Shown: piece after piece, positions 1 through 64,000 of the stretch
How the letters are laid out: each line of letters opens with the position of its first letter
How positions within the stretch are numbered: position 1 is the stretch's first letter
NCBI RefSeq assembly: GCF_001548115.1
Contig: NZ_AP014821.1
Location: 1,364,001-1,428,000, forward strand
DNA length: 64,000 nucleotides
Source of the DNA: Geminocystis sp. NIES-3709
Lineage (GTDB): Bacteria; Cyanobacteriota; Cyanobacteriia; Cyanobacteriales; Cyanobacteriaceae
Direction: 5' to 3'
Position numbers and translations under genes: made by a program
Notes under the pieces: generated by a model
Databases searched by the model: none
Told to the model about the DNA's origin: nothing
Seen by the model: only the letters and a program-made list of their open reading frames with translations

Positions 1-252
1 TTACTTTATATCAAAGATCGTAAATTAACTAGAGCTTTTACTAATAAAATTACCGTTGCTTATCGTACAAAACATCCGGGAGATTATCAAGTATTTGGAG
101 AAACTATATCTTATGATCCCTCATCACCGCAAATTCGTGCTTTGACAAAGGCAAGAGAATTATTATTAAAACGCAACGGAATAGATGTTAAAATTCGTGC
201 AGTACGTCCTCTGCGTCGTTACGATGGTACTTTTTGGGGGGGTGAAATTTAA
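1..252 (+). CDS. C-terminal end of an unrecognised protein (5' part outside window)
   Basis: An open frame enters from the left edge and ends at TAA 250-252, giving 83 residues. The tail is basic and ends in a tryptophan/glycine-rich stretch (TFWGGEI). I do not recognise the family. The reading is supported by codon use like the neighbours and by the absence of stops across the whole piece. The start and the N-terminal domains lie upstream of the window, so no function is offered. Confidence 0.6.
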   Translation, partial: LLYIKDRKLTRAFTNKITVAYRTKHPGDYQVFGETISYDPSSPQIRALTKARELLLKRNGIDVKIRAVRPLRRYDGTFWGGEI

Positions 253-586
253 TATAGCAATTTCTACTCTTATGAGGTACGCTCAAATCTTTTAATCAGG
301 GAAACTTTAATTTTATTTTTATATCCCGTAACGATGAAAAACGCTATATATTTTTTACAAATTGGTGTTAACTGCTTTTAATCCTAAATTAAATTTTGGC
401 AGGGAAAAAATTTTTATCTTTTATTTATTTCTTAAAAAGTATTGTTTTAGCTTTATTGTGATTAAATTAAGCACTTTGTTTGATAAGATTATTATCGATC
501 GAATATTGTAATAATAAAATTTAGTATATTATGTGCTAGATATATAAATTTCAGGAAGATAAAAATAACATAAAGTATTGATAAAT
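253..586. other. Intergenic region upstream of prfB
   Basis: This is 334 bp of AT-rich DNA without a convincing gene. It begins with TATAGCAATTTCTACTC, which resembles the ends of a small repeat seen elsewhere in the window (33091-33113, 37948-38152). A CGCTATATA stretch near 343-351 could be the opposing end of a decayed copy. The prfB promoter must lie here, but I see no hexamer pair good enough to name. An AGGAAG at 553-558 is too far from the prfB start to be its ribosome binding site. Confidence 0.4.
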
Positions 587-1685
587 ATGGAATTATCGGA
601 TTTAAAGAGAGATATTAGCATAATCAGTGAGCGCCTGAGTAAAACTCAGGACTATCTTTGACATACCTAATCTGAAGGCACAAATCACGGATTTAGAGCA
701 AGTAGCTTCTCAACCAGAATTTTGGGATGATGGAGACAAAGCACAACAAACTTTACAACACTTAAACGATGTAAAATCGAATTTAGACCAACTTTATCAA
801 TGGCAAGGTAATGTAGAGGATACAAAGGCAATTATTGAGTTACTGGAATTAGAAGCAGATGAGGAGTTATTCACTGAAGCACAAAAAAATATTGCTGATT
901 TGACTCGTGAGTTAGATAAATGGGAATTGCAAAAGCTACTTAGTGGTATTTATGATCAAAAGGGTGCTATTTTAACCATTAATGCTGGTGCTGGTGGTAC
1001 AGATGCTCAGGATTGGGCAGAAATGCTATTGAGAATGTACACCCGTTGGGCAGAAAAGCAAAATTATCGAGTTACTTTAGCGGAAATATCTCTAGGGGAT
1101 GAGGCAGGAATAAAATCCGTAACGGTAGAAATTGAAGGTAAATATGCCTATGGTTATTTAAAAGGTGAAAAAGGTACACATCGACTAGTACGAATTTCTC
1201 CTTACAACGCTAACGGTAAAAGACAAACGAGTTTTGCTGGGGTGGATGTGATGCCAAGTTTAGGAGAAGAAGCGATTAATTTGGATATTCCTGATAAAGA
1301 TTTAGATATTTCTACTACTCGTGCAGGTGGTAAAGGTGGACAAAATGTGAATAAGGTAGAAACTGCGGTGAGAATTGTTCATATTCCCACAGGAATTGCC
1401 GTAAGATGTACTCAAGAACGATCGCAATTACAAAATAAAGAGAAAGCCTTAGCCATACTCAAGGGTAAACTATTAATCGTTTTAGAAGAACAAAGGGCGA
1501 AAGAAATTGCTGAAATTCGAGGGGATATAGTGGAAGCGGCATGGGGGAATCAAATTCGTAACTATGTTTTTCATCCTTACCAACTGGTTAAAGACTTACG
1601 CACTAATATTGAAACAACGGCAGTAAATGATGTTTTAGACGGGGAATTAAATAACTTTGTCGAGGCATATTTAAGAAATTGTTAA
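587..1685 (+). CDS. prfB: Peptide chain release factor 2, expressed by programmed +1 frameshift
   Basis: RF2 ends translation at UGA and UAA codons on the ribosome. The gene begins at ATG 587 and reads 24 codons to an in-frame TGA at 659-661. After a +1 shift at CTT-TGA-C it continues from GAC 660 to the stop at 1683-1685, for 365 residues in all, the same length as E. coli RF2. The peptidyl-hydrolysis GGQ motif falls at residues 250-252. The codon-recognition tripeptide, normally Ser-Pro-Phe, reads Ser-Pro-Tyr at 204-206. A reading that starts at the TTG at 900 would lose the first 104 residues and is wrong. The gene stands alone and converges on the oligopeptide-binding gene. Confidence 0.95.
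647..662 (+). promoter_or_regulatory. RF2 autoregulatory +1 frameshift site
   Basis: The sequence is CAGG-ACTAT-CTT-TGA-C. It has a short Shine-Dalgarno-like AGG just upstream, then the slippery CTT codon (656-658), the in-frame TGA (659-661) and the following C. In known prfB genes slow recognition of this UGA when RF2 is scarce lets the tRNA-Leu slip +1, so RF2 controls its own synthesis. All elements are visible here, although the upstream Shine-Dalgarno-like stretch is weaker than the E. coli AGGGGG. Confidence 0.93.
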
Positions 1686-1717
1686 AAAAACTCTATCATT
1701 TCTTGAAAAATATAATC

Positions 1718-1736
1718 TCTCATTTAACGGGTGAGA
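1718..1736. terminator. Possible bidirectional terminator between prfB and the oligopeptide-binding gene
   Basis: TCTCA (1718-1722) pairs with TGAGA (1732-1736) around a 9-nt loop. On the minus strand the hairpin is followed by an AT stretch with a T run. On the plus strand a long T run follows at about 1741-1755, inside the end of the convergent gene. The stem is short, so this is tentative. Confidence 0.4.
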
Positions 1737-3458
1737 TCAATTGTTACTTTTTTTCCAGTCGGCAATATTCCATGTTTTTAAATCCCAAGGGGTTAATTCT
1801 ACACCTTGTAAATTTTTGGTAATAGCGACAGTATCTGCACGATGAACGATCGGAACTACTGCTGTATTTTGAATTAACATATCATTTAATTCTTTAAAAA
1901 TAGAGGCTCTTTTTTGAGGGTTTAATTCTGTGGTGACAGTAGCTAAAAGTCGATCGAATTCTTTGTTACAGTAGCGAGAGTAGTTATTTCCTGACCAATT
2001 ATTACTCTTTTGGGGTATATTTTCACAAGTATAAATTTGAAAGTAGGGAGTCGGATCAGGATTTCCATTTCCTGTTGTAAACATTTGCACGTCAGCATAA
2101 AAATGCTCTACAGTATCATTATTACTAGGATCACTAGAAAAGAAAATACTCGCATCGATCGTTTTTAATTCTACTTCTATGCCTAAAGACTGCCAACTCT
2201 GTTTAATAATTTCTTGGGTTTTTTGACGCAAGGGGTTAACAGTAGTTTGAAATAAAACTTTCATTTCGACACCATTTTTGTCTCGAATACCGTTACCATT
2301 ACTATCTTTCCATCCTGCATTATCTAATAATTCTTTCGCTTTTTCGATGTTATATTCCATGACTGGAGTATCAGAAACGTATTGAGGAGGTGCAAGTAAA
2401 AAATTGCTAGTGGGTTTTCCTGTTATACCATAAAGTTGATTAACGATCGTGTTTTTATCCACCGCTAAAGCTAAGGCTTTTCTGACATTGTTATCACTTA
2501 AGAAAGGATGAGGAAACTGTAAACTTGATTTTTCCCCCTCTGGTGTCGATCGATTAGGATCGGTATAATTTAATAAAATACGTTCACTTTGAGAACCGAA
2601 ATTAGTAATTAATTCACCTTTTCCTGCTTGAATCAATTCTTGCAAAATATTTGATTCTACCTGTATATTATAAGCAAAATCAGCTTCTCCTGTCTGTAAA
2701 ACAGCCCTAGCGGCGGAAGTAGCATCTCCTCCTCCTTTAATTTCGATCGTACTAAAACTGAGTTTTTCGGGGTATCGATAATGGGGATTCGGTTGATAAA
2801 TTACGGAGTCTCCCGGTTTAAATTGCACAACACTATAAGCCCCTGTTCCAATAGGGTTAAGATTATAAGGGGCAGATCTAGCATTTTCTCCGTTATATTT
2901 ACTATATAAATGACTGGGGAGAATCATTCCAGCACTACCGACAAACACTGAATCCCATGCAGGGTTAACTTCTTTGAAAATAATTTTAACAGTATAGTCG
3001 TCTAAGACTTCTATTTTTTCCACATTATTATATTCTTTTGCATTACCACTACCTACTTTTGGGTTGGTAATAAATTCATAGGTGAATACCACATCTTTAG
3101 CGGTGAAAGGTTGTCCATCAGACCATTTTACATCGTTGCGTAACTTCCACACGATCGACTTACCATCTTTGGCAATGCCACCGTTTTCCACTGTAGGAAT
3201 TTCTGAGGCTAAGACGGGGATTAACTCACTATTCGGGTTAAAAGTAGCTAAGGGCTCCAGGGTAATTCTACTAGCTTCAGCGTCTTTAAATCCAGTGGAG
3301 AGATGAGGATTAAGTATTGTAGGTGCTTGCCAATAAATCATCTTTAGTATCTTATCATTATCACTAACAGAAGTGGAAGGAGGAGAAGAATTACAACTAA
3401 CCAAACTAAAACTACTAATAATAAAAGCGAGATATTTAGCTAAAGATGAATAAGTCAT
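1737..3458 (-). CDS. Peptide/oligopeptide ABC transporter substrate-binding lipoprotein
   Basis: This is a periplasmic solute-binding protein of family 5 (DppA/OppA type), 573 residues. The N-terminus is a lipoprotein signal with lipobox Leu-Val-Ser-Cys at residues 19-22, so the mature protein should be anchored by Cys22. The body shows the family pattern: an N-terminal 'WQAPTILNPH' start of the fold, a 'GIAKDGKSIVWKLRNDVKWS' stretch and a 'GTGAY' motif. No permease or ATPase gene adjoins it, which is common in cyanobacteria, where these genes are scattered. The actual ligand, whether peptide, nickel or another solute, cannot be told from the sequence. Confidence 0.9.
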   Translation of the reverse strand: MTYSSLAKYLAFIISSFSLVSCNSSPPSTSVSDNDKILKMIYWQAPTILNPHLSTGFKDAEASRITLEPLATFNPNSELIPVLASEIPTVENGGIAKDGKSIVWKLRNDVKWSDGQPFTAKDVVFTYEFITNPKVGSGNAKEYNNVEKIEVLDDYTVKIIFKEVNPAWDSVFVGSAGMILPSHLYSKYNGENARSAPYNLNPIGTGAYSVVQFKPGDSVIYQPNPHYRYPEKLSFSTIEIKGGGDATSAARAVLQTGEADFAYNIQVESNILQELIQAGKGELITNFGSQSERILLNYTDPNRSTPEGEKSSLQFPHPFLSDNNVRKALALAVDKNTIVNQLYGITGKPTSNFLLAPPQYVSDTPVMEYNIEKAKELLDNAGWKDSNGNGIRDKNGVEMKVLFQTTVNPLRQKTQEIIKQSWQSLGIEVELKTIDASIFFSSDPSNNDTVEHFYADVQMFTTGNGNPDPTPYFQIYTCENIPQKSNNWSGNNYSRYCNKEFDRLLATVTTELNPQKRASIFKELNDMLIQNTAVVPIVHRADTVAITKNLQGVELTPWDLKTWNIADWKKSNN

Positions 3459-3618
3459 GTAATGGATTGATTATTGAGAATAAGTAATTTAGTATAACCT
3501 TTTCGATAACTAATTCTCTTAGTTCAAACTCAACTAAAATTAGTTTTCTGAATTTAAAACATATATCTTGTCTATAAAGAGTTTAAAATATTCACAATTT
3601 ATGATCAAGGAGATGTTT

Positions 3619-4998
3619 ATGAAAGTTTGTGTTATCGGTACTGGATATGTTGGTTTAGTTACTGGTGTATGTTTAGCTCATATAGGCCATGATGTGATTT
3701 GTGTGGATAATAATGAAGAAAAAGTTAAACTAATGAAACAAGGACAATCTCCCATTTATGAACCCGGATTGTCTGAGTTAATGCACTCCTGTATGAACAG
3801 TGGTAAGTTAAACTTTACTACAGATTTGGGAGCAGGTGTTAATCATGGAGAAATTTTATTTATCGCCGTTGGTACTCCTCCTTTACCCACTGGAGAAAGC
3901 GATACTCGTTATGTGGAGGCTGTAGCTAGGGGTATCGGTAATAATCTCAATGGTGGTTATAAAGTAATTGTTAATAAGTCAACTGTACCGATCGGTTCTG
4001 GAGATTGGGTAAGAATGATTGTTTTAGACGGTTTTAAGGAAAAACAGACTCAAGTAATGGGAGAGGGTTTTACCATGACAGAAGAAACTTCTCCTCTTTT
4101 TGATGTTGTTAGTAATCCAGAGTTTTTACGAGAAGGTAGTGCTGTTTATGATACATTTAATCCCGATCGTATTGTATTAGGAGGTAGTGCAGACAAAGCG
4201 ATTAATATGATGAAGGAATTATATCAACCTTTAATCGATCGAAAATTTTCTGAAAATAGCAGTCTTTCTCCTGTACCTGTGGTTGTCACCGACTTAAGTT
4301 CAGCAGAAATGATTAAATATGCCGCTAACGCCTTTTTAGCCACCAAAATTAGTTTTATTAATGAAGTAGCAAATATTTGTGATCGAGTAGGTGCAGATGT
4401 TACTCAAGTAGCTAAAGGTATTGGTTTAGATTCCCGTATCGGCAGTAAATTCTTACAGGCAGGTATTGGTTGGGGAGGTTCGTGTTTTCCCAAAGACGTA
4501 GCCGCTTTAATTCATACCGCTAGTGACTATGGTTACGAAACGGAGTTGATGAATGCCGCCGTTAAAGTAAATGAACGTCAACGGGTTATTATTATTGAAA
4601 AACTACAACATGAGTTAAAAATTCTCAAAGGCAAAGTCGTTGGCTTACTGGGTTTAACCTTCAAGCCCGATACAGATGATATGCGTGATGCACCTGCTTT
4701 AAATATCATTCAAGAATTGAATCGTCTTGGTGCTAAAGTAAAAGCCTATGATCCCATCGTATCTCAAACTGGTCTTAGTCATGGACTTTCTGGAGTAATT
4801 ATCGAAAGCAATGCCGAAATGTTAGCGGATGGTTGTGATGCTTTAGTTTTAGTTACTGATTGGCAGGAATTTTTGAAACTGGATTTAGATAAAATGAGCA
4901 AATTAGTCAAAAATCGTCTTATGATTGACGGTCGTAACTTTCTTGATCGCACTGCGATCGAAAAATCTGGTTTCCGTTACGTTGGCATCGGTAGATAA
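3619..4998 (+). CDS. ugd: UDP-glucose 6-dehydrogenase
   Basis: This enzyme oxidises UDP-glucose to UDP-glucuronate in two NAD-dependent steps and supplies acidic sugar for exopolysaccharide. It has 459 residues with a Rossmann motif GTGYVG at residues 7-12, the catalytic cysteine in GGSCFPKDV (Cys289), and the C-terminal 'GLTFKPDTDDMRDAP' region. The start at ATG 3619 is chosen because AAGGAG at 3607-3612 sits 6 bases upstream and the protein then begins directly with the nucleotide-binding strand. Upstream in-frame starts (TTG 3568, ATG 3601) would add residues foreign to the family. The gene is transcribed alone. Confidence 0.95.
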   Translation: MKVCVIGTGYVGLVTGVCLAHIGHDVICVDNNEEKVKLMKQGQSPIYEPGLSELMHSCMNSGKLNFTTDLGAGVNHGEILFIAVGTPPLPTGESDTRYVEAVARGIGNNLNGGYKVIVNKSTVPIGSGDWVRMIVLDGFKEKQTQVMGEGFTMTEETSPLFDVVSNPEFLREGSAVYDTFNPDRIVLGGSADKAINMMKELYQPLIDRKFSENSSLSPVPVVVTDLSSAEMIKYAANAFLATKISFINEVANICDRVGADVTQVAKGIGLDSRIGSKFLQAGIGWGGSCFPKDVAALIHTASDYGYETELMNAAVKVNERQRVIIIEKLQHELKILKGKVVGLLGLTFKPDTDDMRDAPALNIIQELNRLGAKVKAYDPIVSQTGLSHGLSGVIIESNAEMLADGCDALVLVTDWQEFLKLDLDKMSKLVKNRLMIDGRNFLDRTAIEKSGFRYVGIGR

Positions 4999-5192
4999 TC
5001 TGTTGAGAAATTATCACAGATAGACAGGAAGACAAGAAGAAAAATAGAAAGAAATAAAAGATCGAACCTATCTTTGAGAAATTCAGTCTAAAGTTATTAT
5101 AAATGCTTACGATCTCCCCAAACAGTCTTCACATAGAGATAACTGTCAACTGTACATTGTTAATTGTTCTTTGTATTTCTTAATTTCTTATA

Positions 5193-8100
5193 ATGCAATC
5201 TTCATCAAATCAAAAATTTAGCATTACGGGTTTATCTATCCGCCGTCATATCGCCACTATCATGTTAACTTTAGCGGTTATGGTAGTAGGTGTTTTTTTT
5301 ATCTCCACTATTCAAGTCGATTTATTACCATCGATAACTTATCCTCGTATTGGAGTTAGAGTCAATACGGATGGTATCGCCCCACAGATTGCCGTGGAAG
5401 AAATTACTCGTCCTTTAGAAGAGGCTTTTTCGGCCACAGAAGGAGTAGAATTAGTTTATTCTCAGACATCAGAAAATCAAATTAGTTTAGATTTATTTTT
5501 CCGTGTAGGCGGTAATATTGATCGAGCCTTAAATGATGCAACGGCTTCTTTAAACCGTGCTAGAGGAAGATTACCAGATGATTTGGAAAGTCCCCGTTTG
5601 TTTAAATTTGAACCCTCTCAATTACCTGTTTATGAGTTTGCTGTTACTTCTGATACTAGAGATATTGTTAATTTAAGAGTGCTGACAGATGAAGAATTAG
5701 CTAGAGAGTTAAGTATTATTCCCGGAGTTGCTTCTGTTAATGTATCGGGAGGGGTTGAAGAAGAAGTTAGAGTACAGATTGATTTGCAACGGCTACAGGC
5801 TTTGGGATTAAGTTTAAATGATGTGTTAGACGATATTCAAAATTCTAATCAGGATATAACAGGAGGACGTTTATTAGGAGAAAATAATGAGCCTTTAACT
5901 AGAGTTATCGGTAGGTTTAAAAATGCTCAGGATTTGAATAATTTATCTTTTGCCATACCTAATTCTTCTCGTCGAGTTTATTTGACAGAATTTGCAGAGA
6001 TTATTGACGGTTCACAAGATCAACGTATTTTCGTATCTCTTAATACTACTCCATCGGTGAAAGTCAGCATTCAAAAACAGCCTGAAGCTAATACGATCGA
6101 AGTAGTAGAATTAATTAAAGCAAAAATTGAGGAGTTAAAACAGGCAAATATTATCCCAGAGGATTTAACTTTACTGCCGACTCTTGATGAGTCTATTTTT
6201 ATTACTAACGCCATTAATAACGTAATTTTTTCAGGTTTAATTGGTACGGGTTTAGCCGCTATTTCTGTATTATTATTTTTAGGTTCTATTCGTCAAACTA
6301 TTATTATCGTCATATCTATCCCTCTAGCAACTTTAGCGGCAGTAATTATGATGAAAATGTTTGGCTTAACCTTAAATATCTTCAGTTTGGGTGGGTTGGC
6401 TTTAGGGGTTGGTATTGTGGTTGACAACTCGATCGTGATGCTAGAAACTATGGTAGAAGGTACGGAAAAATTCATTCATGATCCTCATCCAGATAAGGGT
6501 ATTTATCGTCGTCAAATTATTTCTCAATCCATCGAAAGCTCATCGGAAGTTGAGTCTGCGTTAATTGCTTCTACCAGTACTAACTTAGTGGCAGTTTTAC
6601 CATTTTTGATGATTGGTGGTTTTATCTCTTTACTATTCAATGAGTTAGTTTTAACCATCAGTTTTGCCGTCGGGGCTTCGATCGTGGTAGCTTTAACTAT
6701 TGTACCCATGTTGGCATCTCGTCTTTTAGCCATCCAATTTTCCAGTCAAATCAAGCACTTTTTCCTCATTTCATGGTTTAACAAGGCTTTTGACGCAAGT
6801 AATTATCTTTATACTTTTATATTAAGTTTTTTACTTAAAATTCGTTGGGTAGTAATAATTGCAATATTTTTATTTTTAGGTGGTAGTAGCTTAAGTCTTG
6901 CCCAAGAAATACCCCAAGAAATTTTACCGACTATTAATACAGGACAAGTTAACTTAAATGTGCAATTTCCTCCTAATACAACCTTAGCGACTAATCGCAA
7001 GGTAATGGAATTAATCGATGAAGTTATTTTAAAACAACCAGAAACGAACTATGCTTTTACAACCTCTGGAGGTTCATTATTTGGGACAAATGTCAATGAA
7101 AACGTTTTAAGAGGTTCAAGTAATATAACAGTTAAATCAGGTACAGACATTGATAATTATATTTTGAATCTCGATCGAGAATTGAACAAGTTAAACTTAG
7201 TTAATATTCGTGTACGATTGACTCCGGGTACAGTTCGAGGTTTAATTCTCAGTAATTCTCCCATTCGTGCAGATGTGGACGTTATTTTACAGGGTAACGA
7301 TCAAAATCTGTTGGAAGAAACAGGAAGGCAAGTAGTCAGAATCCTTGATGAAAAGGCAAAATTAGTCAGATTTCGTCCTGATGCCGATGCTCCTCAACCA
7401 GAAGTAACCATAATTCCAGATTTACAAAGATTAGGAGATTTAAACCTCAATATTGCTGATATTCAAGATTCTTTACAAACAACTATAAGCGGTTTAGTTA
7501 TATCTCAATTACAAAGAGGCGATCGATTAATTGATATTCGAGTACAATTAGATCCTACTCTGGTAAAAGATGTTAATGCCTTATTGGAAGTACCTTTATT
7601 CAGTAGTGATAATCGTCTTATTCGTTTAGGAGATGTGGCAAGTATTAGCACAGGAGTAGCTCCTTCCCAAATTCAAAGAATTAATCAAAGACAGGTATTT
7701 CTCATTGCAGGAAGTTTAGCTGAAGGTACGTCATTAGGCCCTGGTATTGCAGAAGTAAAAAGTATATTAGATGAGATTGATTTACCTCAAGGTATTCGTA
7801 TTTTACCAAGTAGTGCAGAAGAAAGTAACGACAAATTACAAGCATCTTTACCAATTCTAGGCAGTTTAGCGGCCTTTTTAGTGTTTGTAGTCATGGCAGT
7901 ACAGTATAATTCTTTAATCGATCCTCTCGTGATTATGTTCACTTTACCCTTAGCTTTATGTGGAGGAATTATTGGTTTATATGTCACTGACACTCCTATT
8001 GGTGCAACAGTAATTGTGGGAGCAGTTTTATTGATTGGGATTGTGGTTAATAATGCGATCGTCATGATAGAATCAGCAAATCAAATCTACGAAAAACAAC

Positions 8101-8441
8101 TGGAAAACCCTAATATAAAAATCCCTAGTCGTTATGTCGCTATTGTTCAAGCCTCATCCCAAAGATTAAGACCAATTTTTATGACAACTATTACCACAGT
8201 GTTAGGGATGTTTCCCGTTGCGTTAGGTACTGGTGACGGAGGAGAATTTTTGCAACCTCTCGGAATAGTTGTATTTTCAGGATTATCTTTAGCTACTCTT
8301 TTAACTTTATTCCTTATTCCCTGTCTTTATCTATTACTTCATCAACCCTTTAGTTTTGGTACTCCCTCGATCGTATTTCATGAAGACACACTAAAAACTA
8401 TAATCACAGAACAACCAAGAGAGGTAATAACTAAAATGTAA
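5193..8441 (+). CDS. RND efflux transporter permease (HAE1/AcrB-like)
   Basis: This is an inner-membrane proton-driven pump subunit of 1082 residues, the normal size. It shows the duplicated RND layout: TM1 near residues 17-40, a large periplasmic porter domain, a TM2-6 bundle, a second periplasmic domain and a C-terminal TM bundle. The TM4 relay motif reads Gly-Ile-Val-Val-Asp-Asn-Ser-Ile (Asp411, Asn412), where AcrB has two aspartates. The single-Asp form is, from memory, frequent in this broader subfamily. No membrane-fusion or outer-membrane partner gene adjoins it, so the partners and substrates are unknown. Confidence 0.92.
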   Translation: MQSSSNQKFSITGLSIRRHIATIMLTLAVMVVGVFFISTIQVDLLPSITYPRIGVRVNTDGIAPQIAVEEITRPLEEAFSATEGVELVYSQTSENQISLDLFFRVGGNIDRALNDATASLNRARGRLPDDLESPRLFKFEPSQLPVYEFAVTSDTRDIVNLRVLTDEELARELSIIPGVASVNVSGGVEEEVRVQIDLQRLQALGLSLNDVLDDIQNSNQDITGGRLLGENNEPLTRVIGRFKNAQDLNNLSFAIPNSSRRVYLTEFAEIIDGSQDQRIFVSLNTTPSVKVSIQKQPEANTIEVVELIKAKIEELKQANIIPEDLTLLPTLDESIFITNAINNVIFSGLIGTGLAAISVLLFLGSIRQTIIIVISIPLATLAAVIMMKMFGLTLNIFSLGGLALGVGIVVDNSIVMLETMVEGTEKFIHDPHPDKGIYRRQIISQSIESSSEVESALIASTSTNLVAVLPFLMIGGFISLLFNELVLTISFAVGASIVVALTIVPMLASRLLAIQFSSQIKHFFLISWFNKAFDASNYLYTFILSFLLKIRWVVIIAIFLFLGGSSLSLAQEIPQEILPTINTGQVNLNVQFPPNTTLATNRKVMELIDEVILKQPETNYAFTTSGGSLFGTNVNENVLRGSSNITVKSGTDIDNYILNLDRELNKLNLVNIRVRLTPGTVRGLILSNSPIRADVDVILQGNDQNLLEETGRQVVRILDEKAKLVRFRPDADAPQPEVTIIPDLQRLGDLNLNIADIQDSLQTTISGLVISQLQRGDRLIDIRVQLDPTLVKDVNALLEVPLFSSDNRLIRLGDVASISTGVAPSQIQRINQRQVFLIAGSLAEGTSLGPGIAEVKSILDEIDLPQGIRILPSSAEESNDKLQASLPILGSLAAFLVFVVMAVQYNSLIDPLVIMFTLPLALCGGIIGLYVTDTPIGATVIVGAVLLIGIVVNNAIVMIESANQIYEKQLENPNIKIPSRYVAIVQASSQRLRPIFMTTITTVLGMFPVALGTGDGGEFLQPLGIVVFSGLSLATLLTLFLIPCLYLLLHQPFSFGTPSIVFHEDTLKTIITEQPREVITKM

Positions 8442-8680
8442 CTTAAGTAGGTTAGGAATTAGGAATTAATTGTTCATCAATTCTCTGTTTTCATCAAAAG
8501 ACTTTTTCCTCAGCCCCTATTTACTAAATTTTGATATTTTATTGCTAATTGTTAAAAATATAACCAGACAAAAAATATAGTTTATAATAGAGTTATAAAG
8601 AGATTGAGTTGGGTGAGTATCTACTGTTAATTTGTCTCTCAATTTCTTGATTTAAAATTTAGTGAGAGGATGATTAACTA

Positions 8681-11320
8681 ATGGAAATTACTAATAATTT
8701 AGCCACATTAGAACAGTTAATTATTAAGGTTAAAAAAGCTCAAAAACAGTACGCTTATTTTACCCAAGAGCAAGTCGATCGAATTTTTAAAAGAGCTGCT
8801 TTAGCCGCGAATGATGCCCGTATTCCCTTAGCAAAAATAGCTTGTAGTGAAACAGGTATGGGAATTATTGAAGATAAAGTCATAAAAAATCACTTTGCTT
8901 CTGAAATTATTTATAACAAATATCGAGATGAAAAAACTTGTGGAGTTATCGAAAAAGACGAATTATATGGCATTGAAAAAGTAGCCGAACCTTTAGGCAT
9001 AATTGCAGGAATTATTCCCACCACCAATCCGACTTCTACTGCAATTTTCAAAACTCTTTTAGCTTTAAAAACTCGTAATGCTATTATTTTATCTCCTCAT
9101 CCTAGAGCAAAAAAATGTACTGTGGAAGCCGCCAGAGTTGTCCGAGATGCCGCCATTGCTGCCGGTGCGCCTGAAGATATTATCGCTTGGATAGATGAGC
9201 CAACTTTAGAAGTATCCCAAGCCTTAATGCAACATCCTGAGATTAAGCTCATTTTAGCAACCGGTGGTCCAGGTATGGTAAAAGCAGCCTATTCTTCAGG
9301 ACATCCTTCTCTCGGAGTTGGTGCAGGAAATACCCCTGCGGTTATCGAAAAAAGTGCCGATATTAAAATGGCGGTATCTTCTATCATGCTCAGTAAAACC
9401 TTTGATAATGGGATGATTTGTGCCTCTGAGCAGTCAGTAATCGTTGAAAATGACATCTATGATGAGTTTAAGCAAGAATTTGAACTTAGAGGAGCTTATT
9501 TTGTTAATTTTGATGATTTAGACAAGTTAAGAAATATTATTCTCAAAGATGGTAGAATTAATGCTGACATAGTAGGGCAATCCGTGACAAAAATTGCTCA
9601 ATTAGCAAATATTACCATTCCTCATGATAGTAAATTGTTAATTGCTGAAGTAGAAAATATCGGTTTTGATGAACCTTTATCCTATGAAAAACTATCGCCA
9701 ATTTTGGCAATGTATCGATCAAATACCTTTGAAGAAGCCACAGAAAAAGCAAGTAAGTTAGTTGAATTTGGCGGAAAAGGACATACATCTTGTATTTATA
9801 TTAGTCCTGAAAAACAAGATTTAATCGAGTATTTTGAAGAAAGAATGGATACCAGTCGAGTATTAGTAAATACTCCTTCTTCTCAAGGGGCTATTGGCGA
9901 CTTATATAATTTCCGCCTTGATCCTTCTTTAACTCTTGGTTGTGGTAGTTGGGGAGGTAACTCTATCAGTGGAAATGTGGGGGTGCATCATTTACTCAAT
10001 GTTAAGACTATCACGGAACGACGAGAAAATATGCTTTGGTTTAGAGTGCCACCGAAAGTTTATTTCAAATATGGCTGTCTTCCCGTTGCCTTGAGTGATT
10101 TGGCAGGAAAACATCGTGCTTTTATTGTTACCGACAAGCCTCTCTATGACTTAGGAGTAACGATAAAAATTGAAAATGTTTTAGAGCAAATGGGCATCAA
10201 ATATGATGTATTCTATGATGTAGAGCCTGATCCTTCTTTAAGTACCGTTCATCGAGGATTAGTATTACTCAATAAATTTAACCCTGACGTAATTATATCA
10301 GTGGGTGGTGGTTCGCCTATGGATGCGGCGAAAATTATGTGGTTACTTTATGAACATCCAGAAATAGAATTTGAAGGTATCGCCACTCGTTTTATGGATA
10401 TTCGTAAACGAGTTTATGATTTACCCACCCTAGGTACTAAAGCGATGATGGTAGCTATTCCCACCACATCGGGTACAGGCTCAGAAGTAACCCCTTTTGC
10501 GGTGGTGACGGATGATAAAACTGGTATTAAATATCCCTTAGCAGATTATGCTTTAACTCCCAATATTGCGATCGTTGATCCTGAGTTAGTATTAAATATG
10601 CCTAAAAGTTTGACTGCTTTTGGTGGTATTGATGCACTTACCCACGCTTTAGAAGCCTATGTTTCCATTTACTCAACAGAATTTACCAGTGGTTTATGCT
10701 TAAAAGCCATCGGTTTGCTTTTTAAATATCTTCCTAGTGCTTATCATAATGGAGCAAAAGATGTTAAGGCAAGAGAAAAAGTTCATTCGGCGGCGACAAT
10801 TGCGGGGATGGCGTTTGCTAATGCTTTCTTGGGTATTTGTCACTCTTTAGCCCATAAATTGGGCTCACAATTCCATGTACCTCACGGTTTAGCCAATGCT
10901 TTGATGATAAGTAATGTGATTCGCTATAACGCTACGGATGCACCTTTTAAACAAGCGATTTTCCCTCAATATAAATACCCTAACGCTCTTTTCCGTTATG
11001 CTCAAATTGCTGATTATTTACACTTAGGTGGTGTCACAGAGGAAGAAAAAGTTGAGAAGTTAGTGGAAGCGATCGAAAATCTGAAACGAGAAGTAGGTAT
11101 TCCTGCTACCATTAAAGAGGTATTGTCGATCGAGGATGAAGTTTTTTACTCTGCATTGGATAATTTAGCAGAAGAAGCGTTCGATGACCAATGTACTGGC
11201 ACGAATCCCCGTTATCCTCTGATTAAAGATTTGAAAGAGTTATATATCACCGCTTATCGTGGTTTTAACCTCGAATCTCAATTTGATAACCCCATAAGTG
11301 CAATTCCTATTAACAATTAA
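8681..11320 (+). CDS. adhE: Bifunctional acetaldehyde-CoA/alcohol dehydrogenase AdhE
   Basis: AdhE reduces acetyl-CoA to acetaldehyde and then ethanol, regenerating NAD during fermentation. The protein has 879 residues. The N-terminal CoA-acylating aldehyde dehydrogenase has its nucleophile in DNGMICASEQ (Cys247, equivalent to E. coli Cys246). The C-terminal iron-dependent alcohol dehydrogenase starts near residue 450 and contains GGGSPMDAAK and the metal-site helix FGGIDALTHALEAY around 647-660. A TATAAT at 8583-8588 is a possible -10 box, and GAGAGG at 8664-8669 precedes the ATG. Only some cyanobacteria carry this enzyme; here it would support dark anaerobic ethanol formation. It is followed after 45 bp by a small exported protein. 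Confidence 0.96.
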   Translation: MEITNNLATLEQLIIKVKKAQKQYAYFTQEQVDRIFKRAALAANDARIPLAKIACSETGMGIIEDKVIKNHFASEIIYNKYRDEKTCGVIEKDELYGIEKVAEPLGIIAGIIPTTNPTSTAIFKTLLALKTRNAIILSPHPRAKKCTVEAARVVRDAAIAAGAPEDIIAWIDEPTLEVSQALMQHPEIKLILATGGPGMVKAAYSSGHPSLGVGAGNTPAVIEKSADIKMAVSSIMLSKTFDNGMICASEQSVIVENDIYDEFKQEFELRGAYFVNFDDLDKLRNIILKDGRINADIVGQSVTKIAQLANITIPHDSKLLIAEVENIGFDEPLSYEKLSPILAMYRSNTFEEATEKASKLVEFGGKGHTSCIYISPEKQDLIEYFEERMDTSRVLVNTPSSQGAIGDLYNFRLDPSLTLGCGSWGGNSISGNVGVHHLLNVKTITERRENMLWFRVPPKVYFKYGCLPVALSDLAGKHRAFIVTDKPLYDLGVTIKIENVLEQMGIKYDVFYDVEPDPSLSTVHRGLVLLNKFNPDVIISVGGGSPMDAAKIMWLLYEHPEIEFEGIATRFMDIRKRVYDLPTLGTKAMMVAIPTTSGTGSEVTPFAVVTDDKTGIKYPLADYALTPNIAIVDPELVLNMPKSLTAFGGIDALTHALEAYVSIYSTEFTSGLCLKAIGLLFKYLPSAYHNGAKDVKAREKVHSAATIAGMAFANAFLGICHSLAHKLGSQFHVPHGLANALMISNVIRYNATDAPFKQAIFPQYKYPNALFRYAQIADYLHLGGVTEEEKVEKLVEAIENLKREVGIPATIKEVLSIEDEVFYSALDNLAEEAFDDQCTGTNPRYPLIKDLKELYITAYRGFNLESQFDNPISAIPINN

Positions 11321-11365
11321 ATGAATCAAACTAACTTATTTTTGAATTAAAGAGGTTATATTCTC

Positions 11366-11836
11366 ATGGGTTGTCGTTTTCCCGTTTTATCTTTTTTAAC
11401 TATTTTTTTGAGTTTACAAATTCCCGTGAAAGCTGAAACTTGCACTCCCATTCCTCTAGTGGGGGGTGAGGGAAGTACTGTAACTAAAAGTGTTTCCCAA
11501 CCTACAATTCCTAGTCTTTTTGGAGTTAATATTACCAGTAATAATTGGAATACTGATTGGGCAGTACCTTCTCAAAATAACAATTTTCGTAATTATTTGG
11601 TGACAGTTAGTTCTAAGGATAATGGCCCTTTTAAGATAAGAATGTATCTCAAATATAATGATCAAACTGCTGATGAATTTTTCAATCAAGAAGGAGTTAA
11701 TATCACTGCCGATAAACCTTTAAAAATCAAATCCTCTCCCCGTCCAAATTCCCAACCTTATCAGGTTAATTTATTTGTTAATGGGTTAGAATCTTTAGGT
11801 AAAACTTATACTGCAACGGTAATGGGATGTCGTTAA
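11366..11836 (+). CDS. Small exported protein of unknown function
   Basis: The protein has 156 residues and a clear Sec signal peptide: a hydrophobic stretch at about residues 8-20 and a cleavage site after Val-Lys-Ala at about residue 23. The mature part is Ser/Thr/Asn-rich and probably beta-rich, with two cysteines (near the mature N-terminus and as Cys155, second last) that could form a disulphide. I recognise no family. It lies 45 bp after adhE on the same strand and could be cotranscribed, but nothing in it suggests a role in fermentation. Confidence 0.75.
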   Translation: MGCRFPVLSFLTIFLSLQIPVKAETCTPIPLVGGEGSTVTKSVSQPTIPSLFGVNITSNNWNTDWAVPSQNNNFRNYLVTVSSKDNGPFKIRMYLKYNDQTADEFFNQEGVNITADKPLKIKSSPRPNSQPYQVNLFVNGLESLGKTYTATVMGCR

Positions 11837-11889
11837 GCTGATACCCACACTCTAATCCCCACATCATCATCATCGTTTTTTCAAAAACC

Positions 11890-12483
11890 TTAGCTATGGA
11901 TTCTAGGCTCAGGATGAAGATTACTAAGTATATTACTTTCTAATTGTGCTAATTCTTGTAATCTTTCATCTACCATAACTCGATCGAAATATTCCGTTGC
12001 TAATATCCAATAAATACCGTAGTGTCTTGCTTCCGAAGCCATTAAACCTCGATAAAATTTAGCCAAATCTTCTTCTTGACAGTTATCGGCTAATAATCCT
12101 AGTCTTTCGTGAGATCGAGCCTCAATTAAAGCAGATACTAAGAGAGAATCTAGTAACCTATGGGGTTCGTGTCTTCTAATCGCTTCTTTCAAAGTTGCAC
12201 CATAGGGAGACGGCTTTAAAGGTGCGAGGGAAATACCTTTTTTTTGTAACCACTGGTTAACCTGCTCAAAATGCTCTAATTCCTCTTTTGCAATGCCCGT
12301 TAGTTGGTGAATTAACTTTTCATGAGAAGGATAACGGAACAAAAGATTAACTGCCACTCCTGCCGCTTTTCTTTCACAATGAGAATGATCTAACAAAATT
12401 ATATCAAGGTTATTTAAAGCCTGTTGTAACCATAAATGATTAGTCGATTGATGTAGGAGTTTGATTTTAGTATGAATAGACAC
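11890..12483 (-). CDS. miaE: tRNA-(ms2io6A)-hydroxylase
   Basis: MiaE is a non-haem di-iron monooxygenase that hydroxylates the isopentenyl group on 2-methylthio-isopentenyladenosine at position 37 of tRNAs reading U-starting codons. The protein has 197 residues and a ferritin-like four-helix fold. Metal-ligand motifs are visible as HCERKAAG (about 34-41), KEELEHF (about 86-92), EARSHERL (about 120-127) and SEARHYGIY (about 148-156). Length and motifs match the family throughout. It is transcribed divergently from the phosphatase gene at 12581. Confidence 0.92.
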   Translation of the reverse strand: MSIHTKIKLLHQSTNHLWLQQALNNLDIILLDHSHCERKAAGVAVNLLFRYPSHEKLIHQLTGIAKEELEHFEQVNQWLQKKGISLAPLKPSPYGATLKEAIRRHEPHRLLDSLLVSALIEARSHERLGLLADNCQEEDLAKFYRGLMASEARHYGIYWILATEYFDRVMVDERLQELAQLESNILSNLHPEPRIHS

Positions 12484-12580
12484 TTTTTTTCGTCATGATG
12501 AACACATAATAAGATAATTTTAGCTAAACTGAAGTTATCAAATCTGTACATAAAAATTTAAAATTATTAACATATTGCAA

Positions 12581-13333
12581 ATGAGTAACAAAAGATTCGT
12601 AATCGGAGATGTTCATGGTCATTATGATGCCTTATCTGAATTATTTGATAAAATATCTCCCACTCAAGAGGATGATATTTATTTTCTCGGTGATTTGATC
12701 GATCGTGGCCCTCAAAGCGCTCAAGTAGTACAATTTGTTATGGATAATAATTATAAATGTATCTTGGGCAACCATGAAATTATGTTACTAGATGCTTTAG
12801 GAGGGGAACAAATCAATCAACAGATTTTTCACGGATGGTTACAAAATGGCGGTAACACGACTATCGCCAGTTATGGAAATAAAACTCCCCCCAAAGAACA
12901 CATAGAATGGATTAAAAATTTACCCTTATACTTTGATTTAGGGGATTATTGGTTAGTTCATGCAGGAGTTGATCCTCATCTTCCTATTGATCAACAATCT
13001 TCTGAACAATTCTGCTGGATTCGTCGATCGTTTCATCGTAGCACTCAACCTTATTTTGAAGATAAAACAATTATTATTGGTCACACGATTACTTTTACTT
13101 TCAATGGTGTTAAATCAGGACAATTAGTCGGCGGTCAAGGATGGATTGACATTGATACAGGAGTTTATCATCATGGACAAGGATGGCTAACCGCTTTGGA
13201 ATTAAATGAGTCAATGGTGTATCAAGTGGACAGTTTCGGCCATAATTTCCGTAAAATGCCTCTTAATAAAAGTCTCAGTAATATTAACAACTCTCGAAAA
13301 CTTTTCTCTTTTAGTCCCAAAATCTTATTTTAA
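12581..13333 (+). CDS. Serine/threonine protein phosphatase-type metallophosphoesterase
   Basis: This is a 250-residue calcineurin-like phosphoesterase of the bacterial PP family (PrpA/ApaH-like). All blocks for the two-metal site are visible: GDVHGH at residues 9-14, GDLIDRG near 40-46, GNHE near 68-71, a VHAGVD block near 130 and GHTIT near 169. The ATG at 12581 is preferred over the TTG two codons upstream because it is the ordinary initiation codon and the fold starts at once. The substrate may be phosphoproteins or a dinucleoside polyphosphate; the sequence does not decide. Confidence 0.9.
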   Translation: MSNKRFVIGDVHGHYDALSELFDKISPTQEDDIYFLGDLIDRGPQSAQVVQFVMDNNYKCILGNHEIMLLDALGGEQINQQIFHGWLQNGGNTTIASYGNKTPPKEHIEWIKNLPLYFDLGDYWLVHAGVDPHLPIDQQSSEQFCWIRRSFHRSTQPYFEDKTIIIGHTITFTFNGVKSGQLVGGQGWIDIDTGVYHHGQGWLTALELNESMVYQVDSFGHNFRKMPLNKSLSNINNSRKLFSFSPKILF

Positions 13334-13345
13334 CAATAATCTTAA

Positions 13346-13363
13346 TCCTCCGAATTAGGAGGA
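13346..13363. terminator. Hairpin between two convergent genes
   Basis: TCCTCC (13346-13351) pairs with GGAGGA (13358-13363) over a 6-nt loop. It lies between the ends of the phosphatase gene and hrcA, where a shared terminator would be expected. Neither strand has a strong T run directly after the stem, so termination strength is doubtful. Confidence 0.4.
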
Positions 13364-13431
13364 AATTAAATAGTTAAAAAATCAAAATTTTAATATCTAA
13401 TAAATATTAATAGAGTATCGATAAATTTAAT

Positions 13432-14511
13432 CTATAATTGTCCTGATAAATAATTTGCTGTGGATTCTACCAGTGCGATCGCTTGTTCGTAAGCCATACG
13501 AGTTGGACCGATAATACCAACACTACCAACAGGGGATTCTCCTTGATAATAATAAGCAGAAATTAGACTACAGAACTGCATCGATTCTAAGGGATTTTCT
13601 GATCCAATAGTAATTTTTACTTTTTGCCAAGAATCATTGTATTCAGTATGGTTAAAAATTAAAGATAAAAGCTGATCTTGCTCTTTTTCTAGTAAATTCA
13701 ATAAAATCTTTACTTGTTCTATATGTGAAAACTCAGGTTGTTGTACTAATTTGGAAAACCCTTGTACAAAAATAGGAGTACTATTTGATAAACGATAATT
13801 TAACTTTATTTTCTTTAATAAATCATTGATAAAATCAGCATAAATTAAAAAGTCATTATTCAATTCGCTCCAATCTAAAACACTAATTTCAGTCAAAGAT
13901 TTTCCTTTTAACTTATGATTTAAAAAATTAGATAATATTTCTAATTCTCGATCGATAATCTCATTAAAATCATCATCGTGGGGAATTTTTAATTGATTAG
14001 TTTCGAGTAAAAGAGATTCAGTTTGGTAATTATCAATCACCATCACTAACATAATTTTATTGTTAGCTAATCTTAAAAGCTGTAAATGATAAAGAATATT
14101 ACTAGCAATCTGAGGCAAGGTAATTAAAGCAATACAACCACTTAAATCAGCTAAAATATTAGTAATTTTTTGAAATAAAATTTCGTAACGACCATAAACA
14201 GTTTTCATGGTAGAGTTTAAGAGTCGATCGAGAGGAAATTTAACGGTATTTTCCACATCAATTAATTGATCAACATAGACACGATAACCAGAATCAGAAG
14301 GTATTCTACCAGCAGAAGTATGGGGTTGATAAAGAAAACCTGCTTTTTCTAATTTACCCATCACATTACGAATTGTAGCAGAGCTGACACTAAAATCATA
14401 TTCATCGATTAAAGTTTTTGAGCCAACAGGTTCGGCAGTCGCAATATAATGTTTTACGGTTGCCTGTAAAATTTTGCGATGGCGTTCATTGAGTATAATT
14501 TGAACAGGCAT
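13432..14511 (-). CDS. hrcA: Heat-inducible transcription repressor HrcA
   Basis: HrcA represses chaperone genes by binding CIRCE operators and is kept active by GroEL. The protein has 359 residues: an N-terminal winged helix with 'RHRKILQATVKHYIATAEPV' and the recognition region SSATIRNVMGKLE, followed by the GAF-like and dimerisation parts and the conserved C-terminal 'GPTRMAYEQAIALVE' segment. Its upstream region shows no CIRCE dyad, and no chaperone gene lies in the window, so its targets are elsewhere. About 260 bp separate it from the miniature transposon. Confidence 0.95.
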   Translation of the reverse strand: MPVQIILNERHRKILQATVKHYIATAEPVGSKTLIDEYDFSVSSATIRNVMGKLEKAGFLYQPHTSAGRIPSDSGYRVYVDQLIDVENTVKFPLDRLLNSTMKTVYGRYEILFQKITNILADLSGCIALITLPQIASNILYHLQLLRLANNKIMLVMVIDNYQTESLLLETNQLKIPHDDDFNEIIDRELEILSNFLNHKLKGKSLTEISVLDWSELNNDFLIYADFINDLLKKIKLNYRLSNSTPIFVQGFSKLVQQPEFSHIEQVKILLNLLEKEQDQLLSLIFNHTEYNDSWQKVKITIGSENPLESMQFCSLISAYYYQGESPVGSVGIIGPTRMAYEQAIALVESTANYLSGQL

Positions 14512-14770
14512 CTTAAAGTATGTAGGTTTTTAATTAGAGAATATTTAATAAAAATTTTATATTTTGCTAGTATAGCAACCAAAAACCACTTTAGATAACC
14601 TAAGATTGTATTATATTTTCGTCATATTTTCATTCAGTTGTTGACTGACATATTCTACATCAATACTTTTCAAACAGTTTCTAAGACTATGGTTAAATAG
14701 TAAAGGTTTTGATTTTTGCTTAATCAGGTGCAAGATCTGAGTGAAACGTATATAAGACAAGAATTAGAGG
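14512..14770. other. Intergenic region between hrcA and the miniature transposon
   Basis: The hrcA promoter should be here. The stretch holds TATAGCAACC at about 14571, like the ends of the small repeat family in this window. On the minus strand an open frame runs from 14760 (TTG) to a stop at 14611-14613, with 49 codons. It could be a fragment of a gene or chance, and I recognise no protein in it. The last 8 bases, ATTAGAGG, recur directly after the transposon. Confidence 0.5.
14763..14770. repeat. Left copy of 8-bp direct repeat flanking the transposon
   Basis: ATTAGAGG directly abuts the TGTACA end at 14771 and is repeated exactly after the other end. It looks like a target-site duplication, but it is 8 bp and not the 5 bp usual for Tn7-like elements. 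Confidence 0.75.
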
Positions 14771-14963
14771 TGTACAGTGCCAAATTAAATGACGTGATGA
14801 CAAATTACTGTCATCGACTATAACTCTTACTAAATAATCATTATAGCTGTTTTCTCTCATTTTCGCTCCCATGAAAGTGCTGACAAATTCAATGTCACTT
14901 TATTGATTGAAGACAAATTAAGTGTCATTTTCCTTGTGAAGTGAAATGACAAATTAAGTGTCG
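14771..14963 (+). repeat. Distal transposon end with five transposase-binding-type repeats
   Basis: Sites lie at 14771-14793 (terminal), 14798-14813, 14881-14897, 14911-14927 and 14947-14963. The inner four read TGACAAATTA-type half, short spacer, TGTCA or TGTCG. A gap of about 65 bp separates the outer pair from the inner three. By memory, that spacing is like the right end of ShCAST. Confidence 0.85.
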
Positions 14964-15072
14964 CTTTTTCCCTGTCAAATATATTCATGATAAATATTGT
15001 GTTTTTTTAATACACATTCAGAATTTTGAATACAATAAAGTTTTAAGTGATTTCGGACGGAATATAAAAGCG

Positions 15073-15405
15073 ATGGCAAAAAAAATTTATGAAGTCTTCC
15101 AATCATTAGAAAACAAGGCTAACCTCCTTGCAGGTTACTGGGATAACTTCAAAACGGAGATCATCCAGCATTTACCAGAATCCTATCATGGTGAAATAGA
15201 GGAACTCTCTAACAACCTACAGAAATCTTTAGAGGTATTAATCGATGAATTGCGCCATCCTACCCTGATTTTAGCGACGACTGGCACCACGAGCAGTGGT
15301 AAAAGTACCTTAGTTAATTTTTTATGTGGGGCAGATATTGTGCCTACTGCGGTAAGTGAAATGAGTGCAGGATCTGTTACGATCGCACCTAAATTAAATA
15401 AATAG
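15073..15405 (+). pseudogene. Truncated dynamin-family GTPase (N-terminal part only)
   Basis: This 110-codon frame encodes an N-terminal helical segment (about residues 1-65). A dynamin-type P-loop follows, GTTSSGKST (about 71-79), and then the switch-I region 'VPTAVSEMSAGSVTI'. Dynamin-like GTPases normally continue for several hundred residues with the G3 and G4 motifs, a middle domain and an assembly domain. Here the frame ends in Lys-Leu-Asn-Lys directly after G2. The stop lies next to the crRNA-like unit, as if an internal deletion removed the rest of the gene together with the transposition genes. It may be transcribed but cannot be a working GTPase. It is cargo of the miniature transposon. 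Confidence 0.8.
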
Positions 15406-15407
15406 GG

Positions 15408-15452
15408 TATAATCAACTCAAGATAGATTGAAAGGAGTGCTGCGATCTCACC
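15408..15452 (+). CRISPR. Solitary homing crRNA unit (repeat remnant plus one spacer)
   Basis: A TATAAT at 15408-15413 could serve as the -10 box. It is followed by a degenerate repeat ending GATTGAAAG (15426-15434), the same kind of 3' end as V-K CAST repeats (GGTTGAAAG/GATTGAAAG). The next 18 bases (15435-15452) form a spacer that equals the tRNA-Ala gene at 15624-15641 on the minus strand in 17 of 18 positions. No second repeat follows. This is the form of the delocalised homing guides known in V-K CASTs. No tracrRNA was found in the element. Confidence 0.82.
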
Positions 15453-15467
15453 TTATAATTTCTTCAA

Positions 15468-15578
15468 CGACATTAATTTGTCACTACCACCTCAATGACA
15501 AGAATTTGTCATCACGACACTTAATTTGGTACAATGACAGTAATTTGTCACGGATGACAATTAATTTGGCACTGTACA
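15468..15578 (-). repeat. tRNA-proximal transposon end with five transposase-binding-type repeats
   Basis: Sites lie at 15555-15578 (terminal), 15535-15550, 15515-15531, 15496-15511 and 15468-15483, closely and regularly spaced. Each is a variant of TGACA-N6-TGTCA in inverted orientation relative to the other end. The tight series differs from the gapped distal end, which matches the asymmetry between left and right ends of Tn7-like elements. Confidence 0.85.
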
Positions 15579-15586
15579 ATTAGAGG
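15579..15586. repeat. Right copy of 8-bp direct repeat flanking the transposon
   Basis: ATTAGAGG directly follows the terminal TGTACA at 15573-15578 and copies 14763-14770. It ends 3 bp before the tRNA-Ala discriminator base at 15590. Confidence 0.75.
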
Positions 15587-15589
15587 ATA

Positions 15590-15662
15590 TGGAGTATAGG
15601 GGAATCGAACCCCTCACCTCTGCGGTGCGATCGCAGCACTCTACCAAATGAGCTAATACCCC
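15590..15662 (-). tRNA. tRNA-Ala, anticodon CGC
   Basis: This 73-nt gene without an encoded CCA folds as a cloverleaf. The 7-bp acceptor is GGGGTAT/ATACTCC and includes the G3:U70 pair that marks alanine tRNAs. The D-arm is GCTC/GAGT with loop ATTTGGTA, the anticodon stem CTGCG/CGCAG carries loop ATCGCAC, and the T-arm is AGGGG-TTCGATT-CCCCT. The discriminator is A. The anticodon stem-loop contains a HIP1 octamer (GCGATCGC) and is the target of the homing spacer of the neighbouring element. The transposon lies just beyond the 3' end and leaves the tRNA intact. Confidence 0.95.
15624..15644 (-). other. Protospacer and PAM of the homing crRNA inside tRNA-Ala
   Basis: On the minus strand, GTA at 15644-15642 is followed by the 18-nt protospacer 15641-15624, covering tRNA positions about 22-39. 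GTA fits the GTN PAM of Cas12k. The transposon edge (15578/15579) lies 63 bp downstream of the PAM, within the 60-66 bp reported for ShCAST. The single mismatch to the spacer is at the central anticodon base. Confidence 0.85.
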
Positions 15663-15673
15663 AACATAACTTT

Positions 15674-16390
15674 TTATTCTAACATAATAGAAGGTTTTTC
15701 CAAAGTTCGATCGATCCAGTCTAAATCCAACTCCATGAGATGATCTACACACCAATTAGCCTGTCGTTGCAATAGATGAAAAGGATAGGTATTAGCTACC
15801 CCAACAACCGACATTCTTGCATTTTTACCGGCTTCGATGCCAACAGGTGTGTCTTCTATTACAAGACATTGTGATGGTTGAAGTTGTGAGTCAGGATTAA
15901 GGTGATTAAGTTTTCTCAATGCCAACAAGTAGGCATCAGGTGAAGGTTTACTCATATTTATATCTTCTCCTGTGACAATAACATTGAAATACTGTCTCAC
16001 ATTGATTTTTTCTAGGATATATTCAGTTTCTTTGTATAACGCTCCTGTAATAATTGCGAGGGACAAATGACGAGTCTGAAGATGAAGGATAAATTCGATT
16101 ACTTTGTCAAAAATGGGCAATTCAGGTATCTTATTGATAATTTCATAATAGGCTTGTGCTTTTATTTGAATGAGTTTATCTAAATATTCATCAGAGACGA
16201 TTCTACCTCTTTTTGCCAGTATATCTCGTAAACAACCTCGATCGTTTTTCCCTAAACAAATTTGTTGATATTCCAAACCAGAAGGACGTAAATTTTCTCT
16301 TAATAATAAATCATCAATTAATTTTTGATGAATTGTCTCATCATTAATAATTACACCATTAAAATCAAATAAAACCGCCTTTAAACCCAT
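15674..16390 (-). CDS. HAD-superfamily hydrolase, beta-phosphoglucomutase-like
   Basis: The 238-residue protein has the HAD fold with a helical cap. The nucleophile motif is LFDFNGVII (Asp9), where the second acidic residue usual in phosphatases and phosphoglucomutases is Asn11. Other motifs visible are AIITGA (motif II Thr), the lysine in MSKPSPDAYL, and the acidic pair in CLVIEDTPVGIEA. The loss of the general acid/base Asp makes a mutase or ordinary phosphatase role uncertain. Its 3' end lies 12 bp from the tRNA gene on the same strand. Confidence 0.85.
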   Translation of the reverse strand: MGLKAVLFDFNGVIINDETIHQKLIDDLLLRENLRPSGLEYQQICLGKNDRGCLRDILAKRGRIVSDEYLDKLIQIKAQAYYEIINKIPELPIFDKVIEFILHLQTRHLSLAIITGALYKETEYILEKINVRQYFNVIVTGEDINMSKPSPDAYLLALRKLNHLNPDSQLQPSQCLVIEDTPVGIEAGKNARMSVVGVANTYPFHLLQRQANWCVDHLMELDLDWIDRTLEKPSIMLE

Positions 16391-16440
16391 TATTAATTTA
16401 GTTAAAATTATAGATCAAGAAATTCTTTAATGATAACTTA

Positions 16441-17436
16441 TTATACATTTGTTAAAGAACCTCCGCAACTTGACCCACTTCCTGCGGTACAACCATAACA
16501 ATGATTTGGTGTTTGAATTTGACTAATTAGATCAAGATTATTTTCTTTTAAAATCTGACTTACAGTTAATCTTTTCTGATTATTACTTAAAGAATAAGTA
16601 TTTGTCATTTGATTAAAATCACAGTCATAAATATTGCCTAAATAATCAATAGATAACTGATTTCTACACATTAGATTAGGTAAAGTATTATAATTAAAAT
16701 TAGCTTCTAAAAATTGTAAATAATTATCTTTTATTTCATACTTATCTAAGTAAAAATTAGTTCTTCCCACTGGTAAGTTAGTTATCGTTAAAAGGCTATT
16801 AAAATAAATATTAAAATTATCTGCTAAATACTTTTTATAATCTTTTTCAAGATTTTTTTGATTAGGAGTTAACCTGAAATTATTATTCTTAGGTAAAGGA
16901 GGATTATATACCAAATCAATAATTAAACTACAATCTATTCCATAACCAAGTTCATTAAGTTTTTGTAAGGCTAAAATTGATTTATTATATACTCCATTGC
17001 CTCTTTGTTTATCGACATTATCTTCTAAATAACAGGGTAAAGAAGCCACAACTCTTACTTGATTCTTAACAAAATATTCAGGTAAATATTCGTAGCTAGA
17101 TTCAAAAAAAATAGTTAAATTCGATCGAACAATCACTTCTTTATTGTTACTTCGAGCTGCTTCTACTAATTCCTTAAAACCATAGTGCATTTCGGGCGCT
17201 CCTCCCGTTAAATCAACAGTTTTTATTTGAGAAAATTTATTAATTATTTTTACTAATTGTTGACAAATTTCTGGGGTTAATTCTTCTTTTCTTTTTGGAG
17301 ATGCTTCTACATGGCAATGAATACAAGCTAGGTTACATTTTCTACCTAAGTTTATTTGTAAAACTGTTATTTTTTCTTTCGGTAAGCTATGATTTATTTT
17401 GTCAGCAAAATTAGTTATTTTTTCAGTAATTAGCAT
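16441..17436 (-). CDS. arsS: Arsenosugar biosynthesis radical SAM protein ArsS-type
   Basis: This 331-residue radical SAM enzyme binds a 4Fe-4S cluster through Cys34, Cys38 and Cys41 (CNLACIHC). The C-terminal DUF3641-type region has clustered cysteines (HCYGCTAGSGSSCGG) that probably bind further clusters. ArsS is thought to transfer a deoxyadenosyl group to methylated arsenic on the way to oxo-arsenosugars. It lies downstream of the arsenite methyltransferase gene on the same strand, 91 bp apart, and the pairing itself supports the assignment. Confidence 0.88.
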   Translation of the reverse strand: MLITEKITNFADKINHSLPKEKITVLQINLGRKCNLACIHCHVEASPKRKEELTPEICQQLVKIINKFSQIKTVDLTGGAPEMHYGFKELVEAARSNNKEVIVRSNLTIFFESSYEYLPEYFVKNQVRVVASLPCYLEDNVDKQRGNGVYNKSILALQKLNELGYGIDCSLIIDLVYNPPLPKNNNFRLTPNQKNLEKDYKKYLADNFNIYFNSLLTITNLPVGRTNFYLDKYEIKDNYLQFLEANFNYNTLPNLMCRNQLSIDYLGNIYDCDFNQMTNTYSLSNNQKRLTVSQILKENNLDLISQIQTPNHCYGCTAGSGSSCGGSLTNV

Positions 17437-17527
17437 TATTTCTTAATAAACTTTTCAAGTTTTAATTTCAGTAATAATTAGTAAAATTTTTCAAAAAAGA
17501 TATTTTAGACAGTTTATTATCCTTATT

Positions 17528-18427
17528 TTAACAACAAGATTTGGGAGGACAGCAAGATTTATTATCATCAATTTTTTTATTTTGTTTTGGTTTTTCTTTA
17601 TAGGCTTTTACAGTCACAGAACGAAATTCAATACCATTAATTACTTGCCAAGGTTCAGTTTGTCTTGCTAAAATTTCTACTTGATTAAATCCCACATTTT
17701 CAAACATTTTTATAAATAAATCTTCTCTAAATGCCCCTGAAATACAACCACTCCATAATTCGGGATCATTAATCATTTCTAAGGTTAAATCTCGATCGCA
17801 AACTATATCAGAAATAACTGCTTTTCCTTCTGTTTTTAAAACTCGATAAATTTCATCAAATAATTGTTCTTTATCTTCTGGTTTAACTAAATTTAAAACA
17901 CAATTAGACACCACTACATCGATCGAGTTATCTTTAATTAGAGGTTCTTCTTTTCTAAGTCGATCGCATTTCGCTTCAAAAATTCGTAGTTGTTCTAAAC
18001 TGTTAATAGGATTATTTTTTAACCATAATTCAACTTTATCTAAAGGTAATTTTAAATCCTGAATTTTACCCTTAATAAAGTTTGTGTTTTGATAACCTAA
18101 CTTATCACTAATTTCCTCTTGATATTTACGAGATAAATTAAGCATTTCATCATTAAAGTCCACTCCAATAACTTGACCATTTTGACCAACTTTTTGAGCA
18201 ATAATATAACAGTTTTTTCCTGCTCCAGAGCCTAAATCTAAGACAGTTTCACCTTCATTAACGTATCGTGTAGGATCACCGCAACCATAATCTTTTGCTA
18301 TAATTTCTTCAGGAATAATCTCTAAAAAACTACTATCATATTCAGTGGGACAACATAAACTTGGTTGATGTTCTTTTGCTCCTGCTTCATATCTTTCTAA
18401 AACCGATTTTTCTATATCATAACTCAT
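17528..18427 (-). CDS. arsM: Arsenite S-adenosylmethionine methyltransferase ArsM
   Basis: ArsM transfers methyl groups from SAM to arsenite and produces mono- to trimethylated arsenic. With the start at ATG 18427 the protein has 299 residues. A TTG 17 codons upstream (18478) would add a tail foreign to the family. It has a class I methyltransferase motif VLDLGSGAGKNCY, and conserved cysteines for As(III) in SLCCPTEYD, SNCVLNL and WSGCISGAF. The C-terminus ends in SCCPPKSCC, a soft-metal-binding tail common in ArsM. It is followed by arsS. No ArsR-type regulator is nearby. Confidence 0.93.
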   Translation of the reverse strand: MSYDIEKSVLERYEAGAKEHQPSLCCPTEYDSSFLEIIPEEIIAKDYGCGDPTRYVNEGETVLDLGSGAGKNCYIIAQKVGQNGQVIGVDFNDEMLNLSRKYQEEISDKLGYQNTNFIKGKIQDLKLPLDKVELWLKNNPINSLEQLRIFEAKCDRLRKEEPLIKDNSIDVVVSNCVLNLVKPEDKEQLFDEIYRVLKTEGKAVISDIVCDRDLTLEMINDPELWSGCISGAFREDLFIKMFENVGFNQVEILARQTEPWQVINGIEFRSVTVKAYKEKPKQNKKIDDNKSCCPPKSCC

Positions 18428-18608
18428 ATAATTTAATCCTAAAATACTGTCTAAATAATAAATTGAAAATACCTTCAATCATTAATTGTTTATTAAAGCT
18501 AGTTTACCTGAAATTTAGCTGAAGATAACCTTAAACTTAGTTAATTGATGATGATTGCTCCATAAAAGGCTAAAATAGGTAAGACCAAGTAAAGAAATCT
18601 CAGCGTCT

Positions 18609-19400
18609 ATGGATGAAATTCCAGTTGCTTTAAGGGAAGCTAACAAAACTGTCAAATCAAGTTCGATCGTTACAAATAAGATTGGTATTATTATAGTAAG
18701 CGGTATTATTGTTCTATTGGCAGGAATTTTTTTCTTTTTCAATCGTAATTCTCAACCAATGCCTCAACCAGTGGAAAATGTTAACAATACTCCTCCTGTG
18801 GTAGAAAATGAAAATGAGTTACCAACGGAATCTAATCCGGAGGAAATCTTACCAGATAACATTCTAGGGCATTTACCTTACGAACAAGCTCCCCAAAGTG
18901 ACTTAAAACCGATAACTCGTGATGGTGGTATTCAGTTAAGAGGAAAAGCCGCCGATAAATTTTTACAAATGCAAACAGACGCTAGGAGGCAAGGTATTAT
19001 TTTAGCCCCTATTTCAGGATTTCGATCGATCAAAGATCAAGAATATCTTTTTTTTAAAGTAAAAGAGCAACGAAAACAACCTACCTCAAAAAGAGCTGAA
19101 GTTAGTGCCCCTCCGGGTTATAGTGAACATCATACAGGATATGCGATCGATATTGGAGACGGCAACGCACCAGCAACAAACTTAAATACTAATTTTGAGC
19201 AAACCTCTGCCTATAAATGGTTAAGTCAAAATGCCGCTAAATATAGTTTTGAGCTATCCTTTACTCCTGACAATTTGCAAGGTATTAGTTATGAGCCTTG
19301 GCATTGGCGTTTTGTCGGTGATACTCATAGTTTAGAAACTTTTTATAAAGCTCGTCAACTTACCACTAACTTACAACCAAGTTCTGACAATAAAAATTAA
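18609..19400 (+). CDS. D-alanyl-D-alanine carboxypeptidase, VanY family
   Basis: This membrane-anchored peptidoglycan peptidase has 263 residues. One TM helix lies near residues 28-45, followed by a Pro/Glu-rich linker of about 40 residues and then the zinc peptidase domain. The zinc and catalytic motifs are visible: SEHHTGYAIDIGD (His and Asp ligands) and EPWHWRF (Glu base and His ligand), with 'PISGFRSIKDQEYLF' before them. It would trim terminal D-Ala from wall peptides in the periplasm. The tldD-type gene starts 12 bp later on the same strand. Confidence 0.9.
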   Translation: MDEIPVALREANKTVKSSSIVTNKIGIIIVSGIIVLLAGIFFFFNRNSQPMPQPVENVNNTPPVVENENELPTESNPEEILPDNILGHLPYEQAPQSDLKPITRDGGIQLRGKAADKFLQMQTDARRQGIILAPISGFRSIKDQEYLFFKVKEQRKQPTSKRAEVSAPPGYSEHHTGYAIDIGDGNAPATNLNTNFEQTSAYKWLSQNAAKYSFELSFTPDNLQGISYEPWHWRFVGDTHSLETFYKARQLTTNLQPSSDNKN

Positions 19401-19412
19401 TATTTACTATCC

Positions 19413-20792
19413 ATGCTAGATTATCGTAATTTACTATCCGATTTAATTAACCGTTATCGTCACCGAGTTGATTTCTTAAGTATTCGTCTTGAAAAAGGAG
19501 AAGGTAGCAATATTGTTATCAAAAATAATCAAACAGAAAGCCTGAGTGAAGGAATATCTTTAGGTGGACAAATTCGTGCGTGTTATAAAGGGGGTTGGGG
19601 TTTTGCTACTTTCAATGACTTAACTCAACTACCTCTGAGAATTGAGGATGCCATTACTTCAGCCTTGCTAATTGGAGATGACGAGACTATTTTAGCACCT
19701 GTTGATCCTGTTCAAATCTCTTGTCAATTGCCTTTAACCGGTACAAATCCTCGTTTAATCTCTCTTGGTGACAAAAAAAGACTATGCGATCGATATAACC
19801 GTATTTTAAGCCAAGTTGATGAAAAAGTTACCAGCAGTTTAGTTAGTTATAGTGACAGTCAACAAACTATTCTTCTCGCCACTTCTGAAGGTACGATGAT
19901 TGAGCAATCGTGGATTGACTGTGAAATGCGATTTAGTGCGATCGCCAAAAATGGGAAATCTGTGCAAACAGGAAGAGAAACCACAGGCACAAGAAAAGGT
20001 TATGAAGACTTAACCAACCTTGATAATATCGTTGCAAATGCTTCAAAAAGAGCCGTTAATGCCCTAAAATACCCTTCTGTCAATGGGGGTACATATACGG
20101 TAGTAATTGACCCTATTTTAACAGGTTTATTTGTTCATGAAGCCTTCGGTCACTTGTCTGAAGCTGATATGGCTTACGAAAACCCCGACTTACTAGAAGT
20201 AATGAGTATAGGACGTAAGTTTGGGGGAGAATATTTACAAATTTTTGATGGTGCAATGGTAGAAGGTCATCGAGGCAGTTATTATTATGATGATGAAGGT
20301 ACACCAGCTACCACCACTCAGTTAATTAAGGATGGTGTTTTAGTGGGAAGACTTCACTCAAGGGAAACTGCGGGAAAATTAGGTGAAAAACCCACTGGTA
20401 ATGCTAGATGTTTAAACTATCACTACCCACCGATCGTGCGTATGACTAACACATGGATAGCCAGAGGAAAAACTCCTGTACCAGATTTATTTACGAATAT
20501 CAAGGAAGGAGTTTATGCGACTAACTGGATTGGAGGTATGACAAACGGAGAAATGTTTACTTTTACCGCCGGGGAAGCATGGATGATTCGAGATGGTAAA
20601 ATTGCTGAACCCGTCAAAAATGTTACTTTATCAGGTAATGTTTTTAAAACTCTAGCAAATATAGAGTCGATCGGGGATGATTTTTATTGGGATGAATCTG
20701 GAGGTTGTGGTAAAGGAGGACAAAGTGGCTTACCGGTGGGCTGTGGTGGCCCTAGTTTGCGTATTAAAGATGTCGTTATTGGTGGCGAATAA
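19413..20792 (+). CDS. TldD/PmbA-family metalloprotease (TldD-like)
   Basis: This cytosolic protease-type protein has 459 residues. The zinc-binding HExxxH motif is visible as HEAFGH at residues 242-247. The glycine-rich C-terminal half has the typical 'NVTLSGNVFKTLANIESIG' and 'CGKGGQSGLPVGCGGPSLRI' blocks of TldD. With TldE such proteins degrade unfolded or modified peptides and mature some peptide antibiotics. The partner is not in the window. It lies 12 bp downstream of the VanY gene, so the two may be cotranscribed. Confidence 0.92.
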   Translation: MLDYRNLLSDLINRYRHRVDFLSIRLEKGEGSNIVIKNNQTESLSEGISLGGQIRACYKGGWGFATFNDLTQLPLRIEDAITSALLIGDDETILAPVDPVQISCQLPLTGTNPRLISLGDKKRLCDRYNRILSQVDEKVTSSLVSYSDSQQTILLATSEGTMIEQSWIDCEMRFSAIAKNGKSVQTGRETTGTRKGYEDLTNLDNIVANASKRAVNALKYPSVNGGTYTVVIDPILTGLFVHEAFGHLSEADMAYENPDLLEVMSIGRKFGGEYLQIFDGAMVEGHRGSYYYDDEGTPATTTQLIKDGVLVGRLHSRETAGKLGEKPTGNARCLNYHYPPIVRMTNTWIARGKTPVPDLFTNIKEGVYATNWIGGMTNGEMFTFTAGEAWMIRDGKIAEPVKNVTLSGNVFKTLANIESIGDDFYWDESGGCGKGGQSGLPVGCGGPSLRIKDVVIGGE

Positions 20793-21016
20793 TTTTTAAT
20801 AACTGAGGTTAAACAAAGCAAAATATTTGAGATTGAAGGTGTTAGGTATTAGGTTAAATTTTTCTAACAATAAAAAAACTGTGAAACCCTTAACTTTTCT
20901 CTTTTCCCTCTTCCCTAACCCTAGATGAGTTTTAGCTTACTTATTGTGATTAATGATACCAACAAAAACTCCAATTAATGGTCATAATCCATGAGAAGAT
21001 TAATTAAAGTGAAAAA

Positions 21017-22183
21017 ATGTTACCTCTGATAGAAGGATTTTTAAATGGTATAAGCATTGGTTCAGTTCTATTAATTGCCGCCCTAGGATTAGCCATCGTT
21101 TTTGGTTTGATGGGAGTAATTAATTTAGCACACGGTGAATTGATGATGTTAGGTGCTTATACAACTTTTGTTGTGCAAAATATTTTTAAGCCTTTGGGTG
21201 AACCTTGGTTTAATTTTTATATTATTGTCGCTATTCCTGTGGCTTTTATAGTAGCGGCGATCGCAGGGATAATTTTAGAACGAGGTGTAATTCGTTTTCT
21301 TTATGGGCGGCCACTAGAAACCCTTTTGGCAACTTGGGGGGTTAGCTTAATTCTCCGTCAATTGGTAAGAAGTGTAAACTGGTCAATGACGATCGGTATA
21401 GTGGTATTCTCTTTATTATTTTTTGGCGGAATGTGGTTTTTATCCCGTCAAGGCAATTGGGAACAGATTCGAGCTAAATTCATCGCCATTACTTTACCTT
21501 TAGCTAGTGCGATCGCTATTATTACGGGAATATTAATTAACAGTTCTAAAAATCAAGCCTTAACGAAAGCCTGGTTTAGTGCGAGAAACGTTGATGTAAC
21601 TGCTCCTGCATGGTTAAGAGGTGGAATCCCACTGGGCGCATTTCAATTTCCCATGGCAAGGGTGTTTATTATTGTCCTAACTATTCTTTGTATCGTTGGG
21701 GTATATTGGTTTTTGAATGGATCAGATTGGGGTTTAAAAATTAGAGCCGTTACCCAAAACCGCACTATGAGTTCTTGCTTAGGTATTCCTACTGCTACCG
21801 TTGACGCTTTAACTTTTGCTTTAGGTTCAGGATTAGCCGGAATTGCAGGAGTCGCTATCAGTTTACTTGGTTCTGTTGGGCCTAATACAGGACAAAATTA
21901 TATTGTAGATGCTTTTATGGTGGTGGTTGTTGGCGGAGTAGGTAATTTACTTGGTACTATTATTGCGGCATTGTCGATCGGTACTATATCTTATATTGTC
22001 GGTTCTGGTAGTATTGGATTAGTGCTTATGTCTCAAAATGTCGGATCTTCATTCATGGAGATTATTAATTTCTTTGCGAATACTAGCATGGCGAAGGTAT
22101 TAGTATTTATTATGATTATTACTTTTTTACAAATTAAACCTTCTGGTATTTTCCCTCAAAAAGGACGTACGGCTGAGTTATAG
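21017..22183 (+). CDS. urtB: Urea ABC transporter permease UrtB
   Basis: This inner-membrane permease of the LivH/UrtB branch has 388 residues and about nine TM helices. The N-terminal 'GLAIVFGLMGVINLAHGELMMLGAY' region, the central insertion of about 90 residues typical of UrtB over LivH, and the C-terminal 'SVGPNTGQNYIVDAFMVVVVGGVGN' block identify it. It would import urea with UrtA, C, D and E. Those genes are not adjacent, which fits cyanobacteria where urt genes are scattered. A possible GTGAAAAA stretch precedes the ATG, and no NtcA site could be confirmed by eye. Confidence 0.9.
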   Translation: MLPLIEGFLNGISIGSVLLIAALGLAIVFGLMGVINLAHGELMMLGAYTTFVVQNIFKPLGEPWFNFYIIVAIPVAFIVAAIAGIILERGVIRFLYGRPLETLLATWGVSLILRQLVRSVNWSMTIGIVVFSLLFFGGMWFLSRQGNWEQIRAKFIAITLPLASAIAIITGILINSSKNQALTKAWFSARNVDVTAPAWLRGGIPLGAFQFPMARVFIIVLTILCIVGVYWFLNGSDWGLKIRAVTQNRTMSSCLGIPTATVDALTFALGSGLAGIAGVAISLLGSVGPNTGQNYIVDAFMVVVVGGVGNLLGTIIAALSIGTISYIVGSGSIGLVLMSQNVGSSFMEIINFFANTSMAKVLVFIMIITFLQIKPSGIFPQKGRTAEL

Positions 22184-22250
22184 GAATAGAGAAAGAGAAA
22201 AAGAGGAGAAATATTATTTGATTCCTCATTTCTCATTCCTCATGTCTTAT

Positions 22251-22940
22251 TTATGCAGTAACTAATTGAGGGCGTTTGCTGTTACGAATAGAAGAAATTG
22301 CCTCAGCATAATCGGGGGCATTGAATACGGCTGAACCAGCGACGATCGCATTAGCACCTGCTTCGAGTACTTGCCATGTATTGTTTGCTTTTAAACCGCC
22401 GTCAACTTCAATCCAAGGATCTAAACCTCGATCGTCACACATTTGACGTAAAGCTCTGATTTTAGGAACTACGGTAGGGATGAAACTTTGTCCACCAAAG
22501 CCGGGGTTAACACTCATGATTAAAACTAAATCACAAACATCAATAACATACTCAATTAATTCTAAAGGAGTGGAAGGATTAAGTACAACTCCAGATAGTT
22601 TGCCTAACTCACGAATTTGACATAAAGTACGATGTAAGTGAGGAGACGCATTATGTTCAGCGTGAACCGAAATAATATCTGCTCCTGCTTTGGCAAAATC
22701 TTCTACATACTTTTCAGGTTCAACGATCATTAAATGAACATCTAAAGGTTTTTTGGTATAAGGGCGAATTGCTTGTACAATTAAGGGACCGATCGTGATA
22801 TTGGGTACAAAACGACCATCCATAACGTCAACGTGAATCCAATCTGCACCAGCTTCGTCTACAGCTTTAATTTCATCTCCAAGACGACTAAAATCTGCCG
22901 ATAGAATAGAAGGGGAAATAACGACTTCTTTATTACTCAT
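22251..22940 (-). CDS. rpe: Ribulose-phosphate 3-epimerase
   Basis: Rpe interconverts ribulose 5-phosphate and xylulose 5-phosphate in the Calvin cycle and pentose phosphate pathway. The protein has 229 residues and a TIM barrel. Family blocks are visible: [14 protein letters not shown] at the start, [39 protein letters not shown] and [10 protein letters not shown], giving the metal-binding His/Asp set. It converges with urtB. Confidence 0.96.
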
Positions 22941-23007
22941 GGTTACTATTAAATATAATTAAGTTGGGATTAATTGTAACAAAATCTTTAAATTTTCTTT
23001 AAGTGTA

Positions 23008-23922
23008 TCAGGTGTTGGCAAAATCGAGAATATAATTAGAGGTTATTTCTGGTTTTTCTAAGTGTGGTACATGACCGCAATTTTTAACCCAAATTAATTT
23101 ATTATCAGGAATTAATTCTTGAAATTTGTTAGCAGGTTTTAGTCCCAAAATTTTGTCATTTTCTCCCCAAATAGTTAAACTTGGTTGTTTAATGGTACTT
23201 AATTCACTGGCAAAACAACCATAACCGCCACTTTTGCTGAATGCAATTAAGGCTTTATTCCAGTAGTCACATTCTAAGTGCAAAGCGGCACAGGTTAAAG
23301 CATCTTCATGGGCTAATTTTCGATCGAAATAAGCCATTTCACTAATACTTTGTCTTACTTTTAAGTTTCGTAAAAATTCTGTGGCTAAAAATCCTAATGG
23401 GGGAAACAAAAATTTTCCAACAATGGGGTGTTTAGTTAATCCTCCGCTATCGAGTAATACTAATTTTTCTACTGTTTCGGGATAGGTTAAACAAAAATCT
23501 ATTGCCGTTGCACCTCCCATAGATGCACCTATTAAGATAACGGGTTTTTGAATCATTGTCTGCCAAAATTGATACAGATGGCTTTTGATTGTGTTGGGAG
23601 AGTATTCGAGCGAACTTTGACGATGGGTAAAACCAAACCCTAGTAAGTCTAATACCCAAACTTGATGATTTTTGCTCAAAAAAGGTATTAAACGCCTAAA
23701 TTCTAGTAAAGAACTATCAAAACCATGAAGTAAAATAATGGGAGGTTGTTTTTCTCCTACTACGGCATAACTTGTTTGAATGGGAGAAGGAGTGAAAGAG
23801 ACATTAATAGGAGTAAATTTAATTTGCTGAAATAGATTAATCGATGAGGATTCTGTCAGTTTTTCAGCTCGATCGAGGATAATTTTTGGTAACATTGACA
23901 TTAATACACTGATGAAAGTCAT
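23008..23922 (-). CDS. Alpha/beta hydrolase
   Basis: The 304-residue protein has the alpha/beta-hydrolase fold. The oxyanion region is LLHGFDSSLLEFR, the nucleophile elbow is GASMGGAT (Ser), the acid is in 'IWGENDKILGLKPA', and the catalytic His is in CGHVPHLEKPE. The lead sequence up to about residue 50 may be a membrane-associated helix. This group is common in cyanobacteria and chloroplasts, with esterase or lipase-like activity on unknown substrates. It follows the rpe gene on the minus strand but there is no functional link. Confidence 0.87.
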   Translation of the reverse strand: MTFISVLMSMLPKIILDRAEKLTESSSINLFQQIKFTPINVSFTPSPIQTSYAVVGEKQPPIILLHGFDSSLLEFRRLIPFLSKNHQVWVLDLLGFGFTHRQSSLEYSPNTIKSHLYQFWQTMIQKPVILIGASMGGATAIDFCLTYPETVEKLVLLDSGGLTKHPIVGKFLFPPLGFLATEFLRNLKVRQSISEMAYFDRKLAHEDALTCAALHLECDYWNKALIAFSKSGGYGCFASELSTIKQPSLTIWGENDKILGLKPANKFQELIPDNKLIWVKNCGHVPHLEKPEITSNYILDFANT

Positions 23923-24018
23923 AAATCTGATGTTACGATAAAGTCTGACTTGTTATCTATTACTTTTCTCGAAAAACTAGATGATATTTTAACTCTTATC
24001 GGTTAAGTGATTTTTTGA

Positions 24019-24795
24019 TCAATTCCTATTTTTACGATCGTTATGACCAAACCAACTAGAATTAGTGGTTATACTATATTTTGTTTGTAAAACTTTAGTA
24101 ACATCTTCGATCGTGCCATCAGCAGAAACCCAACCGTCTTCAATATCGGGAAAATCAATTTTACAATTCTCACATTTTTTATCAGAATAAAAACGGATAG
24201 GACACCAGAAAGATTCTACATTTCGTAACATTTCTGTACCTAATGACCAAACTCCTGTCATCCAATCACAATATAAACACCAAATTAAATCATAACCGAC
24301 TAATCCTTGAAACTTTTGACGAGAAACGTTAACCCATTCTTTGGCATCATATTTTGGTAGGTTTACCAATTTTGTTAAGGGAGGATATACCACAATTTCC
24401 GCCAACCTTACTCCCCAAAAAACAGGTATAGCTAAAGCTGTAATCCAGACTGCTAGGTGATTACGCCACTTGCCAAAGATTTGACTAAGAGTAGTAGAAA
24501 TTTTTGCTTTTTGGGGTGATTTCCTATGTTTCCATTCATGAGCAAAAATCCAAATCCAAAGTCCACTAATTTCCCCAACTAATGCAACCCCAACTCCATT
24601 CCATTGTGATACGATCGTACCTAGTAATAGAGGAAATAACATAAAATAGCTAAGTATAATATCAATACCAGGTGCTACGCAAAAAAAGTCACCAATTTTC
24701 ACTCCCATCTCACCGAAATAAGGAAGCAAATGTAAAAATATTGCTCCTGTTATGATAATAGCTATAGAAGTTAAGTATAAACTAGTCAAATTCAT
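24019..24795 (-). CDS. Conserved membrane protein of unknown function
   Basis: The 258-residue protein has TM segments near residues 5-25, 42-65, 68-88 and 110-132, then a soluble C-terminal half. That half contains several Trp-rich stretches (DLIWCLYCDWMTGVW) and Cys motifs (LYC, FWCP and CENC) that could bind metal. The arrangement seems familiar from cyanobacterial hypothetical proteins, but I know no function. It stands alone, with AT-rich gaps on both sides. Confidence 0.8.
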   Translation of the reverse strand: MNLTSLYLTSIAIIITGAIFLHLLPYFGEMGVKIGDFFCVAPGIDIILSYFMLFPLLLGTIVSQWNGVGVALVGEISGLWIWIFAHEWKHRKSPQKAKISTTLSQIFGKWRNHLAVWITALAIPVFWGVRLAEIVVYPPLTKLVNLPKYDAKEWVNVSRQKFQGLVGYDLIWCLYCDWMTGVWSLGTEMLRNVESFWCPIRFYSDKKCENCKIDFPDIEDGWVSADGTIEDVTKVLQTKYSITTNSSWFGHNDRKNRN

Positions 24796-24974
24796 AAATT
24801 ATTTTTTAAAATTACGATCATTTTATTGCTTAACTATAGCTAATTTTTAATCACTTTAACTTTTTAAGTTTTTATTCTAAAAAGATTTAGTATTTTATTA
24901 TTAGTTTTATCAAATGAAGTTTATTTTTACAAAATAGAGATAAATAAAAAATAATTATAAACGATACTAAGTTA

Positions 24975-26393
24975 CTAAATTTCTAAAGTTTTTCCCTTAG
25001 TTTCAATTCTCAAAAAATAAGTCAAAATTCCAGCTAATAAACAACTGAAGGCTAAAATATATAGTAAATTAGATACTCCTAAATCTTCTCTTAAAATAGG
25101 TAATAAAAAAGTTCCCAATACTGCTCCACTTTTTGCGATCGCTGCCGCTAATCCTGCACCAGTAGCTCTAATAGAAGTGGGAAAAATCTCTCCAGAAAGT
25201 AAAAAAGTTGTAGAATTAGGTCCTGCATTCATCAATAAATTAAACACTAAAAAACCACTAAAAACTAGGATAAAATTAGGATGTTGATTAATATTAGGAT
25301 CTCCTGCTATTCCTAATAGTATTAATCCTAAAGCCATACCAATAAAACCAATAATTTGTAAGGGAATTCTACCTACTTTATCAACTAATAAAACTGCTAC
25401 TAAAAAGCCTATTATCAAAAACAAATCTACTATAGCTGAACCCTGAGCCGATCGTATTTGACGAATAATAAAATTATCCTGATTATTAAAAGCTAAAATC
25501 GCAATAATTGTGGGAGTAAAAATACCAATACCATAGGTAGCAATATCTTGTAAAAACCAAGGAATAGATGCTAATAAAGTATTTTTAATATATTTTGGTG
25601 AAAATAAAGAACTATAATTAAGATTAGTTTCTTCAGGTTGAGGATCACTTTCTGAGTTAACAATAATATCCGTTTCTAATAATTCTCTAGCGGCTAATTC
25701 AGCATTTTTATAATCTCCTTTAGCAATATAATATAGAGGACTTTCTAAAAGAAATTGTAGCCGTAAAAACCCGACAAAAATAGCTAATAATAAACCAATA
25801 CCTAACATTGCTCTCCATCCATATTTAATCAAAATATCAAGAGAATTAGGAAAAATTTGAGTAAAAATATTGATAATAATAATACCTGTTAAAGCACCAA
25901 ATAAAGCTCCCACTGCTTGAAAAGTAAATGCACCAATAACCATTCTTCCTCTTAAACGAGAAGGCACATTTTCAGTAATATAAGCCACACTAATGGGATA
26001 ATCAGCACCAATACCAACTCCTACTAAGAAACGGAAAAAAATTAAAGAAAAAGCATTCCAAGCTAAAGCAGTTCCAGCACTAGAAATAATAAAAATCAAG
26101 ACATCAATTAATAACATTTTTTGTCGGCCAATTTTATCGGTAATTCCTCCTAATGTGAGTGATCCAATTAAAGATCCAATAATAGCAGAAACAGCGATCG
26201 AGCCTATTTGAGTAGTTGTAAGGTTAAAGTCTTTTTCGAGAAAAGGTAAAGCAATTCCGATAATAAAAAAATCAAATCCATCTAAGGCAATTAAACCGGC
26301 AGATAATAGCCATAAAAACCACATTGGTTTTGTCAATTTAGATTCATCTAATTTAGATTCAAAGTTGTTCATTTTTGATAAAAATATAACCAA
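24975..26393 (-). CDS. MFS transporter, sugar-porter-like
   Basis: The 472-residue protein has twelve predicted TM helices. The MFS signature between TM2 and TM3 is GGITDKIGRQKML, and a matching 'VDKVGRIPLQ' lies in the second half. 'RFLVGVGIGADYPISVAYITENVPSRLRGRM' is typical of sugar/phosphate porters and the PROSITE sugar-transport pattern. The long central loop (about residues 220-255) is Glu-rich. The substrate is not determined; hexoses or organic acids are the usual range. It is divergent from trmFO. Confidence 0.88.
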   Translation of the reverse strand: MVIFLSKMNNFESKLDESKLTKPMWFLWLLSAGLIALDGFDFFIIGIALPFLEKDFNLTTTQIGSIAVSAIIGSLIGSLTLGGITDKIGRQKMLLIDVLIFIISSAGTALAWNAFSLIFFRFLVGVGIGADYPISVAYITENVPSRLRGRMVIGAFTFQAVGALFGALTGIIIINIFTQIFPNSLDILIKYGWRAMLGIGLLLAIFVGFLRLQFLLESPLYYIAKGDYKNAELAARELLETDIIVNSESDPQPEETNLNYSSLFSPKYIKNTLLASIPWFLQDIATYGIGIFTPTIIAILAFNNQDNFIIRQIRSAQGSAIVDLFLIIGFLVAVLLVDKVGRIPLQIIGFIGMALGLILLGIAGDPNINQHPNFILVFSGFLVFNLLMNAGPNSTTFLLSGEIFPTSIRATGAGLAAAIAKSGAVLGTFLLPILREDLGVSNLLYILAFSCLLAGILTYFLRIETKGKTLEI

Positions 26394-26494
26394 AATTAAA
26401 TTTATAAAACCTCATTAATTTGTTAAAATTTTAAGCAATGAAAGTTTTATCACTAACTTTTTATTTTATCAAACTTATTAATTTATCTATCATA

Positions 26495-27832
26495 ATGAAT
26501 CATAATTCTATAACGGTTATTGGAGGAGGATTAGCAGGTACAGAAGCCACATGGCAAATTGCCAAAGCAGGTATTCTCGTTACTTTATATGAAATGCGCC
26601 CCATTGTTAAAAGTCCAGCCCACCATAGCGAAGAATTAGCAGAATTAGTTTGTAGTAACTCTTTTGGTGCAGATGCCGTCGATCGAGCGGCTGGTTTACT
26701 ACATCAAGAACTACGTCAATTAGGCTCTATTGTAATACAAACTGCTGATAACCACAAAGTACCCGCAGGAGGAGCGTTAGCTGTCGATCGAGGTGTTTTT
26801 AGTCAAGAACTAACTCAAACCCTTGTAAATCATCCTTTAATTACTCTTAAACGAGAAGAAATTAAGACCATACCATCCAACGGAATTGTAGTATTAGCGA
26901 CAGGCCCTCTCACTAGTCCTCCCCTCGCCCAAGAATTACAGAATTTGACAGGGATGGATTACCTTAACTTTTTTGATGCGGCAAGTCCTATCATAGTAGG
27001 AGAGTCCATCGATAAAGATATTGCTTTCCTTGCATCCCGTTACGACAAAGGAGAAGCTGCCTATTTGAATTGCCCCATGAATAAAGAGCAGTATTTGCAT
27101 TTTTGGCAAGAAGTACGCCAAGCTGAACAGGCGGAATTGAAAGACTTTGAACGAGAAAATGCTACATTTTTTGAAGCCTGTTTGCCCATAGAAGAATTAG
27201 CTAGACGAGGAGAAGATACCATGAGATATGGGCCTTTGAAACCAATTGGATTATTTGATGCTCGTTTGGGAGACTTCAAAGAAAATAAAGATAAGCGTCC
27301 TTATGCCGTAGTACAACTGCGTCAAGAAGATAAAGCAGGACAATTATGGAATATGGTAGGCTTTCAAACAAATTTACGATGGGGAGAGCAACAACGGGTA
27401 TTTCGCATGATTCCGGGATTAGAAAAAGCAGAGTTTGTGCGTATGGGAGTAATGCACCAAAATACTTTTTTAAATGCACCTCAACTATTAAAAAGTACTT
27501 TACAGTTTAAATATCGAGAGACTCTCCTTGGGGCAGGGCAAATTATCGGTACAGAAGGTTATACAGCCGCCGCCGCCGGAGGTTGGTTAGCTGGTACAAA
27601 TGCGGTAAGGGTGGCACAGAATAAACCTCCTTTAACTCTCCCCAACGTTACCATGATGGGTGCTTTATTTGAATTTATCAGTAGTGCCGATGCTAAACAT
27701 TTTCAACCTATGCCTCCTAATTTCGGTATTATTCCCACTTTTCCTCAAAAAATACGCAATAAACGAGAACGTTATCAAGCATACGCTAATAGATCGATCG
27801 ATGCGCTTAATTCCTTGACGATGAATATATAG
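26495..27832 (+). CDS. trmFO: Methylenetetrahydrofolate-tRNA-(uracil-54-C5)-methyltransferase
   Basis: TrmFO makes ribothymidine at tRNA position 54 using methylene-THF and reduced FAD. The protein has 445 residues with the start placed at ATG 26495, so the FAD-binding motif [13 protein letters not shown] begins at once. An earlier ATG at 26438 would add a 19-residue hydrophobic lead not usual for the family. Conserved blocks include [21 protein letters not shown] (positions 64-84 of the shorter protein), [10 protein letters not shown] and '[19 protein letters not shown]'. The gene is monocistronic. Confidence 0.94.
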
Positions 27833-28074
27833 CAGAAGGCAAAAGGCAGAAAGAAAATATATAATATTTCAACAATGGATAATGGACAATTGACATAAGT
27901 ATTTATCCTAACTCCTACCAAAAAACTTTTTCGGCAACCCTAATTATTAATATGAAGTTTCATTGCAAAAGATTAAGAACAAATTGCCAAACATTGCAAT
28001 ATCAGTAATGATTAAAATTGTTTAAAAAGCATTTTTTATAGTAAACAAAATTTATTTCGACATCAGAACATAAT

Positions 28075-29358
28075 ATGAATATTATTGTAGTCGGACTTTC
28101 CCATAAAACCGCCGCCGTTGAAGTACGAGAAAAATTGAGTATTCCTGAAGCCAAAATCGAAGAATCGATAAAGCATCTTCTTAGTTACCCTCATATCGAA
28201 GAAGTTGGTATTATCAGTACTTGCAACAGGCTTGAAATTTATGCTGTGGTAAAAGAAACGGAACAAGGAGTTAAAGAAATTACTCAATTTTTAGCAGAAA
28301 TAGGACATCTGTCTTTACACCATTTAAGACGACATCTATTTATTTTATTACATCAAGATGCAATTCGTCACTTAATGCGAGTTTCTGCGGGATTAGAAAG
28401 CCTTGTATTAGGGGAAGGGCAAATTTTAGCCCAAGTCAAAAATACCCATAAATTAGCTACAAAATATCAAGGTATGGGACGACTACTCGATCGACTTTTC
28501 AAACAAGCCATTAGCGCTGGAAAAAGGGTGCGTACAGAAACAAATATAGGTACTGGTGCTGTTTCTATTAGTTCGGCGGCGGTGGAATTAGTGGATACCA
28601 AAGTAGATGACTTATCCTCTCAAAAAGTGTCAATTATTGGTGCGGGAAAAATGTCTCGGTTATTAGTGCAACATCTTGCCTCAAAAGGGGCTGATAATAT
28701 TGCTATTGTAAATCGTTCTACCAGTCGATCGCAAGAACTCGCCAAACAGTTTCCCCAAGTTAGCTTACAGCTTCATCCCCTCGAAGATATGATGACAGTG
28801 GTGAGGGAATCAGATATAGTGTTTACTAGCACTGGTTCAATGGTGCCTATTCTTGATAAAAATAATCTCTCCAATATAGAAGCATCTCGATCGATCATGT
28901 TAGTGGATATTTCTGTCCCTCGCAATGTTTCCAGTGATGTGGCAGAATTAGATTTTATAATTTCCTATAATGTTGATGATTTGAAAGCGGTAGTTGCTCA
29001 AAATCACGCTAGTCGTCGAGAAATGGCAAGAGAAGCAGAGATATTATTGGAAGAAGAAATCGAGGCTTTTGAGTTGTGGTGGCAATCCTTAGAAACCGTG
29101 CCAACTATTAGCTGTTTACGCAGTAAAATTGAAGAAATTCGAGAACAAGAATTAGAAAAAGCCTTATCCCGATTAGGTTCAGAATTTGCCGAAAAACATC
29201 AAGAAGTAATAGAAGCCTTAACCAGAGGTATTGTTAACAAAATTCTACATGATCCTATGGTACAGTTACGAGCTCAACAGGATATTGAAGCTCGGCGCAA
29301 GGCTTTACAGACTTTACAAACTTTATTTAACCTTGAAATTAGCGAACAGTTTGGTTAA
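28075..29358 (+). CDS. hemA: Glutamyl-tRNA reductase
   Basis: HemA reduces glutamyl-tRNA to glutamate-1-semialdehyde, the first committed step toward haem, chlorophyll and bilins. The 427-residue protein has the nucleophilic Cys50 in STCNRLEIY, the '[16 protein letters not shown]' block, the NADPH-binding region [11 protein letters not shown] and a C-terminal dimerisation helix domain. It is convergent with the phycobilisome linker gene, whose pigment it ultimately supplies. Confidence 0.97.
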
Positions 29359-29411
29359 TTTAGAGACAAAAAAGTCTTTTGATAGGAAATATTTTGTTTA
29401 ATACAGCAACT

Positions 29412-29442
29412 TCAATAAAAAACAAGGGGTTTAATCCCCTTG
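29412..29442 (-). terminator. Rho-independent terminator of the rod linker gene
   Basis: CAAGGGG (29423-29429) pairs with CCCCTTG (29436-29442), a 7-bp GC-rich stem with a 6-nt loop. Read on the minus strand it is followed by TTTTTTATT. It lies 30 bp beyond the linker gene stop. Confidence 0.85.
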
Positions 29443-29471
29443 CTCATAAGTTTTAATTAAAAAAGTATATC

Positions 29472-30341
29472 TTAATTAACAGGAGTTACACTAGCAATAC
29501 TTGCACCTTGTTTGTGTAAAGTTTGATAAAGTTCAAATAATTTACTAAAAGGAACCATATAAACTTTGTTAGGACGGCGATATTTAGGAAAAGCATTATA
29601 AACTTTTGCGCGGTAGCCCGTTACTTCTACTCGGTAAATAGCACCATCTTCATCAGCACCTACACCCTGACGGGTAGCAGAAGTTAAAGGAGTTTCTTGG
29701 AAAGCCCAACCACCACCAGTCGAACCACCAGAAGGAGGAATTACTGATAAGGGGGTTTGAGTTAACACGCTTTTATGAATTACAGGAGATTGTAAAGATT
29801 TACCTACATCACTACTAGCTGCACCACGAAGCATTGCAAACATATGGGTAAACTCTACCATTGTACGATTGTTGGCAGTTTTATAACCACGATAGTAAGG
29901 AACAATATTATCTCCGTATGCTTCGGTATATTCGTCACTATCAATATAAGCGTTAATATCAGCTTCGTAACCGAGAGTGTCTAAAATATCGCTATGGTAT
30001 CTCATTTCATCTTGATTTTCAGGAGTACGTCCTAAAAAGTGTTTAAAATTGAGTTCAGTAAAACGATAACGAGGACAAGTTTCAAAGAAACGTTGACGGT
30101 ATAAATCGGAATTTGCGATCGCACGAACAAATTCTCTGACGGTTAACTGTCCATTACGGAAACGAGATTCTGCATTTGTAACTCTTTCGTTACTCATGAT
30201 ATAAGAATTTCCGACTACTTGACGATAAACGGCATTGATAATCTGAGAAATTCTTTCGTCAGAATCATGGGGTTTTCTTTCTACAATGGATGCTTCTTCA
30301 AATAAACTGATACCCAAATTTGCGCTTTGTTGTAAAGACAT
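29472..30341 (-). CDS. cpcC: Phycobilisome rod linker polypeptide (CpcC type)
   Basis: Rod linkers sit inside stacked phycocyanin (or phycoerythrocyanin/phycoerythrin) hexamers and set rod length and energy flow. The 289-residue protein has a phycobilisome linker domain at about residues 15-150 (including RFRNGQLTVREFVRAIANSD) and a C-terminal CpcD-like domain at about 232-285 (FPKYRRPNKVYMVPFSKLFE). This combination is that of CpcC-type 30-33 kDa linkers. AAGGAG precedes the ATG closely. No cpcA/cpcB genes adjoin it, so assignment to a particular biliprotein is inferred. Confidence 0.9.
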   Translation of the reverse strand: MSLQQSANLGISLFEEASIVERKPHDSDERISQIINAVYRQVVGNSYIMSNERVTNAESRFRNGQLTVREFVRAIANSDLYRQRFFETCPRYRFTELNFKHFLGRTPENQDEMRYHSDILDTLGYEADINAYIDSDEYTEAYGDNIVPYYRGYKTANNRTMVEFTHMFAMLRGAASSDVGKSLQSPVIHKSVLTQTPLSVIPPSGGSTGGGWAFQETPLTSATRQGVGADEDGAIYRVEVTGYRAKVYNAFPKYRRPNKVYMVPFSKLFELYQTLHKQGASIASVTPVN

Positions 30342-30707
30342 CTAATAGTCTCCTTTTACGAGTGTGTTAATTTTTAAATTTAATTTTCTTAACAAAACTT
30401 AATAAACTAAGTAGTAATAAATACCAATTAGAAAAGTTTAATCGGATACGGTTAGCTATTAAGTGTGTACACTTATTAATCTCTTAGGAGCTTATAAGGT
30501 AAAGAGTTGAGCCTACCTACTTAAGTCTCTAAGAATTAATTAATAATCATTTTTTATGACAGGATTTTTATTTCCAGTCAAATCTATTTATACTATGAGA
30601 AGTGTGCATTTATTATCAAGATTTGTAAAGAGAAGGTCGAATTGATAATTGATAATTGATAATTAAGAATTGAGAATTGTCAACTGTCAACTATCAACTT
30701 TTGTGCT
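30342..30707 (-). promoter_or_regulatory. Leader and likely promoter region of the rod linker gene
   Basis: On the minus strand TTGATA (30614-30619) and TAGTAT (30590-30595) are 18 bp apart and could be a promoter, giving a leader of about 240 nt. A dyad TAAGTG-N4-CACTTA lies at 30460-30475 within the leader. Near 30640-30690 the plus strand has short tandem AATTGATAATTG-type repeats, a common non-coding filler in this genome. No gene is seen in these 366 bp. Confidence 0.5.
30460..30475. promoter_or_regulatory. TAAGTG-N4-CACTTA dyad in the rod linker leader
   Basis: These are perfect 6-bp inverted half-sites around TGTA. The same half-sites with the same 4-bp gap occur at 62875-62890 upstream of the ABC exporter gene. 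It could be a repressor or activator site; no regulator is identified. Confidence 0.4.
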
Positions 30708-31619
30708 ATGCTTCGTTATGCTTATTTTCCGGGATGTGTTTCTCAAGGTGCGTGTAAAGAGTTACATACTGCTACTATGGCTATTAGTAGCGCTTTAGAC
30801 ATTGAATTAATCGAGTTGAAGAAAGCCTCTTGCTGTGGTTCTGGAACTTACAAAGAAGATTCTCAATTATTAGAAGATACCGTAAATGCTCGTAATATTG
30901 CCTTAGCAGAATCTCTTAATTTACCTTTATTAACCCACTGTAGCACTTGTCAAGGGGTAATTGGTCATGTGGATGAAAGACTAAAAGAGGCACAACAAGA
31001 TAATCCTGATTATTTGAGTAAGGTTAATAGTTTTTTAGAAAAAGAAAATTGCTCTCCTTATCAGGGTACAACGGTAGTAAAACATATTTTATGGGCTTTA
31101 GTGGGGGATTATGGTTTAGAAGCATTGAAAGCCAAGGTGATTAAACCATTAACAGGATTGAAATGTGCTTCTTTTTATGGTTGTTATTTGTTACGCGCTC
31201 AAAAAAATCTCCCTTTTGATAATCCTTTCAATCCTCAATCTTTGGAAAGTGTTTTTACTGCATTAGGAGCAACTCCCGTTTATTATGAAGGTAGAATCAA
31301 ATGTTGTGGTTGGCCTTTGTCCAGTTACGCTACAAAACAATCTTTTCAGATGGCAGGTAATAATTTATTGGATGCGATAAATCAAGGTGCAGATTGTATT
31401 GTTACACCTTGCCCTCTTTGTCATCTTAATTTAGATTCTCGTCAACCAGAAGTTGCTAAAATAATAAATCAAAAATTAGATATTCCTATTTTACATTTAC
31501 CTCAATTAGTGGGTTTAGCATTAGGTATTAAACCCGAAGAATTAGGGATAAATCATCATATTGTTTCAACTAAAAAAATTATTAATATCATTAATAAAAA
31601 CCGATATAATCCAGACTAA
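30708..31619 (+). CDS. HdrB-like CCG-domain iron-sulfur protein
   Basis: The 303-residue protein has two cysteine-rich CCG domains. The first includes Cys10, Cys42-Cys43 (SCCGSG) and CSTCQG; the second includes KCCGWPLSS and PCPLCHLNL. Such domains hold the noncubane clusters in heterodisulfide reductase HdrB and related subunits. In cyanobacteria this protein is often annotated as HdrB-like or as the membrane-anchor substitute (SdhC/SdhE type) of succinate dehydrogenase. A redox role with quinone or thiol is likely; the exact partner is not visible here. Confidence 0.88.
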   Translation: MLRYAYFPGCVSQGACKELHTATMAISSALDIELIELKKASCCGSGTYKEDSQLLEDTVNARNIALAESLNLPLLTHCSTCQGVIGHVDERLKEAQQDNPDYLSKVNSFLEKENCSPYQGTTVVKHILWALVGDYGLEALKAKVIKPLTGLKCASFYGCYLLRAQKNLPFDNPFNPQSLESVFTALGATPVYYEGRIKCCGWPLSSYATKQSFQMAGNNLLDAINQGADCIVTPCPLCHLNLDSRQPEVAKIINQKLDIPILHLPQLVGLALGIKPEELGINHHIVSTKKIINIINKNRYNPD

Positions 31620-31780
31620 TTAAAGGCTTTTTGAGTTAAGGTAATTATGGAAATTAAGTAAAACTTTTAAAAATAGATTTGTCAAACAAAATATCAGATT
31701 TTGCTCTTTTAAGATAACTTAAATCATTAATTTTTTATGTCAATTAATTGTCAACTTTACTAACTTAATAGTTTTATAAT

Positions 31781-32275
31781 ATGATTATATATTTTATCCG
31801 TCACGGTATCGCAGAATTGAGATCGATCGAAAAAGATGATTCCCATAGAATTTTAACCTCTAAAGGGATAACTAAAACTCAAAAAGTAGCTCAAAAATTA
31901 TCTTATTTAGACATAAAATTTGATGTTATTATAACAAGTCCTTATACTAGAGCAAAAGAAACAGCAATTCTTCTTAAACAGGCAAAATTAAGTAGTGAAA
32001 TTATAGAACATTCTGCTTTAACTCCCGATGGTAATATTTTAGAGTTGATTAACTGGTTACAAAATTCTGATTATCGAGAAAATAGTTGTTTGGCTTTGGT
32101 AGGGCATCAACCAGATTTGGGAAATTGGGTTGAATTATTAGTTTTCGGAGAAATTAAAGGAAAATTAATAGTAAAAAAAAGTGGTATTATCGGTGTTGAA
32201 TTATGGGATTTATCTAACCCTATTGGTAACAGTGAATTATTTTTATTAGCAGGTCCAAAATGGATAAGTAATTGA
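31781..32275 (+). CDS. sixA: Phosphohistidine phosphatase SixA-like
   Basis: This histidine-phosphatase-superfamily protein has 164 residues, the normal length for SixA. The RHG motif is at residues 7-9 (FIRHGIAE), the second catalytic His is near residue 109 (VGHQPDLG), and 'ITSPYTRAKETA' provides the phosphate pocket. SixA removes phosphate from histidine phosphotransfer proteins. The target in this organism is unknown. Confidence 0.9.
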   Translation: MIIYFIRHGIAELRSIEKDDSHRILTSKGITKTQKVAQKLSYLDIKFDVIITSPYTRAKETAILLKQAKLSSEIIEHSALTPDGNILELINWLQNSDYRENSCLALVGHQPDLGNWVELLVFGEIKGKLIVKKSGIIGVELWDLSNPIGNSELFLLAGPKWISN

Positions 32276-32456
32276 TCATAGCATTCGTATTTAAGTTGTG
32301 TCTCAAAGCCTAAAGATTATTTCTTCTTCATTTACTTTACTTTTGTTGTTAATTTTTCTATAGAACCCATTTGGTATCTATTGTACATATTCTTAAAATT
32401 TAGCGGATACGTGTTAACAGCGTTTTTATTGAGTCCATCCTTCCCCAATATATTCA

Positions 32457-32807
32457 TCATTTTTTGGCCAAAGAATTATTTGTATTTATTTTTGTTTCTT
32501 TTACTCTACCGGGGGTAAATTTACCTGAAAATGAATAGCCTGATCGTCTTACATAAAGTCTTATTTTATTTTTTTGTGATCCTTCTAACTTTTCCTTATT
32601 TCTTTCGCAATGTAACTTTTCAACTTCTAGTAAAAAAGCAATGTCCTTTATCGCTAAGTCCAAATATTCTTGAAGTTTACGTCTGTTACTTATAACCTGA
32701 CCAATAAGTTTAGCAGTAATAGCCGCAATAATTGTGCTAATAATTGAACACCCCCCCGAAATAATAGAGGCTTGAACTTGAGGGGCAGAAAAGTCAAAAG
32801 AAAACAT
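32457..32807 (-). CDS. Small predicted membrane protein, unknown
   Basis: The 116-residue protein has one TM helix near residues 12-38 (small and Ile-rich, after a short lead), then a basic, partly coiled region and a Lys/Arg-rich tail. I do not recognise a family. It sits among degraded sequence: a TPR remnant and a repeat end lie just upstream. It may itself be a transferred or decaying gene. Codon use is normal for the window. Confidence 0.55.
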   Translation of the reverse strand: MFSFDFSAPQVQASIISGGCSIISTIIAAITAKLIGQVISNRRKLQEYLDLAIKDIAFLLEVEKLHCERNKEKLEGSQKNKIRLYVRRSGYSFSGKFTPGRVKETKINTNNSLAKK

Positions 32808-32857
32808 TTTATCTCAACCAATTAGTGTAAATTAATTTATCTTAACAATCAATGGCA

Positions 32858-33040
32858 TCATATTCTTTGTAATGTTTTTTGTATTGTGTCTTTTATTAGT
32901 TTCACAAATTCCGTGTTTCCTTGTTGAATAAATAAATTTTTAGCTTTCTTTAAATCAGTGATCGCCTTCTGATATTCTCCTAAATCATCATAAGTATTAC
33001 TTCTGTTGTGATAAGCGAAAGCAAGATTAAGTATTTGTGC
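32858..33040 (-). pseudogene. Fragment of a tetratricopeptide-repeat gene
   Basis: The minus-strand frame, with no ATG or other plausible start, encodes about 60 residues containing one TPR unit (AYHNRSNTYDDLGEYQKAIT). It ends at TGA 32858-32860 and is preceded by an in-frame TAA at 33041-33043. It resembles the last repeat of cyanobacterial TPR proteins, with the rest lost. A repeat end lies 50 bp upstream and may mark the deletion. Confidence 0.6.
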
Positions 33041-33090
33041 TTAGTGCAAAAATGGGATGCTCCCTGTCATTGGTCATTTATTAATTGTTT

Positions 33091-33113
33091 ACAAATCATT
33101 TAGGATTGCTATA
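33091..33113 (-). repeat. Solitary end of a small dispersed repeat (MITE-like)
   Basis: On the minus strand this reads TATAGCAATCCTAAATGATT and closely matches both ends of the 205-bp repeat at 37948-38152. No partner end is evident nearby, so it is a remnant. Confidence 0.55.
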
Positions 33114-33123
33114 TTCATTATTC

Positions 33124-34263
33124 TTAAGCAAAATTAGGTTTAAATAGTAAATAAATGCCGATCGAAAAACCTAAAATATTCGGTATCCAAGCTGCCATGA
33201 AAGGAGAAATAACACCAATTAATCCTAAACTACCAATCATAAAACCGATAAAATAGTAACCAAAAACAATGGCTACACAGATACCAAAACCAGTGGCTTT
33301 ACTGGCACTATTTGGACGAGAACCTAAAGAAGATCCAACTAAAGCAAATATAATACAAACAAAAGGAAAAGCAATTTTTTGAGCAGTCCTGACTTGAAAC
33401 ATTAAAACAGTTTTTTCATCTCCTAATAATCTTAATAATCTAATATATTCTTGAGATTGTGCAATATTCATTTCGTAAGGATCTCGACTTTTAGAAGCTA
33501 ATTCTAAGGGAGTTTTGGATAAAGAAATTTGCGTTTGTCTAAAAAAATATTCTTTCCCTGCTAAGGGAGTTTCTTTGATATTGTAGATTACTCCATTAAA
33601 TAAATCCCACACTTGAGATCTGCTATTCCAGCGTCCTTTTTCTGATATTATTACTTTATTTAATGTCTTTTTTTCTGTGTCTAAAATAGTCACAGATTTC
33701 ATGTTTTCTCCGTCAAATGCTTGGGCATAAAATAATGTTTTTAGTTGTTTTGTTGCTCTTCCATTTTCTTCTTGAACTTGAATATATTCAGGATAAAAAA
33801 TATCTTGTCTCAATAAAAATTTTCTTTGTTCATTAAGTTTATCCACTAAAATAGTGGTAACTTTATAGTTAGCATTTGGAACAATTAATTCGTTAAAAAC
33901 AAAGGTTAAAAAAGTAATTAATAAGCTGAAAATTAAGGCTGGAATAATTAGTCGAAAAAGGCTAACTCCTGTACTTCTCAAGGCAATTAATTCGTTATCG
34001 TTACTTAAACGACTATAGGTGATTAAAGTGGTTAATAAAAGTGATATGGGTAAAGCATAGGCTATATATTCAGGTATTTTTAAGCAAAATATTTCGATGG
34101 CAGAGATTAATGGTAAGTTGGAGTTAACAATTTTATAACTTAAATCAGATAAGGTTGCGATCGCAACACCTAGAGCAGAAAAAAGTGCTACACCAAAGAA
34201 AAAGGGACTCATCAACTCTCTTACCAAATAAACATCCATTATTGATAGTTTAAAAGTGCGCAT
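33124..34263 (-). CDS. LptF/LptG-family permease
   Basis: This inner-membrane protein of the YjgP/YjgQ family has 379 residues. TM helices lie near residues 15-40, 55-80 and 100-125, then a periplasmic beta-jellyroll of about 150 residues, and three C-terminal TM helices. The motif 'YALPISLLLTTLITYSRLSNDNELIALRSTGVS' is the conserved coupling region for LptB. It would extract lipopolysaccharide from the inner membrane with LptB. Cyanobacteria often have one such gene, so F versus G is not assigned. Confidence 0.9.
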   Translation of the reverse strand: MRTFKLSIMDVYLVRELMSPFFFGVALFSALGVAIATLSDLSYKIVNSNLPLISAIEIFCLKIPEYIAYALPISLLLTTLITYSRLSNDNELIALRSTGVSLFRLIIPALIFSLLITFLTFVFNELIVPNANYKVTTILVDKLNEQRKFLLRQDIFYPEYIQVQEENGRATKQLKTLFYAQAFDGENMKSVTILDTEKKTLNKVIISEKGRWNSRSQVWDLFNGVIYNIKETPLAGKEYFFRQTQISLSKTPLELASKSRDPYEMNIAQSQEYIRLLRLLGDEKTVLMFQVRTAQKIAFPFVCIIFALVGSSLGSRPNSASKATGFGICVAIVFGYYFIGFMIGSLGLIGVISPFMAAWIPNILGFSIGIYLLFKPNFA

Positions 34264-34370
34264 TCAACTTAAAATGATAAATTGGACTTATCAAGATTAG
34301 AGTTACCAAAAACAAGTTTTTTCAAACTATATACTAACTTTATTCAGGGACGATTTCATAACTAGAATTA

Positions 34371-35972
34371 ATGATCAAAACGAAAAACTCGTCAATCTTA
34401 TCCTATCCGATAACTGTAATTCTGGTAGTTGGTTTAATCATTAGAGCCATTATTGCCCTATATTTACAACCAGGATATGATGAGGCTTATTATTATCTCT
34501 ACACGCAAAATTTAGACTGGAGTTATTTTGATCATCCTTTCCTAGTATCTTTAACCACCGGTTTGGGAGTATGGTTAACAGGAGAAGTTAATCAATTTAC
34601 CATTCGTTTTGGTACACTAATTATCACGACAGGTAGTTTATATTTTCTTTACTTAATAGGAAAAAACCTATTTAATCACGAAAGTGGGTTAATGACATTA
34701 CTCATAGCGTCTTCAATTCCCATTTTTACAGTCGCATTTGGGGTTTTAACGTTACCTGATGTTCCCTTAATTTTTTTTCTAACATTAACACTATTATTTG
34801 CATCTTATGAGTTTTTTCCTTTTCAAAATAAAATTACCTATAAACCTAGTTATCGTCTTATTTTAATAGGTTTTTGTTTGGGATTAGCTTGTTTAAGTAA
34901 ATATCATGGGTTTATTTTTGCTTTAGGTTTAGTCGGATTTTGTATTTTTAATTATCCCTATAGGCGAGTTTTTTCTTCTCCTTGGTTAATTTTAAGTTTT
35001 CTAGTATTTATTATTACTTTATTTCCTCTTTTATATTGGAATTGGCAAAATGATTGGGCATCTTTTGGTTTTCAACTTTCGACTCGTTTTGATTCCCCCG
35101 CTTCATCTACTATCACCATTAATCCTTTTAATACAATTGTAGTTGCCTTAGTTAGTATTGGTTATTTATTTCCTAGTTTTGGTTTTCCTCTGTGGTGGAT
35201 TGGGGGGGTTACTTTTTGGGAAGAAATTACTGTTAAATTTAATTTTCGTTATCGATTAATTTTATGGGTTTGTTTACCTTTAATTATTGGTTTTACTCTT
35301 TTAGGGGCTGTGACACAAATTCTGCCTACTTGGGCAATGCCCGGTTTTTGGTTTTTAACTCTGATTTTAGGTAATTATTGCACTAAATGGGCTAAAGAAT
35401 ATCCCAAACTAATTAAACGTTGGTTTTTCTTTTCTTTTCTAATTATTAATACTATTATTTTTGTGATGTTATCTCATTTTAGTATGGGGTTATTTCAAAA
35501 ACCGAATCAAAATGCTTTCTTTTCTGGTTTAATTGCACCACAAAATGATCCTTCTACGGAATTAATCGATATTATACAATTACGATCAAACTTTAAAAAC
35601 TCCTCAGAATTTTCCCAAGCCTTACAACAAGCAGATTTTATTTTTACCAATCAATATTATCTCGGAGGTTACATTGGTATGGCGATCGCACCTTTAACAG
35701 AAATTCCTGTAACTTGTTTTAGTGATGATAGTCGTGGATTTAACTATTGGTATCCCCTGGAAAATCTTAAAAGAAAACGGGGATTATATATTACAACGCA
35801 ACGATTTGCAAAAAAAGAATTAGAACAAAAGTACCGTCAATATTTTCAACAGTGGAAAAAAATAACTGAAATTCCTTTATTTCGATCAGGAGAAATAACA
35901 GAGGTATTCTATATTTATGAAGGAATAAATTTAATCACTATCCCCGATTTCAGACAAGAAAAAATTAACTAA
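34371..35972 (+). CDS. Glycosyltransferase family 39 (ArnT/PMT-like) membrane protein
   Basis: The 533-residue polytopic protein has about twelve TM helices in the first 390 residues, then a soluble C-terminal domain. The catalytic first periplasmic loop is seen as PGYDEAYYYLYTQNLDWSYF with its Asp-Glu pair, followed by DHPFLVSLTTG, the classic ArnT-like pattern. It would transfer a sugar from a polyprenyl-phosphate donor to a lipid or protein on the periplasmic side. Donor and acceptor are unknown. It starts divergently from the LptF/G gene, which fits an envelope function. Confidence 0.88.
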   Translation: MIKTKNSSILSYPITVILVVGLIIRAIIALYLQPGYDEAYYYLYTQNLDWSYFDHPFLVSLTTGLGVWLTGEVNQFTIRFGTLIITTGSLYFLYLIGKNLFNHESGLMTLLIASSIPIFTVAFGVLTLPDVPLIFFLTLTLLFASYEFFPFQNKITYKPSYRLILIGFCLGLACLSKYHGFIFALGLVGFCIFNYPYRRVFSSPWLILSFLVFIITLFPLLYWNWQNDWASFGFQLSTRFDSPASSTITINPFNTIVVALVSIGYLFPSFGFPLWWIGGVTFWEEITVKFNFRYRLILWVCLPLIIGFTLLGAVTQILPTWAMPGFWFLTLILGNYCTKWAKEYPKLIKRWFFFSFLIINTIIFVMLSHFSMGLFQKPNQNAFFSGLIAPQNDPSTELIDIIQLRSNFKNSSEFSQALQQADFIFTNQYYLGGYIGMAIAPLTEIPVTCFSDDSRGFNYWYPLENLKRKRGLYITTQRFAKKELEQKYRQYFQQWKKITEIPLFRSGEITEVFYIYEGINLITIPDFRQEKIN

Positions 35973-36062
35973 GATGACAGAGTTTTTCCTGTGTTGACTA
36001 TCCCTATATCCCTATAATAAAGAAATTGATAAACCAATAAATTATGATCATTGAAACCAATC

Positions 36063-36797
36063 ATGATAGATTTAAGTTATTTTTCTTTAGGGATTTTGTT
36101 ATGGTTAGGAAGTTGTGGCTTTTTAATTACTCTAAGACGAGATAATAATAATTCCTCCTCCTCAAAAAAAATACCTTCATTTGACTCCTCTTTTCGTGAT
36201 TCAACTAAAATTCAAAAATTAGAAAAACAACTAGAAATTAAAATTAATAATTTAGCTTTCGCTACTGAAAAGATAAAAGCCTTACAAGAAGAATTACAAA
36301 CTGTCAGCGATCGATTAGAATACAATCAAGATAAATATAAAAAATCTGAGCAAGAATCAAAAACAAAAGTTGATAATTTGGAAAACCAGATAGAAAGATT
36401 AGAAAAAAAATGTCTGGAATTAAATCAAGAAATAGAAAATTTACCGATAAAATTAATTAGAGATTGGCAACAAAAATCTTTTGAGTCGTTACAAACATTA
36501 CTCGCCAACTATCCTACTGCCAAAATCATGGTAAAACTAAAACCAGAGTTACCTGCCAAAAATGTGATTACCTTACTAAAACCCTTAGATAAAGTATTAA
36601 TACAATGGGGAATAGAATCTATTGGCAAACCTTGGGAAAAAGTCTCATATAATCCTCAAATACATTATAGTGACGAAGAAAATTTAATCCCAAATGAAAT
36701 GGTTTACATTCGTTTTGTGGGTTATCGTCAACAAGAAAAAATTTTATTACCGGCTAAAGTTAGTCGCACACTACCCGGAGAAAAAAAGTCTCAATAA
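36063..36797 (+). CDS. Membrane-anchored coiled-coil protein with GrpE-like C-terminal region
   Basis: The 244-residue protein has an N-terminal TM helix (about residues 3-22), then a coiled coil (about 50-130), and a globular C-terminal domain. The end 'GIESIGKPWEKVSYNPQIHY' followed by 'VYIRFVGYRQQEKILLPAKV' resembles the beta-domain of GrpE, the DnaK nucleotide exchange factor. The anchor and atypical middle set it apart from true GrpE. ATG 36063 is preferred to TTG 36051. It could recruit Hsp70 to a membrane; that is inference. Confidence 0.65.
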   Translation: MIDLSYFSLGILLWLGSCGFLITLRRDNNNSSSSKKIPSFDSSFRDSTKIQKLEKQLEIKINNLAFATEKIKALQEELQTVSDRLEYNQDKYKKSEQESKTKVDNLENQIERLEKKCLELNQEIENLPIKLIRDWQQKSFESLQTLLANYPTAKIMVKLKPELPAKNVITLLKPLDKVLIQWGIESIGKPWEKVSYNPQIHYSDEENLIPNEMVYIRFVGYRQQEKILLPAKVSRTLPGEKKSQ

Positions 36798-36974
36798 ACT
36801 CATTTAAGTCTTAGCAATCAGTCGTTAGCAAAAGAGAAAATAGTTATAATTACTCACCTAATAGTTAAACTTATTTTTAATCAAAAAAAAGTTAAAAGTT
36901 ATGTTTTCATTCCCTTTTGCTTTTTGCCTGAATGCTTATAAACCTCATCTCAAAAAGAGGTTAAGAAAATTCAA

Positions 36975-37349
36975 TTAATCGCTTAATTGTCTGAGATGAA
37001 TATTTTTTCTTCCCAATACAACCTCAAATTCATCTCCCGGTTTTAAACCCATTTTATCAGTATAAGCCTTACCGATCGAAAGATTACCATTAGATTGTAC
37101 ATTAATGCGAAAATTAGCACTTCTGCCTCTTTTTTTACTATCGACAGTAGTTTCATTATCGAGATTAATTCCTTCTGCTTCTATTAAAGCATTGAGAAAT
37201 TTAACCATACTAACTCTTTTTTGATCATTATCTGTCAAAGTATAATAACCACACTCAATCGCTTTTACTTCTCGTGAAACATTACCCAATTTTTTTACAG
37301 TTTTGAGTAATTCTTTTCCTGTAAGAGGTTGTTGCTTTTTGTTTGCCAT
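36975..37349 (-). CDS. AbrB-family transcriptional regulator (cyAbrB)
   Basis: The 124-residue protein has the cyanobacterial layout: an N-terminal conserved region with PLTGKELLKTVKKL and CGYYTLTDNDQKRVSM, then a C-terminal SpoVT/AbrB swapped-hairpin domain (NGNLSIGKAYTDKMGLKPGD). The KKRGRSANFRI linker is, from memory, closer to cyAbrB1 than to cyAbrB2. These proteins bind DNA broadly and tune carbon/nitrogen balance and hydrogenase expression. The gene is alone and followed upstream by a long non-coding stretch. Confidence 0.9.
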   Translation of the reverse strand: MANKKQQPLTGKELLKTVKKLGNVSREVKAIECGYYTLTDNDQKRVSMVKFLNALIEAEGINLDNETTVDSKKRGRSANFRINVQSNGNLSIGKAYTDKMGLKPGDEFEVVLGRKNIHLRQLSD

Positions 37350-38333
37350 TTACTTCTATTTTCCTAATTTTTAAACTGCCTATTTTGAGTCAATATACAA
37401 AATAGTTTTTAAATTTTTGTTCATTAACCATAATATACTAATAAAGTCAAATTTTACTTTTTTTCTAAACATAATCTTTGACTATGATTTTCAGAGTCTT
37501 TTTTACTAATTTATCTTTATAATGATATTTTTCGTAAATTCTTGAGGATTAAGATATTAATTAGTAATTTCGTAAAGATATTTGATAATATTTAAGACAT
37601 CTGGATGTTTAAACAAATAAAAAATTTTTTAATAAGGAAGTCAAGAATATAATTTAAGATAATTTTTATATTGATAATTTCAGTAAATATGGCAATCCCA
37701 TTTTAGTTCTAATATTTTGCTTAGGTTAGGAGATAGGAAATAGAAGGAAACAATATTTTGGATGGAAACAACATTTTTTTGTTTTGAAGTAATAAATAGT
37801 AGAGGATCAATTTTGTTTTGATAAGTTAATATTATAAAAACGAACCTCTTTTTTGACTTGTAAACTGTCTTTCTTTCAATTTTATTTCTCAATTTCAACT
37901 TAACTGACTAACCTGAAACCTATTTAGATTTACAAATGAAAATAAGGTATAGCAATCCTATAGATTCGTGAGAAATAATTATGTTTAATTAAGCACTCAG
38001 CAATTAGCAATTAGTTATCAGCTATTGTGAAGTTAAATTTCTGGCCAACATATAGTAATTGATTACTTATTCTTTAATGGAAAAAAGGCTAAAAGCTAAT
38101 CCCTTTAATTACAAGTATCTAAAATTATCACAAATGATTTAGGAATACTATAAAACCCATAAAAGTTGCATAGTTTAATAGACTTCTCCAAAAATTACGA
38201 TTTTAAAACCCTAGAATAAGCATTTCAGCCGCATTTTTAGAAAATATGGCGATGTCTAATATTAGTAAAAATTGATGAAACTCTTATTAGTTGTCTCTTG
38301 CCTTCTGCTATAATTCACAAGAATTAACATAGT
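37350..38333. other. Long non-coding region with a MITE-like repeat
   Basis: These 984 bp of very AT-rich DNA hold no credible gene; a 72-codon minus-strand frame at 37680-37898 has low-complexity, basic composition and no homologue I know. The stretch contains filler such as AGCAATTAGCAATTAG and a 205-bp inverted-repeat element (37948-38152). TAATAGACTTCTCC at about 38177-38190 looks like an insertion-sequence end common in cyanobacteria. Confidence 0.55.
37948..38152. repeat. MITE-like element with imperfect terminal inverted repeats
   Basis: The left end reads TATAGCAATCCTATAGATTC and the reverse complement of the right end reads TATAGTATTCCTAAATCATT. About 25 bp at each end pair imperfectly. 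The interior is non-coding. A solitary matching end lies at 33091-33113 and weaker ones near 255 and 14571, so this is a dispersed family. Confidence 0.55.
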
Positions 38334-38789
38334 TTACGAAACCAACTCAAATTCTTTCAAAGCGGGTAAAAAATTGTTGTTTTCATGACTTGGGCGACTT
38401 AATTTTATTAAAGCAAATCGTTGTAAAGGTGTTAGTTTTTGCCATTGAAATAAGGTTAACTGATAATCAAATTCTTTAGCTTTTTTCTGTATAGTATCTG
38501 GTATTATATCGATATTAAGCCATTCAGGATTAGATAATATTTCTAAATCTTTAGGATATTCTTTAGTTTTTTCATAAACTAAATCTCTTAAGTATTGACG
38601 ATATTCAACAATTTGTGTAAAAGTTTCACAGGGTTTATTTATTAGCACTTCTTTTTCGAGATGATTAAAATTGTACCAATGATGAAGTTTTAATTTAACT
38701 CCGCAAGTATCTAATTTAAATCTCACTATCATAGGGATACAACGCAGAGAAGCGACAAAATCGGCTTCAAATTCAAAAAATTGTTTCAT
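38334..38789 (-). CDS. narM: Nitrate reductase-associated protein NarM
   Basis: The 151-residue protein has the NarM pattern: FEFEADFVASLRCIPMIVRF at the N-terminus, NKPCETFTQIVEYRQYL in the middle and 'LTPLQRFALIKL...HENNNF' near the end. NarM is needed for active NarB nitrate reductase in cyanobacteria and probably helps cofactor insertion or electron delivery. Usually found near nar genes, here it is alone, between a non-coding stretch and rfbB. Confidence 0.82.
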   Translation of the reverse strand: MKQFFEFEADFVASLRCIPMIVRFKLDTCGVKLKLHHWYNFNHLEKEVLINKPCETFTQIVEYRQYLRDLVYEKTKEYPKDLEILSNPEWLNIDIIPDTIQKKAKEFDYQLTLFQWQKLTPLQRFALIKLSRPSHENNNFLPALKEFELVS

Positions 38790-38895
38790 TTATTGTTATC
38801 AATCTGTTATAATTACCACTAACTATTCGTTATTCACTATTCACTAAATAGTAGTAGAATTGGTGGGCAATGCTCACCCTACTTCTTTATTTTAT

Positions 38896-39963
38896 TTACT
38901 CTACAGTATAATTTTTTTGATAGTATTTTTGATAGTCTTCTGATAGTAGTGGTTGCCACCATTGAGAATTATTAACATACCATTGCAAGGTTTCTTTTAA
39001 TCCTGTTTCAAGGGTTGCAAATGGTTTCCAATTTAGTTCTTTTTGCAGTTTACTGCTATCAATAGCATAACGTCGATCATGACCGGGTCGATCTTTTACA
39101 AAAGTAATTAGTTGATGAGAAGGTTTAACAGGTAAATTTGGAGCAATTTCATCCATAATTTGACAAATTAATTTTACTAAGTCAATGTTTTTTACTTCGT
39201 TATTACCACCGATATTATAAGTTTCTCCTTGCTTTCCTTGGTGTAAAACTGTGTCTAAAGCACGACAATGATCTTTAACATACAACCAATCTCGTATATT
39301 TTGACCATCTCCATAAACCGGGAGAGATTTTCCTAAGAGGATATTGATAGCCATGAGGGGAATTAATTTTTCGGGAAAATGATATGCACCATAGTTATTA
39401 GAACAGTTGGTAATAATTGTGGGTATATTATAGGTATGATAATAAGCCCTGACTAGATGATCACTTCCTGCTTTTGAGGCAGAATAAGGACTATTTGGAG
39501 CATAGGCATTTTTTTCGGTAAAAGGGGGATCATCTATGTTTAGACTACCATAAACTTCATCAGTAGAAACATGAAGAAAACGATAATCAGGGGATTGGTT
39601 TTGTTTTTCCCAGTGATTACGAAAACTCTCTAGAAGAGTAAATGTGCCCATAACGTTGGTTTGAATAAAAGCTGAAGGTGCTAAAATCGACCGATCAACA
39701 TGAGATTCGGCGGCAAAATGGGTAATAGTAGTGATTTTCTCTCTTTCTAATATTTTATCAACTAAGACTCGATCGCAGATGTCTCCCTGAATAAATAAAA
39801 AATGGGGATTGGTTTGTAAGTTAGCTAAATTTTGAAGATTTCCAGCATAAGTAAGGGCATCGAAAACAATAACTTTATCTTGAGGATGATTTTCTGTCCA
39901 ATAGTTAACAAAATTTGAGCCAATAAATCCTGCACCACCAGTTACTAAAATATTTTTACTCAT
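38896..39963 (-). CDS. rfbB: dTDP-glucose 4,6-dehydratase
   Basis: RfbB converts dTDP-glucose to dTDP-4-keto-6-deoxyglucose on the way to dTDP-rhamnose and other deoxysugars. The 355-residue extended short-chain dehydrogenase has NAD motif TGGAGFIG at residues 7-14, 'HFAAESHVDRSI', the catalytic Tyr-x3-Lys in YSASKAGSDHL and 'NCSNNYGAYHFPEKLIPL'. rfbA, C and D are not in the window. The product would feed surface polysaccharide. Confidence 0.95.
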   Translation of the reverse strand: MSKNILVTGGAGFIGSNFVNYWTENHPQDKVIVFDALTYAGNLQNLANLQTNPHFLFIQGDICDRVLVDKILEREKITTITHFAAESHVDRSILAPSAFIQTNVMGTFTLLESFRNHWEKQNQSPDYRFLHVSTDEVYGSLNIDDPPFTEKNAYAPNSPYSASKAGSDHLVRAYYHTYNIPTIITNCSNNYGAYHFPEKLIPLMAINILLGKSLPVYGDGQNIRDWLYVKDHCRALDTVLHQGKQGETYNIGGNNEVKNIDLVKLICQIMDEIAPNLPVKPSHQLITFVKDRPGHDRRYAIDSSKLQKELNWKPFATLETGLKETLQWYVNNSQWWQPLLSEDYQKYYQKNYTVE

Positions 39964-40161
39964 AAATAATCAAAAATTATAGCGCCGAATCATTATACCA
40001 ACATCCCCCATGGAAAAAAACAGTATTATTCTACATTGCAAATTCTAAATTTTTAGTTAACCAAAATTCCACAACTTCGATGAGATTGTTAAGTATTGAC
40101 TTTTATCTATCTATAATGTACCATTTATTAAGAAAGATAAATATATAAAGGAGATTAATGT

Positions 40162-41061
40162 TTGATTCACGCAACATTGCATCAGTTAAAAGTCTTTGAA
40201 ACTACTGCCCGTTTAGGAAGTTTTACCAAAGCGGCAGAAGAATTAGACATAACTCAACCAACGGTATCAAGTCAAGTGAAACAATTAACAAAGACTGTTG
40301 GCTTACCTTTATTTGAGCAAATCGGGAAACAACTTTATCTCACGGAAGCAGGAAAAGCATTATTGACGACTTGTCAGGATGTGTTTACGGAGTTAGATAA
40401 CTTTGAGATGAAAATTGCTGACTTTAAAGGCACAAAAGAAGGCAAATTGCGTTTATCTGTCATTACCACCGCAGCCTATTTTATTCCTCGCATTTTAGGT
40501 TCATTTTGTCAACTTTATCCCGATATTGATGTTGCACTTCAAGTAATTAATCATCAACAAATACAGCAGAGAATGTTGAATAATCAAGATGATTTATACA
40601 TCATGAGTCAACCCCCTGAAGAAATTGATCTCAAAAGTCAACCTTTCATTAATAATCCATTAGTAGCGATCTCCCGCAAAGATCATCCCTTAGCTAATAA
40701 TAAAAGAATACCTTTAGAAAATTTGCAACCCTATCCCTTCATTATGCGCGAATCTGGATCAGGTACTCGTAAAGCAGTACAAAAATTATTTAATGAACAT
40801 AATATTAAAGCAAAAGTGCGCTTAGAATTAGGAAGTAATGAAGCAATTAAACAAGCTATTTTAGGTGGTTTAGGAATTTCTGTGTTATCAAAACATACTT
40901 TAACTTCTGCCTGTCATGAAGATTTAACGATTCTTGATGTGCAAAATTTCCCTATTCCTAAACATTGGTATATTTCCTATTTAGCAGGGAAACAATTATC
41001 AGTTATTGCTCAAACATTTTTAGATTTTTTAATTGATAAAAGTCAACTCATGGAAATTTAA
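40162..41061 (+). CDS. LysR-type regulator, RbcR/CbbR-like
   Basis: The 299-residue protein has an N-terminal winged helix (LHQLKVFETTARLGSFTKAA, then ELDITQPTVSSQVKQL) and a periplasmic-binding-like effector domain. The opening closely follows RbcR/CbbR, the regulator of RuBisCO and carbon-uptake genes. Start: TTG 40162 is placed 8 bases after AAGGAG (about 40148-40153) and gives the canonical N-terminus. An ATG at 40158 overlaps it but is out of frame and dies after 13 codons. The AEC transporter gene may once have followed directly; an insertion element now separates them. Confidence 0.9.
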   Translation: MIHATLHQLKVFETTARLGSFTKAAEELDITQPTVSSQVKQLTKTVGLPLFEQIGKQLYLTEAGKALLTTCQDVFTELDNFEMKIADFKGTKEGKLRLSVITTAAYFIPRILGSFCQLYPDIDVALQVINHQQIQQRMLNNQDDLYIMSQPPEEIDLKSQPFINNPLVAISRKDHPLANNKRIPLENLQPYPFIMRESGSGTRKAVQKLFNEHNIKAKVRLELGSNEAIKQAILGGLGISVLSKHTLTSACHEDLTILDVQNFPIPKHWYISYLAGKQLSVIAQTFLDFLIDKSQLMEI

Positions 41062-41071
41062 GTTAATCTTA

Positions 41072-41927
41072 GGGCGTGTCATCAATTAGAACTGAAAAAC
41101 AGGTAAAATATATTTTCAAGTAGTTTTTTCACGAAAATAGGGTGTGCTAAGAAAATGAATCGTTATGCTTTAAGAGATGATCAATGGGATAGAATTAAAA
41201 ACCTGCTTCCCGGTCGTCACGGTACAGTAGGAGTTACAGCTAGAGATAACCGATTCGATTATTTGTGGAAGGGGTTTTGTACCGGTATAAAGCGGGTATT
41301 CCTTGGCGAGATTTACCTGATCAATTTGGTGATTTTCGAGTGGTTCATACTCGTTTTAGTCGTTGGAATAAAAAAGGTGTCTGGGAAAGAGTTTTTCGAG
41401 TTTTGGCGGGGGATGCGGATAATGAATATGCGATGATTGATTCAACTATAGTCAGAGCACATCACCATAGCTCAGGTGCAAAAGGGGGGATAAAAATGAA
41501 GAAGCCATTGGTCGCAGTAAAGGTGGTTTAAGTACAAAAATACATGCTACCGTAGATGCTTTGGGGAATCCCACAGGTTTTTTCCTTACACCAGGGCAAA
41601 ACTGTGATTTGGATGGTGCAGATATTTTATTAGAGGATTTGGAAACAGATACTTTATTAGGGGATAAAGGTTATGATGCCGATGAGAGAGTAATTGAAAA
41701 ACTCGAAAGACAAGGTAAAACAGTAGTTATACCTCCAAAGAAGAATAGAAAAAAACAACGAGAATATGACAAATATTTATATCAAGCAAGACATTTAATT
41801 GAAAACTTTTTTGCTCGGTTGAAACAGTATAGAGGGATTTCCACCAGATATGACAAACGAAAAATAAATTTTCTTGGTGGTATTTATCTAGCGGCAATAG
41901 TTATTTGGCTTAATTGATGACACGCCC
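41072..41927 (+). mobile_element. IS5-family insertion sequence (IS427-like), inactive
   Basis: The 856-bp element has terminal inverted repeats GGGCGTGTCATCAATTA (41072-41088 and the reverse complement ending at 41927) and a TA target duplication (41070-41071 and 41928-41929). It encodes one DDE transposase in pieces. It lies between the LysR gene and the AEC transporter gene. Size, 2-bp duplication and protein type fit the IS427 subgroup. Confidence 0.9.
41155..41917 (+). pseudogene. IS5-family transposase, broken by a 5-bp duplication
   Basis: The N-terminal frame (from 41155, MNRYALRDDQWDRI) should continue into 'FVEGVLYRYKAGIPWRDLP', but a tandem CGATTCGATT at 41251-41260 shifts the frame. 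A second frame change lies at a run of six G (about 41486-41491). A -1 slip there gives a continuous product into 'NEEAIGRSKGGLSTKIHATV', so it may be the natural programmed frameshift of the group. The C-terminal part (to 41917) carries the remaining DDE region, including the 'LLGDKGYDADE' Asp. Confidence 0.88.
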
Positions 41928-42049
41928 TAGATAAAAATACCTTACACTAACCTTGGAAGCCACTGACTTTCATATCAATTTTTCTTGGTGAAAGATCTGA
42001 GACTGAAAAAAGAGGTTAATTTCTATTTGTTAATCTTCCACTATTTGCC

Positions 42050-42937
42050 GTGAATATAATATTATCGTCAGTTTTACCAGTAGGATTAATTATCGCTATT
42101 GGCTATATAGCAGGTCAAAGATTAAAATTAGATCAATCTACATTATCTCAAGTTAGTGTTTATATCTTAGCACCAGCATTAATAGCAGATGGTCTTTATC
42201 GTTCAACAATATCCGCACAAAGTGCTTTTAAAATATTGTTGGCTTATATTTTGACAACGGCAATTCTTTATGGTGGAGTTTTCGTTGTTGGTAAATTATT
42301 AAAACTATCCCAAAATGATAGTAAGGGATTGTTAGCCATTACCCTTTGCCCAAATAACGGGAATATGGGGTTATCAATCATCGCTTTTGCTTTGGGAGAC
42401 GAAGGATTAGAAAGAGCAATAATTTACATGATTTTTTCCAGTATTGTCTTATTTGGGATGTTGCCCGGAATTTTGAAGGGTGATAGTTTTCTCATGGGGT
42501 TAAAAGTTACATGGAAGTTACCTCTAATTTGGGCAATGTTATTTGGTATTGTTTTAAATGTCGCTGATATAACATTACCTTTTAATTTAGGCAAAAGTTT
42601 AGAATGGTTAGGTATTTCTGCTATTCCTATTGCTTTAATTATCTTGGGGATGCAGTTAAATAATACTAAATTAGAGGTGAGTGTCGGAGAAATGGGGGCG
42701 ACTTTTATCAGATTAGCGATCGCTCCTATAATAGCTTACGGTATAGGAATATTAGTCGGTTTAACAGGACTAGATTTACAAGCATTAACTTTACAAACAG
42801 CTATGCCAACAGCAGTAAATGCAGTAATAATGATCAAAGAATTTGGAGGAAATACTGTAATGGTAGCAAGAACTATTATTATTTCTACAGTGATGAGTTT
42901 TGCAACTTTACCTCTGATAATTTGGTTAATAACTTAG
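42050..42937 (+). CDS. AEC-family (auxin efflux carrier-like) transporter
   Basis: The 295-residue membrane protein has about ten TM helices in two inverted five-helix halves. The first half has 'GLIIAIGYIAGQRL' and 'TLCPNNGNMGLSIIAFALGD', the conserved asparagine/proline crossover. The start codon is GTG 42050. The stop TAG (42935-42937) overlaps the outermost base of an insertion element, so the last residues may have been altered by the insertion. The family exports or imports small organic anions. Its position after an RbcR-like regulator suggests co-regulation, which is inference. Confidence 0.85.
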   Translation: MNIILSSVLPVGLIIAIGYIAGQRLKLDQSTLSQVSVYILAPALIADGLYRSTISAQSAFKILLAYILTTAILYGGVFVVGKLLKLSQNDSKGLLAITLCPNNGNMGLSIIAFALGDEGLERAIIYMIFSSIVLFGMLPGILKGDSFLMGLKVTWKLPLIWAMLFGIVLNVADITLPFNLGKSLEWLGISAIPIALIILGMQLNNTKLEVSVGEMGATFIRLAIAPIIAYGIGILVGLTGLDLQALTLQTAMPTAVNAVIMIKEFGGNTVMVARTIIISTVMSFATLPLIIWLIT

Positions 42938-43043
42938 GGTTTGCTGAATGAGAACTACAACCCTTGTCTAAATAGTGATTGAACCCTCAAGATTACTTTT
43001 GAAGGTGCAGGGGAAAATGAGTTTTTTCGTTGAAAACCTCATA

Positions 43044-44200
43044 AGTAAGTGGGCAGAATTAATTGTATAATTAGAACATTAAAATAAATTTAATAAAATC
43101 AAAAAGTAATATACAAAAGTTTTATTTATATTTAAAAATAATTAATGTAGCTTAAAATCTGCTAAAAATATGAAAAATAAGTAAATCAAGGATAAAAAAT
43201 GCGATTTGTTACCAGATTAGCCCCAGAAACACAACAGTTATTAAAGACTATTGAACAAAAAAGTAAATACTATCAAGTTAGACATCGAGCAAAGTCGATT
43301 TTGTTAAGTTATCAAGGTTATGAAATTACTCAAATAATGTTAATATTAAATATTAGTAGAAATACAATTTATAATTGGCTTAATAATTGGGAAAAAAATG
43401 GTTTAAATGGATTATATAGCTTGAAGGGAAGAGGAAGAAAATCAACTTTAAATGAGCAACAAGAATTAAAAGTAAAAGAATGGATAAAATCTCATCCAAA
43501 AACCTTAAAGATAGTTCAAGAAAAAATAGAAAATGAGTGGGAGATAAAAATAAGCAAAGATACGAAAAAAGATTAGCAAAAAAAAGGGCATGGGGTGGTA
43601 TCGGTTCAAGAAAAAGGTAAAAGGGGAAGTATGCCCTGAATTATACTTACAAAAAAAGAGACAATTAGAGCAACTAAAAAGAGCAGAAAATGAAGGAAAA
43701 ATAGATATATATTATGGTGATGAAAGTGGATTTAGTTTAGGACCTTGTTTACCTTATGGATGGCAAGAAAAAGGGAGAAAAATAGAAAGAGAAAGTAGCC
43801 TAAGTAAAAGATTAAATGTGTTAGGATTTATGAAAAAAAATAATGAGTTAGAAAGCTATGTATTTGAGTCATCAATCAATAGTGATGTCGTGATAGCTTG
43901 TATAGATAACTTGAGTAAAAAAATAAAGAAGGAAACAGTATTAGTAATGGATAATGCCTCGATTCATCAAAATAAAAAATTCTGGAATAAAGAAGAAGAA
44001 TGGGGAAAAAAAGGATTAAAAATATTCTTTCTACCACTCTATTCACCACAATTAAACAAAATAGAAATACTGTGGAGATTTATGAAATATAAATGGTTAG
44101 AGAACTCCTGTTATAAAAGTTATTTAGATTTAGTAAAAGGAGTAGAAAATATTCTTATAAACTTTGGTTTAAAATGTACAATTAATTTTGCCTAGGTACT
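43044..44200 (+). mobile_element. IS630-family insertion sequence nested in another IS
   Basis: This 1157-bp element is flanked by TA (43042-43043 and 44201-44202), the IS630 target. Inverted repeats match imperfectly over about 25 bp: left AGTAAGTGGGCAGAATTAAT and right (reverse complement) AGTACCTAGGCAAAATTAAT. It encodes an IS630 transposase in two frames. Confidence 0.8.
43199..44195 (+). pseudogene. IS630-family transposase, split by a frameshift
   Basis: The first frame (43199-43576) has the helix-turn-helix domain (ITQIMLILNISRNTIYNWLN) and ends prematurely after 'ISKDTKKD'. The second frame, open from before 43590 to 44195, holds the DDE domain: 'IYYGDESGFSL' (Asp-Glu-Ser), 'VLVMDNASIHQNKKFW' (Asp) and 'PLYSPQLNKIEILWRFMKY' (Glu). 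A single intact gene would need one frame correction near 43555-43580, next to runs of A. Such tracts can slip, but most likely this copy is dead. Confidence 0.85.
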
Positions 44201-44572
44201 TATCTAGCAACAATTCATGTAGATGCAATATGCAGAAGGGCAAATAGAGCCTATTGTAAGGAAAAAGGGATAAAAATGAATGGAACTGCATTGGGAAGAC
44301 TGAAGAAAAATGTAAGTGCAGAGGAAAAAAGAGAGGCAAAAGAAAATGAAAAAATCAGAAATAGAGTGGAAGGAAAATTAGGGGAAGGAAAAAGAAGGTA
44401 CGGGTTAAATAAAATAATGACAAAACTGCCATCAACATCAATGACAGTTATATCACTAACATTTTTAATCATGCATTTATCTTACCTGTATCGGCAGGTA
44501 GTGGTGATTTTTTTGTGTCTATTTTCAGAAATAAACGATCATCAAAAGCTAACAATAACAAAAGATTATTAA
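44201..44572 (+). pseudogene. C-terminal remnant of an IS5-family transposase
   Basis: The open frame from 44201 reads 'YLATIHVDAICRRANRAYCK' and then 'ALGRLKKNVSAEEKREAKEN' and 'VEGKLGEGKRRYGLNKIMTKL', the usual end of IS5-group transposases including the last DDE glutamate region. Nothing upstream within the element encodes the catalytic start. An ATG at 44276 inside the frame does not mark a real gene. Confidence 0.8.
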
Positions 44573-44757
44573 ATGACAAGTAAAAATCAACAAAAACTTA
44601 TCTTATTTTCTGTTTGTTAATACTGATGAATCTTTTTGTGTTTTATTCAGCAAACCCTATTATATTTGCCATATTTACTTTAGCATACTTTCATTAGACA
44701 AGGTTTGTAGTTAAGCCTAAAGCCTTAATTTAATAGCCTTAAAGGGCAAACTACGAA

Positions 44758-47379
44758 CTATTCAAATATGTCTAATTGGTTCATTATTTTCTCTGTATTT
44801 TCTTGTTTAGAAGGAGTTAATTTTTTGATATTTTTCCTTAAACCGATCGCAATTTTACTATGTTTTTCGATTTGACTCATTACCTGTTTTGCACGGCTAA
44901 TTACTACCTTTGGTAAACCTGCCAGTCTTCCAGCTTCGATGCCGTAGGATTTATCCGCCCCCCCTGCTTTGACTTCATGCAAGAAGATGATGTCATTTTC
45001 TAATTCTTTTACCGTAACTTGATAATTCGCAACATTTTCAAGGATAGACGCTAATTCATTTAATTCATGGTAATGGGTAGCGAAAATTGTACGACATTGT
45101 ATCTCGATCGCCAAATACTCCGCAACCGCCCACGCTATAGATAAACCGTCAAAAGTAGCTGTACCCCTTCCAATCTCATCAAGCAATACCAACGATTTAT
45201 CAGTGGCATGGTTTAAAATATTTGCAGTCTCGTTCATTTCTACCATAAAAGTCGATTGCCCCGTACCGATGTCATCCACAGCTCCTACTCTCGTAAATAT
45301 TCGATCGCATATAGATAATTTAGCACTTTCGGCGGGAATAAAACTGCCTATTTGTGCCATTAATTGAATCAATCCGACTTGACGCAAATAACAACTTTTA
45401 CCACTGGCATTAGGACCTGTTAATATGATTAAATCGGGCATTTTTTCTGAACCTAAATTAGTGGAATTGGGAACAAACATTCCAAAACCTAATAATTTTT
45501 CGACTACTGGATGACGACCATTTTTAATTTTAATAACTCTGTCATTAGTAATCTCAGGTCGATTATAATCTTGATATACAGACAATTCTGCTAGTCCTGA
45601 TAACACATCCATCGCCGCTATTGCTCGGGCAACTTTTCTAATTTCTTCCGTTTTTTCTGCTACTAAAGAGCGTAAATTAACAAATATTTCATATTCAAAT
45701 TTAGCTAAATCATCTTTAGCATTTAAAATGCGATTTTCTTTTTCTTTTAACTCAGCAGTAATATACCTTTCTTCGTTTAATAATGTTTGTTTGCGTTGAT
45801 AATTTTCTGGGGCTAATTCTGCTTTTGATCGAGGCATACTAATATAATAACCGAAGGTTTTGTTATAACCAACCTTCAAATTAGTAATTCCCGTGCGTTG
45901 TCTTTCCGTCACTTCCAGATTTGCCAACCATTCCCTATCACCATCAATCAGTCTGCGCATATCGTCTAACTGCTGATTTACGCTATCCCGAATAATACCC
46001 CCTTCCTTAACGTGTTGGGGCGGAAATTCGACAATGGTATCTAAGACTTTTTTCCCCAATTCTTCCAACTCAGGAGGCACATTTTGCAAAGCCTGAAAAT
46101 AGGGTGAATTACCTTCTTTGGCTAACTCCGCTAAATAGGTTAATTTCACTAAAGAATCGCCTAAATTAAGTAATTCCTTGGGATTTGCTGTACCTGCACC
46201 CACTCTCCCCGTTATCCTCTCTAAATCGTAAATATTCTTAAATAATTGCCTAATTTCTTCTCTCAAGGGCAGATTTTCCATCAATTCCGCAATGGTATCT
46301 TGACGGGCAATAATTCCTAACTTATTGATTAATGGTTGTAATAACCACCGTCTCAAAGCCCTTGCACCCATAGCTGTACAAGTTTTATCTAAAGCCCACA
46401 ATAAAGAGCCGTGAAAGGTGTTATCTCTCACTGTGTTTGTGATTTCGAGATTTCGTCTCGTGGTACTATCCAAGACTAAATAATCAGCGATATTATAAGT
46501 GCGAATAAGTTGTAATGGTACTTGATTCGCTTTTTGAGTATCCTGTACATATTCTAGTAATCCTCCCGCCGCACGAATAGCTAAGGGTAAATGTTCACAA
46601 CCTACACCCTCTAGGGATTTGAGTTTAAACTCCACTAATAATCTGGGCTTGGCTTCGTTGATGTCAAAGGCTTTTTGCGATCGCAACGAATAACAAAAGC
46701 AATCAGGAAGAAAATCAGGAAGACTATCGGATTTTTGACCGGGACGTAGTAAACTATTAATATCGGGAGCATTAACGGGAAATAATATCTCTGCTGGTTG
46801 TAAACGTAGTAATTCAGTAGATAAAGCGTTTAAATCCCTACTTTGGGTGGTGAAAAATTCCCCTGTTGAGATGTCTGCATAGGCTAAACCCCAATATTCT
46901 TTCGCTACCACCACAGCCCCTAAGAAGTTATTTTGTTTGGAGGGTAACATCTCGTCTTCAGTGATTGTACCGGGGGTTAATAATTTAGTGATTGCCCGTT
47001 TAACAATTCTTTTCTCCGCCGCCGCTGTTGCAGCATCTTCTACTTGATCACAAATTACCACTGCATAACCTTTTTCTACCAATTGTCTCGCATATCGATC
47101 GAGGGCATGATGAGGTACGCCTGTCATAGCGATTCTACCAACATTTTGCCCTGCATCTTTGCTGGTTATTACTAACTCTAATTCTTGAGAAATCGTTACG
47201 GCATCTTGAAAAAAACACTCAAAAAAGTCACCTACCCTATAAAGTAATAATGAATTAGGATATTGCTCTTTCACCTCCACATAATGCTGATACATGGGGG
47301 TTAAATCTCCTCGATTGATGGGGTGATAATCCTCGTGAGGGGAGTTTCTGGTGGCTTTATTCGTGACAATTTCAGTCAT
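44758..47379 (-). CDS. mutS: DNA mismatch repair protein MutS
   Basis: MutS recognises mispairs and small loops and starts repair with MutL. The 873-residue protein has the mismatch-recognition domain near residues 25-140 (with YRVGDFFECFFQDA, the Phe-x-Glu element), lever and clamp domains, and the ATPase domain with Walker A GPNASGKSC near 655, 'TFMVEMNETANIL', Walker B 'LVLLDEIGRGT' and 'FATHYHEL'. Length and order are canonical. It borders the IS patch and the restriction-modification pair. Confidence 0.96.
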   Translation of the reverse strand: MTEIVTNKATRNSPHEDYHPINRGDLTPMYQHYVEVKEQYPNSLLLYRVGDFFECFFQDAVTISQELELVITSKDAGQNVGRIAMTGVPHHALDRYARQLVEKGYAVVICDQVEDAATAAAEKRIVKRAITKLLTPGTITEDEMLPSKQNNFLGAVVVAKEYWGLAYADISTGEFFTTQSRDLNALSTELLRLQPAEILFPVNAPDINSLLRPGQKSDSLPDFLPDCFCYSLRSQKAFDINEAKPRLLVEFKLKSLEGVGCEHLPLAIRAAGGLLEYVQDTQKANQVPLQLIRTYNIADYLVLDSTTRRNLEITNTVRDNTFHGSLLWALDKTCTAMGARALRRWLLQPLINKLGIIARQDTIAELMENLPLREEIRQLFKNIYDLERITGRVGAGTANPKELLNLGDSLVKLTYLAELAKEGNSPYFQALQNVPPELEELGKKVLDTIVEFPPQHVKEGGIIRDSVNQQLDDMRRLIDGDREWLANLEVTERQRTGITNLKVGYNKTFGYYISMPRSKAELAPENYQRKQTLLNEERYITAELKEKENRILNAKDDLAKFEYEIFVNLRSLVAEKTEEIRKVARAIAAMDVLSGLAELSVYQDYNRPEITNDRVIKIKNGRHPVVEKLLGFGMFVPNSTNLGSEKMPDLIILTGPNASGKSCYLRQVGLIQLMAQIGSFIPAESAKLSICDRIFTRVGAVDDIGTGQSTFMVEMNETANILNHATDKSLVLLDEIGRGTATFDGLSIAWAVAEYLAIEIQCRTIFATHYHELNELASILENVANYQVTVKELENDIIFLHEVKAGGADKSYGIEAGRLAGLPKVVISRAKQVMSQIEKHSKIAIGLRKNIKKLTPSKQENTEKIMNQLDIFE

Positions 47380-47522
47380 TGTGACAACATTTTACTAGGA
47401 CTTATGTTTTTATTATGATCGAAAATGATAATATTAATCAATATCATAGTTGTTTTCGGTATCAATAAATTGTTCAATAACACTGTTTATATCAATAGTC
47501 AATTAAGTAATTAAATTAAAAT

Positions 47523-48350
47523 ATGTTAAAGGTAAAAACTGATATTTTCTTAGGAGATTGCAAGGATATTTTAAAACAATTACCTGATAATTCGATCGAT
47601 TTAATTATTACATCCCCACCCTATGCAGATCAACGAAAAAATACTTATGGTGGAATTCATCCCAAAGAATATGTTGATTGGTTTTTGCCTATCGGTAAAG
47701 AATTATTGCGTGTTTTGCATCCCAACGGCACATTTATTTTAAACATAAAAGAGAAGGTTGTTAACGGAGAAAGAAGCACTTATGTTTTAGAATTAATTTT
47801 AGAATTAAAAAAACAAGGTTGGTTATGGACAGAAGAATTTGTATGGCATAAAAAAAATTGTTTCCCTGGAAAATGGTCAAATCGTTTTCGAGATGCGTGG
47901 GAAAGATTGCTACAATTCAACAAGCAAAAAAAATTTAATATGTATCAGGATGCGGTAAAAGTACCAATTGGTGATTGGGCGACAGGGCGTTTAAAAAACT
48001 TAAGCGAAACCGATAAAATTCGTGATAATGCCAAAAATGGTAGTGGATTTGGCAAAAATGTCTCTAATTGGGTAGGCAAAGAAACTGTTTACCCTACTAA
48101 TGTTATTCATTTAGCTACAGAGTGCAATAACAAAAATCATAGTGCTGCTTTTCCTGAGAGTTTGCCAGAGTGGTTTATTAAACTCTTTACTCAAGAAGGT
48201 GATACTATTTTAGACCCTTTTGCAGGTTCAGGAACGACTTTAATGGTAGCACAAAAAATGAAAAGAAACTCGATAGGTATTGAAATTTTACCAGAATATT
48301 ATGAAATGATTAAGGAAGAAATTATCCCTGTTAGTTATTTATTATTATGA
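47523..48350 (+). CDS. Type II DNA methyltransferase (N4-cytosine/N6-adenine, beta class)
   Basis: The 275-residue SAM-dependent methyltransferase has catalytic motif IV TSPPY near residues 30-34 and the SAM-binding motif DPFAGSGTT near 230-238. Motif IV before motif I is the beta-class order. SPPY more often marks N4-cytosine enzymes, but this is not decisive. The next gene overlaps it by 4 bp (ATGA) and looks like the cognate endonuclease, so this enzyme protects host sites. The target sequence cannot be derived. Confidence 0.9.
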   Translation: MLKVKTDIFLGDCKDILKQLPDNSIDLIITSPPYADQRKNTYGGIHPKEYVDWFLPIGKELLRVLHPNGTFILNIKEKVVNGERSTYVLELILELKKQGWLWTEEFVWHKKNCFPGKWSNRFRDAWERLLQFNKQKKFNMYQDAVKVPIGDWATGRLKNLSETDKIRDNAKNGSGFGKNVSNWVGKETVYPTNVIHLATECNNKNHSAAFPESLPEWFIKLFTQEGDTILDPFAGSGTTLMVAQKMKRNSIGIEILPEYYEMIKEEIIPVSYLLL

Positions 48351-49099
48351 CCAATTTACTAAAAAAAGAAGACATTATTAATTATGTAGAAGGAAATATA
48401 GATAAGTTTCATCAGAAAAGAATCAAAAAACTAGAAGAGCTGAATCTTAAACAAATTTTAAAAAGAAAAAATCCTTATCTATACAAAGCAAAAAATATTT
48501 TAACAGCACAAGATTTTGTTAAAAATTTATTGGATGCTTTTTTACAGTCACAGGAAGAAACTTTATTCGGTGATTTTATCGAAGGTTTAGCAATTTTTGT
48601 TTGCCAAAAAGTTTTTAATGGTTTTAAGTCAAGAAGATTAGAAGGTATTGATTTAGAGTTTGTTAAAAATGATATTACATATATTGTAGAAATAAAATCA
48701 GGACCAAATTGGGGAAATAGTAGCCAAATAAAAAAGATGAAAGATAATTTTCAATCAGCAAAAAATATTTTACAATCAGAAAATACAAATATGAGAGTAA
48801 TTGCTATTAATGGTTGTTGTTATGGTATAGAAAATAACCCAGATAAGGGTGATTACTTTAAATATTGTGGACAGGAATTTTGGTACTTTATTTCTGAGAA
48901 TGAAAATTTATATATTGATATTATTGAACCTTTAGGGCATAAAGCAAAAGAGAAAAACGAAGCCTTTTTAGTTGCTTATGCAAAAGTTATTAATAAATTC
49001 ACCTTTAATTTTGTTCAAGAATTCTGTGATGAAGGAATGATTAATTGGGAAAAAATTGTTAGGTTTAACTCTCAAAAATCACAACCCTTCAGAGGTTAA
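48347..49099 (+). CDS. Type II restriction endonuclease, PD-(D/E)XK, PmeII-like
   Basis: The 250-residue protein carries a PD-(D/E)XK core: an Asp in EGIDLEFVKND (near 101-107) and Glu-x-Lys in VEIKSGPNWGN (Glu115, Lys117). The lead 'LKRKNPYLYKAKNILTAQDF' and 'QEETLFGDFIEGLAIFV' fit, from memory, the PmeII family. It starts within the stop of the methyltransferase gene, so translation is coupled. It would cut foreign DNA at a site the partner protects. The family name is less sure than the restriction role. Confidence 0.8.
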   Translation: MTNLLKKEDIINYVEGNIDKFHQKRIKKLEELNLKQILKRKNPYLYKAKNILTAQDFVKNLLDAFLQSQEETLFGDFIEGLAIFVCQKVFNGFKSRRLEGIDLEFVKNDITYIVEIKSGPNWGNSSQIKKMKDNFQSAKNILQSENTNMRVIAINGCCYGIENNPDKGDYFKYCGQEFWYFISENENLYIDIIEPLGHKAKEKNEAFLVAYAKVINKFTFNFVQEFCDEGMINWEKIVRFNSQKSQPFRG

Positions 49100-49195
49100 A
49101 GGCGAATAAGGATTTTAACGGCATTATTAATGAGATAAACTTATTGATAAATGAATTATTGTTATTAGTTTCTTTTTAACTTACAGCATATAGAA

Positions 49196-50152
49196 TTATG
49201 GTAATTTACTTTTAATAACTTTTGTATAGTTTCTTAGTTGTAAGACTAACTCAGGACTCATTAATTTTTTGAGAAATTTAATCCATGTGGGCTGTAAAGT
49301 TCTCATGTAAGTTTTGACGTAATTATATTTTTGTTGATTTATTTCAACTTTTTTCGGCAATGTTATTGACACTAAAAATGGTTGAGATTCACTACGTCCT
49401 AAACGTAAACTAGCATACCACGACCCATGAGTACCGCTACCATCAAATCCAATATTAGTGACATAACTAATAGGAGGATAAAGTATGTAACCATTATGCT
49501 TAAAAACACTCCAATACCAACGAATAGCCCAAGAATCTATTTCTCCTGACATTTGACGATTAATCATGTCAAAAAAACTATAGTTATTATCTAAGTTGAA
49601 ACGATCGCGCATTTCATTATCAGTTTTTAAGATTTCCCAACCTTCTGCTTTTTCATCAAACTTATCCCATGCTCTTTTCCATGTAGCCCAGCCCCATGAA
49701 TATATAAAAGGTAAAAATAGTGCCTCATTTTGATTTTTTAATTCCGATACAGGAAACATATATCCAGAAATTTGCATGACACTATTTTCATTTTTGTATT
49801 GTTCTAGTGCATTATTCATATACTCTAAAAACTTTGGACTAACTACGAGATCATCTTCTAAAACAATTACTTTTTCAAATTCATTAACTAAGTGAGTGAC
49901 ACCATCAATAATAGAATTTGCTAAACCCTTATTTTGACTGGCTTCAATAATTTTAACCTCTTTACCCATCATTGAATGTACTACCTGTCTTGTTTCTTCC
50001 ACTGCAGTTAAGTCTTCTTCGTTTTTAGCTCCATCAGAAAAAATAAACACCGGACTTTGTGTAAATTCTGGACATTGTTTTAATGCTTCCAATGTTTTTC
50101 GAGTATGTTCTGGTCTTTTATAAACAAAAAGTGCGATCGGAGCAAGTGTCAT
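49196..50152 (-). CDS. Glycosyltransferase family 2-like protein
   Basis: The 318-residue protein (start at ATG 50152; an ATG 21 codons earlier would add an unusual lead) has a GT-A fold. It shows 'LAPIALFVYKRPEHTRKTL' at the start, an EDDLVVSP motif for metal and nucleotide sugar, and the acceptor-side 'SYIYSWGWATWKRAW'-type block (here FLPFIYSWGWATWKRAWDKF). Proteins of this kind add sugars in capsule or O-antigen clusters. It is the last gene of the minus-strand polysaccharide run. Confidence 0.85.
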   Translation of the reverse strand: MTLAPIALFVYKRPEHTRKTLEALKQCPEFTQSPVFIFSDGAKNEEDLTAVEETRQVVHSMMGKEVKIIEASQNKGLANSIIDGVTHLVNEFEKVIVLEDDLVVSPKFLEYMNNALEQYKNENSVMQISGYMFPVSELKNQNEALFLPFIYSWGWATWKRAWDKFDEKAEGWEILKTDNEMRDRFNLDNNYSFFDMINRQMSGEIDSWAIRWYWSVFKHNGYILYPPISYVTNIGFDGSGTHGSWYASLRLGRSESQPFLVSITLPKKVEINQQKYNYVKTYMRTLQPTWIKFLKKLMSPELVLQLRNYTKVIKSKLP

Positions 50153-50273
50153 AATCAAGTTAGTTTTTGAAAATATATCGAGGGTATAAAATGTCTTTAT
50201 AACAAAATTTGACATTTATTCTACAACGTTTTTGCTCCACAAACATATTAATGAGTTTTACCTTAATTCTTGA

Positions 50274-51362
50274 TTAGGAGAATATTTTTGCTATTTTTGA
50301 ACTTAAGTTAATTCTCACTTTTTCTATTGTTTGAACAACCTCGGACATTTTAGTATTATGTAATTCTCCTACATTAGAAAGCTCAGATAACTGATCAACA
50401 CTAGTAGGGCGAGGAATAATAAATTCATCCCATCCCATATCTTTGTAAATACCTAAAATTTTAGTGTCCAATGATAAATCAATAAAGGGAAACGCTGGAG
50501 TTTTATTTATCATTGCGGGAAGAGCAACGTGTAAACGATCGGTAAAAACCAACGAATTTTCGTCGTAGAGATTCACTATGTTGATTAAATCAAGATTATC
50601 GACTAACTTTACAGTAATAGAAAACTGTTGTCTGATTCTATCAGATAATGCTTTCATAAAAGGAACATCCAGAGTTACATTACCAAGAAAAATAATTTCA
50701 TTTAAGTTGCTTTTTTCCAAGGTTTTTTGAATCACGATCGAACAAAAGTTTTCTATTATTTTTTCGCTTACTTCTCCTCTGTCTCCTCGAAACGAAAAAA
50801 TTATTTTTGAGGATAAGGATTTAATTTTCTGTTCATTTGGAGGCATCAAAAATGCTAAATCGGGCCACACTTCTGCATTTAAATGATTATTAATATTTGT
50901 TAGACTATCCCTTACTGAATATCTGTGAATATACTTAGAGATAAATTTTTCTAAGACTTGTTCTAGGGCAGGTAGTGTATCTAATGATTTACATACCCAA
51001 ATACATTTAATTCCCAAAGATTGTAAAAATAATAAAATAAATGAATTTTTTAGCTGTACAATTCGACTTTTTAATCCTTGATAACGAGAATGACCCGGAA
51101 TAAGACAAATATATTGGTAGAATGATTTTTTCAGTAGTACGCTTAGAAAAAATTTTCGATCAAATTCTTTATCCCATTCAATTAATTTGACATTAGGAGA
51201 TTGTAAACAAGTCATTTGCTGTAAAAGATCAAAATTACTTTTTAGGTACAAAATATCCACTCTACTATGAATAGAAAGTTGACCAATAAGATAATCATTA
51301 ATCAAAAGATCACCATAGTTTTCCGACTGAAAGTTTCTTAATATATAAAGTAAATTTTTCAT
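50274..51362 (-). CDS. Polysaccharide pyruvyl transferase family protein
   Basis: The 362-residue protein has the family opening 'NFQSENYGDLLINDYLI' and the C-terminal half with a nucleotide-binding GT-B-like fold, 'IIFSFRGDRG' and 'SLVFTDRLHVALPAMI' (the Asp-Arg-x-His block). Members add pyruvate ketals to sugars or act as related transferases. The start lies 3 bp from the end of the upstream GT4 gene, so both are in one operon. It is one of three such proteins in the locus and differs clearly from the other two. Confidence 0.82.
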   Translation of the reverse strand: MKNLLYILRNFQSENYGDLLINDYLIGQLSIHSRVDILYLKSNFDLLQQMTCLQSPNVKLIEWDKEFDRKFFLSVLLKKSFYQYICLIPGHSRYQGLKSRIVQLKNSFILLFLQSLGIKCIWVCKSLDTLPALEQVLEKFISKYIHRYSVRDSLTNINNHLNAEVWPDLAFLMPPNEQKIKSLSSKIIFSFRGDRGEVSEKIIENFCSIVIQKTLEKSNLNEIIFLGNVTLDVPFMKALSDRIRQQFSITVKLVDNLDLINIVNLYDENSLVFTDRLHVALPAMINKTPAFPFIDLSLDTKILGIYKDMGWDEFIIPRPTSVDQLSELSNVGELHNTKMSEVVQTIEKVRINLSSKIAKIFS

Positions 51363-51365
51363 AGT

Positions 51366-52523
51366 TTAGTTTTTTTCTTCTTTACTAATTTCTTCTACAA
51401 TCCATTTACCAATTATTTCAGCTCTTTTTTCTTTAGGAAGAGAATGAGCATTTTTAATCGCCTTAGACTGAAATTCATCATAATTATCTTTTATTAAATT
51501 AATCCCCTTGACAATTTCATCAATGGACATTGGATCAACTAGAATAGAAGAGTCAGGGAAAACTTGACAAGAAATTTCTGGTAAATTAGAACTAATAATA
51601 GGAAGCCCCATTGCCATAGCTTCTGATATAGCATTAGAACATCCTTCTCCAGTAGTTGGTAAAACAAAAATATTAGCACAAGCTAACCATTGTGGTAACT
51701 CCTCATGGGAAACAGAACCTGCAAAAATAATCTGTTCCGAAATTTGTGGGGGAGTTCCTTTACCGATAAAAATAATTTTGATATTGGGAATTAATTTTAT
51801 CGCTTCTAAAACCTGTTTATATCCTTTTCTGGGGATAAATTGTCCAACAAAAATCAAAACAAAATCCGAAATATCTATTTTTTTCTTTCTCCGAGCTTCT
51901 TTGAGATCGATCGGAAAAAATTTAATCGGATCAGCCCGATTTGGAACAGTTAAAAGAGATGCTTTATTAATTAACCCTTCCAAGTACAATTTTTCGGAAA
52001 TAACAGGAGAGTTAGAAATTATGCCACTAAGTGACTCTACAACTATTTTTTTCCCAGTAGTAGTAAGTTTGTCAATCGCATTACCTATGTCAGATTCTCC
52101 ACACCCTACAAATAAAAATGTTTTAAGAGTATTTGCCACTTTATAAGCCCCTTGAACTGTTATCAAAAAATGACAATAAACAAAATCAGGACGAAAAGAA
52201 ATGTATTTCAAACCCCATGAACAAGATAATTCAAAAAGAAATTGAGTAATATTATTTTGAAGAATTATATTACAAAAAAAAAGTTTACTTATGTTAAAAA
52301 ATGGTGGTCTAATAATGATTATTCCTTTTTCAGTTTTATAAGGCTTTAAAAAAAAGGACTCAAAAAAAATTTTTTTAGAAGTAAATATGCTTTTTGGACA
52401 AATAACGACTACTTCACTTCCCATTTCAACCCAACCCTCAGCTATGTTTTTGACAAAAATACCCACATGAGGCACTTCAGGAGAAGGGTATGAACTTGAG
52501 ACGATAATCACTTTTTTTTTCAT
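51366..52523 (-). CDS. Glycosyltransferase family 4
   Basis: The 385-residue GT-B enzyme has an N-terminal acceptor domain ('SSSYPSPEVPHVGIFVKNIA') and a C-terminal donor domain with 'LIFVGQFIPRKGYKQVLEA' and the EX7E motif in 'VLPTTGEGCSNAISEAMAMG'. It uses a nucleotide sugar with retention. It lies between the Wzy-like gene and a pyruvyl transferase gene and probably extends the repeat unit on the cytosolic side. Confidence 0.88.
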   Translation of the reverse strand: MKKKVIIVSSSYPSPEVPHVGIFVKNIAEGWVEMGSEVVVICPKSIFTSKKIFFESFFLKPYKTEKGIIIIRPPFFNISKLFFCNIILQNNITQFLFELSCSWGLKYISFRPDFVYCHFLITVQGAYKVANTLKTFLFVGCGESDIGNAIDKLTTTGKKIVVESLSGIISNSPVISEKLYLEGLINKASLLTVPNRADPIKFFPIDLKEARRKKKIDISDFVLIFVGQFIPRKGYKQVLEAIKLIPNIKIIFIGKGTPPQISEQIIFAGSVSHEELPQWLACANIFVLPTTGEGCSNAISEAMAMGLPIISSNLPEISCQVFPDSSILVDPMSIDEIVKGINLIKDNYDEFQSKAIKNAHSLPKEKRAEIIGKWIVEEISKEEKN

Positions 52524-52606
52524 TAACGTTAATGTTTTAATAAATCATCATTAATAATAAATTTTTTCGTGAACTTATTTAAGCTGACACATATAATCTA
52601 AAAAAA

Positions 52607-54070
52607 TTAGGCGATAATAACTTTTCTATTACCGGTCTTAAAAATTTTATAATGTCTTTTACTTATAGTAAGCCACTGAAGTAGAGTGAATATAATAATG
52701 ACAAAAGGTATATTCGACAACACCAACTTCGTAGATTCTCCATGAAAGAAAATTAAGTTCCAATAAAAATACATAAATATGTAAATGCCTTCCATCCAAG
52801 GTGCGATCGCAATATTTATTCGTATTGTATATTCTATTTTGCCACCTATATATCCCGCTATAAATCCCCATAAAAAAACCAGAGGATACCAACCATTTAC
52901 ATAAGCATTTGCAATCCATCCGGGAGGAACTAAACTTCCAAATCCCAAAAAATCATTTACTAACATAGAAGGGTTTTTAGTAACATGAAAAAGATCAAAT
53001 GTTGAATAATGTATTCCCGGAATAAGACTAATAAGTGCTCTGAAATAATCAAGAAAAATGCGAGGAAAGTTAAAATGTTCAGGATTCGACATTACAAGGT
53101 ATGTAGCCGTAACTGTATGATCAAGATTAGAAAAGAAACCCACGATCGAAGTTTTAAAATCAGATTCAACATTTTCTCCTGATGCTTTTTCTATATAACC
53201 TTGAGCCAAAGCAGTGATGTCATTGAGAGCAAATGAACCTTTATTGATTGCAGTTGATCCTAAAGCATACATATAAGGACGAGCATAAATTGTTACCCAA
53301 TAAGCGAGAAGAAGAGTAACAGTTACGAGAATTATTTGTTTTACACTGAAAAAACGACGATATTTATTGATCAATAAATAAACACAAGGTAGTATCGTTA
53401 CAATAAGATTTCCTCTCCCCCCTGTACCAAGAGCGAATATCAAACTAAATATCAAAGAAATTGTAATTAGTATATAAGCTGTAAGTACAGTATTTGAAAA
53501 TCCTCGACTCTTCTTCATATTTCCCGAAGAAAAATTTATACAAAAGGATGTCAACAATAATGTAATCCAAGGCAAACCTTCAGCAAAAAATTTAAAGTAT
53601 ACAAAGATTCCACTTTCATCGATTAAAGTACCACGACGAATAAGATACCCACTAATAGCTAGATTTACTAAGCCACCAAAACTAAGGGAATATATAAAAA
53701 GATTCATGATTACGAACAATAACAGCATTGTTACGATAAAAAGAAACTTTTTTTCATTTAATCTCCACTTTAAAATTAAGATACTTCCCTTTACTTTGTT
53801 CGGTTTAGAATATTTCATACCGAGAAATACTCCGACATAACCTAGTAAAATGACTCCAAATACAGCTAATGAATATTTCCCTTCTGGAGCAAATATTGCA
53901 AATCGCCATTCTTCGTCAGGATAAATAAGTAAAACAATAGGAGTAATTATATACTCAAGACAAAAGAAAATGTGAAAAAGTCGAAGGTAGTCAAAAGGAA
54001 CGTAAGGCTTTCTAACAATATCATAGATAATAATGAAAGTCAGTAGTATGATATAAAGAGTTATTATCAT
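52607..54070 (-). CDS. Wzy-like oligosaccharide repeat-unit polymerase
   Basis: The 487-residue protein is hydrophobic throughout, with about eleven or twelve TM helices and one larger periplasmic loop (about residues 275-385), the topology of Wzy polymerases. Sequence motifs are weak, as is normal for this family. 'FALGTGGRGNLIVTILP' followed by 'VYLLINKYRRFF' fits the O-antigen polymerase/oligosaccharide repeat-unit group. Position inside the glycan cluster supports the call. Confidence 0.8.
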   Translation of the reverse strand: MIITLYIILLTFIIIYDIVRKPYVPFDYLRLFHIFFCLEYIITPIVLLIYPDEEWRFAIFAPEGKYSLAVFGVILLGYVGVFLGMKYSKPNKVKGSILILKWRLNEKKFLFIVTMLLLFVIMNLFIYSLSFGGLVNLAISGYLIRRGTLIDESGIFVYFKFFAEGLPWITLLLTSFCINFSSGNMKKSRGFSNTVLTAYILITISLIFSLIFALGTGGRGNLIVTILPCVYLLINKYRRFFSVKQIILVTVTLLLAYWVTIYARPYMYALGSTAINKGSFALNDITALAQGYIEKASGENVESDFKTSIVGFFSNLDHTVTATYLVMSNPEHFNFPRIFLDYFRALISLIPGIHYSTFDLFHVTKNPSMLVNDFLGFGSLVPPGWIANAYVNGWYPLVFLWGFIAGYIGGKIEYTIRINIAIAPWMEGIYIFMYFYWNLIFFHGESTKLVLSNIPFVIIIFTLLQWLTISKRHYKIFKTGNRKVIIA

Positions 54071-54156
54071 TTTTTTATTAATTGACGTTTAACGATACCA
54101 CAGCTAAATCATTTGTCATAAACTAAATAATAGTTAATAATGATCAAATTAAGAAA

Positions 54157-55056
54157 TCATTTATTTTCAAAATACCAAGGAAACATGGGATACAATGCAG
54201 AAGTTTTAGACCCAACGAATAAATTAACCTCATTTGGAGTTAATAAGTAATTATTGACCATTGATAAAATTATATTAATAGTTATATCACCATAGTTAGG
54301 ATCATTAGGATTTGCTGTTTTGTGTATTAATCCTGTTTGAACTTTTTTTGGGATGGGAAGATTTTGTTCTTCATATATTTTGTCTTCATAAAAATATTCC
54401 ACAGTATTCAAATCTACTCCACAGAGAATAATATTTTTATATTTTAACTTTAGCCCAAAGGATATTGCCTCCGTAATGGAAGCTCTTTTTGCTAACAATA
54501 AATTTTGTTTGTTTTGTAGTTTTAAAAAATTAATTATTTTTAAGGATTTTGTAAAACTTTTTTGACTAAATCCAGGAATAGCAAGTTTATATGGAACATA
54601 TAAATTATTTTTAACTTGTTCAGGAAATTTAGATATATCAAAAAGATCATTATCAATATCTTTAAATATTAAAGGTACATTTTTATAATCATCACTTTTT
54701 AGATTTATTAATTTTAGAAAGGTATTTAATCTATCTAAATCTTTGCCAAGTTCAAACATATAGTATGTGGGAATAAATTTATGAATTAACCAAAAGTTAA
54801 TTCCGATCGAGTCATGTTTTTGAATCAATTCCCATTGTTTCTCTCCTAATTCTTTAATGGATGCACCACTGCCTAGAATAAAGAGAGTATCACTTGATTT
54901 ATATTTATTAATATCTATCGAACTTACTTTTTTTAAGTTATGTAACTCTGTAAGTTTATCTATGTTAGTAAACTTTTTAAATTGTTGAATTATCTTTAAT
55001 AAAAAAAACAATAAAAATGCTTTATTCTCTAACAAAATGGAAGTGTTTGGTCTCAT
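54157..55056 (-). CDS. Putative glycosyltransferase, GT42/DUF115-like
   Basis: The 299-residue protein has a Rossmann-like core: 'LFILGSGASIKELGEKQW' near residues 58-75, then 'YYMFELGKDLDRLN', and later 'SITEAISFGLKLKYKNIILC' with GVDLNTVEY. The SGxSxK-like loop and the late GxDL motif recall sialyltransferases of family GT42 (CstII) and DUF115 proteins. It lies between the polymerase and the NeuB fusion, so transfer of a nonulosonic acid is a fair guess. The family link is by eye only. Confidence 0.55.
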   Translation of the reverse strand: MRPNTSILLENKAFLLFFLLKIIQQFKKFTNIDKLTELHNLKKVSSIDINKYKSSDTLFILGSGASIKELGEKQWELIQKHDSIGINFWLIHKFIPTYYMFELGKDLDRLNTFLKLINLKSDDYKNVPLIFKDIDNDLFDISKFPEQVKNNLYVPYKLAIPGFSQKSFTKSLKIINFLKLQNKQNLLLAKRASITEAISFGLKLKYKNIILCGVDLNTVEYFYEDKIYEEQNLPIPKKVQTGLIHKTANPNDPNYGDITINIILSMVNNYLLTPNEVNLFVGSKTSALYPMFPWYFENK

Positions 55057-55091
55057 TTTTGCAATAAATATTTAGAGTTTATACAAAAAAA

Positions 55092-55178
55092 TATTAAGGA
55101 TTTTCGTCTCCTAAGTATGGGGAAGTTTTTATTTGTTCTTAACCCTTGACAGATCAAGGAGGTGGTGCGTAAGTCCTG
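55092..55178. repeat. Remnant of an insertion element end
   Basis: The stretch ends in GTGCGTAAGTCCTG, whose reverse complement AGGACTTACGCAC is a common end of cyanobacterial IS elements. It contains CCTAAGTATGGGGAAG. A related piece with the ACTT motif in opposite order is at 60822-60890, on the other side of the neu genes. Confidence 0.4.
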
Positions 55179-55280
55179 TTTTCTTGAAAGAAAGAAATTT
55201 GAGTATATAAAGAAATTTGTATTATTAATACTCAAATTTAGACGAAGAAAATACTTTCTAAATTTATCGATCGATTTTGT

Positions 55281-57536
55281 CTAAAGTAATTTTTCTAATC
55301 TTTCTAGCGCTATCCAGAAACCTTCTCCCTCATTTTTGTGGCCCTGCCAAATTTCAGGAATTAAAGAAGCATGGGGTGCTGTTTTATCCAAGTCTTCAGC
55401 AAAAGCAGGAAAATCTATTTCTCCTTCCGCAATTTGTAAACCTTCCCCATCTAATCCTTCAGAATCTGCAATATGTAAATGGGCAACAAAAGGGCCAACT
55501 TGCTCTACAAACTCTTTGAATGACCAATTATTATTATTACAAGCTAGTTTTGAGTGAGATATATCAAAACAGACTCGATAATTATATTTACTGCAAAATT
55601 TGGCTGTATCTTCAGGATCGACAAAAAGGTTATGATAACGTTGACCACCAAAGTGCCAAGGGAATGGAGGCATTGTTTGAGGTATGATTTCAACACCAGT
55701 AGCATCTAGCTGGGAAAGACTATCAGCTAATAACTCATAAAGTTTCTCCTTTTGCGATCGTTCTAAAGGAGCATCCAAAGTAAAACCGCCCACATTAGTG
55801 ACGATACAAGGACGAACAGACTTTTTAAAATAAGGCTTTAGTTGTCTGGTAATATCAATTACTCTTTGCATTTCCACGATCGAACGTTGACGATAGGTTT
55901 CATCTTCAGAACAAAGGTTGAGTAAATGATCTCCTGCAAATAATTCTGGCGCATGAACAACTAAATCCAGATCGTAAGGCTGATCAAAAAACTGAGAAAT
56001 ATTTTGCTCTAAATCCTTGTAGCTTAAATGAAACTCCAATAAATCAGGGTTAGTTTTATCAAGAAGGGTTTTAAAGTCATGATAACGAACGGGCAACCCC
56101 CAAGGACGTTTAAATTTATAATTTTTGGGTTGTACTGTTTCCTGTTCCAAATCGCTGGAATAAAAGAAATCACCAGCTTTCAAGTTTCTTTTAGCTCGTT
56201 TGCCAATTAGTTCTTTTTTACGATTAGGTTGTAATCCTTGACCCGGACTTTTAACTTCAATCATAGACTCTGTAATTATTTCTCCCGATGGAAGATCACA
56301 ATTAATTACTAAACTTTTAGCTAAGGTTTCCCTATTCATTAGTTCTCCTTGGCTAATTTTACGTTCCCCTGTTTCTCCTAAAGATTGTTCTACTTGACGA
56401 ATTCCCTCCACCATTAAATGAAATTCATTGGGTAAAAGACTTACTTTGTGATCATTCCCCTCCATTGTTTTGTCTAACGTAAAGTGTTTTTCGATCACTT
56501 TTGCCCCTTTTGCGATCGAGGCAATGGCTACATTTATTCCCCGTTCATGGCCAGAATAACCCACAGGACAATCACCAATCTCTTTTAATCTTTCTAGGTA
56601 ATTAAGGTTAACATCCTTAAAAGGAGCAGGATAAGTAGAGTTACAATGAAGCAATACATACATTGCTCCTAATTCTTTCAGAAGTTTAACGGACTCACTA
56701 ATTTCTTTTTCTGTAGCCATTCCTGTTGAACATAGCAAAGGCTTACCCGTTTTCGCTAAAGCGGTTAATAAATCATGATTAGTTAAATCTGCTGATGCTA
56801 CTTTATAACCCTTCATGCCATAGTTTTCTAGTAAAGTGAGACTTTCTAAATCCCAAGGAGTACATAAAGGTAAGATTCCCTTAGAATAGCAATAGTCAAA
56901 AGCCTTAAACAATTCTTCAGAGGAAAGTTGAAAACGAGAGAGTAAATCTAAGGTATATTGTGATCCTAAATCTTCACTAGCATCATTGGCATTACCTGAG
57001 TTACGGTAAAGAGATTTGAGATCTCTCATTTGAAATTTGGCACAATCGGCACCAGCCGCGATCGCCTGATCTATTAACTGTTTTGCTAAGTCCAAACTAC
57101 CGTTATGATTATTACCAATTTCAGCAATAATGAAAGCTGGAGATTCCGAATTAATAATAAAGTCTCCAAGGCGAATGTCATCAGATTTACTACGCGCAAT
57201 GGCAACTAAATGACGATTTTTATCTAAAAGAGGGATAAATTCGACTCGATCGGAAAAACTAGATTGAATTTTTGTAGGATCTTCTGTGTAATCAAGATAT
57301 TTATAATTTTTGTTAGAAATTTTTGACACAGGTTGGTTTAAATCAATGGTATCTTGTTGTACCAACCAACGGCGAAAATCTCCATCTGTAAGGATTCCTT
57401 CTAAAACACCTGCTTCAGTTACAGAAAAAATAATGCGATTTTTGTTATCACTGATTTTTTTTAAGGCTGTAATAATGTCATCTTCAGCAAAGACTATATA
57501 TTTGGATAAATTTTTGTCTATAATCATTTTTCTCAT
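55281..57536 (-). CDS. neuB: N-acetylneuraminate synthase-family fusion: CBS pair, NeuB, SAF and TIM-barrel isomerase-like domain
   Basis: This 751-residue multidomain protein has a CBS pair at about residues 5-118 (with 'GILTDGDFRRWL'). A NeuB barrel follows at about 130-370: 'FIIAEIGNNHNGSLDLAKQL', GADCAKFQ, LLCSTGMAT, 'LLHCNSTYPAP', GYSGHERG and EKHFTLDK. A SAF/antifreeze-like domain lies at about 398-462, and a xylose-isomerase-like TIM barrel at about 480-751 ('VCFDISHSKLACN', 'VAHLHIADSEG'). The NeuB part condenses phosphoenolpyruvate with an N-acyl hexosamine to form a nonulosonic acid. The C-terminal barrel may be an isomerase or a pathway partner. The neuA-type gene precedes it by 6 bp. 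Confidence 0.9.
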   Translation of the reverse strand: MRKMIIDKNLSKYIVFAEDDIITALKKISDNKNRIIFSVTEAGVLEGILTDGDFRRWLVQQDTIDLNQPVSKISNKNYKYLDYTEDPTKIQSSFSDRVEFIPLLDKNRHLVAIARSKSDDIRLGDFIINSESPAFIIAEIGNNHNGSLDLAKQLIDQAIAAGADCAKFQMRDLKSLYRNSGNANDASEDLGSQYTLDLLSRFQLSSEELFKAFDYCYSKGILPLCTPWDLESLTLLENYGMKGYKVASADLTNHDLLTALAKTGKPLLCSTGMATEKEISESVKLLKELGAMYVLLHCNSTYPAPFKDVNLNYLERLKEIGDCPVGYSGHERGINVAIASIAKGAKVIEKHFTLDKTMEGNDHKVSLLPNEFHLMVEGIRQVEQSLGETGERKISQGELMNRETLAKSLVINCDLPSGEIITESMIEVKSPGQGLQPNRKKELIGKRAKRNLKAGDFFYSSDLEQETVQPKNYKFKRPWGLPVRYHDFKTLLDKTNPDLLEFHLSYKDLEQNISQFFDQPYDLDLVVHAPELFAGDHLLNLCSEDETYRQRSIVEMQRVIDITRQLKPYFKKSVRPCIVTNVGGFTLDAPLERSQKEKLYELLADSLSQLDATGVEIIPQTMPPFPWHFGGQRYHNLFVDPEDTAKFCSKYNYRVCFDISHSKLACNNNNWSFKEFVEQVGPFVAHLHIADSEGLDGEGLQIAEGEIDFPAFAEDLDKTAPHASLIPEIWQGHKNEGEGFWIALERLEKLL

Positions 57537-57542
57537 TAATTT

Positions 57543-58223
57543 TTAAACTGACTGGGTATTAAATAAAAACTCTATATAGTCAAAATCATGTAAAGAGTCT
57601 ATTTCATGACTTTGTTCTTCATCCATAATAAACAATGATATTTTACCCCCTAATCGATTATTTAGTTGTTTTAGAATCCAAGGTTTAAAGATATAAATTG
57701 ATCCATTTTCCATGTATTGGGGATTTATGTCTTGACGACGTTGACGGTGACGATAATCATAATTAATTGATTGTGCTACATCATCAATTTTATGCCAAAG
57801 AAACCGATGAGTAGGAGAAACAGAAAGTAGTGAATCAGCATTTTCTTTTCTTAGTTGTTCAATGGCTCGATCGATGTCTAAACCAGTACGCAAGGGAGAT
57901 GTACACTGCAAAAAGATTACCAGTTCTGGACTAACACCACTTTTCTCAATTTCTATCAAGGCATGAAGGAGAGCTGATTCCGATGATGCTATATCTGTAG
58001 CAAATTCTGGGGGACGTTGAATTACTTGAGCTCCATAGTTTAGAGATACAGTAGTAATTTCTGGGTCATCAGTCGTTACATAAACTTGATCGACTAATTG
58101 TGCTTCTTGAGCATCCAGAATGGAATGAGCAATAAGAGGTTTACCCGATAATAAACGAATATTTTTACCCGGAATACCTTTAGAACCACCACGAGCTGGG
58201 ATTATAGTAATAATTAAACTCAA
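57543..58223 (-). CDS. neuA: CMP-nonulosonate (N-acylneuraminate) cytidylyltransferase
   Basis: The 226-residue protein activates a sialic-acid-like sugar with CTP. Its N-terminal nucleotide motif is IIPARGGSKGIPGKN. Further blocks are KPLIAHSILDAQ, 'YVTTDDPEI', 'LQCTSPLRTGLDIDRAI' and a C-terminal 'ENGSIYIF'. It overlaps the preceding pyruvyl-transferase-like gene by 4 bp and is followed 6 bp later by the NeuB fusion, so all three are translated from one transcript. The specific sugar (neuraminate, legionaminate or pseudaminate) is open. Confidence 0.93.
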   Translation of the reverse strand: MSLIITIIPARGGSKGIPGKNIRLLSGKPLIAHSILDAQEAQLVDQVYVTTDDPEITTVSLNYGAQVIQRPPEFATDIASSESALLHALIEIEKSGVSPELVIFLQCTSPLRTGLDIDRAIEQLRKENADSLLSVSPTHRFLWHKIDDVAQSINYDYRHRQRRQDINPQYMENGSIYIFKPWILKQLNNRLGGKISLFIMDEEQSHEIDSLHDFDYIEFLFNTQSV

Positions 58224-59458
58224 TTTTTTACTTCCAAAACTTCAAGAAAACGTTGTATATTTGTCTGAGAAATGTTCCAGAGCTTTTCTTGCTCCTCTTT
58301 AATGGTTTCTAAAACAACAGATTGTGAATTTAAAATTTCAGTTCCTTTGGCTAAAATTCTTTCAGGAAGATTATCTTCTTTGAGATCAACTGACCAATGG
58401 GATTGACCAATATCATCTAAAAACCATTGTAATTTATCATGAGAAACAAGAGATAAAATAGGAGTCTGACAACCAAAGGGTACCATCTGAGCATGACCAC
58501 GCATTCCTAAAGCTAAAGCTGGTGCTTTATAGGCTTCAATAATTTGTTGAGGAGATAATTTACTCAAGTCACACACTTCAAATTTTAAGTTTCGGCTTTT
58601 GAGAACTTCAACCATTTCTAAATCTTTGAGATAATGAGCATAGTATTTCAGAGGAAGTCCTGTAGTTTTTGTTAACTCTAAAATCCCTGTAGCAATATCA
58701 TTAAGTAATTGCTCTTTTCTGTCACCAAATCGTAAATCAGATCTGTCAAATGCACAGTTTAAGGCAATAAAATCTCTTGACGATTTTTCTCCACGATCGA
58801 AAAAATCAGGATATATTTTTGAGATTAAAGTTGTCATGCAAGGCTGAAATACTACCTTATGATGAAGTTCAGAGGGTAAATATTGAAGAATAGCATTTAT
58901 ACTTCCTTTATTACGAAGCCCTAAATAAACAGATTTTTCTGTTAAAGTCCGTAAATTATCAGTAAAAATGTTATCGAATTCTTCTTGTCCTCGAAATCGA
59001 TTATAACCGACTGCAAAAACACAGATAGGAACGTTAATGGCTTTTATTTGTTCCATTGAACAAGCCCACTGCCAACCACTAATATCATTTTTGTTTGTAT
59101 CTCGAAGAAATAATCCCCCACCACCAATAATTAGCCCTTGAGAATAATTGATTTTTTTGACAGTTTCTTCTGTTACACTATGACGTGCATTAATAGAAGT
59201 CCAATTTATTCCTTTGCCGTGATTAATAAATAAATCTCTTAAAACTACAGGTAACAAAATATCTCCTGCATTACCACCTTTGCGAGTAAATGCCGCCACA
59301 TGAGAAAAACGATAATAATCTTCAGCATTAGGAAGTATGGTTTTTGGTTCCCAGTATTTTTGATCTTGAGGATCTCCAAATACAATTTTTTTTAACTGAT
59401 TCTTTAACCCCTTTGGGATCAAACTTTTTGTCATGGAGTATATTTGTTTCATAATCAA
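58220..59458 (-). CDS. Polysaccharide pyruvyl transferase family protein (2)
   Basis: The 412-residue protein has the family fold: 'HVAAFTRKGGNAGDILLPVV' near the N-terminus, GLIIGGGGLFL, and 'PALALGMRGHAQMVPFGCQT' (the MRGHAQ block). It may ketal-link pyruvate to a sugar of the repeat. It overlaps neuA and lies 20 bp after the next PPT gene. It shows only low similarity by eye to the other two members, so the three probably act on different acceptors. Confidence 0.85.
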   Translation of the reverse strand: MIMKQIYSMTKSLIPKGLKNQLKKIVFGDPQDQKYWEPKTILPNAEDYYRFSHVAAFTRKGGNAGDILLPVVLRDLFINHGKGINWTSINARHSVTEETVKKINYSQGLIIGGGGLFLRDTNKNDISGWQWACSMEQIKAINVPICVFAVGYNRFRGQEEFDNIFTDNLRTLTEKSVYLGLRNKGSINAILQYLPSELHHKVVFQPCMTTLISKIYPDFFDRGEKSSRDFIALNCAFDRSDLRFGDRKEQLLNDIATGILELTKTTGLPLKYYAHYLKDLEMVEVLKSRNLKFEVCDLSKLSPQQIIEAYKAPALALGMRGHAQMVPFGCQTPILSLVSHDKLQWFLDDIGQSHWSVDLKEDNLPERILAKGTEILNSQSVVLETIKEEQEKLWNISQTNIQRFLEVLEVKN

Positions 59459-59478
59459 TTTTTACAAATTGGATAAGT

Positions 59479-60795
59479 TTACTTTGCCAAGGAATCACGA
59501 ATAAAGGAAACGATATTTTTGCTTTCTTGGGATAATGATAAAACCTGAGTTTGTATTTTATCTCTTTCTGTTTTTCCAGCATCGATAATTTGTCTAGCCT
59601 TTTGTGCTATTTTTTCAATATCTTGATCTGTGGGAATTGCAGGATATTCTACGATCGAGTCATAATTTAAGACTTCTTGAAGACTTCTAGTTTTATGGGA
59701 ATTAGAACCTAAGAAAATACAAGGAGTTCCCCCTAATGAAGCCATAATCGATGGATGGTACCGACCTGATACAAATAAACTAGCATTTGATAGTATAGAC
59801 GCTCCCATAAGAATCGGAATTTCAATAGGAATTAAAGGGATCTTCGTAATTTTAGAAACTTCCGCCAAAAATTGACCATCTCCAGTATCCACAATATAAA
59901 CTGGTTGACCCAACTCTAATAGTTTCTGGGCTAATTTTCCATAGGATTCGATCGCTAATTTAGGATTTTTAGTTGCTAAAGAACTTCCTCCAAGACAAAT
60001 GTAGGGTTTAGAAAAGTCATATTTGCCCCATAAATAGTCTTTTTGATATGGAAGAATAGCACTACCATATTTAATTTGCATTATATTTTCAGAAGAACAA
60101 TATTTTGTCCATGAAAATAAAGCATCAGGAATATATGTAGATTTCAGATGAGGTGCAATCTCATGGAGAGTCGCCACAGATTCTTTGTCTCTAAGGGCAA
60201 TACCACTACACTTGCTCAAAGCTTCTACTGCGGCTTTTACCATTTTTTCATCCCGGCCAAATCTCGGACAGTCAGAAACCATAGCGTTGATAAAGAAAAT
60301 TGGTACGTTTTGTAAATGGGCAAGTTCAATAACCATTAGGAGGAATAAAACTGTTCTCCTATTGGGATTAAAAATTAAATCTCCTTCTCCGTTGATAACG
60401 ATCGCATCAGACTCATTAACTTTTCGATAAATTTCTTTTAGAATTTTAGATTTATCTTTATAACGGATTAATTTTTTGGCACTTTCTTGAGGAGATAATC
60501 CCACATAATCTGATCTAATACCAAAGAAAGAATCAATCATTCTCAAGATTTTTTTGATAATATTTCCACCACCGCCTGAATAAAGACTTTTGGCAATAGA
60601 AGGAGGAAAAATTGAATCTCCAATATCTATGAAAGAAAAAATTGAACCAACTATCACTTTTCTAAATTTGTCATCTCGATAAATGGTATTTTGAATCTCA
60701 TATGTTTCTTGTAGAATTTCCGACAGTGCAATACTCGTCGCCCTACATCCCCAATTTGAGCCAGTTCGGTTATCACTAACGTAAGTAATCTTCAT
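59479..60795 (-). CDS. Polysaccharide pyruvyl transferase family protein (3)
   Basis: The 438-residue protein has 'TYVSDNRTGSNWGCRATSIA' at the start, 'SDAIVINGEGDLIFN' and 'ASLFVSGRYHPSIMASLGGT' (the SGRYH block), which mark the family. Its N-terminal region with the glycine-serine loop is longer than in the other two. Spacing of 20 bp to the next gene suggests the same operon. The upstream gap to the ABC exporter gene (215 bp) holds a decayed repeat and may carry a promoter. Confidence 0.83.
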   Translation of the reverse strand: MKITYVSDNRTGSNWGCRATSIALSEILQETYEIQNTIYRDDKFRKVIVGSIFSFIDIGDSIFPPSIAKSLYSGGGGNIIKKILRMIDSFFGIRSDYVGLSPQESAKKLIRYKDKSKILKEIYRKVNESDAIVINGEGDLIFNPNRRTVLFLLMVIELAHLQNVPIFFINAMVSDCPRFGRDEKMVKAAVEALSKCSGIALRDKESVATLHEIAPHLKSTYIPDALFSWTKYCSSENIMQIKYGSAILPYQKDYLWGKYDFSKPYICLGGSSLATKNPKLAIESYGKLAQKLLELGQPVYIVDTGDGQFLAEVSKITKIPLIPIEIPILMGASILSNASLFVSGRYHPSIMASLGGTPCIFLGSNSHKTRSLQEVLNYDSIVEYPAIPTDQDIEKIAQKARQIIDAGKTERDKIQTQVLSLSQESKNIVSFIRDSLAK

Positions 60796-60821
60796 GATTG
60801 TGTCTGTTGATCTTATTAATT

Positions 60822-60890
60822 TGATTTAGGACTTTCGCAAAAATAGTTTTTTTCGCCCCTAACCCCCAAGTATGGGAAAATCCTTTTGAT
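60822..60890. repeat. Remnant of an insertion element end
   Basis: It begins TTAGGACTTTCGCAAAAA, close to the AGGACTTACGCA IS-end motif, then CCCCTAACCCCCAAGTATGG. It pairs loosely with the piece at 55092-55178. No transposase is left. Confidence 0.4.
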
Positions 60891-61009
60891 GATTGATTCA
60901 TCTCTATTATTTAGTGGGAAAACAAAAATTAAAGTCTATTTTAGACAGAAAAATATTAATTTCAATAACTATTTTGATCAATACAATAAGTATGTTGATT
61001 TTAAGGGCA

Positions 61010-62836
61010 TCATAGTTTAGCCATATTCTGGAAACTGAGAGATTTTTCCATTAAAGATAAGTAATTTCCTTGGTTAATAAGTTTACCTTCTCTCAATTCA
61101 AAAATACAATCACACTTTTCTACTGTACTTAGTCGATGAGCAATCAAAATAATGGTGAACTGATGACTTAAACTTTCGATCGCCGCCATTACCTCACGCT
61201 CCGTAGCATTATCTAATGCGCTAGTGGCTTCATCAAAAACAATCACAGAAGCATTACCATATAAAGCTCTAGCAATACCGATCCTTTGTCTTTGGCCTCC
61301 ACTAAGTCTAATACCTCTTTCCCCTACATAGGTATCATATTTTGCAGGTAAACCTTCAATAAACTCATCTATCTGAGCTAATCGAGAGGCTTTTCGCACT
61401 TGTTCCAAATCAATTCGATCGTGAGAAATACCAAAAGCAATATTTTCAGCAATACTACCATCACTCAGAAAAATAGATTGAGGCACATGGGCAATGTTTT
61501 TTTGCCACTGATATAAACATTCTTTTTCAAGGGGAATGTCATCAATAAAAATTTTTCCTTTTTGAGGTTGTAAAAGGCCTAAAATTAAATCTGCCGTCGT
61601 GCTTTTACCACTTCCAGTACTACCAACAAAGCCTACAGTTGTTTTAGCGGCGATCGTCATATTAAGATCCCGTAATACCCAATCAGTTTCTTGTCCGTAA
61701 CTAAACCAGATATTCTCTAATCTTATTTCTTTATTTAATGGTAAAGGAGTAGTAAATTCATTTTGATTTAAAGAATTAACTGGTCGTTGTAAAGCCACTA
61801 AAACCCTTGTTAAAGCAGCTCTTGAACCTTGCATTTTTGCTAAAGACGCAAAAGCCTCTTGTAAAGCAGGTAATAGTCTTTTGGCACCGAGAGCAAGACT
61901 TCCTAACACTGGGATTACCTTACTAAAATCTCCATTTTGTCCTAAATTCATTGCCAATAAAGCAATAGAAGATAAAGCTAATGCTTCTATAAAGAACTTA
62001 GGAGACTGAGAAATTATTAAGTTAGTAGCAGTTGCCTTTTTGTAAGCTCGTTCTGAACTTATATAAATTTTCTCAAAAAAATCTTGACTATGGTTCAACA
62101 ACACATCTCTAATACCACCAATCCCCTCTTGTACTACTTTAATTTTCTTTTCTCCTGCTTGGGCTATAACTTTACTATTTCGTTTTAGTAAACGTTGACG
62201 AGTACGGTAAATGATAATGTAAGCACCACCCAATACAACGGTAGTCCCCACAGCTATTTTTCCGTCAATAAGAAGTAAAGTTCCGATTAGGGCTGGCACA
62301 AGTAAAGCATCATTTAAAAAAGCAACAAAGGGAATAAGAATCGCACTAGTCAAAGCAGTCGTATCTCCTGTTACGGTTTGCATTAACTCACTACTATTAT
62401 GGTTAACGTGAAAACTGTAAGGTTGACGAAGAGTTTTATGATAAATTTCATTACTGACATCACCCCCAACTGCCGCCGCTAAACGAATGCGAAAATGTAG
62501 GGTTATTAAACGTAAAATATTAGCGAATATCACTGCTATAACAAATCCGATCGCCAAAAATGTCACTAATTCTTTAGGGGTTTCTATTTTAAAAAAACTA
62601 AAGACAAATTGTAATTGTTGATTTTTAAATAATCCTTGAGGGTTACTCATCGCACTCAGAAAGGGGAAAATTGCTCCTAAGCTGATCATTTCACTCAAAG
62701 AAGATAACAGCATCAATACTAACAATAAGCAAAGTTGAACCCGACGACGATTACCTAGATAGTTCCACAAATCTTTAAGTTCTTTAAATAAAGAACTATT
62801 TATATTTTTATTTTGATCTTGTTTCTTTATGGGCAT
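61010..62836 (-). CDS. ABC transporter, fused permease and ATPase (PglK/MsbA-like)
   Basis: The 608-residue half-transporter has six TM helices in residues 30-330 and a C-terminal ATPase: Walker A GFVGSTGSGKST, signature LSGGQRQRIGIARAL, Walker B 'VIVFDEATSALD' and H-loop 'LIAHRLSTV'. A homodimer of this type flips lipid-linked oligosaccharides (PglK) or lipids. Being at the head of the polysaccharide run, it most likely moves the lipid-linked repeat unit across the membrane. A TAAGTG dyad lies 40 bp upstream. Confidence 0.92.
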   Translation of the reverse strand: MPIKKQDQNKNINSSLFKELKDLWNYLGNRRRVQLCLLLVLMLLSSLSEMISLGAIFPFLSAMSNPQGLFKNQQLQFVFSFFKIETPKELVTFLAIGFVIAVIFANILRLITLHFRIRLAAAVGGDVSNEIYHKTLRQPYSFHVNHNSSELMQTVTGDTTALTSAILIPFVAFLNDALLVPALIGTLLLIDGKIAVGTTVVLGGAYIIIYRTRQRLLKRNSKVIAQAGEKKIKVVQEGIGGIRDVLLNHSQDFFEKIYISSERAYKKATATNLIISQSPKFFIEALALSSIALLAMNLGQNGDFSKVIPVLGSLALGAKRLLPALQEAFASLAKMQGSRAALTRVLVALQRPVNSLNQNEFTTPLPLNKEIRLENIWFSYGQETDWVLRDLNMTIAAKTTVGFVGSTGSGKSTTADLILGLLQPQKGKIFIDDIPLEKECLYQWQKNIAHVPQSIFLSDGSIAENIAFGISHDRIDLEQVRKASRLAQIDEFIEGLPAKYDTYVGERGIRLSGGQRQRIGIARALYGNASVIVFDEATSALDNATEREVMAAIESLSHQFTIILIAHRLSTVEKCDCIFELREGKLINQGNYLSLMEKSLSFQNMAKL

Positions 62837-63354
62837 AAGTGTCTGAAATACGAACTAACTTTTAACTTATTCTATAAGTGAAGTCACTTATAAGTGGATT
62901 TAGTTGATAAGGATTGATAAAAATATAGATAGAATGAATTGTTATAGTTTATTTTAAGTAAGTTTTCTAAAAATTATGCTGATTTAAAAAAGATTTTAAA
63001 TTTAAGTCAAAAGGTTAAGAATGATTATTTTTACTATAATTTTTTTTTGATAAACTTAACAAAAGTTTACGAACAGTATAAGTTAGGGATTAAAATCTGT
63101 CAATAAAAAACTTGATTTCAATATTGCCCATAACCAAAAAACTACTTATAGTACTATAAATGCTAATTTTATCCTTAAAACACTATATATAGAGTATTTT
63201 TATCTGTTGTTAAGAAAATCGATTATAGTTTTTTAATACTAACTTTTCTAAGGTAAAAATCAAGGAAACTATCTCTGATACATTTCGTCTGTTATCGTCT
63301 ATAGTATAATTTACTCAATATAAACAATATATATTCGTAACCTAACATAATAAA
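62837..63354. promoter_or_regulatory. Divergent regulatory region of the polysaccharide locus
   Basis: These 518 bp without a gene separate the divergent ABC exporter and CapD-type genes. It has the TAAGTG dyad (62875-62890, inside a larger 9-bp inverted repeat at 62873-62892). TATAAT at 63305-63310 could be the -10 box of the rightward gene. ACTATATATAGAGT near 63182-63195 is palindromic. I see no RNA gene. Confidence 0.45.
62873..62892. promoter_or_regulatory. Inverted repeat with TAAGTG-N4-CACTTA core
   Basis: TATAAGTGA (62873-62881) and TCACTTATA (62884-62892) form a perfect 9-bp inverted repeat over 2 bases. The core half-sites and their spacing equal those at 30460-30475 upstream of the rod linker gene. 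The site is about 40 bp from the ABC exporter start, suited to an operator. Confidence 0.45.
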
Positions 63355-64000
63355 ATGCTTATTTGGAATCTATTATTTTTGTTTACACCTAAATATGGTG
63401 ATTTATCTCGGTATCAAAAACGAATAATTTTGTCTTGTCTTGATTTTTTAGTATCAACTTTCTCTATATTTTTAGCTTTTACTATCCTCTACAATATTGG
63501 GCACACTTTAGAACTATTTGCTCTTTTTCTTCCATTAATAACAGGGTATATAGTTTTTAAAGTTGTAATATTTCAACTATTTGGTTTATATCGTCCTGTT
63601 CTCAAATACACAGATTTGAGCTTCCTTTCAACAATTAGTAAATCAGTATTATTTACTTCTGTTATCGGGGTATTCTTAATTAATTTATTTGCCGATCGAT
63701 TTATTAGTGAATCAGTTATTATCATAGACGGACTAATATCGATTGTTGCGGTTACTGCATTACGTTTAACGATTCGATCTGTTATTAAATCTCTTACCAT
63801 TCTCGAGTCTGATTCTACAGAAAAACAAAAATTAGTTATTTATGGTGCAGGTTCAGCAGGCTATCAATTATCCCAAAGTTTAGAACAAAATCCAGAGTAT
63901 CGATTACTGGCTTTTGTTGACGATAATCCAGAAATGCAAGGAAGAGTTCTTCAAGATGTTCCTATTTATAGTCCCCATTATTTAGAATCATTGTATAAAG
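63355..64000 (+). CDS. CapD/WbpM-type nucleoside-diphosphate-sugar dehydratase/epimerase (3' part outside window)
   Basis: The 215 codons visible start at ATG 63355. Four TM helices are seen in residues 22-135, followed by the first NAD-binding unit ('KLVIYGAGSAGYQLSQSL') and 'LAFVDDNPEMQGRVLQDVPI'. This is the N-terminal half of long UDP-N-acetylglucosamine 4,6-dehydratase-type proteins (FlaA1/WbpM/CapD) acting at the membrane. It would supply 4-keto or 6-deoxy amino sugars, which are precursors of some nonulosonic acids. The catalytic half is beyond the window. Confidence 0.85.
   Translation, partial: MLIWNLLFLFTPKYGDLSRYQKRIILSCLDFLVSTFSIFLAFTILYNIGHTLELFALFLPLITGYIVFKVVIFQLFGLYRPVLKYTDLSFLSTISKSVLFTSVIGVFLINLFADRFISESVIIIDGLISIVAVTALRLTIRSVIKSLTILESDSTEKQKLVIYGAGSAGYQLSQSLEQNPEYRLLAFVDDNPEMQGRVLQDVPIYSPHYLESLYK

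Follow-up and report, generated by a model that had tools for sequence, protein, structure and literature searches.

Anchor spacers, or delocalised homing crRNAs, of type V-K CRISPR-associated transposons (CASTs) are described in PMC9938897 and PMC11656645 and by Hsieh and Peters 2021, as cited in PMC11406308. According to the first of these sources, a distance of 46–82 nt is allowed between the PAM and the left end (LE) of the element, and by convention the end with densely packed sites is the LE and the looser one the right end (RE). The second describes CAST variants that have lost the CRISPR array and retain the delocalised crRNA alone, and the third states a 5-bp target duplication for all Tn7 relatives.

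The window (the whole 64,000-bp stretch of DNA that was analysed) contains an arrangement of this kind. A truncated repeat, R* (AAGATAGATTGAAAG, ending GATTGAAAG; positions 15420–15434, plus strand), is followed in the window sequence by GAGTGCTGCGATCTCACC at 15435–15452. The anchor (homing) spacer, GAGTGCTGCGATCTCAC (15435–15451, plus strand), was taken as 17 nt, which is probably the usable length since it is the usual one for published V-K anchor spacers (PMC9938897). It matches the tRNA-Ala(CGC) gene at 16 of 17 positions (17 of 18 over 18 nt), the single mismatch falling at spacer position 14. This attachment gene (15589–15663, minus strand; found by ARAGORN and as Rfam tRNA) is intact. 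The protospacer read within it occupies 15625–15641 (15624–15641 for the 18-nt match) and is adjoined by a GTA PAM at 15642–15644, both on the minus strand; 63 bp separate the PAM from a TGTACA terminus at 15578. As can be seen, R* and a spacer of ca. 17 nt lie just inside the LE and are read toward it, the tRNA gene that the spacer matches lies just beyond the LE, the PAM conforms to GTN and the distance falls within the published range of 46–82 nt. The first-pass annotation had proposed a V-K homing guide aimed at the adjacent tRNA-Ala gene; the guide sequence, its coordinates, the tRNA match, the PAM and the edge distance all hold in the window sequence, and layout, PAM and distance fit the architecture given in PMC9938897. 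The repeat tail likewise proved to be conserved, the same R* being present in many related V-K loci.

The guide–target pair was also recovered unprompted, as inverted pair I5, by a repeat search of the window. We scanned for GAAAG followed by 17 nt with a GTN-flanked target at no more than one mismatch within 700 bp; the window yielded a single case, and neither its reversed sequence nor any of six shuffled versions gave one. A search of genome contigs with the exact guide pattern returned no match, and a relaxed pattern retrieved 14 guides of the tRNA-Ala type. Thirteen of them carry GATCGCAC, and the remaining guide, on the contig of G117, has A at position 14; a mismatch there is therefore atypical of tRNA-Ala guides. 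In a list of 28 V-K anchor guides, roughly two in three differ from the neighbouring tRNA at one or two bases, chiefly at positions 7, 9–10 and 14–17.

The earlier annotation gave the guide only; here the bounds of its carrier are added. The whole non-autonomous element is 808 bp long (14771–15578, plus strand) and runs from TGTACA to TGTACA, both termini being located by the end finder, and its terminal inverted arms (14771–14791 and 15558–15578) are 21 nt long and 95% identical in the repeat search. Direct copies of the 8-bp sequence ATTAGAGG flank it at 14763–14770 and 15579–15586 (plus strand, read from the sequence), as against the 5 bp that PMC11406308 states for all Tn7 relatives. Once one repeat copy is removed, the joined flanks can be aligned with unoccupied tRNA-Ala sites in G008 and G011, both of the same genus. 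The end beside the tRNA gene (15464–15578, minus strand) contains five closely spaced TnsB-type sites, according to the end finder and site comparison. The opposite end (14771–14969, plus strand) has looser sites at ca. 14778, 14798, 14881, 14911 and 14947; positions 1–199 of the element match the RE of the full CAST G063:C117 (69%) and positions 1–161 the RE of G009 (73%). With the dense end as LE and the looser one as RE, the orientation of the element and the placement of its guide are canonical by the convention in PMC9938897.

Between these ends there is no tnsB, tnsC, tniQ or cas12k, the sole gene content being a truncated GTPase gene, and no CRISPR array was found within the element. 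A search of the element's own genome for a tracrRNA of the G008 type gave matches only inside two other loci, CAST A and CAST B. At 808 bp, lacking Tns and Cas12k genes, tracrRNA and array, the element is not a complete type V-K CAST; it has both transposon ends and no transposase, as a non-autonomous (MITE-like) element does. The earlier description of a defective element is borne out.

The truncated gene (15073–15405, plus strand) encodes ca. 104 codons of a dynamin-like GTPase of ca. 809 amino acids, followed by six codons outside the homology; Dynamin_N gives a weak match in the fragment and a clear one in the 809-aa homologue. That full-length homologue is chromosomal, near psaA/psaB, in a genome of another family (G105) and has 86% DNA identity to the fragment, and no close copy of the piece was found elsewhere among 15 genomes of the element's own family; the piece is therefore probably foreign cargo. 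A deletion junction lies at GTTACGAT (15376–15383, plus strand), where similarity to the GTPase gene gives way to similarity to G008; this microhomology occurs both in the G105 GTPase gene and ahead of the anchor guide in G008.

Indeed, the Cas12k locus of G008 has an LE region 90% identical over 225 bp to that of the window element and carries the same guide, the spacer being identical, position-14 mismatch included. In this locus (G008:C1, LE at 28652), tniQ is retained along with part of tnsC and a cas12k gene that has one in-frame stop; tnsB was not found there. The locus lies apart from the intact tRNA-Ala gene and adjoins a 23-bp remnant of tRNA-Ala. Since an identical guide sits in a Cas12k locus, the window guide was inherited from a larger CAST, and we infer that the element is an internal-deletion derivative of a CAST with this guide. 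In G009, the related CAST (G009:C1, ca. 869.97–884.84 kb) is complete and targets tRNA-Val, and in G010 an LE remnant that has lost its guide lies at the same tRNA-Ala gene. The distance from terminus to PAM is 63 bp for the window element, ca. 61 for G010 and ca. 56 for G008 (the latter two counted by eye); the differences suggest separate homing events, although small indels could also explain them.

A perfect TATAAT, a putative -10 box (15408–15413, plus strand), starts 27 nt before the guide. To place this in context, we considered 30 distinct V-K anchors that lack a fused tracrRNA; they include related loci, so that their independence is incomplete. A perfect TATAAT starting at -27 to -29 is present in 12 of the 30, and 17 have a match of at least five of six TATAAT positions between -32 and -18, where shuffling predicts 7.7 (p ~0.0005). 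No good candidate for a -35 element was identified. Since the box is located as in many other V-K anchors, the guide possibly forms a small transcription unit by itself, with RNA that would start at or near R*; expression of the guide is thus a prediction. The accessible portions of PMC9938897, PMC11656645 and PMC11406308 do not mention a -10 box belonging to the guide in their descriptions of V-K anchors.

R* of the window element would form eight contiguous Watson–Crick pairs with the anti-repeat of the G008/G009 tracrRNA, as expected of a V-K homing guide paired with a tracrRNA of cognate type; R* of G008 itself forms ten with the same anti-repeat, and a single change relative to G008 accounts for the shortening. 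For comparison, R* of CAST B forms seven contiguous pairs with its own tracrRNA. The tracrRNAs resident in the element's genome offer the window R* only five (CAST A) and four (CAST B) bases.

A separate observation concerns CAST A and its relatives, in which a second tracrRNA copy, diverged from the canonical one (ca. 71% identity), is fused to the anchor guide. Such loci are L027:17440–18850 on the minus strand (C1:689440–690850 of the element's own genome), L039, L046, L035 and L008. The fused copy, which is 94–96% identical in G008, G009 and G011 and ca. 83% in G001, is predicted to fold as anti-repeat, short loop, R* and spacer, and is possibly a natural single-guide RNA; a search of the open literature found no report of such a fusion.

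The guide had been called solitary, which is true at this locus but not genome-wide, where two cas12k loci each have their own anchor guide. CAST A, at a tRNA-Arg gene, has all its genes uninterrupted. In CAST B, at a tRNA-Thr gene, tnsB is split by an IS630-like ORF, tnsC is partial and no match to TniQ was found in the stretches examined. The product of the interrupting ORF (332 aa, L160:6273–7271) resembles an IS630-type transposase. TnsB sites of both resident CASTs are of the TAACA type (TAACAAATTA-type), whereas those of the window element, G008 and G009 are TGACA/TGCCA (TG[A/C]CAAATTA in the window element). The only cognate-type TnsB sequence in the genome is a 102-bp gene fragment with 88% amino-acid identity. 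Given the difference in site type, the weak pairing of R* with the resident anti-repeats and the interrupted tnsB of CAST B, the element appears incompatible with the resident CASTs, and its mobilisation by either is judged unlikely; with 57% identity between the TnsB proteins of CAST A and G009, some cross-mobilisation by CAST A is still conceivable. With the resident site type and tracrRNAs mismatched and the cognate TnsB reduced to a fragment, the element looks orphaned in its own genome.

A search for similar elements covered 391 sampled genomes of the order. Among the matches listed, the combination of RE, GTPase piece and LE is confined to the element's own genome, where it has one copy, rather than the several expected of a MITE. 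No plasmid copies were found in PLSDB. Anchor loci devoid of cas12k are common among the relatives retrieved, and when LE loci of this kind were run through the end finder, no other mini-element with a guide and two facing ends was found; two facing ends were detected only in the window element and in a complete CAST in L085. This survey covered loci other than L132 and L139, several tested loci had little inner sequence, and the end-finder pattern may miss a diverged RE. In the open literature, bioRxiv and subscription papers being outside the scope, no papers on non-autonomous V-K elements were found.

Several other loci came to light. L132 and L139 have an anchor guide, tnsB and tnsC and no cas12k match in the stretch retrieved; they may depend on Cas12k supplied in trans, or they may be in decay. 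L174:8382–8581, from another cyanobacterium, is MITE-like: it spans 200 bp, has two facing ends of the V-K type and lacks a guide. At L082:6144–6827, two LEs in the same orientation lie beside a tRNA with a V-K CRISPR array stranded between them, and there is no cas12k in the 12 kb retrieved. At L085:4780–5000, a full CAST lies with its RE directly against the LE of an older element, whose anchor guide is kept but mutated; this is tandem use of one tRNA site.

Most probably, the window element is a non-autonomous CAST that homed and was later orphaned. In the explanation that we favour with good confidence, a larger CAST carrying this guide would have been directed to tRNA-Ala by RNA-guided homing and inserted at 63 bp from the PAM, and internal deletions, either before or after insertion, would have removed tnsB, tnsC, tniQ, cas12k, the tracrRNA and the CRISPR array. 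What remains comprises all the cis elements expected for transposition, i.e., both TnsB-site ends, and the anchor crRNA gene, apparently its own transcription unit with a -10 box placing the RNA start at or near R*. Given a cognate helper CAST of the G008/G009 type, mobilisation in trans and re-homing by the element's own guide would be possible in principle; in its own genome, the element is probably stranded.

A narrower, function-free version of this explanation, whose probability overlaps with that of the whole, is that a full CAST inserted and simply eroded in situ, leaving guide and ends as functionless relics. We give this somewhat better than even chances. Decayed CASTs are common in relatives, as the cas12k-less LEs, broken cas12k and the guide-less LE of G010 attest, and the change in R* cuts the pairing from ten to eight; yet erosion would have needed luck to spare the guide, the -10 box and two complete ends, which is possible but atypical of the other remnants. 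The survival of these parts while every gene was lost would be explained if the mini-element is an active, guide-carrying MITE that was itself moved here in trans by a helper CAST and can move again. The direct repeat and clean flanks fit insertion as a single unit, and the other cas12k-less LE loci run through the end finder have no facing second end. However, a full CAST that underwent deletion in situ would account for all of this too, the genome now has no cognate helper, and the single copy, with RE, GTPase piece and LE together in this genome only among the matches listed, argues against mobility, so that we regard this alternative as improbable. A chance resemblance of a GAAAG-containing stretch to a tRNA, for which nothing speaks except the shortness of the match, can be rejected given the zero shuffled pairs, the identical guide in G008 and the correct PAM, distance and location.

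The most far-reaching proposal, a CAST-derived MITE whose promoter-driven homing crRNA sends it to tRNA-Ala with any cognate V-K helper, is more doubtful still; if it were true, targeting to tRNA-Ala would be independent of the helper's own att site. The suggestion that the element is a guide-carrying parasite of CAST machinery survives in its first half, a guide on a defective carrier. The parasitic half is not supported: there is a single copy in one genome and no sign of movement as a mini-element, and the resident CASTs appear mismatched, so that parasitism of the latter is disfavoured. If the element can be mobilised, it would constitute a naturally occurring minimal CAST donor, with ends and a self-expressed guide in 808 bp, in which targeting information travels on the passenger and not on the helper. 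Even as a relic, it shows that a homing guide is separable from the array, apparently because the guide has a promoter to itself and an R* that fits the anti-repeat of the tracrRNA; this offers a testable account of repeat truncation.

Compared with known systems, the locus resembles the published anchor spacers in R*, a spacer of ca. 17 nt inside the LE, the GTN PAM, the tRNA target and the distance, and differs in having no array, tracrRNA, Cas12k or Tns genes. It shares its LE family and R* type with the Cas12k locus of G008 and the CAST of G009; the former, however, keeps cas12k, a tnsC fragment and tniQ, and the latter is complete and directed to tRNA-Val. Like MITEs, it is short, lacks a transposase, has terminal inverted repeats and needs machinery acting in trans, but it is present in a single copy, has complex multi-site Tn7-type ends and carries its own targeting guide. 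The closest parallel in guide content is the array-less CASTs, whose guide set is also reduced to the homing crRNA; as described in PMC11656645, those have lost the array, whereas the window element has lost the effector and transposase genes as well.
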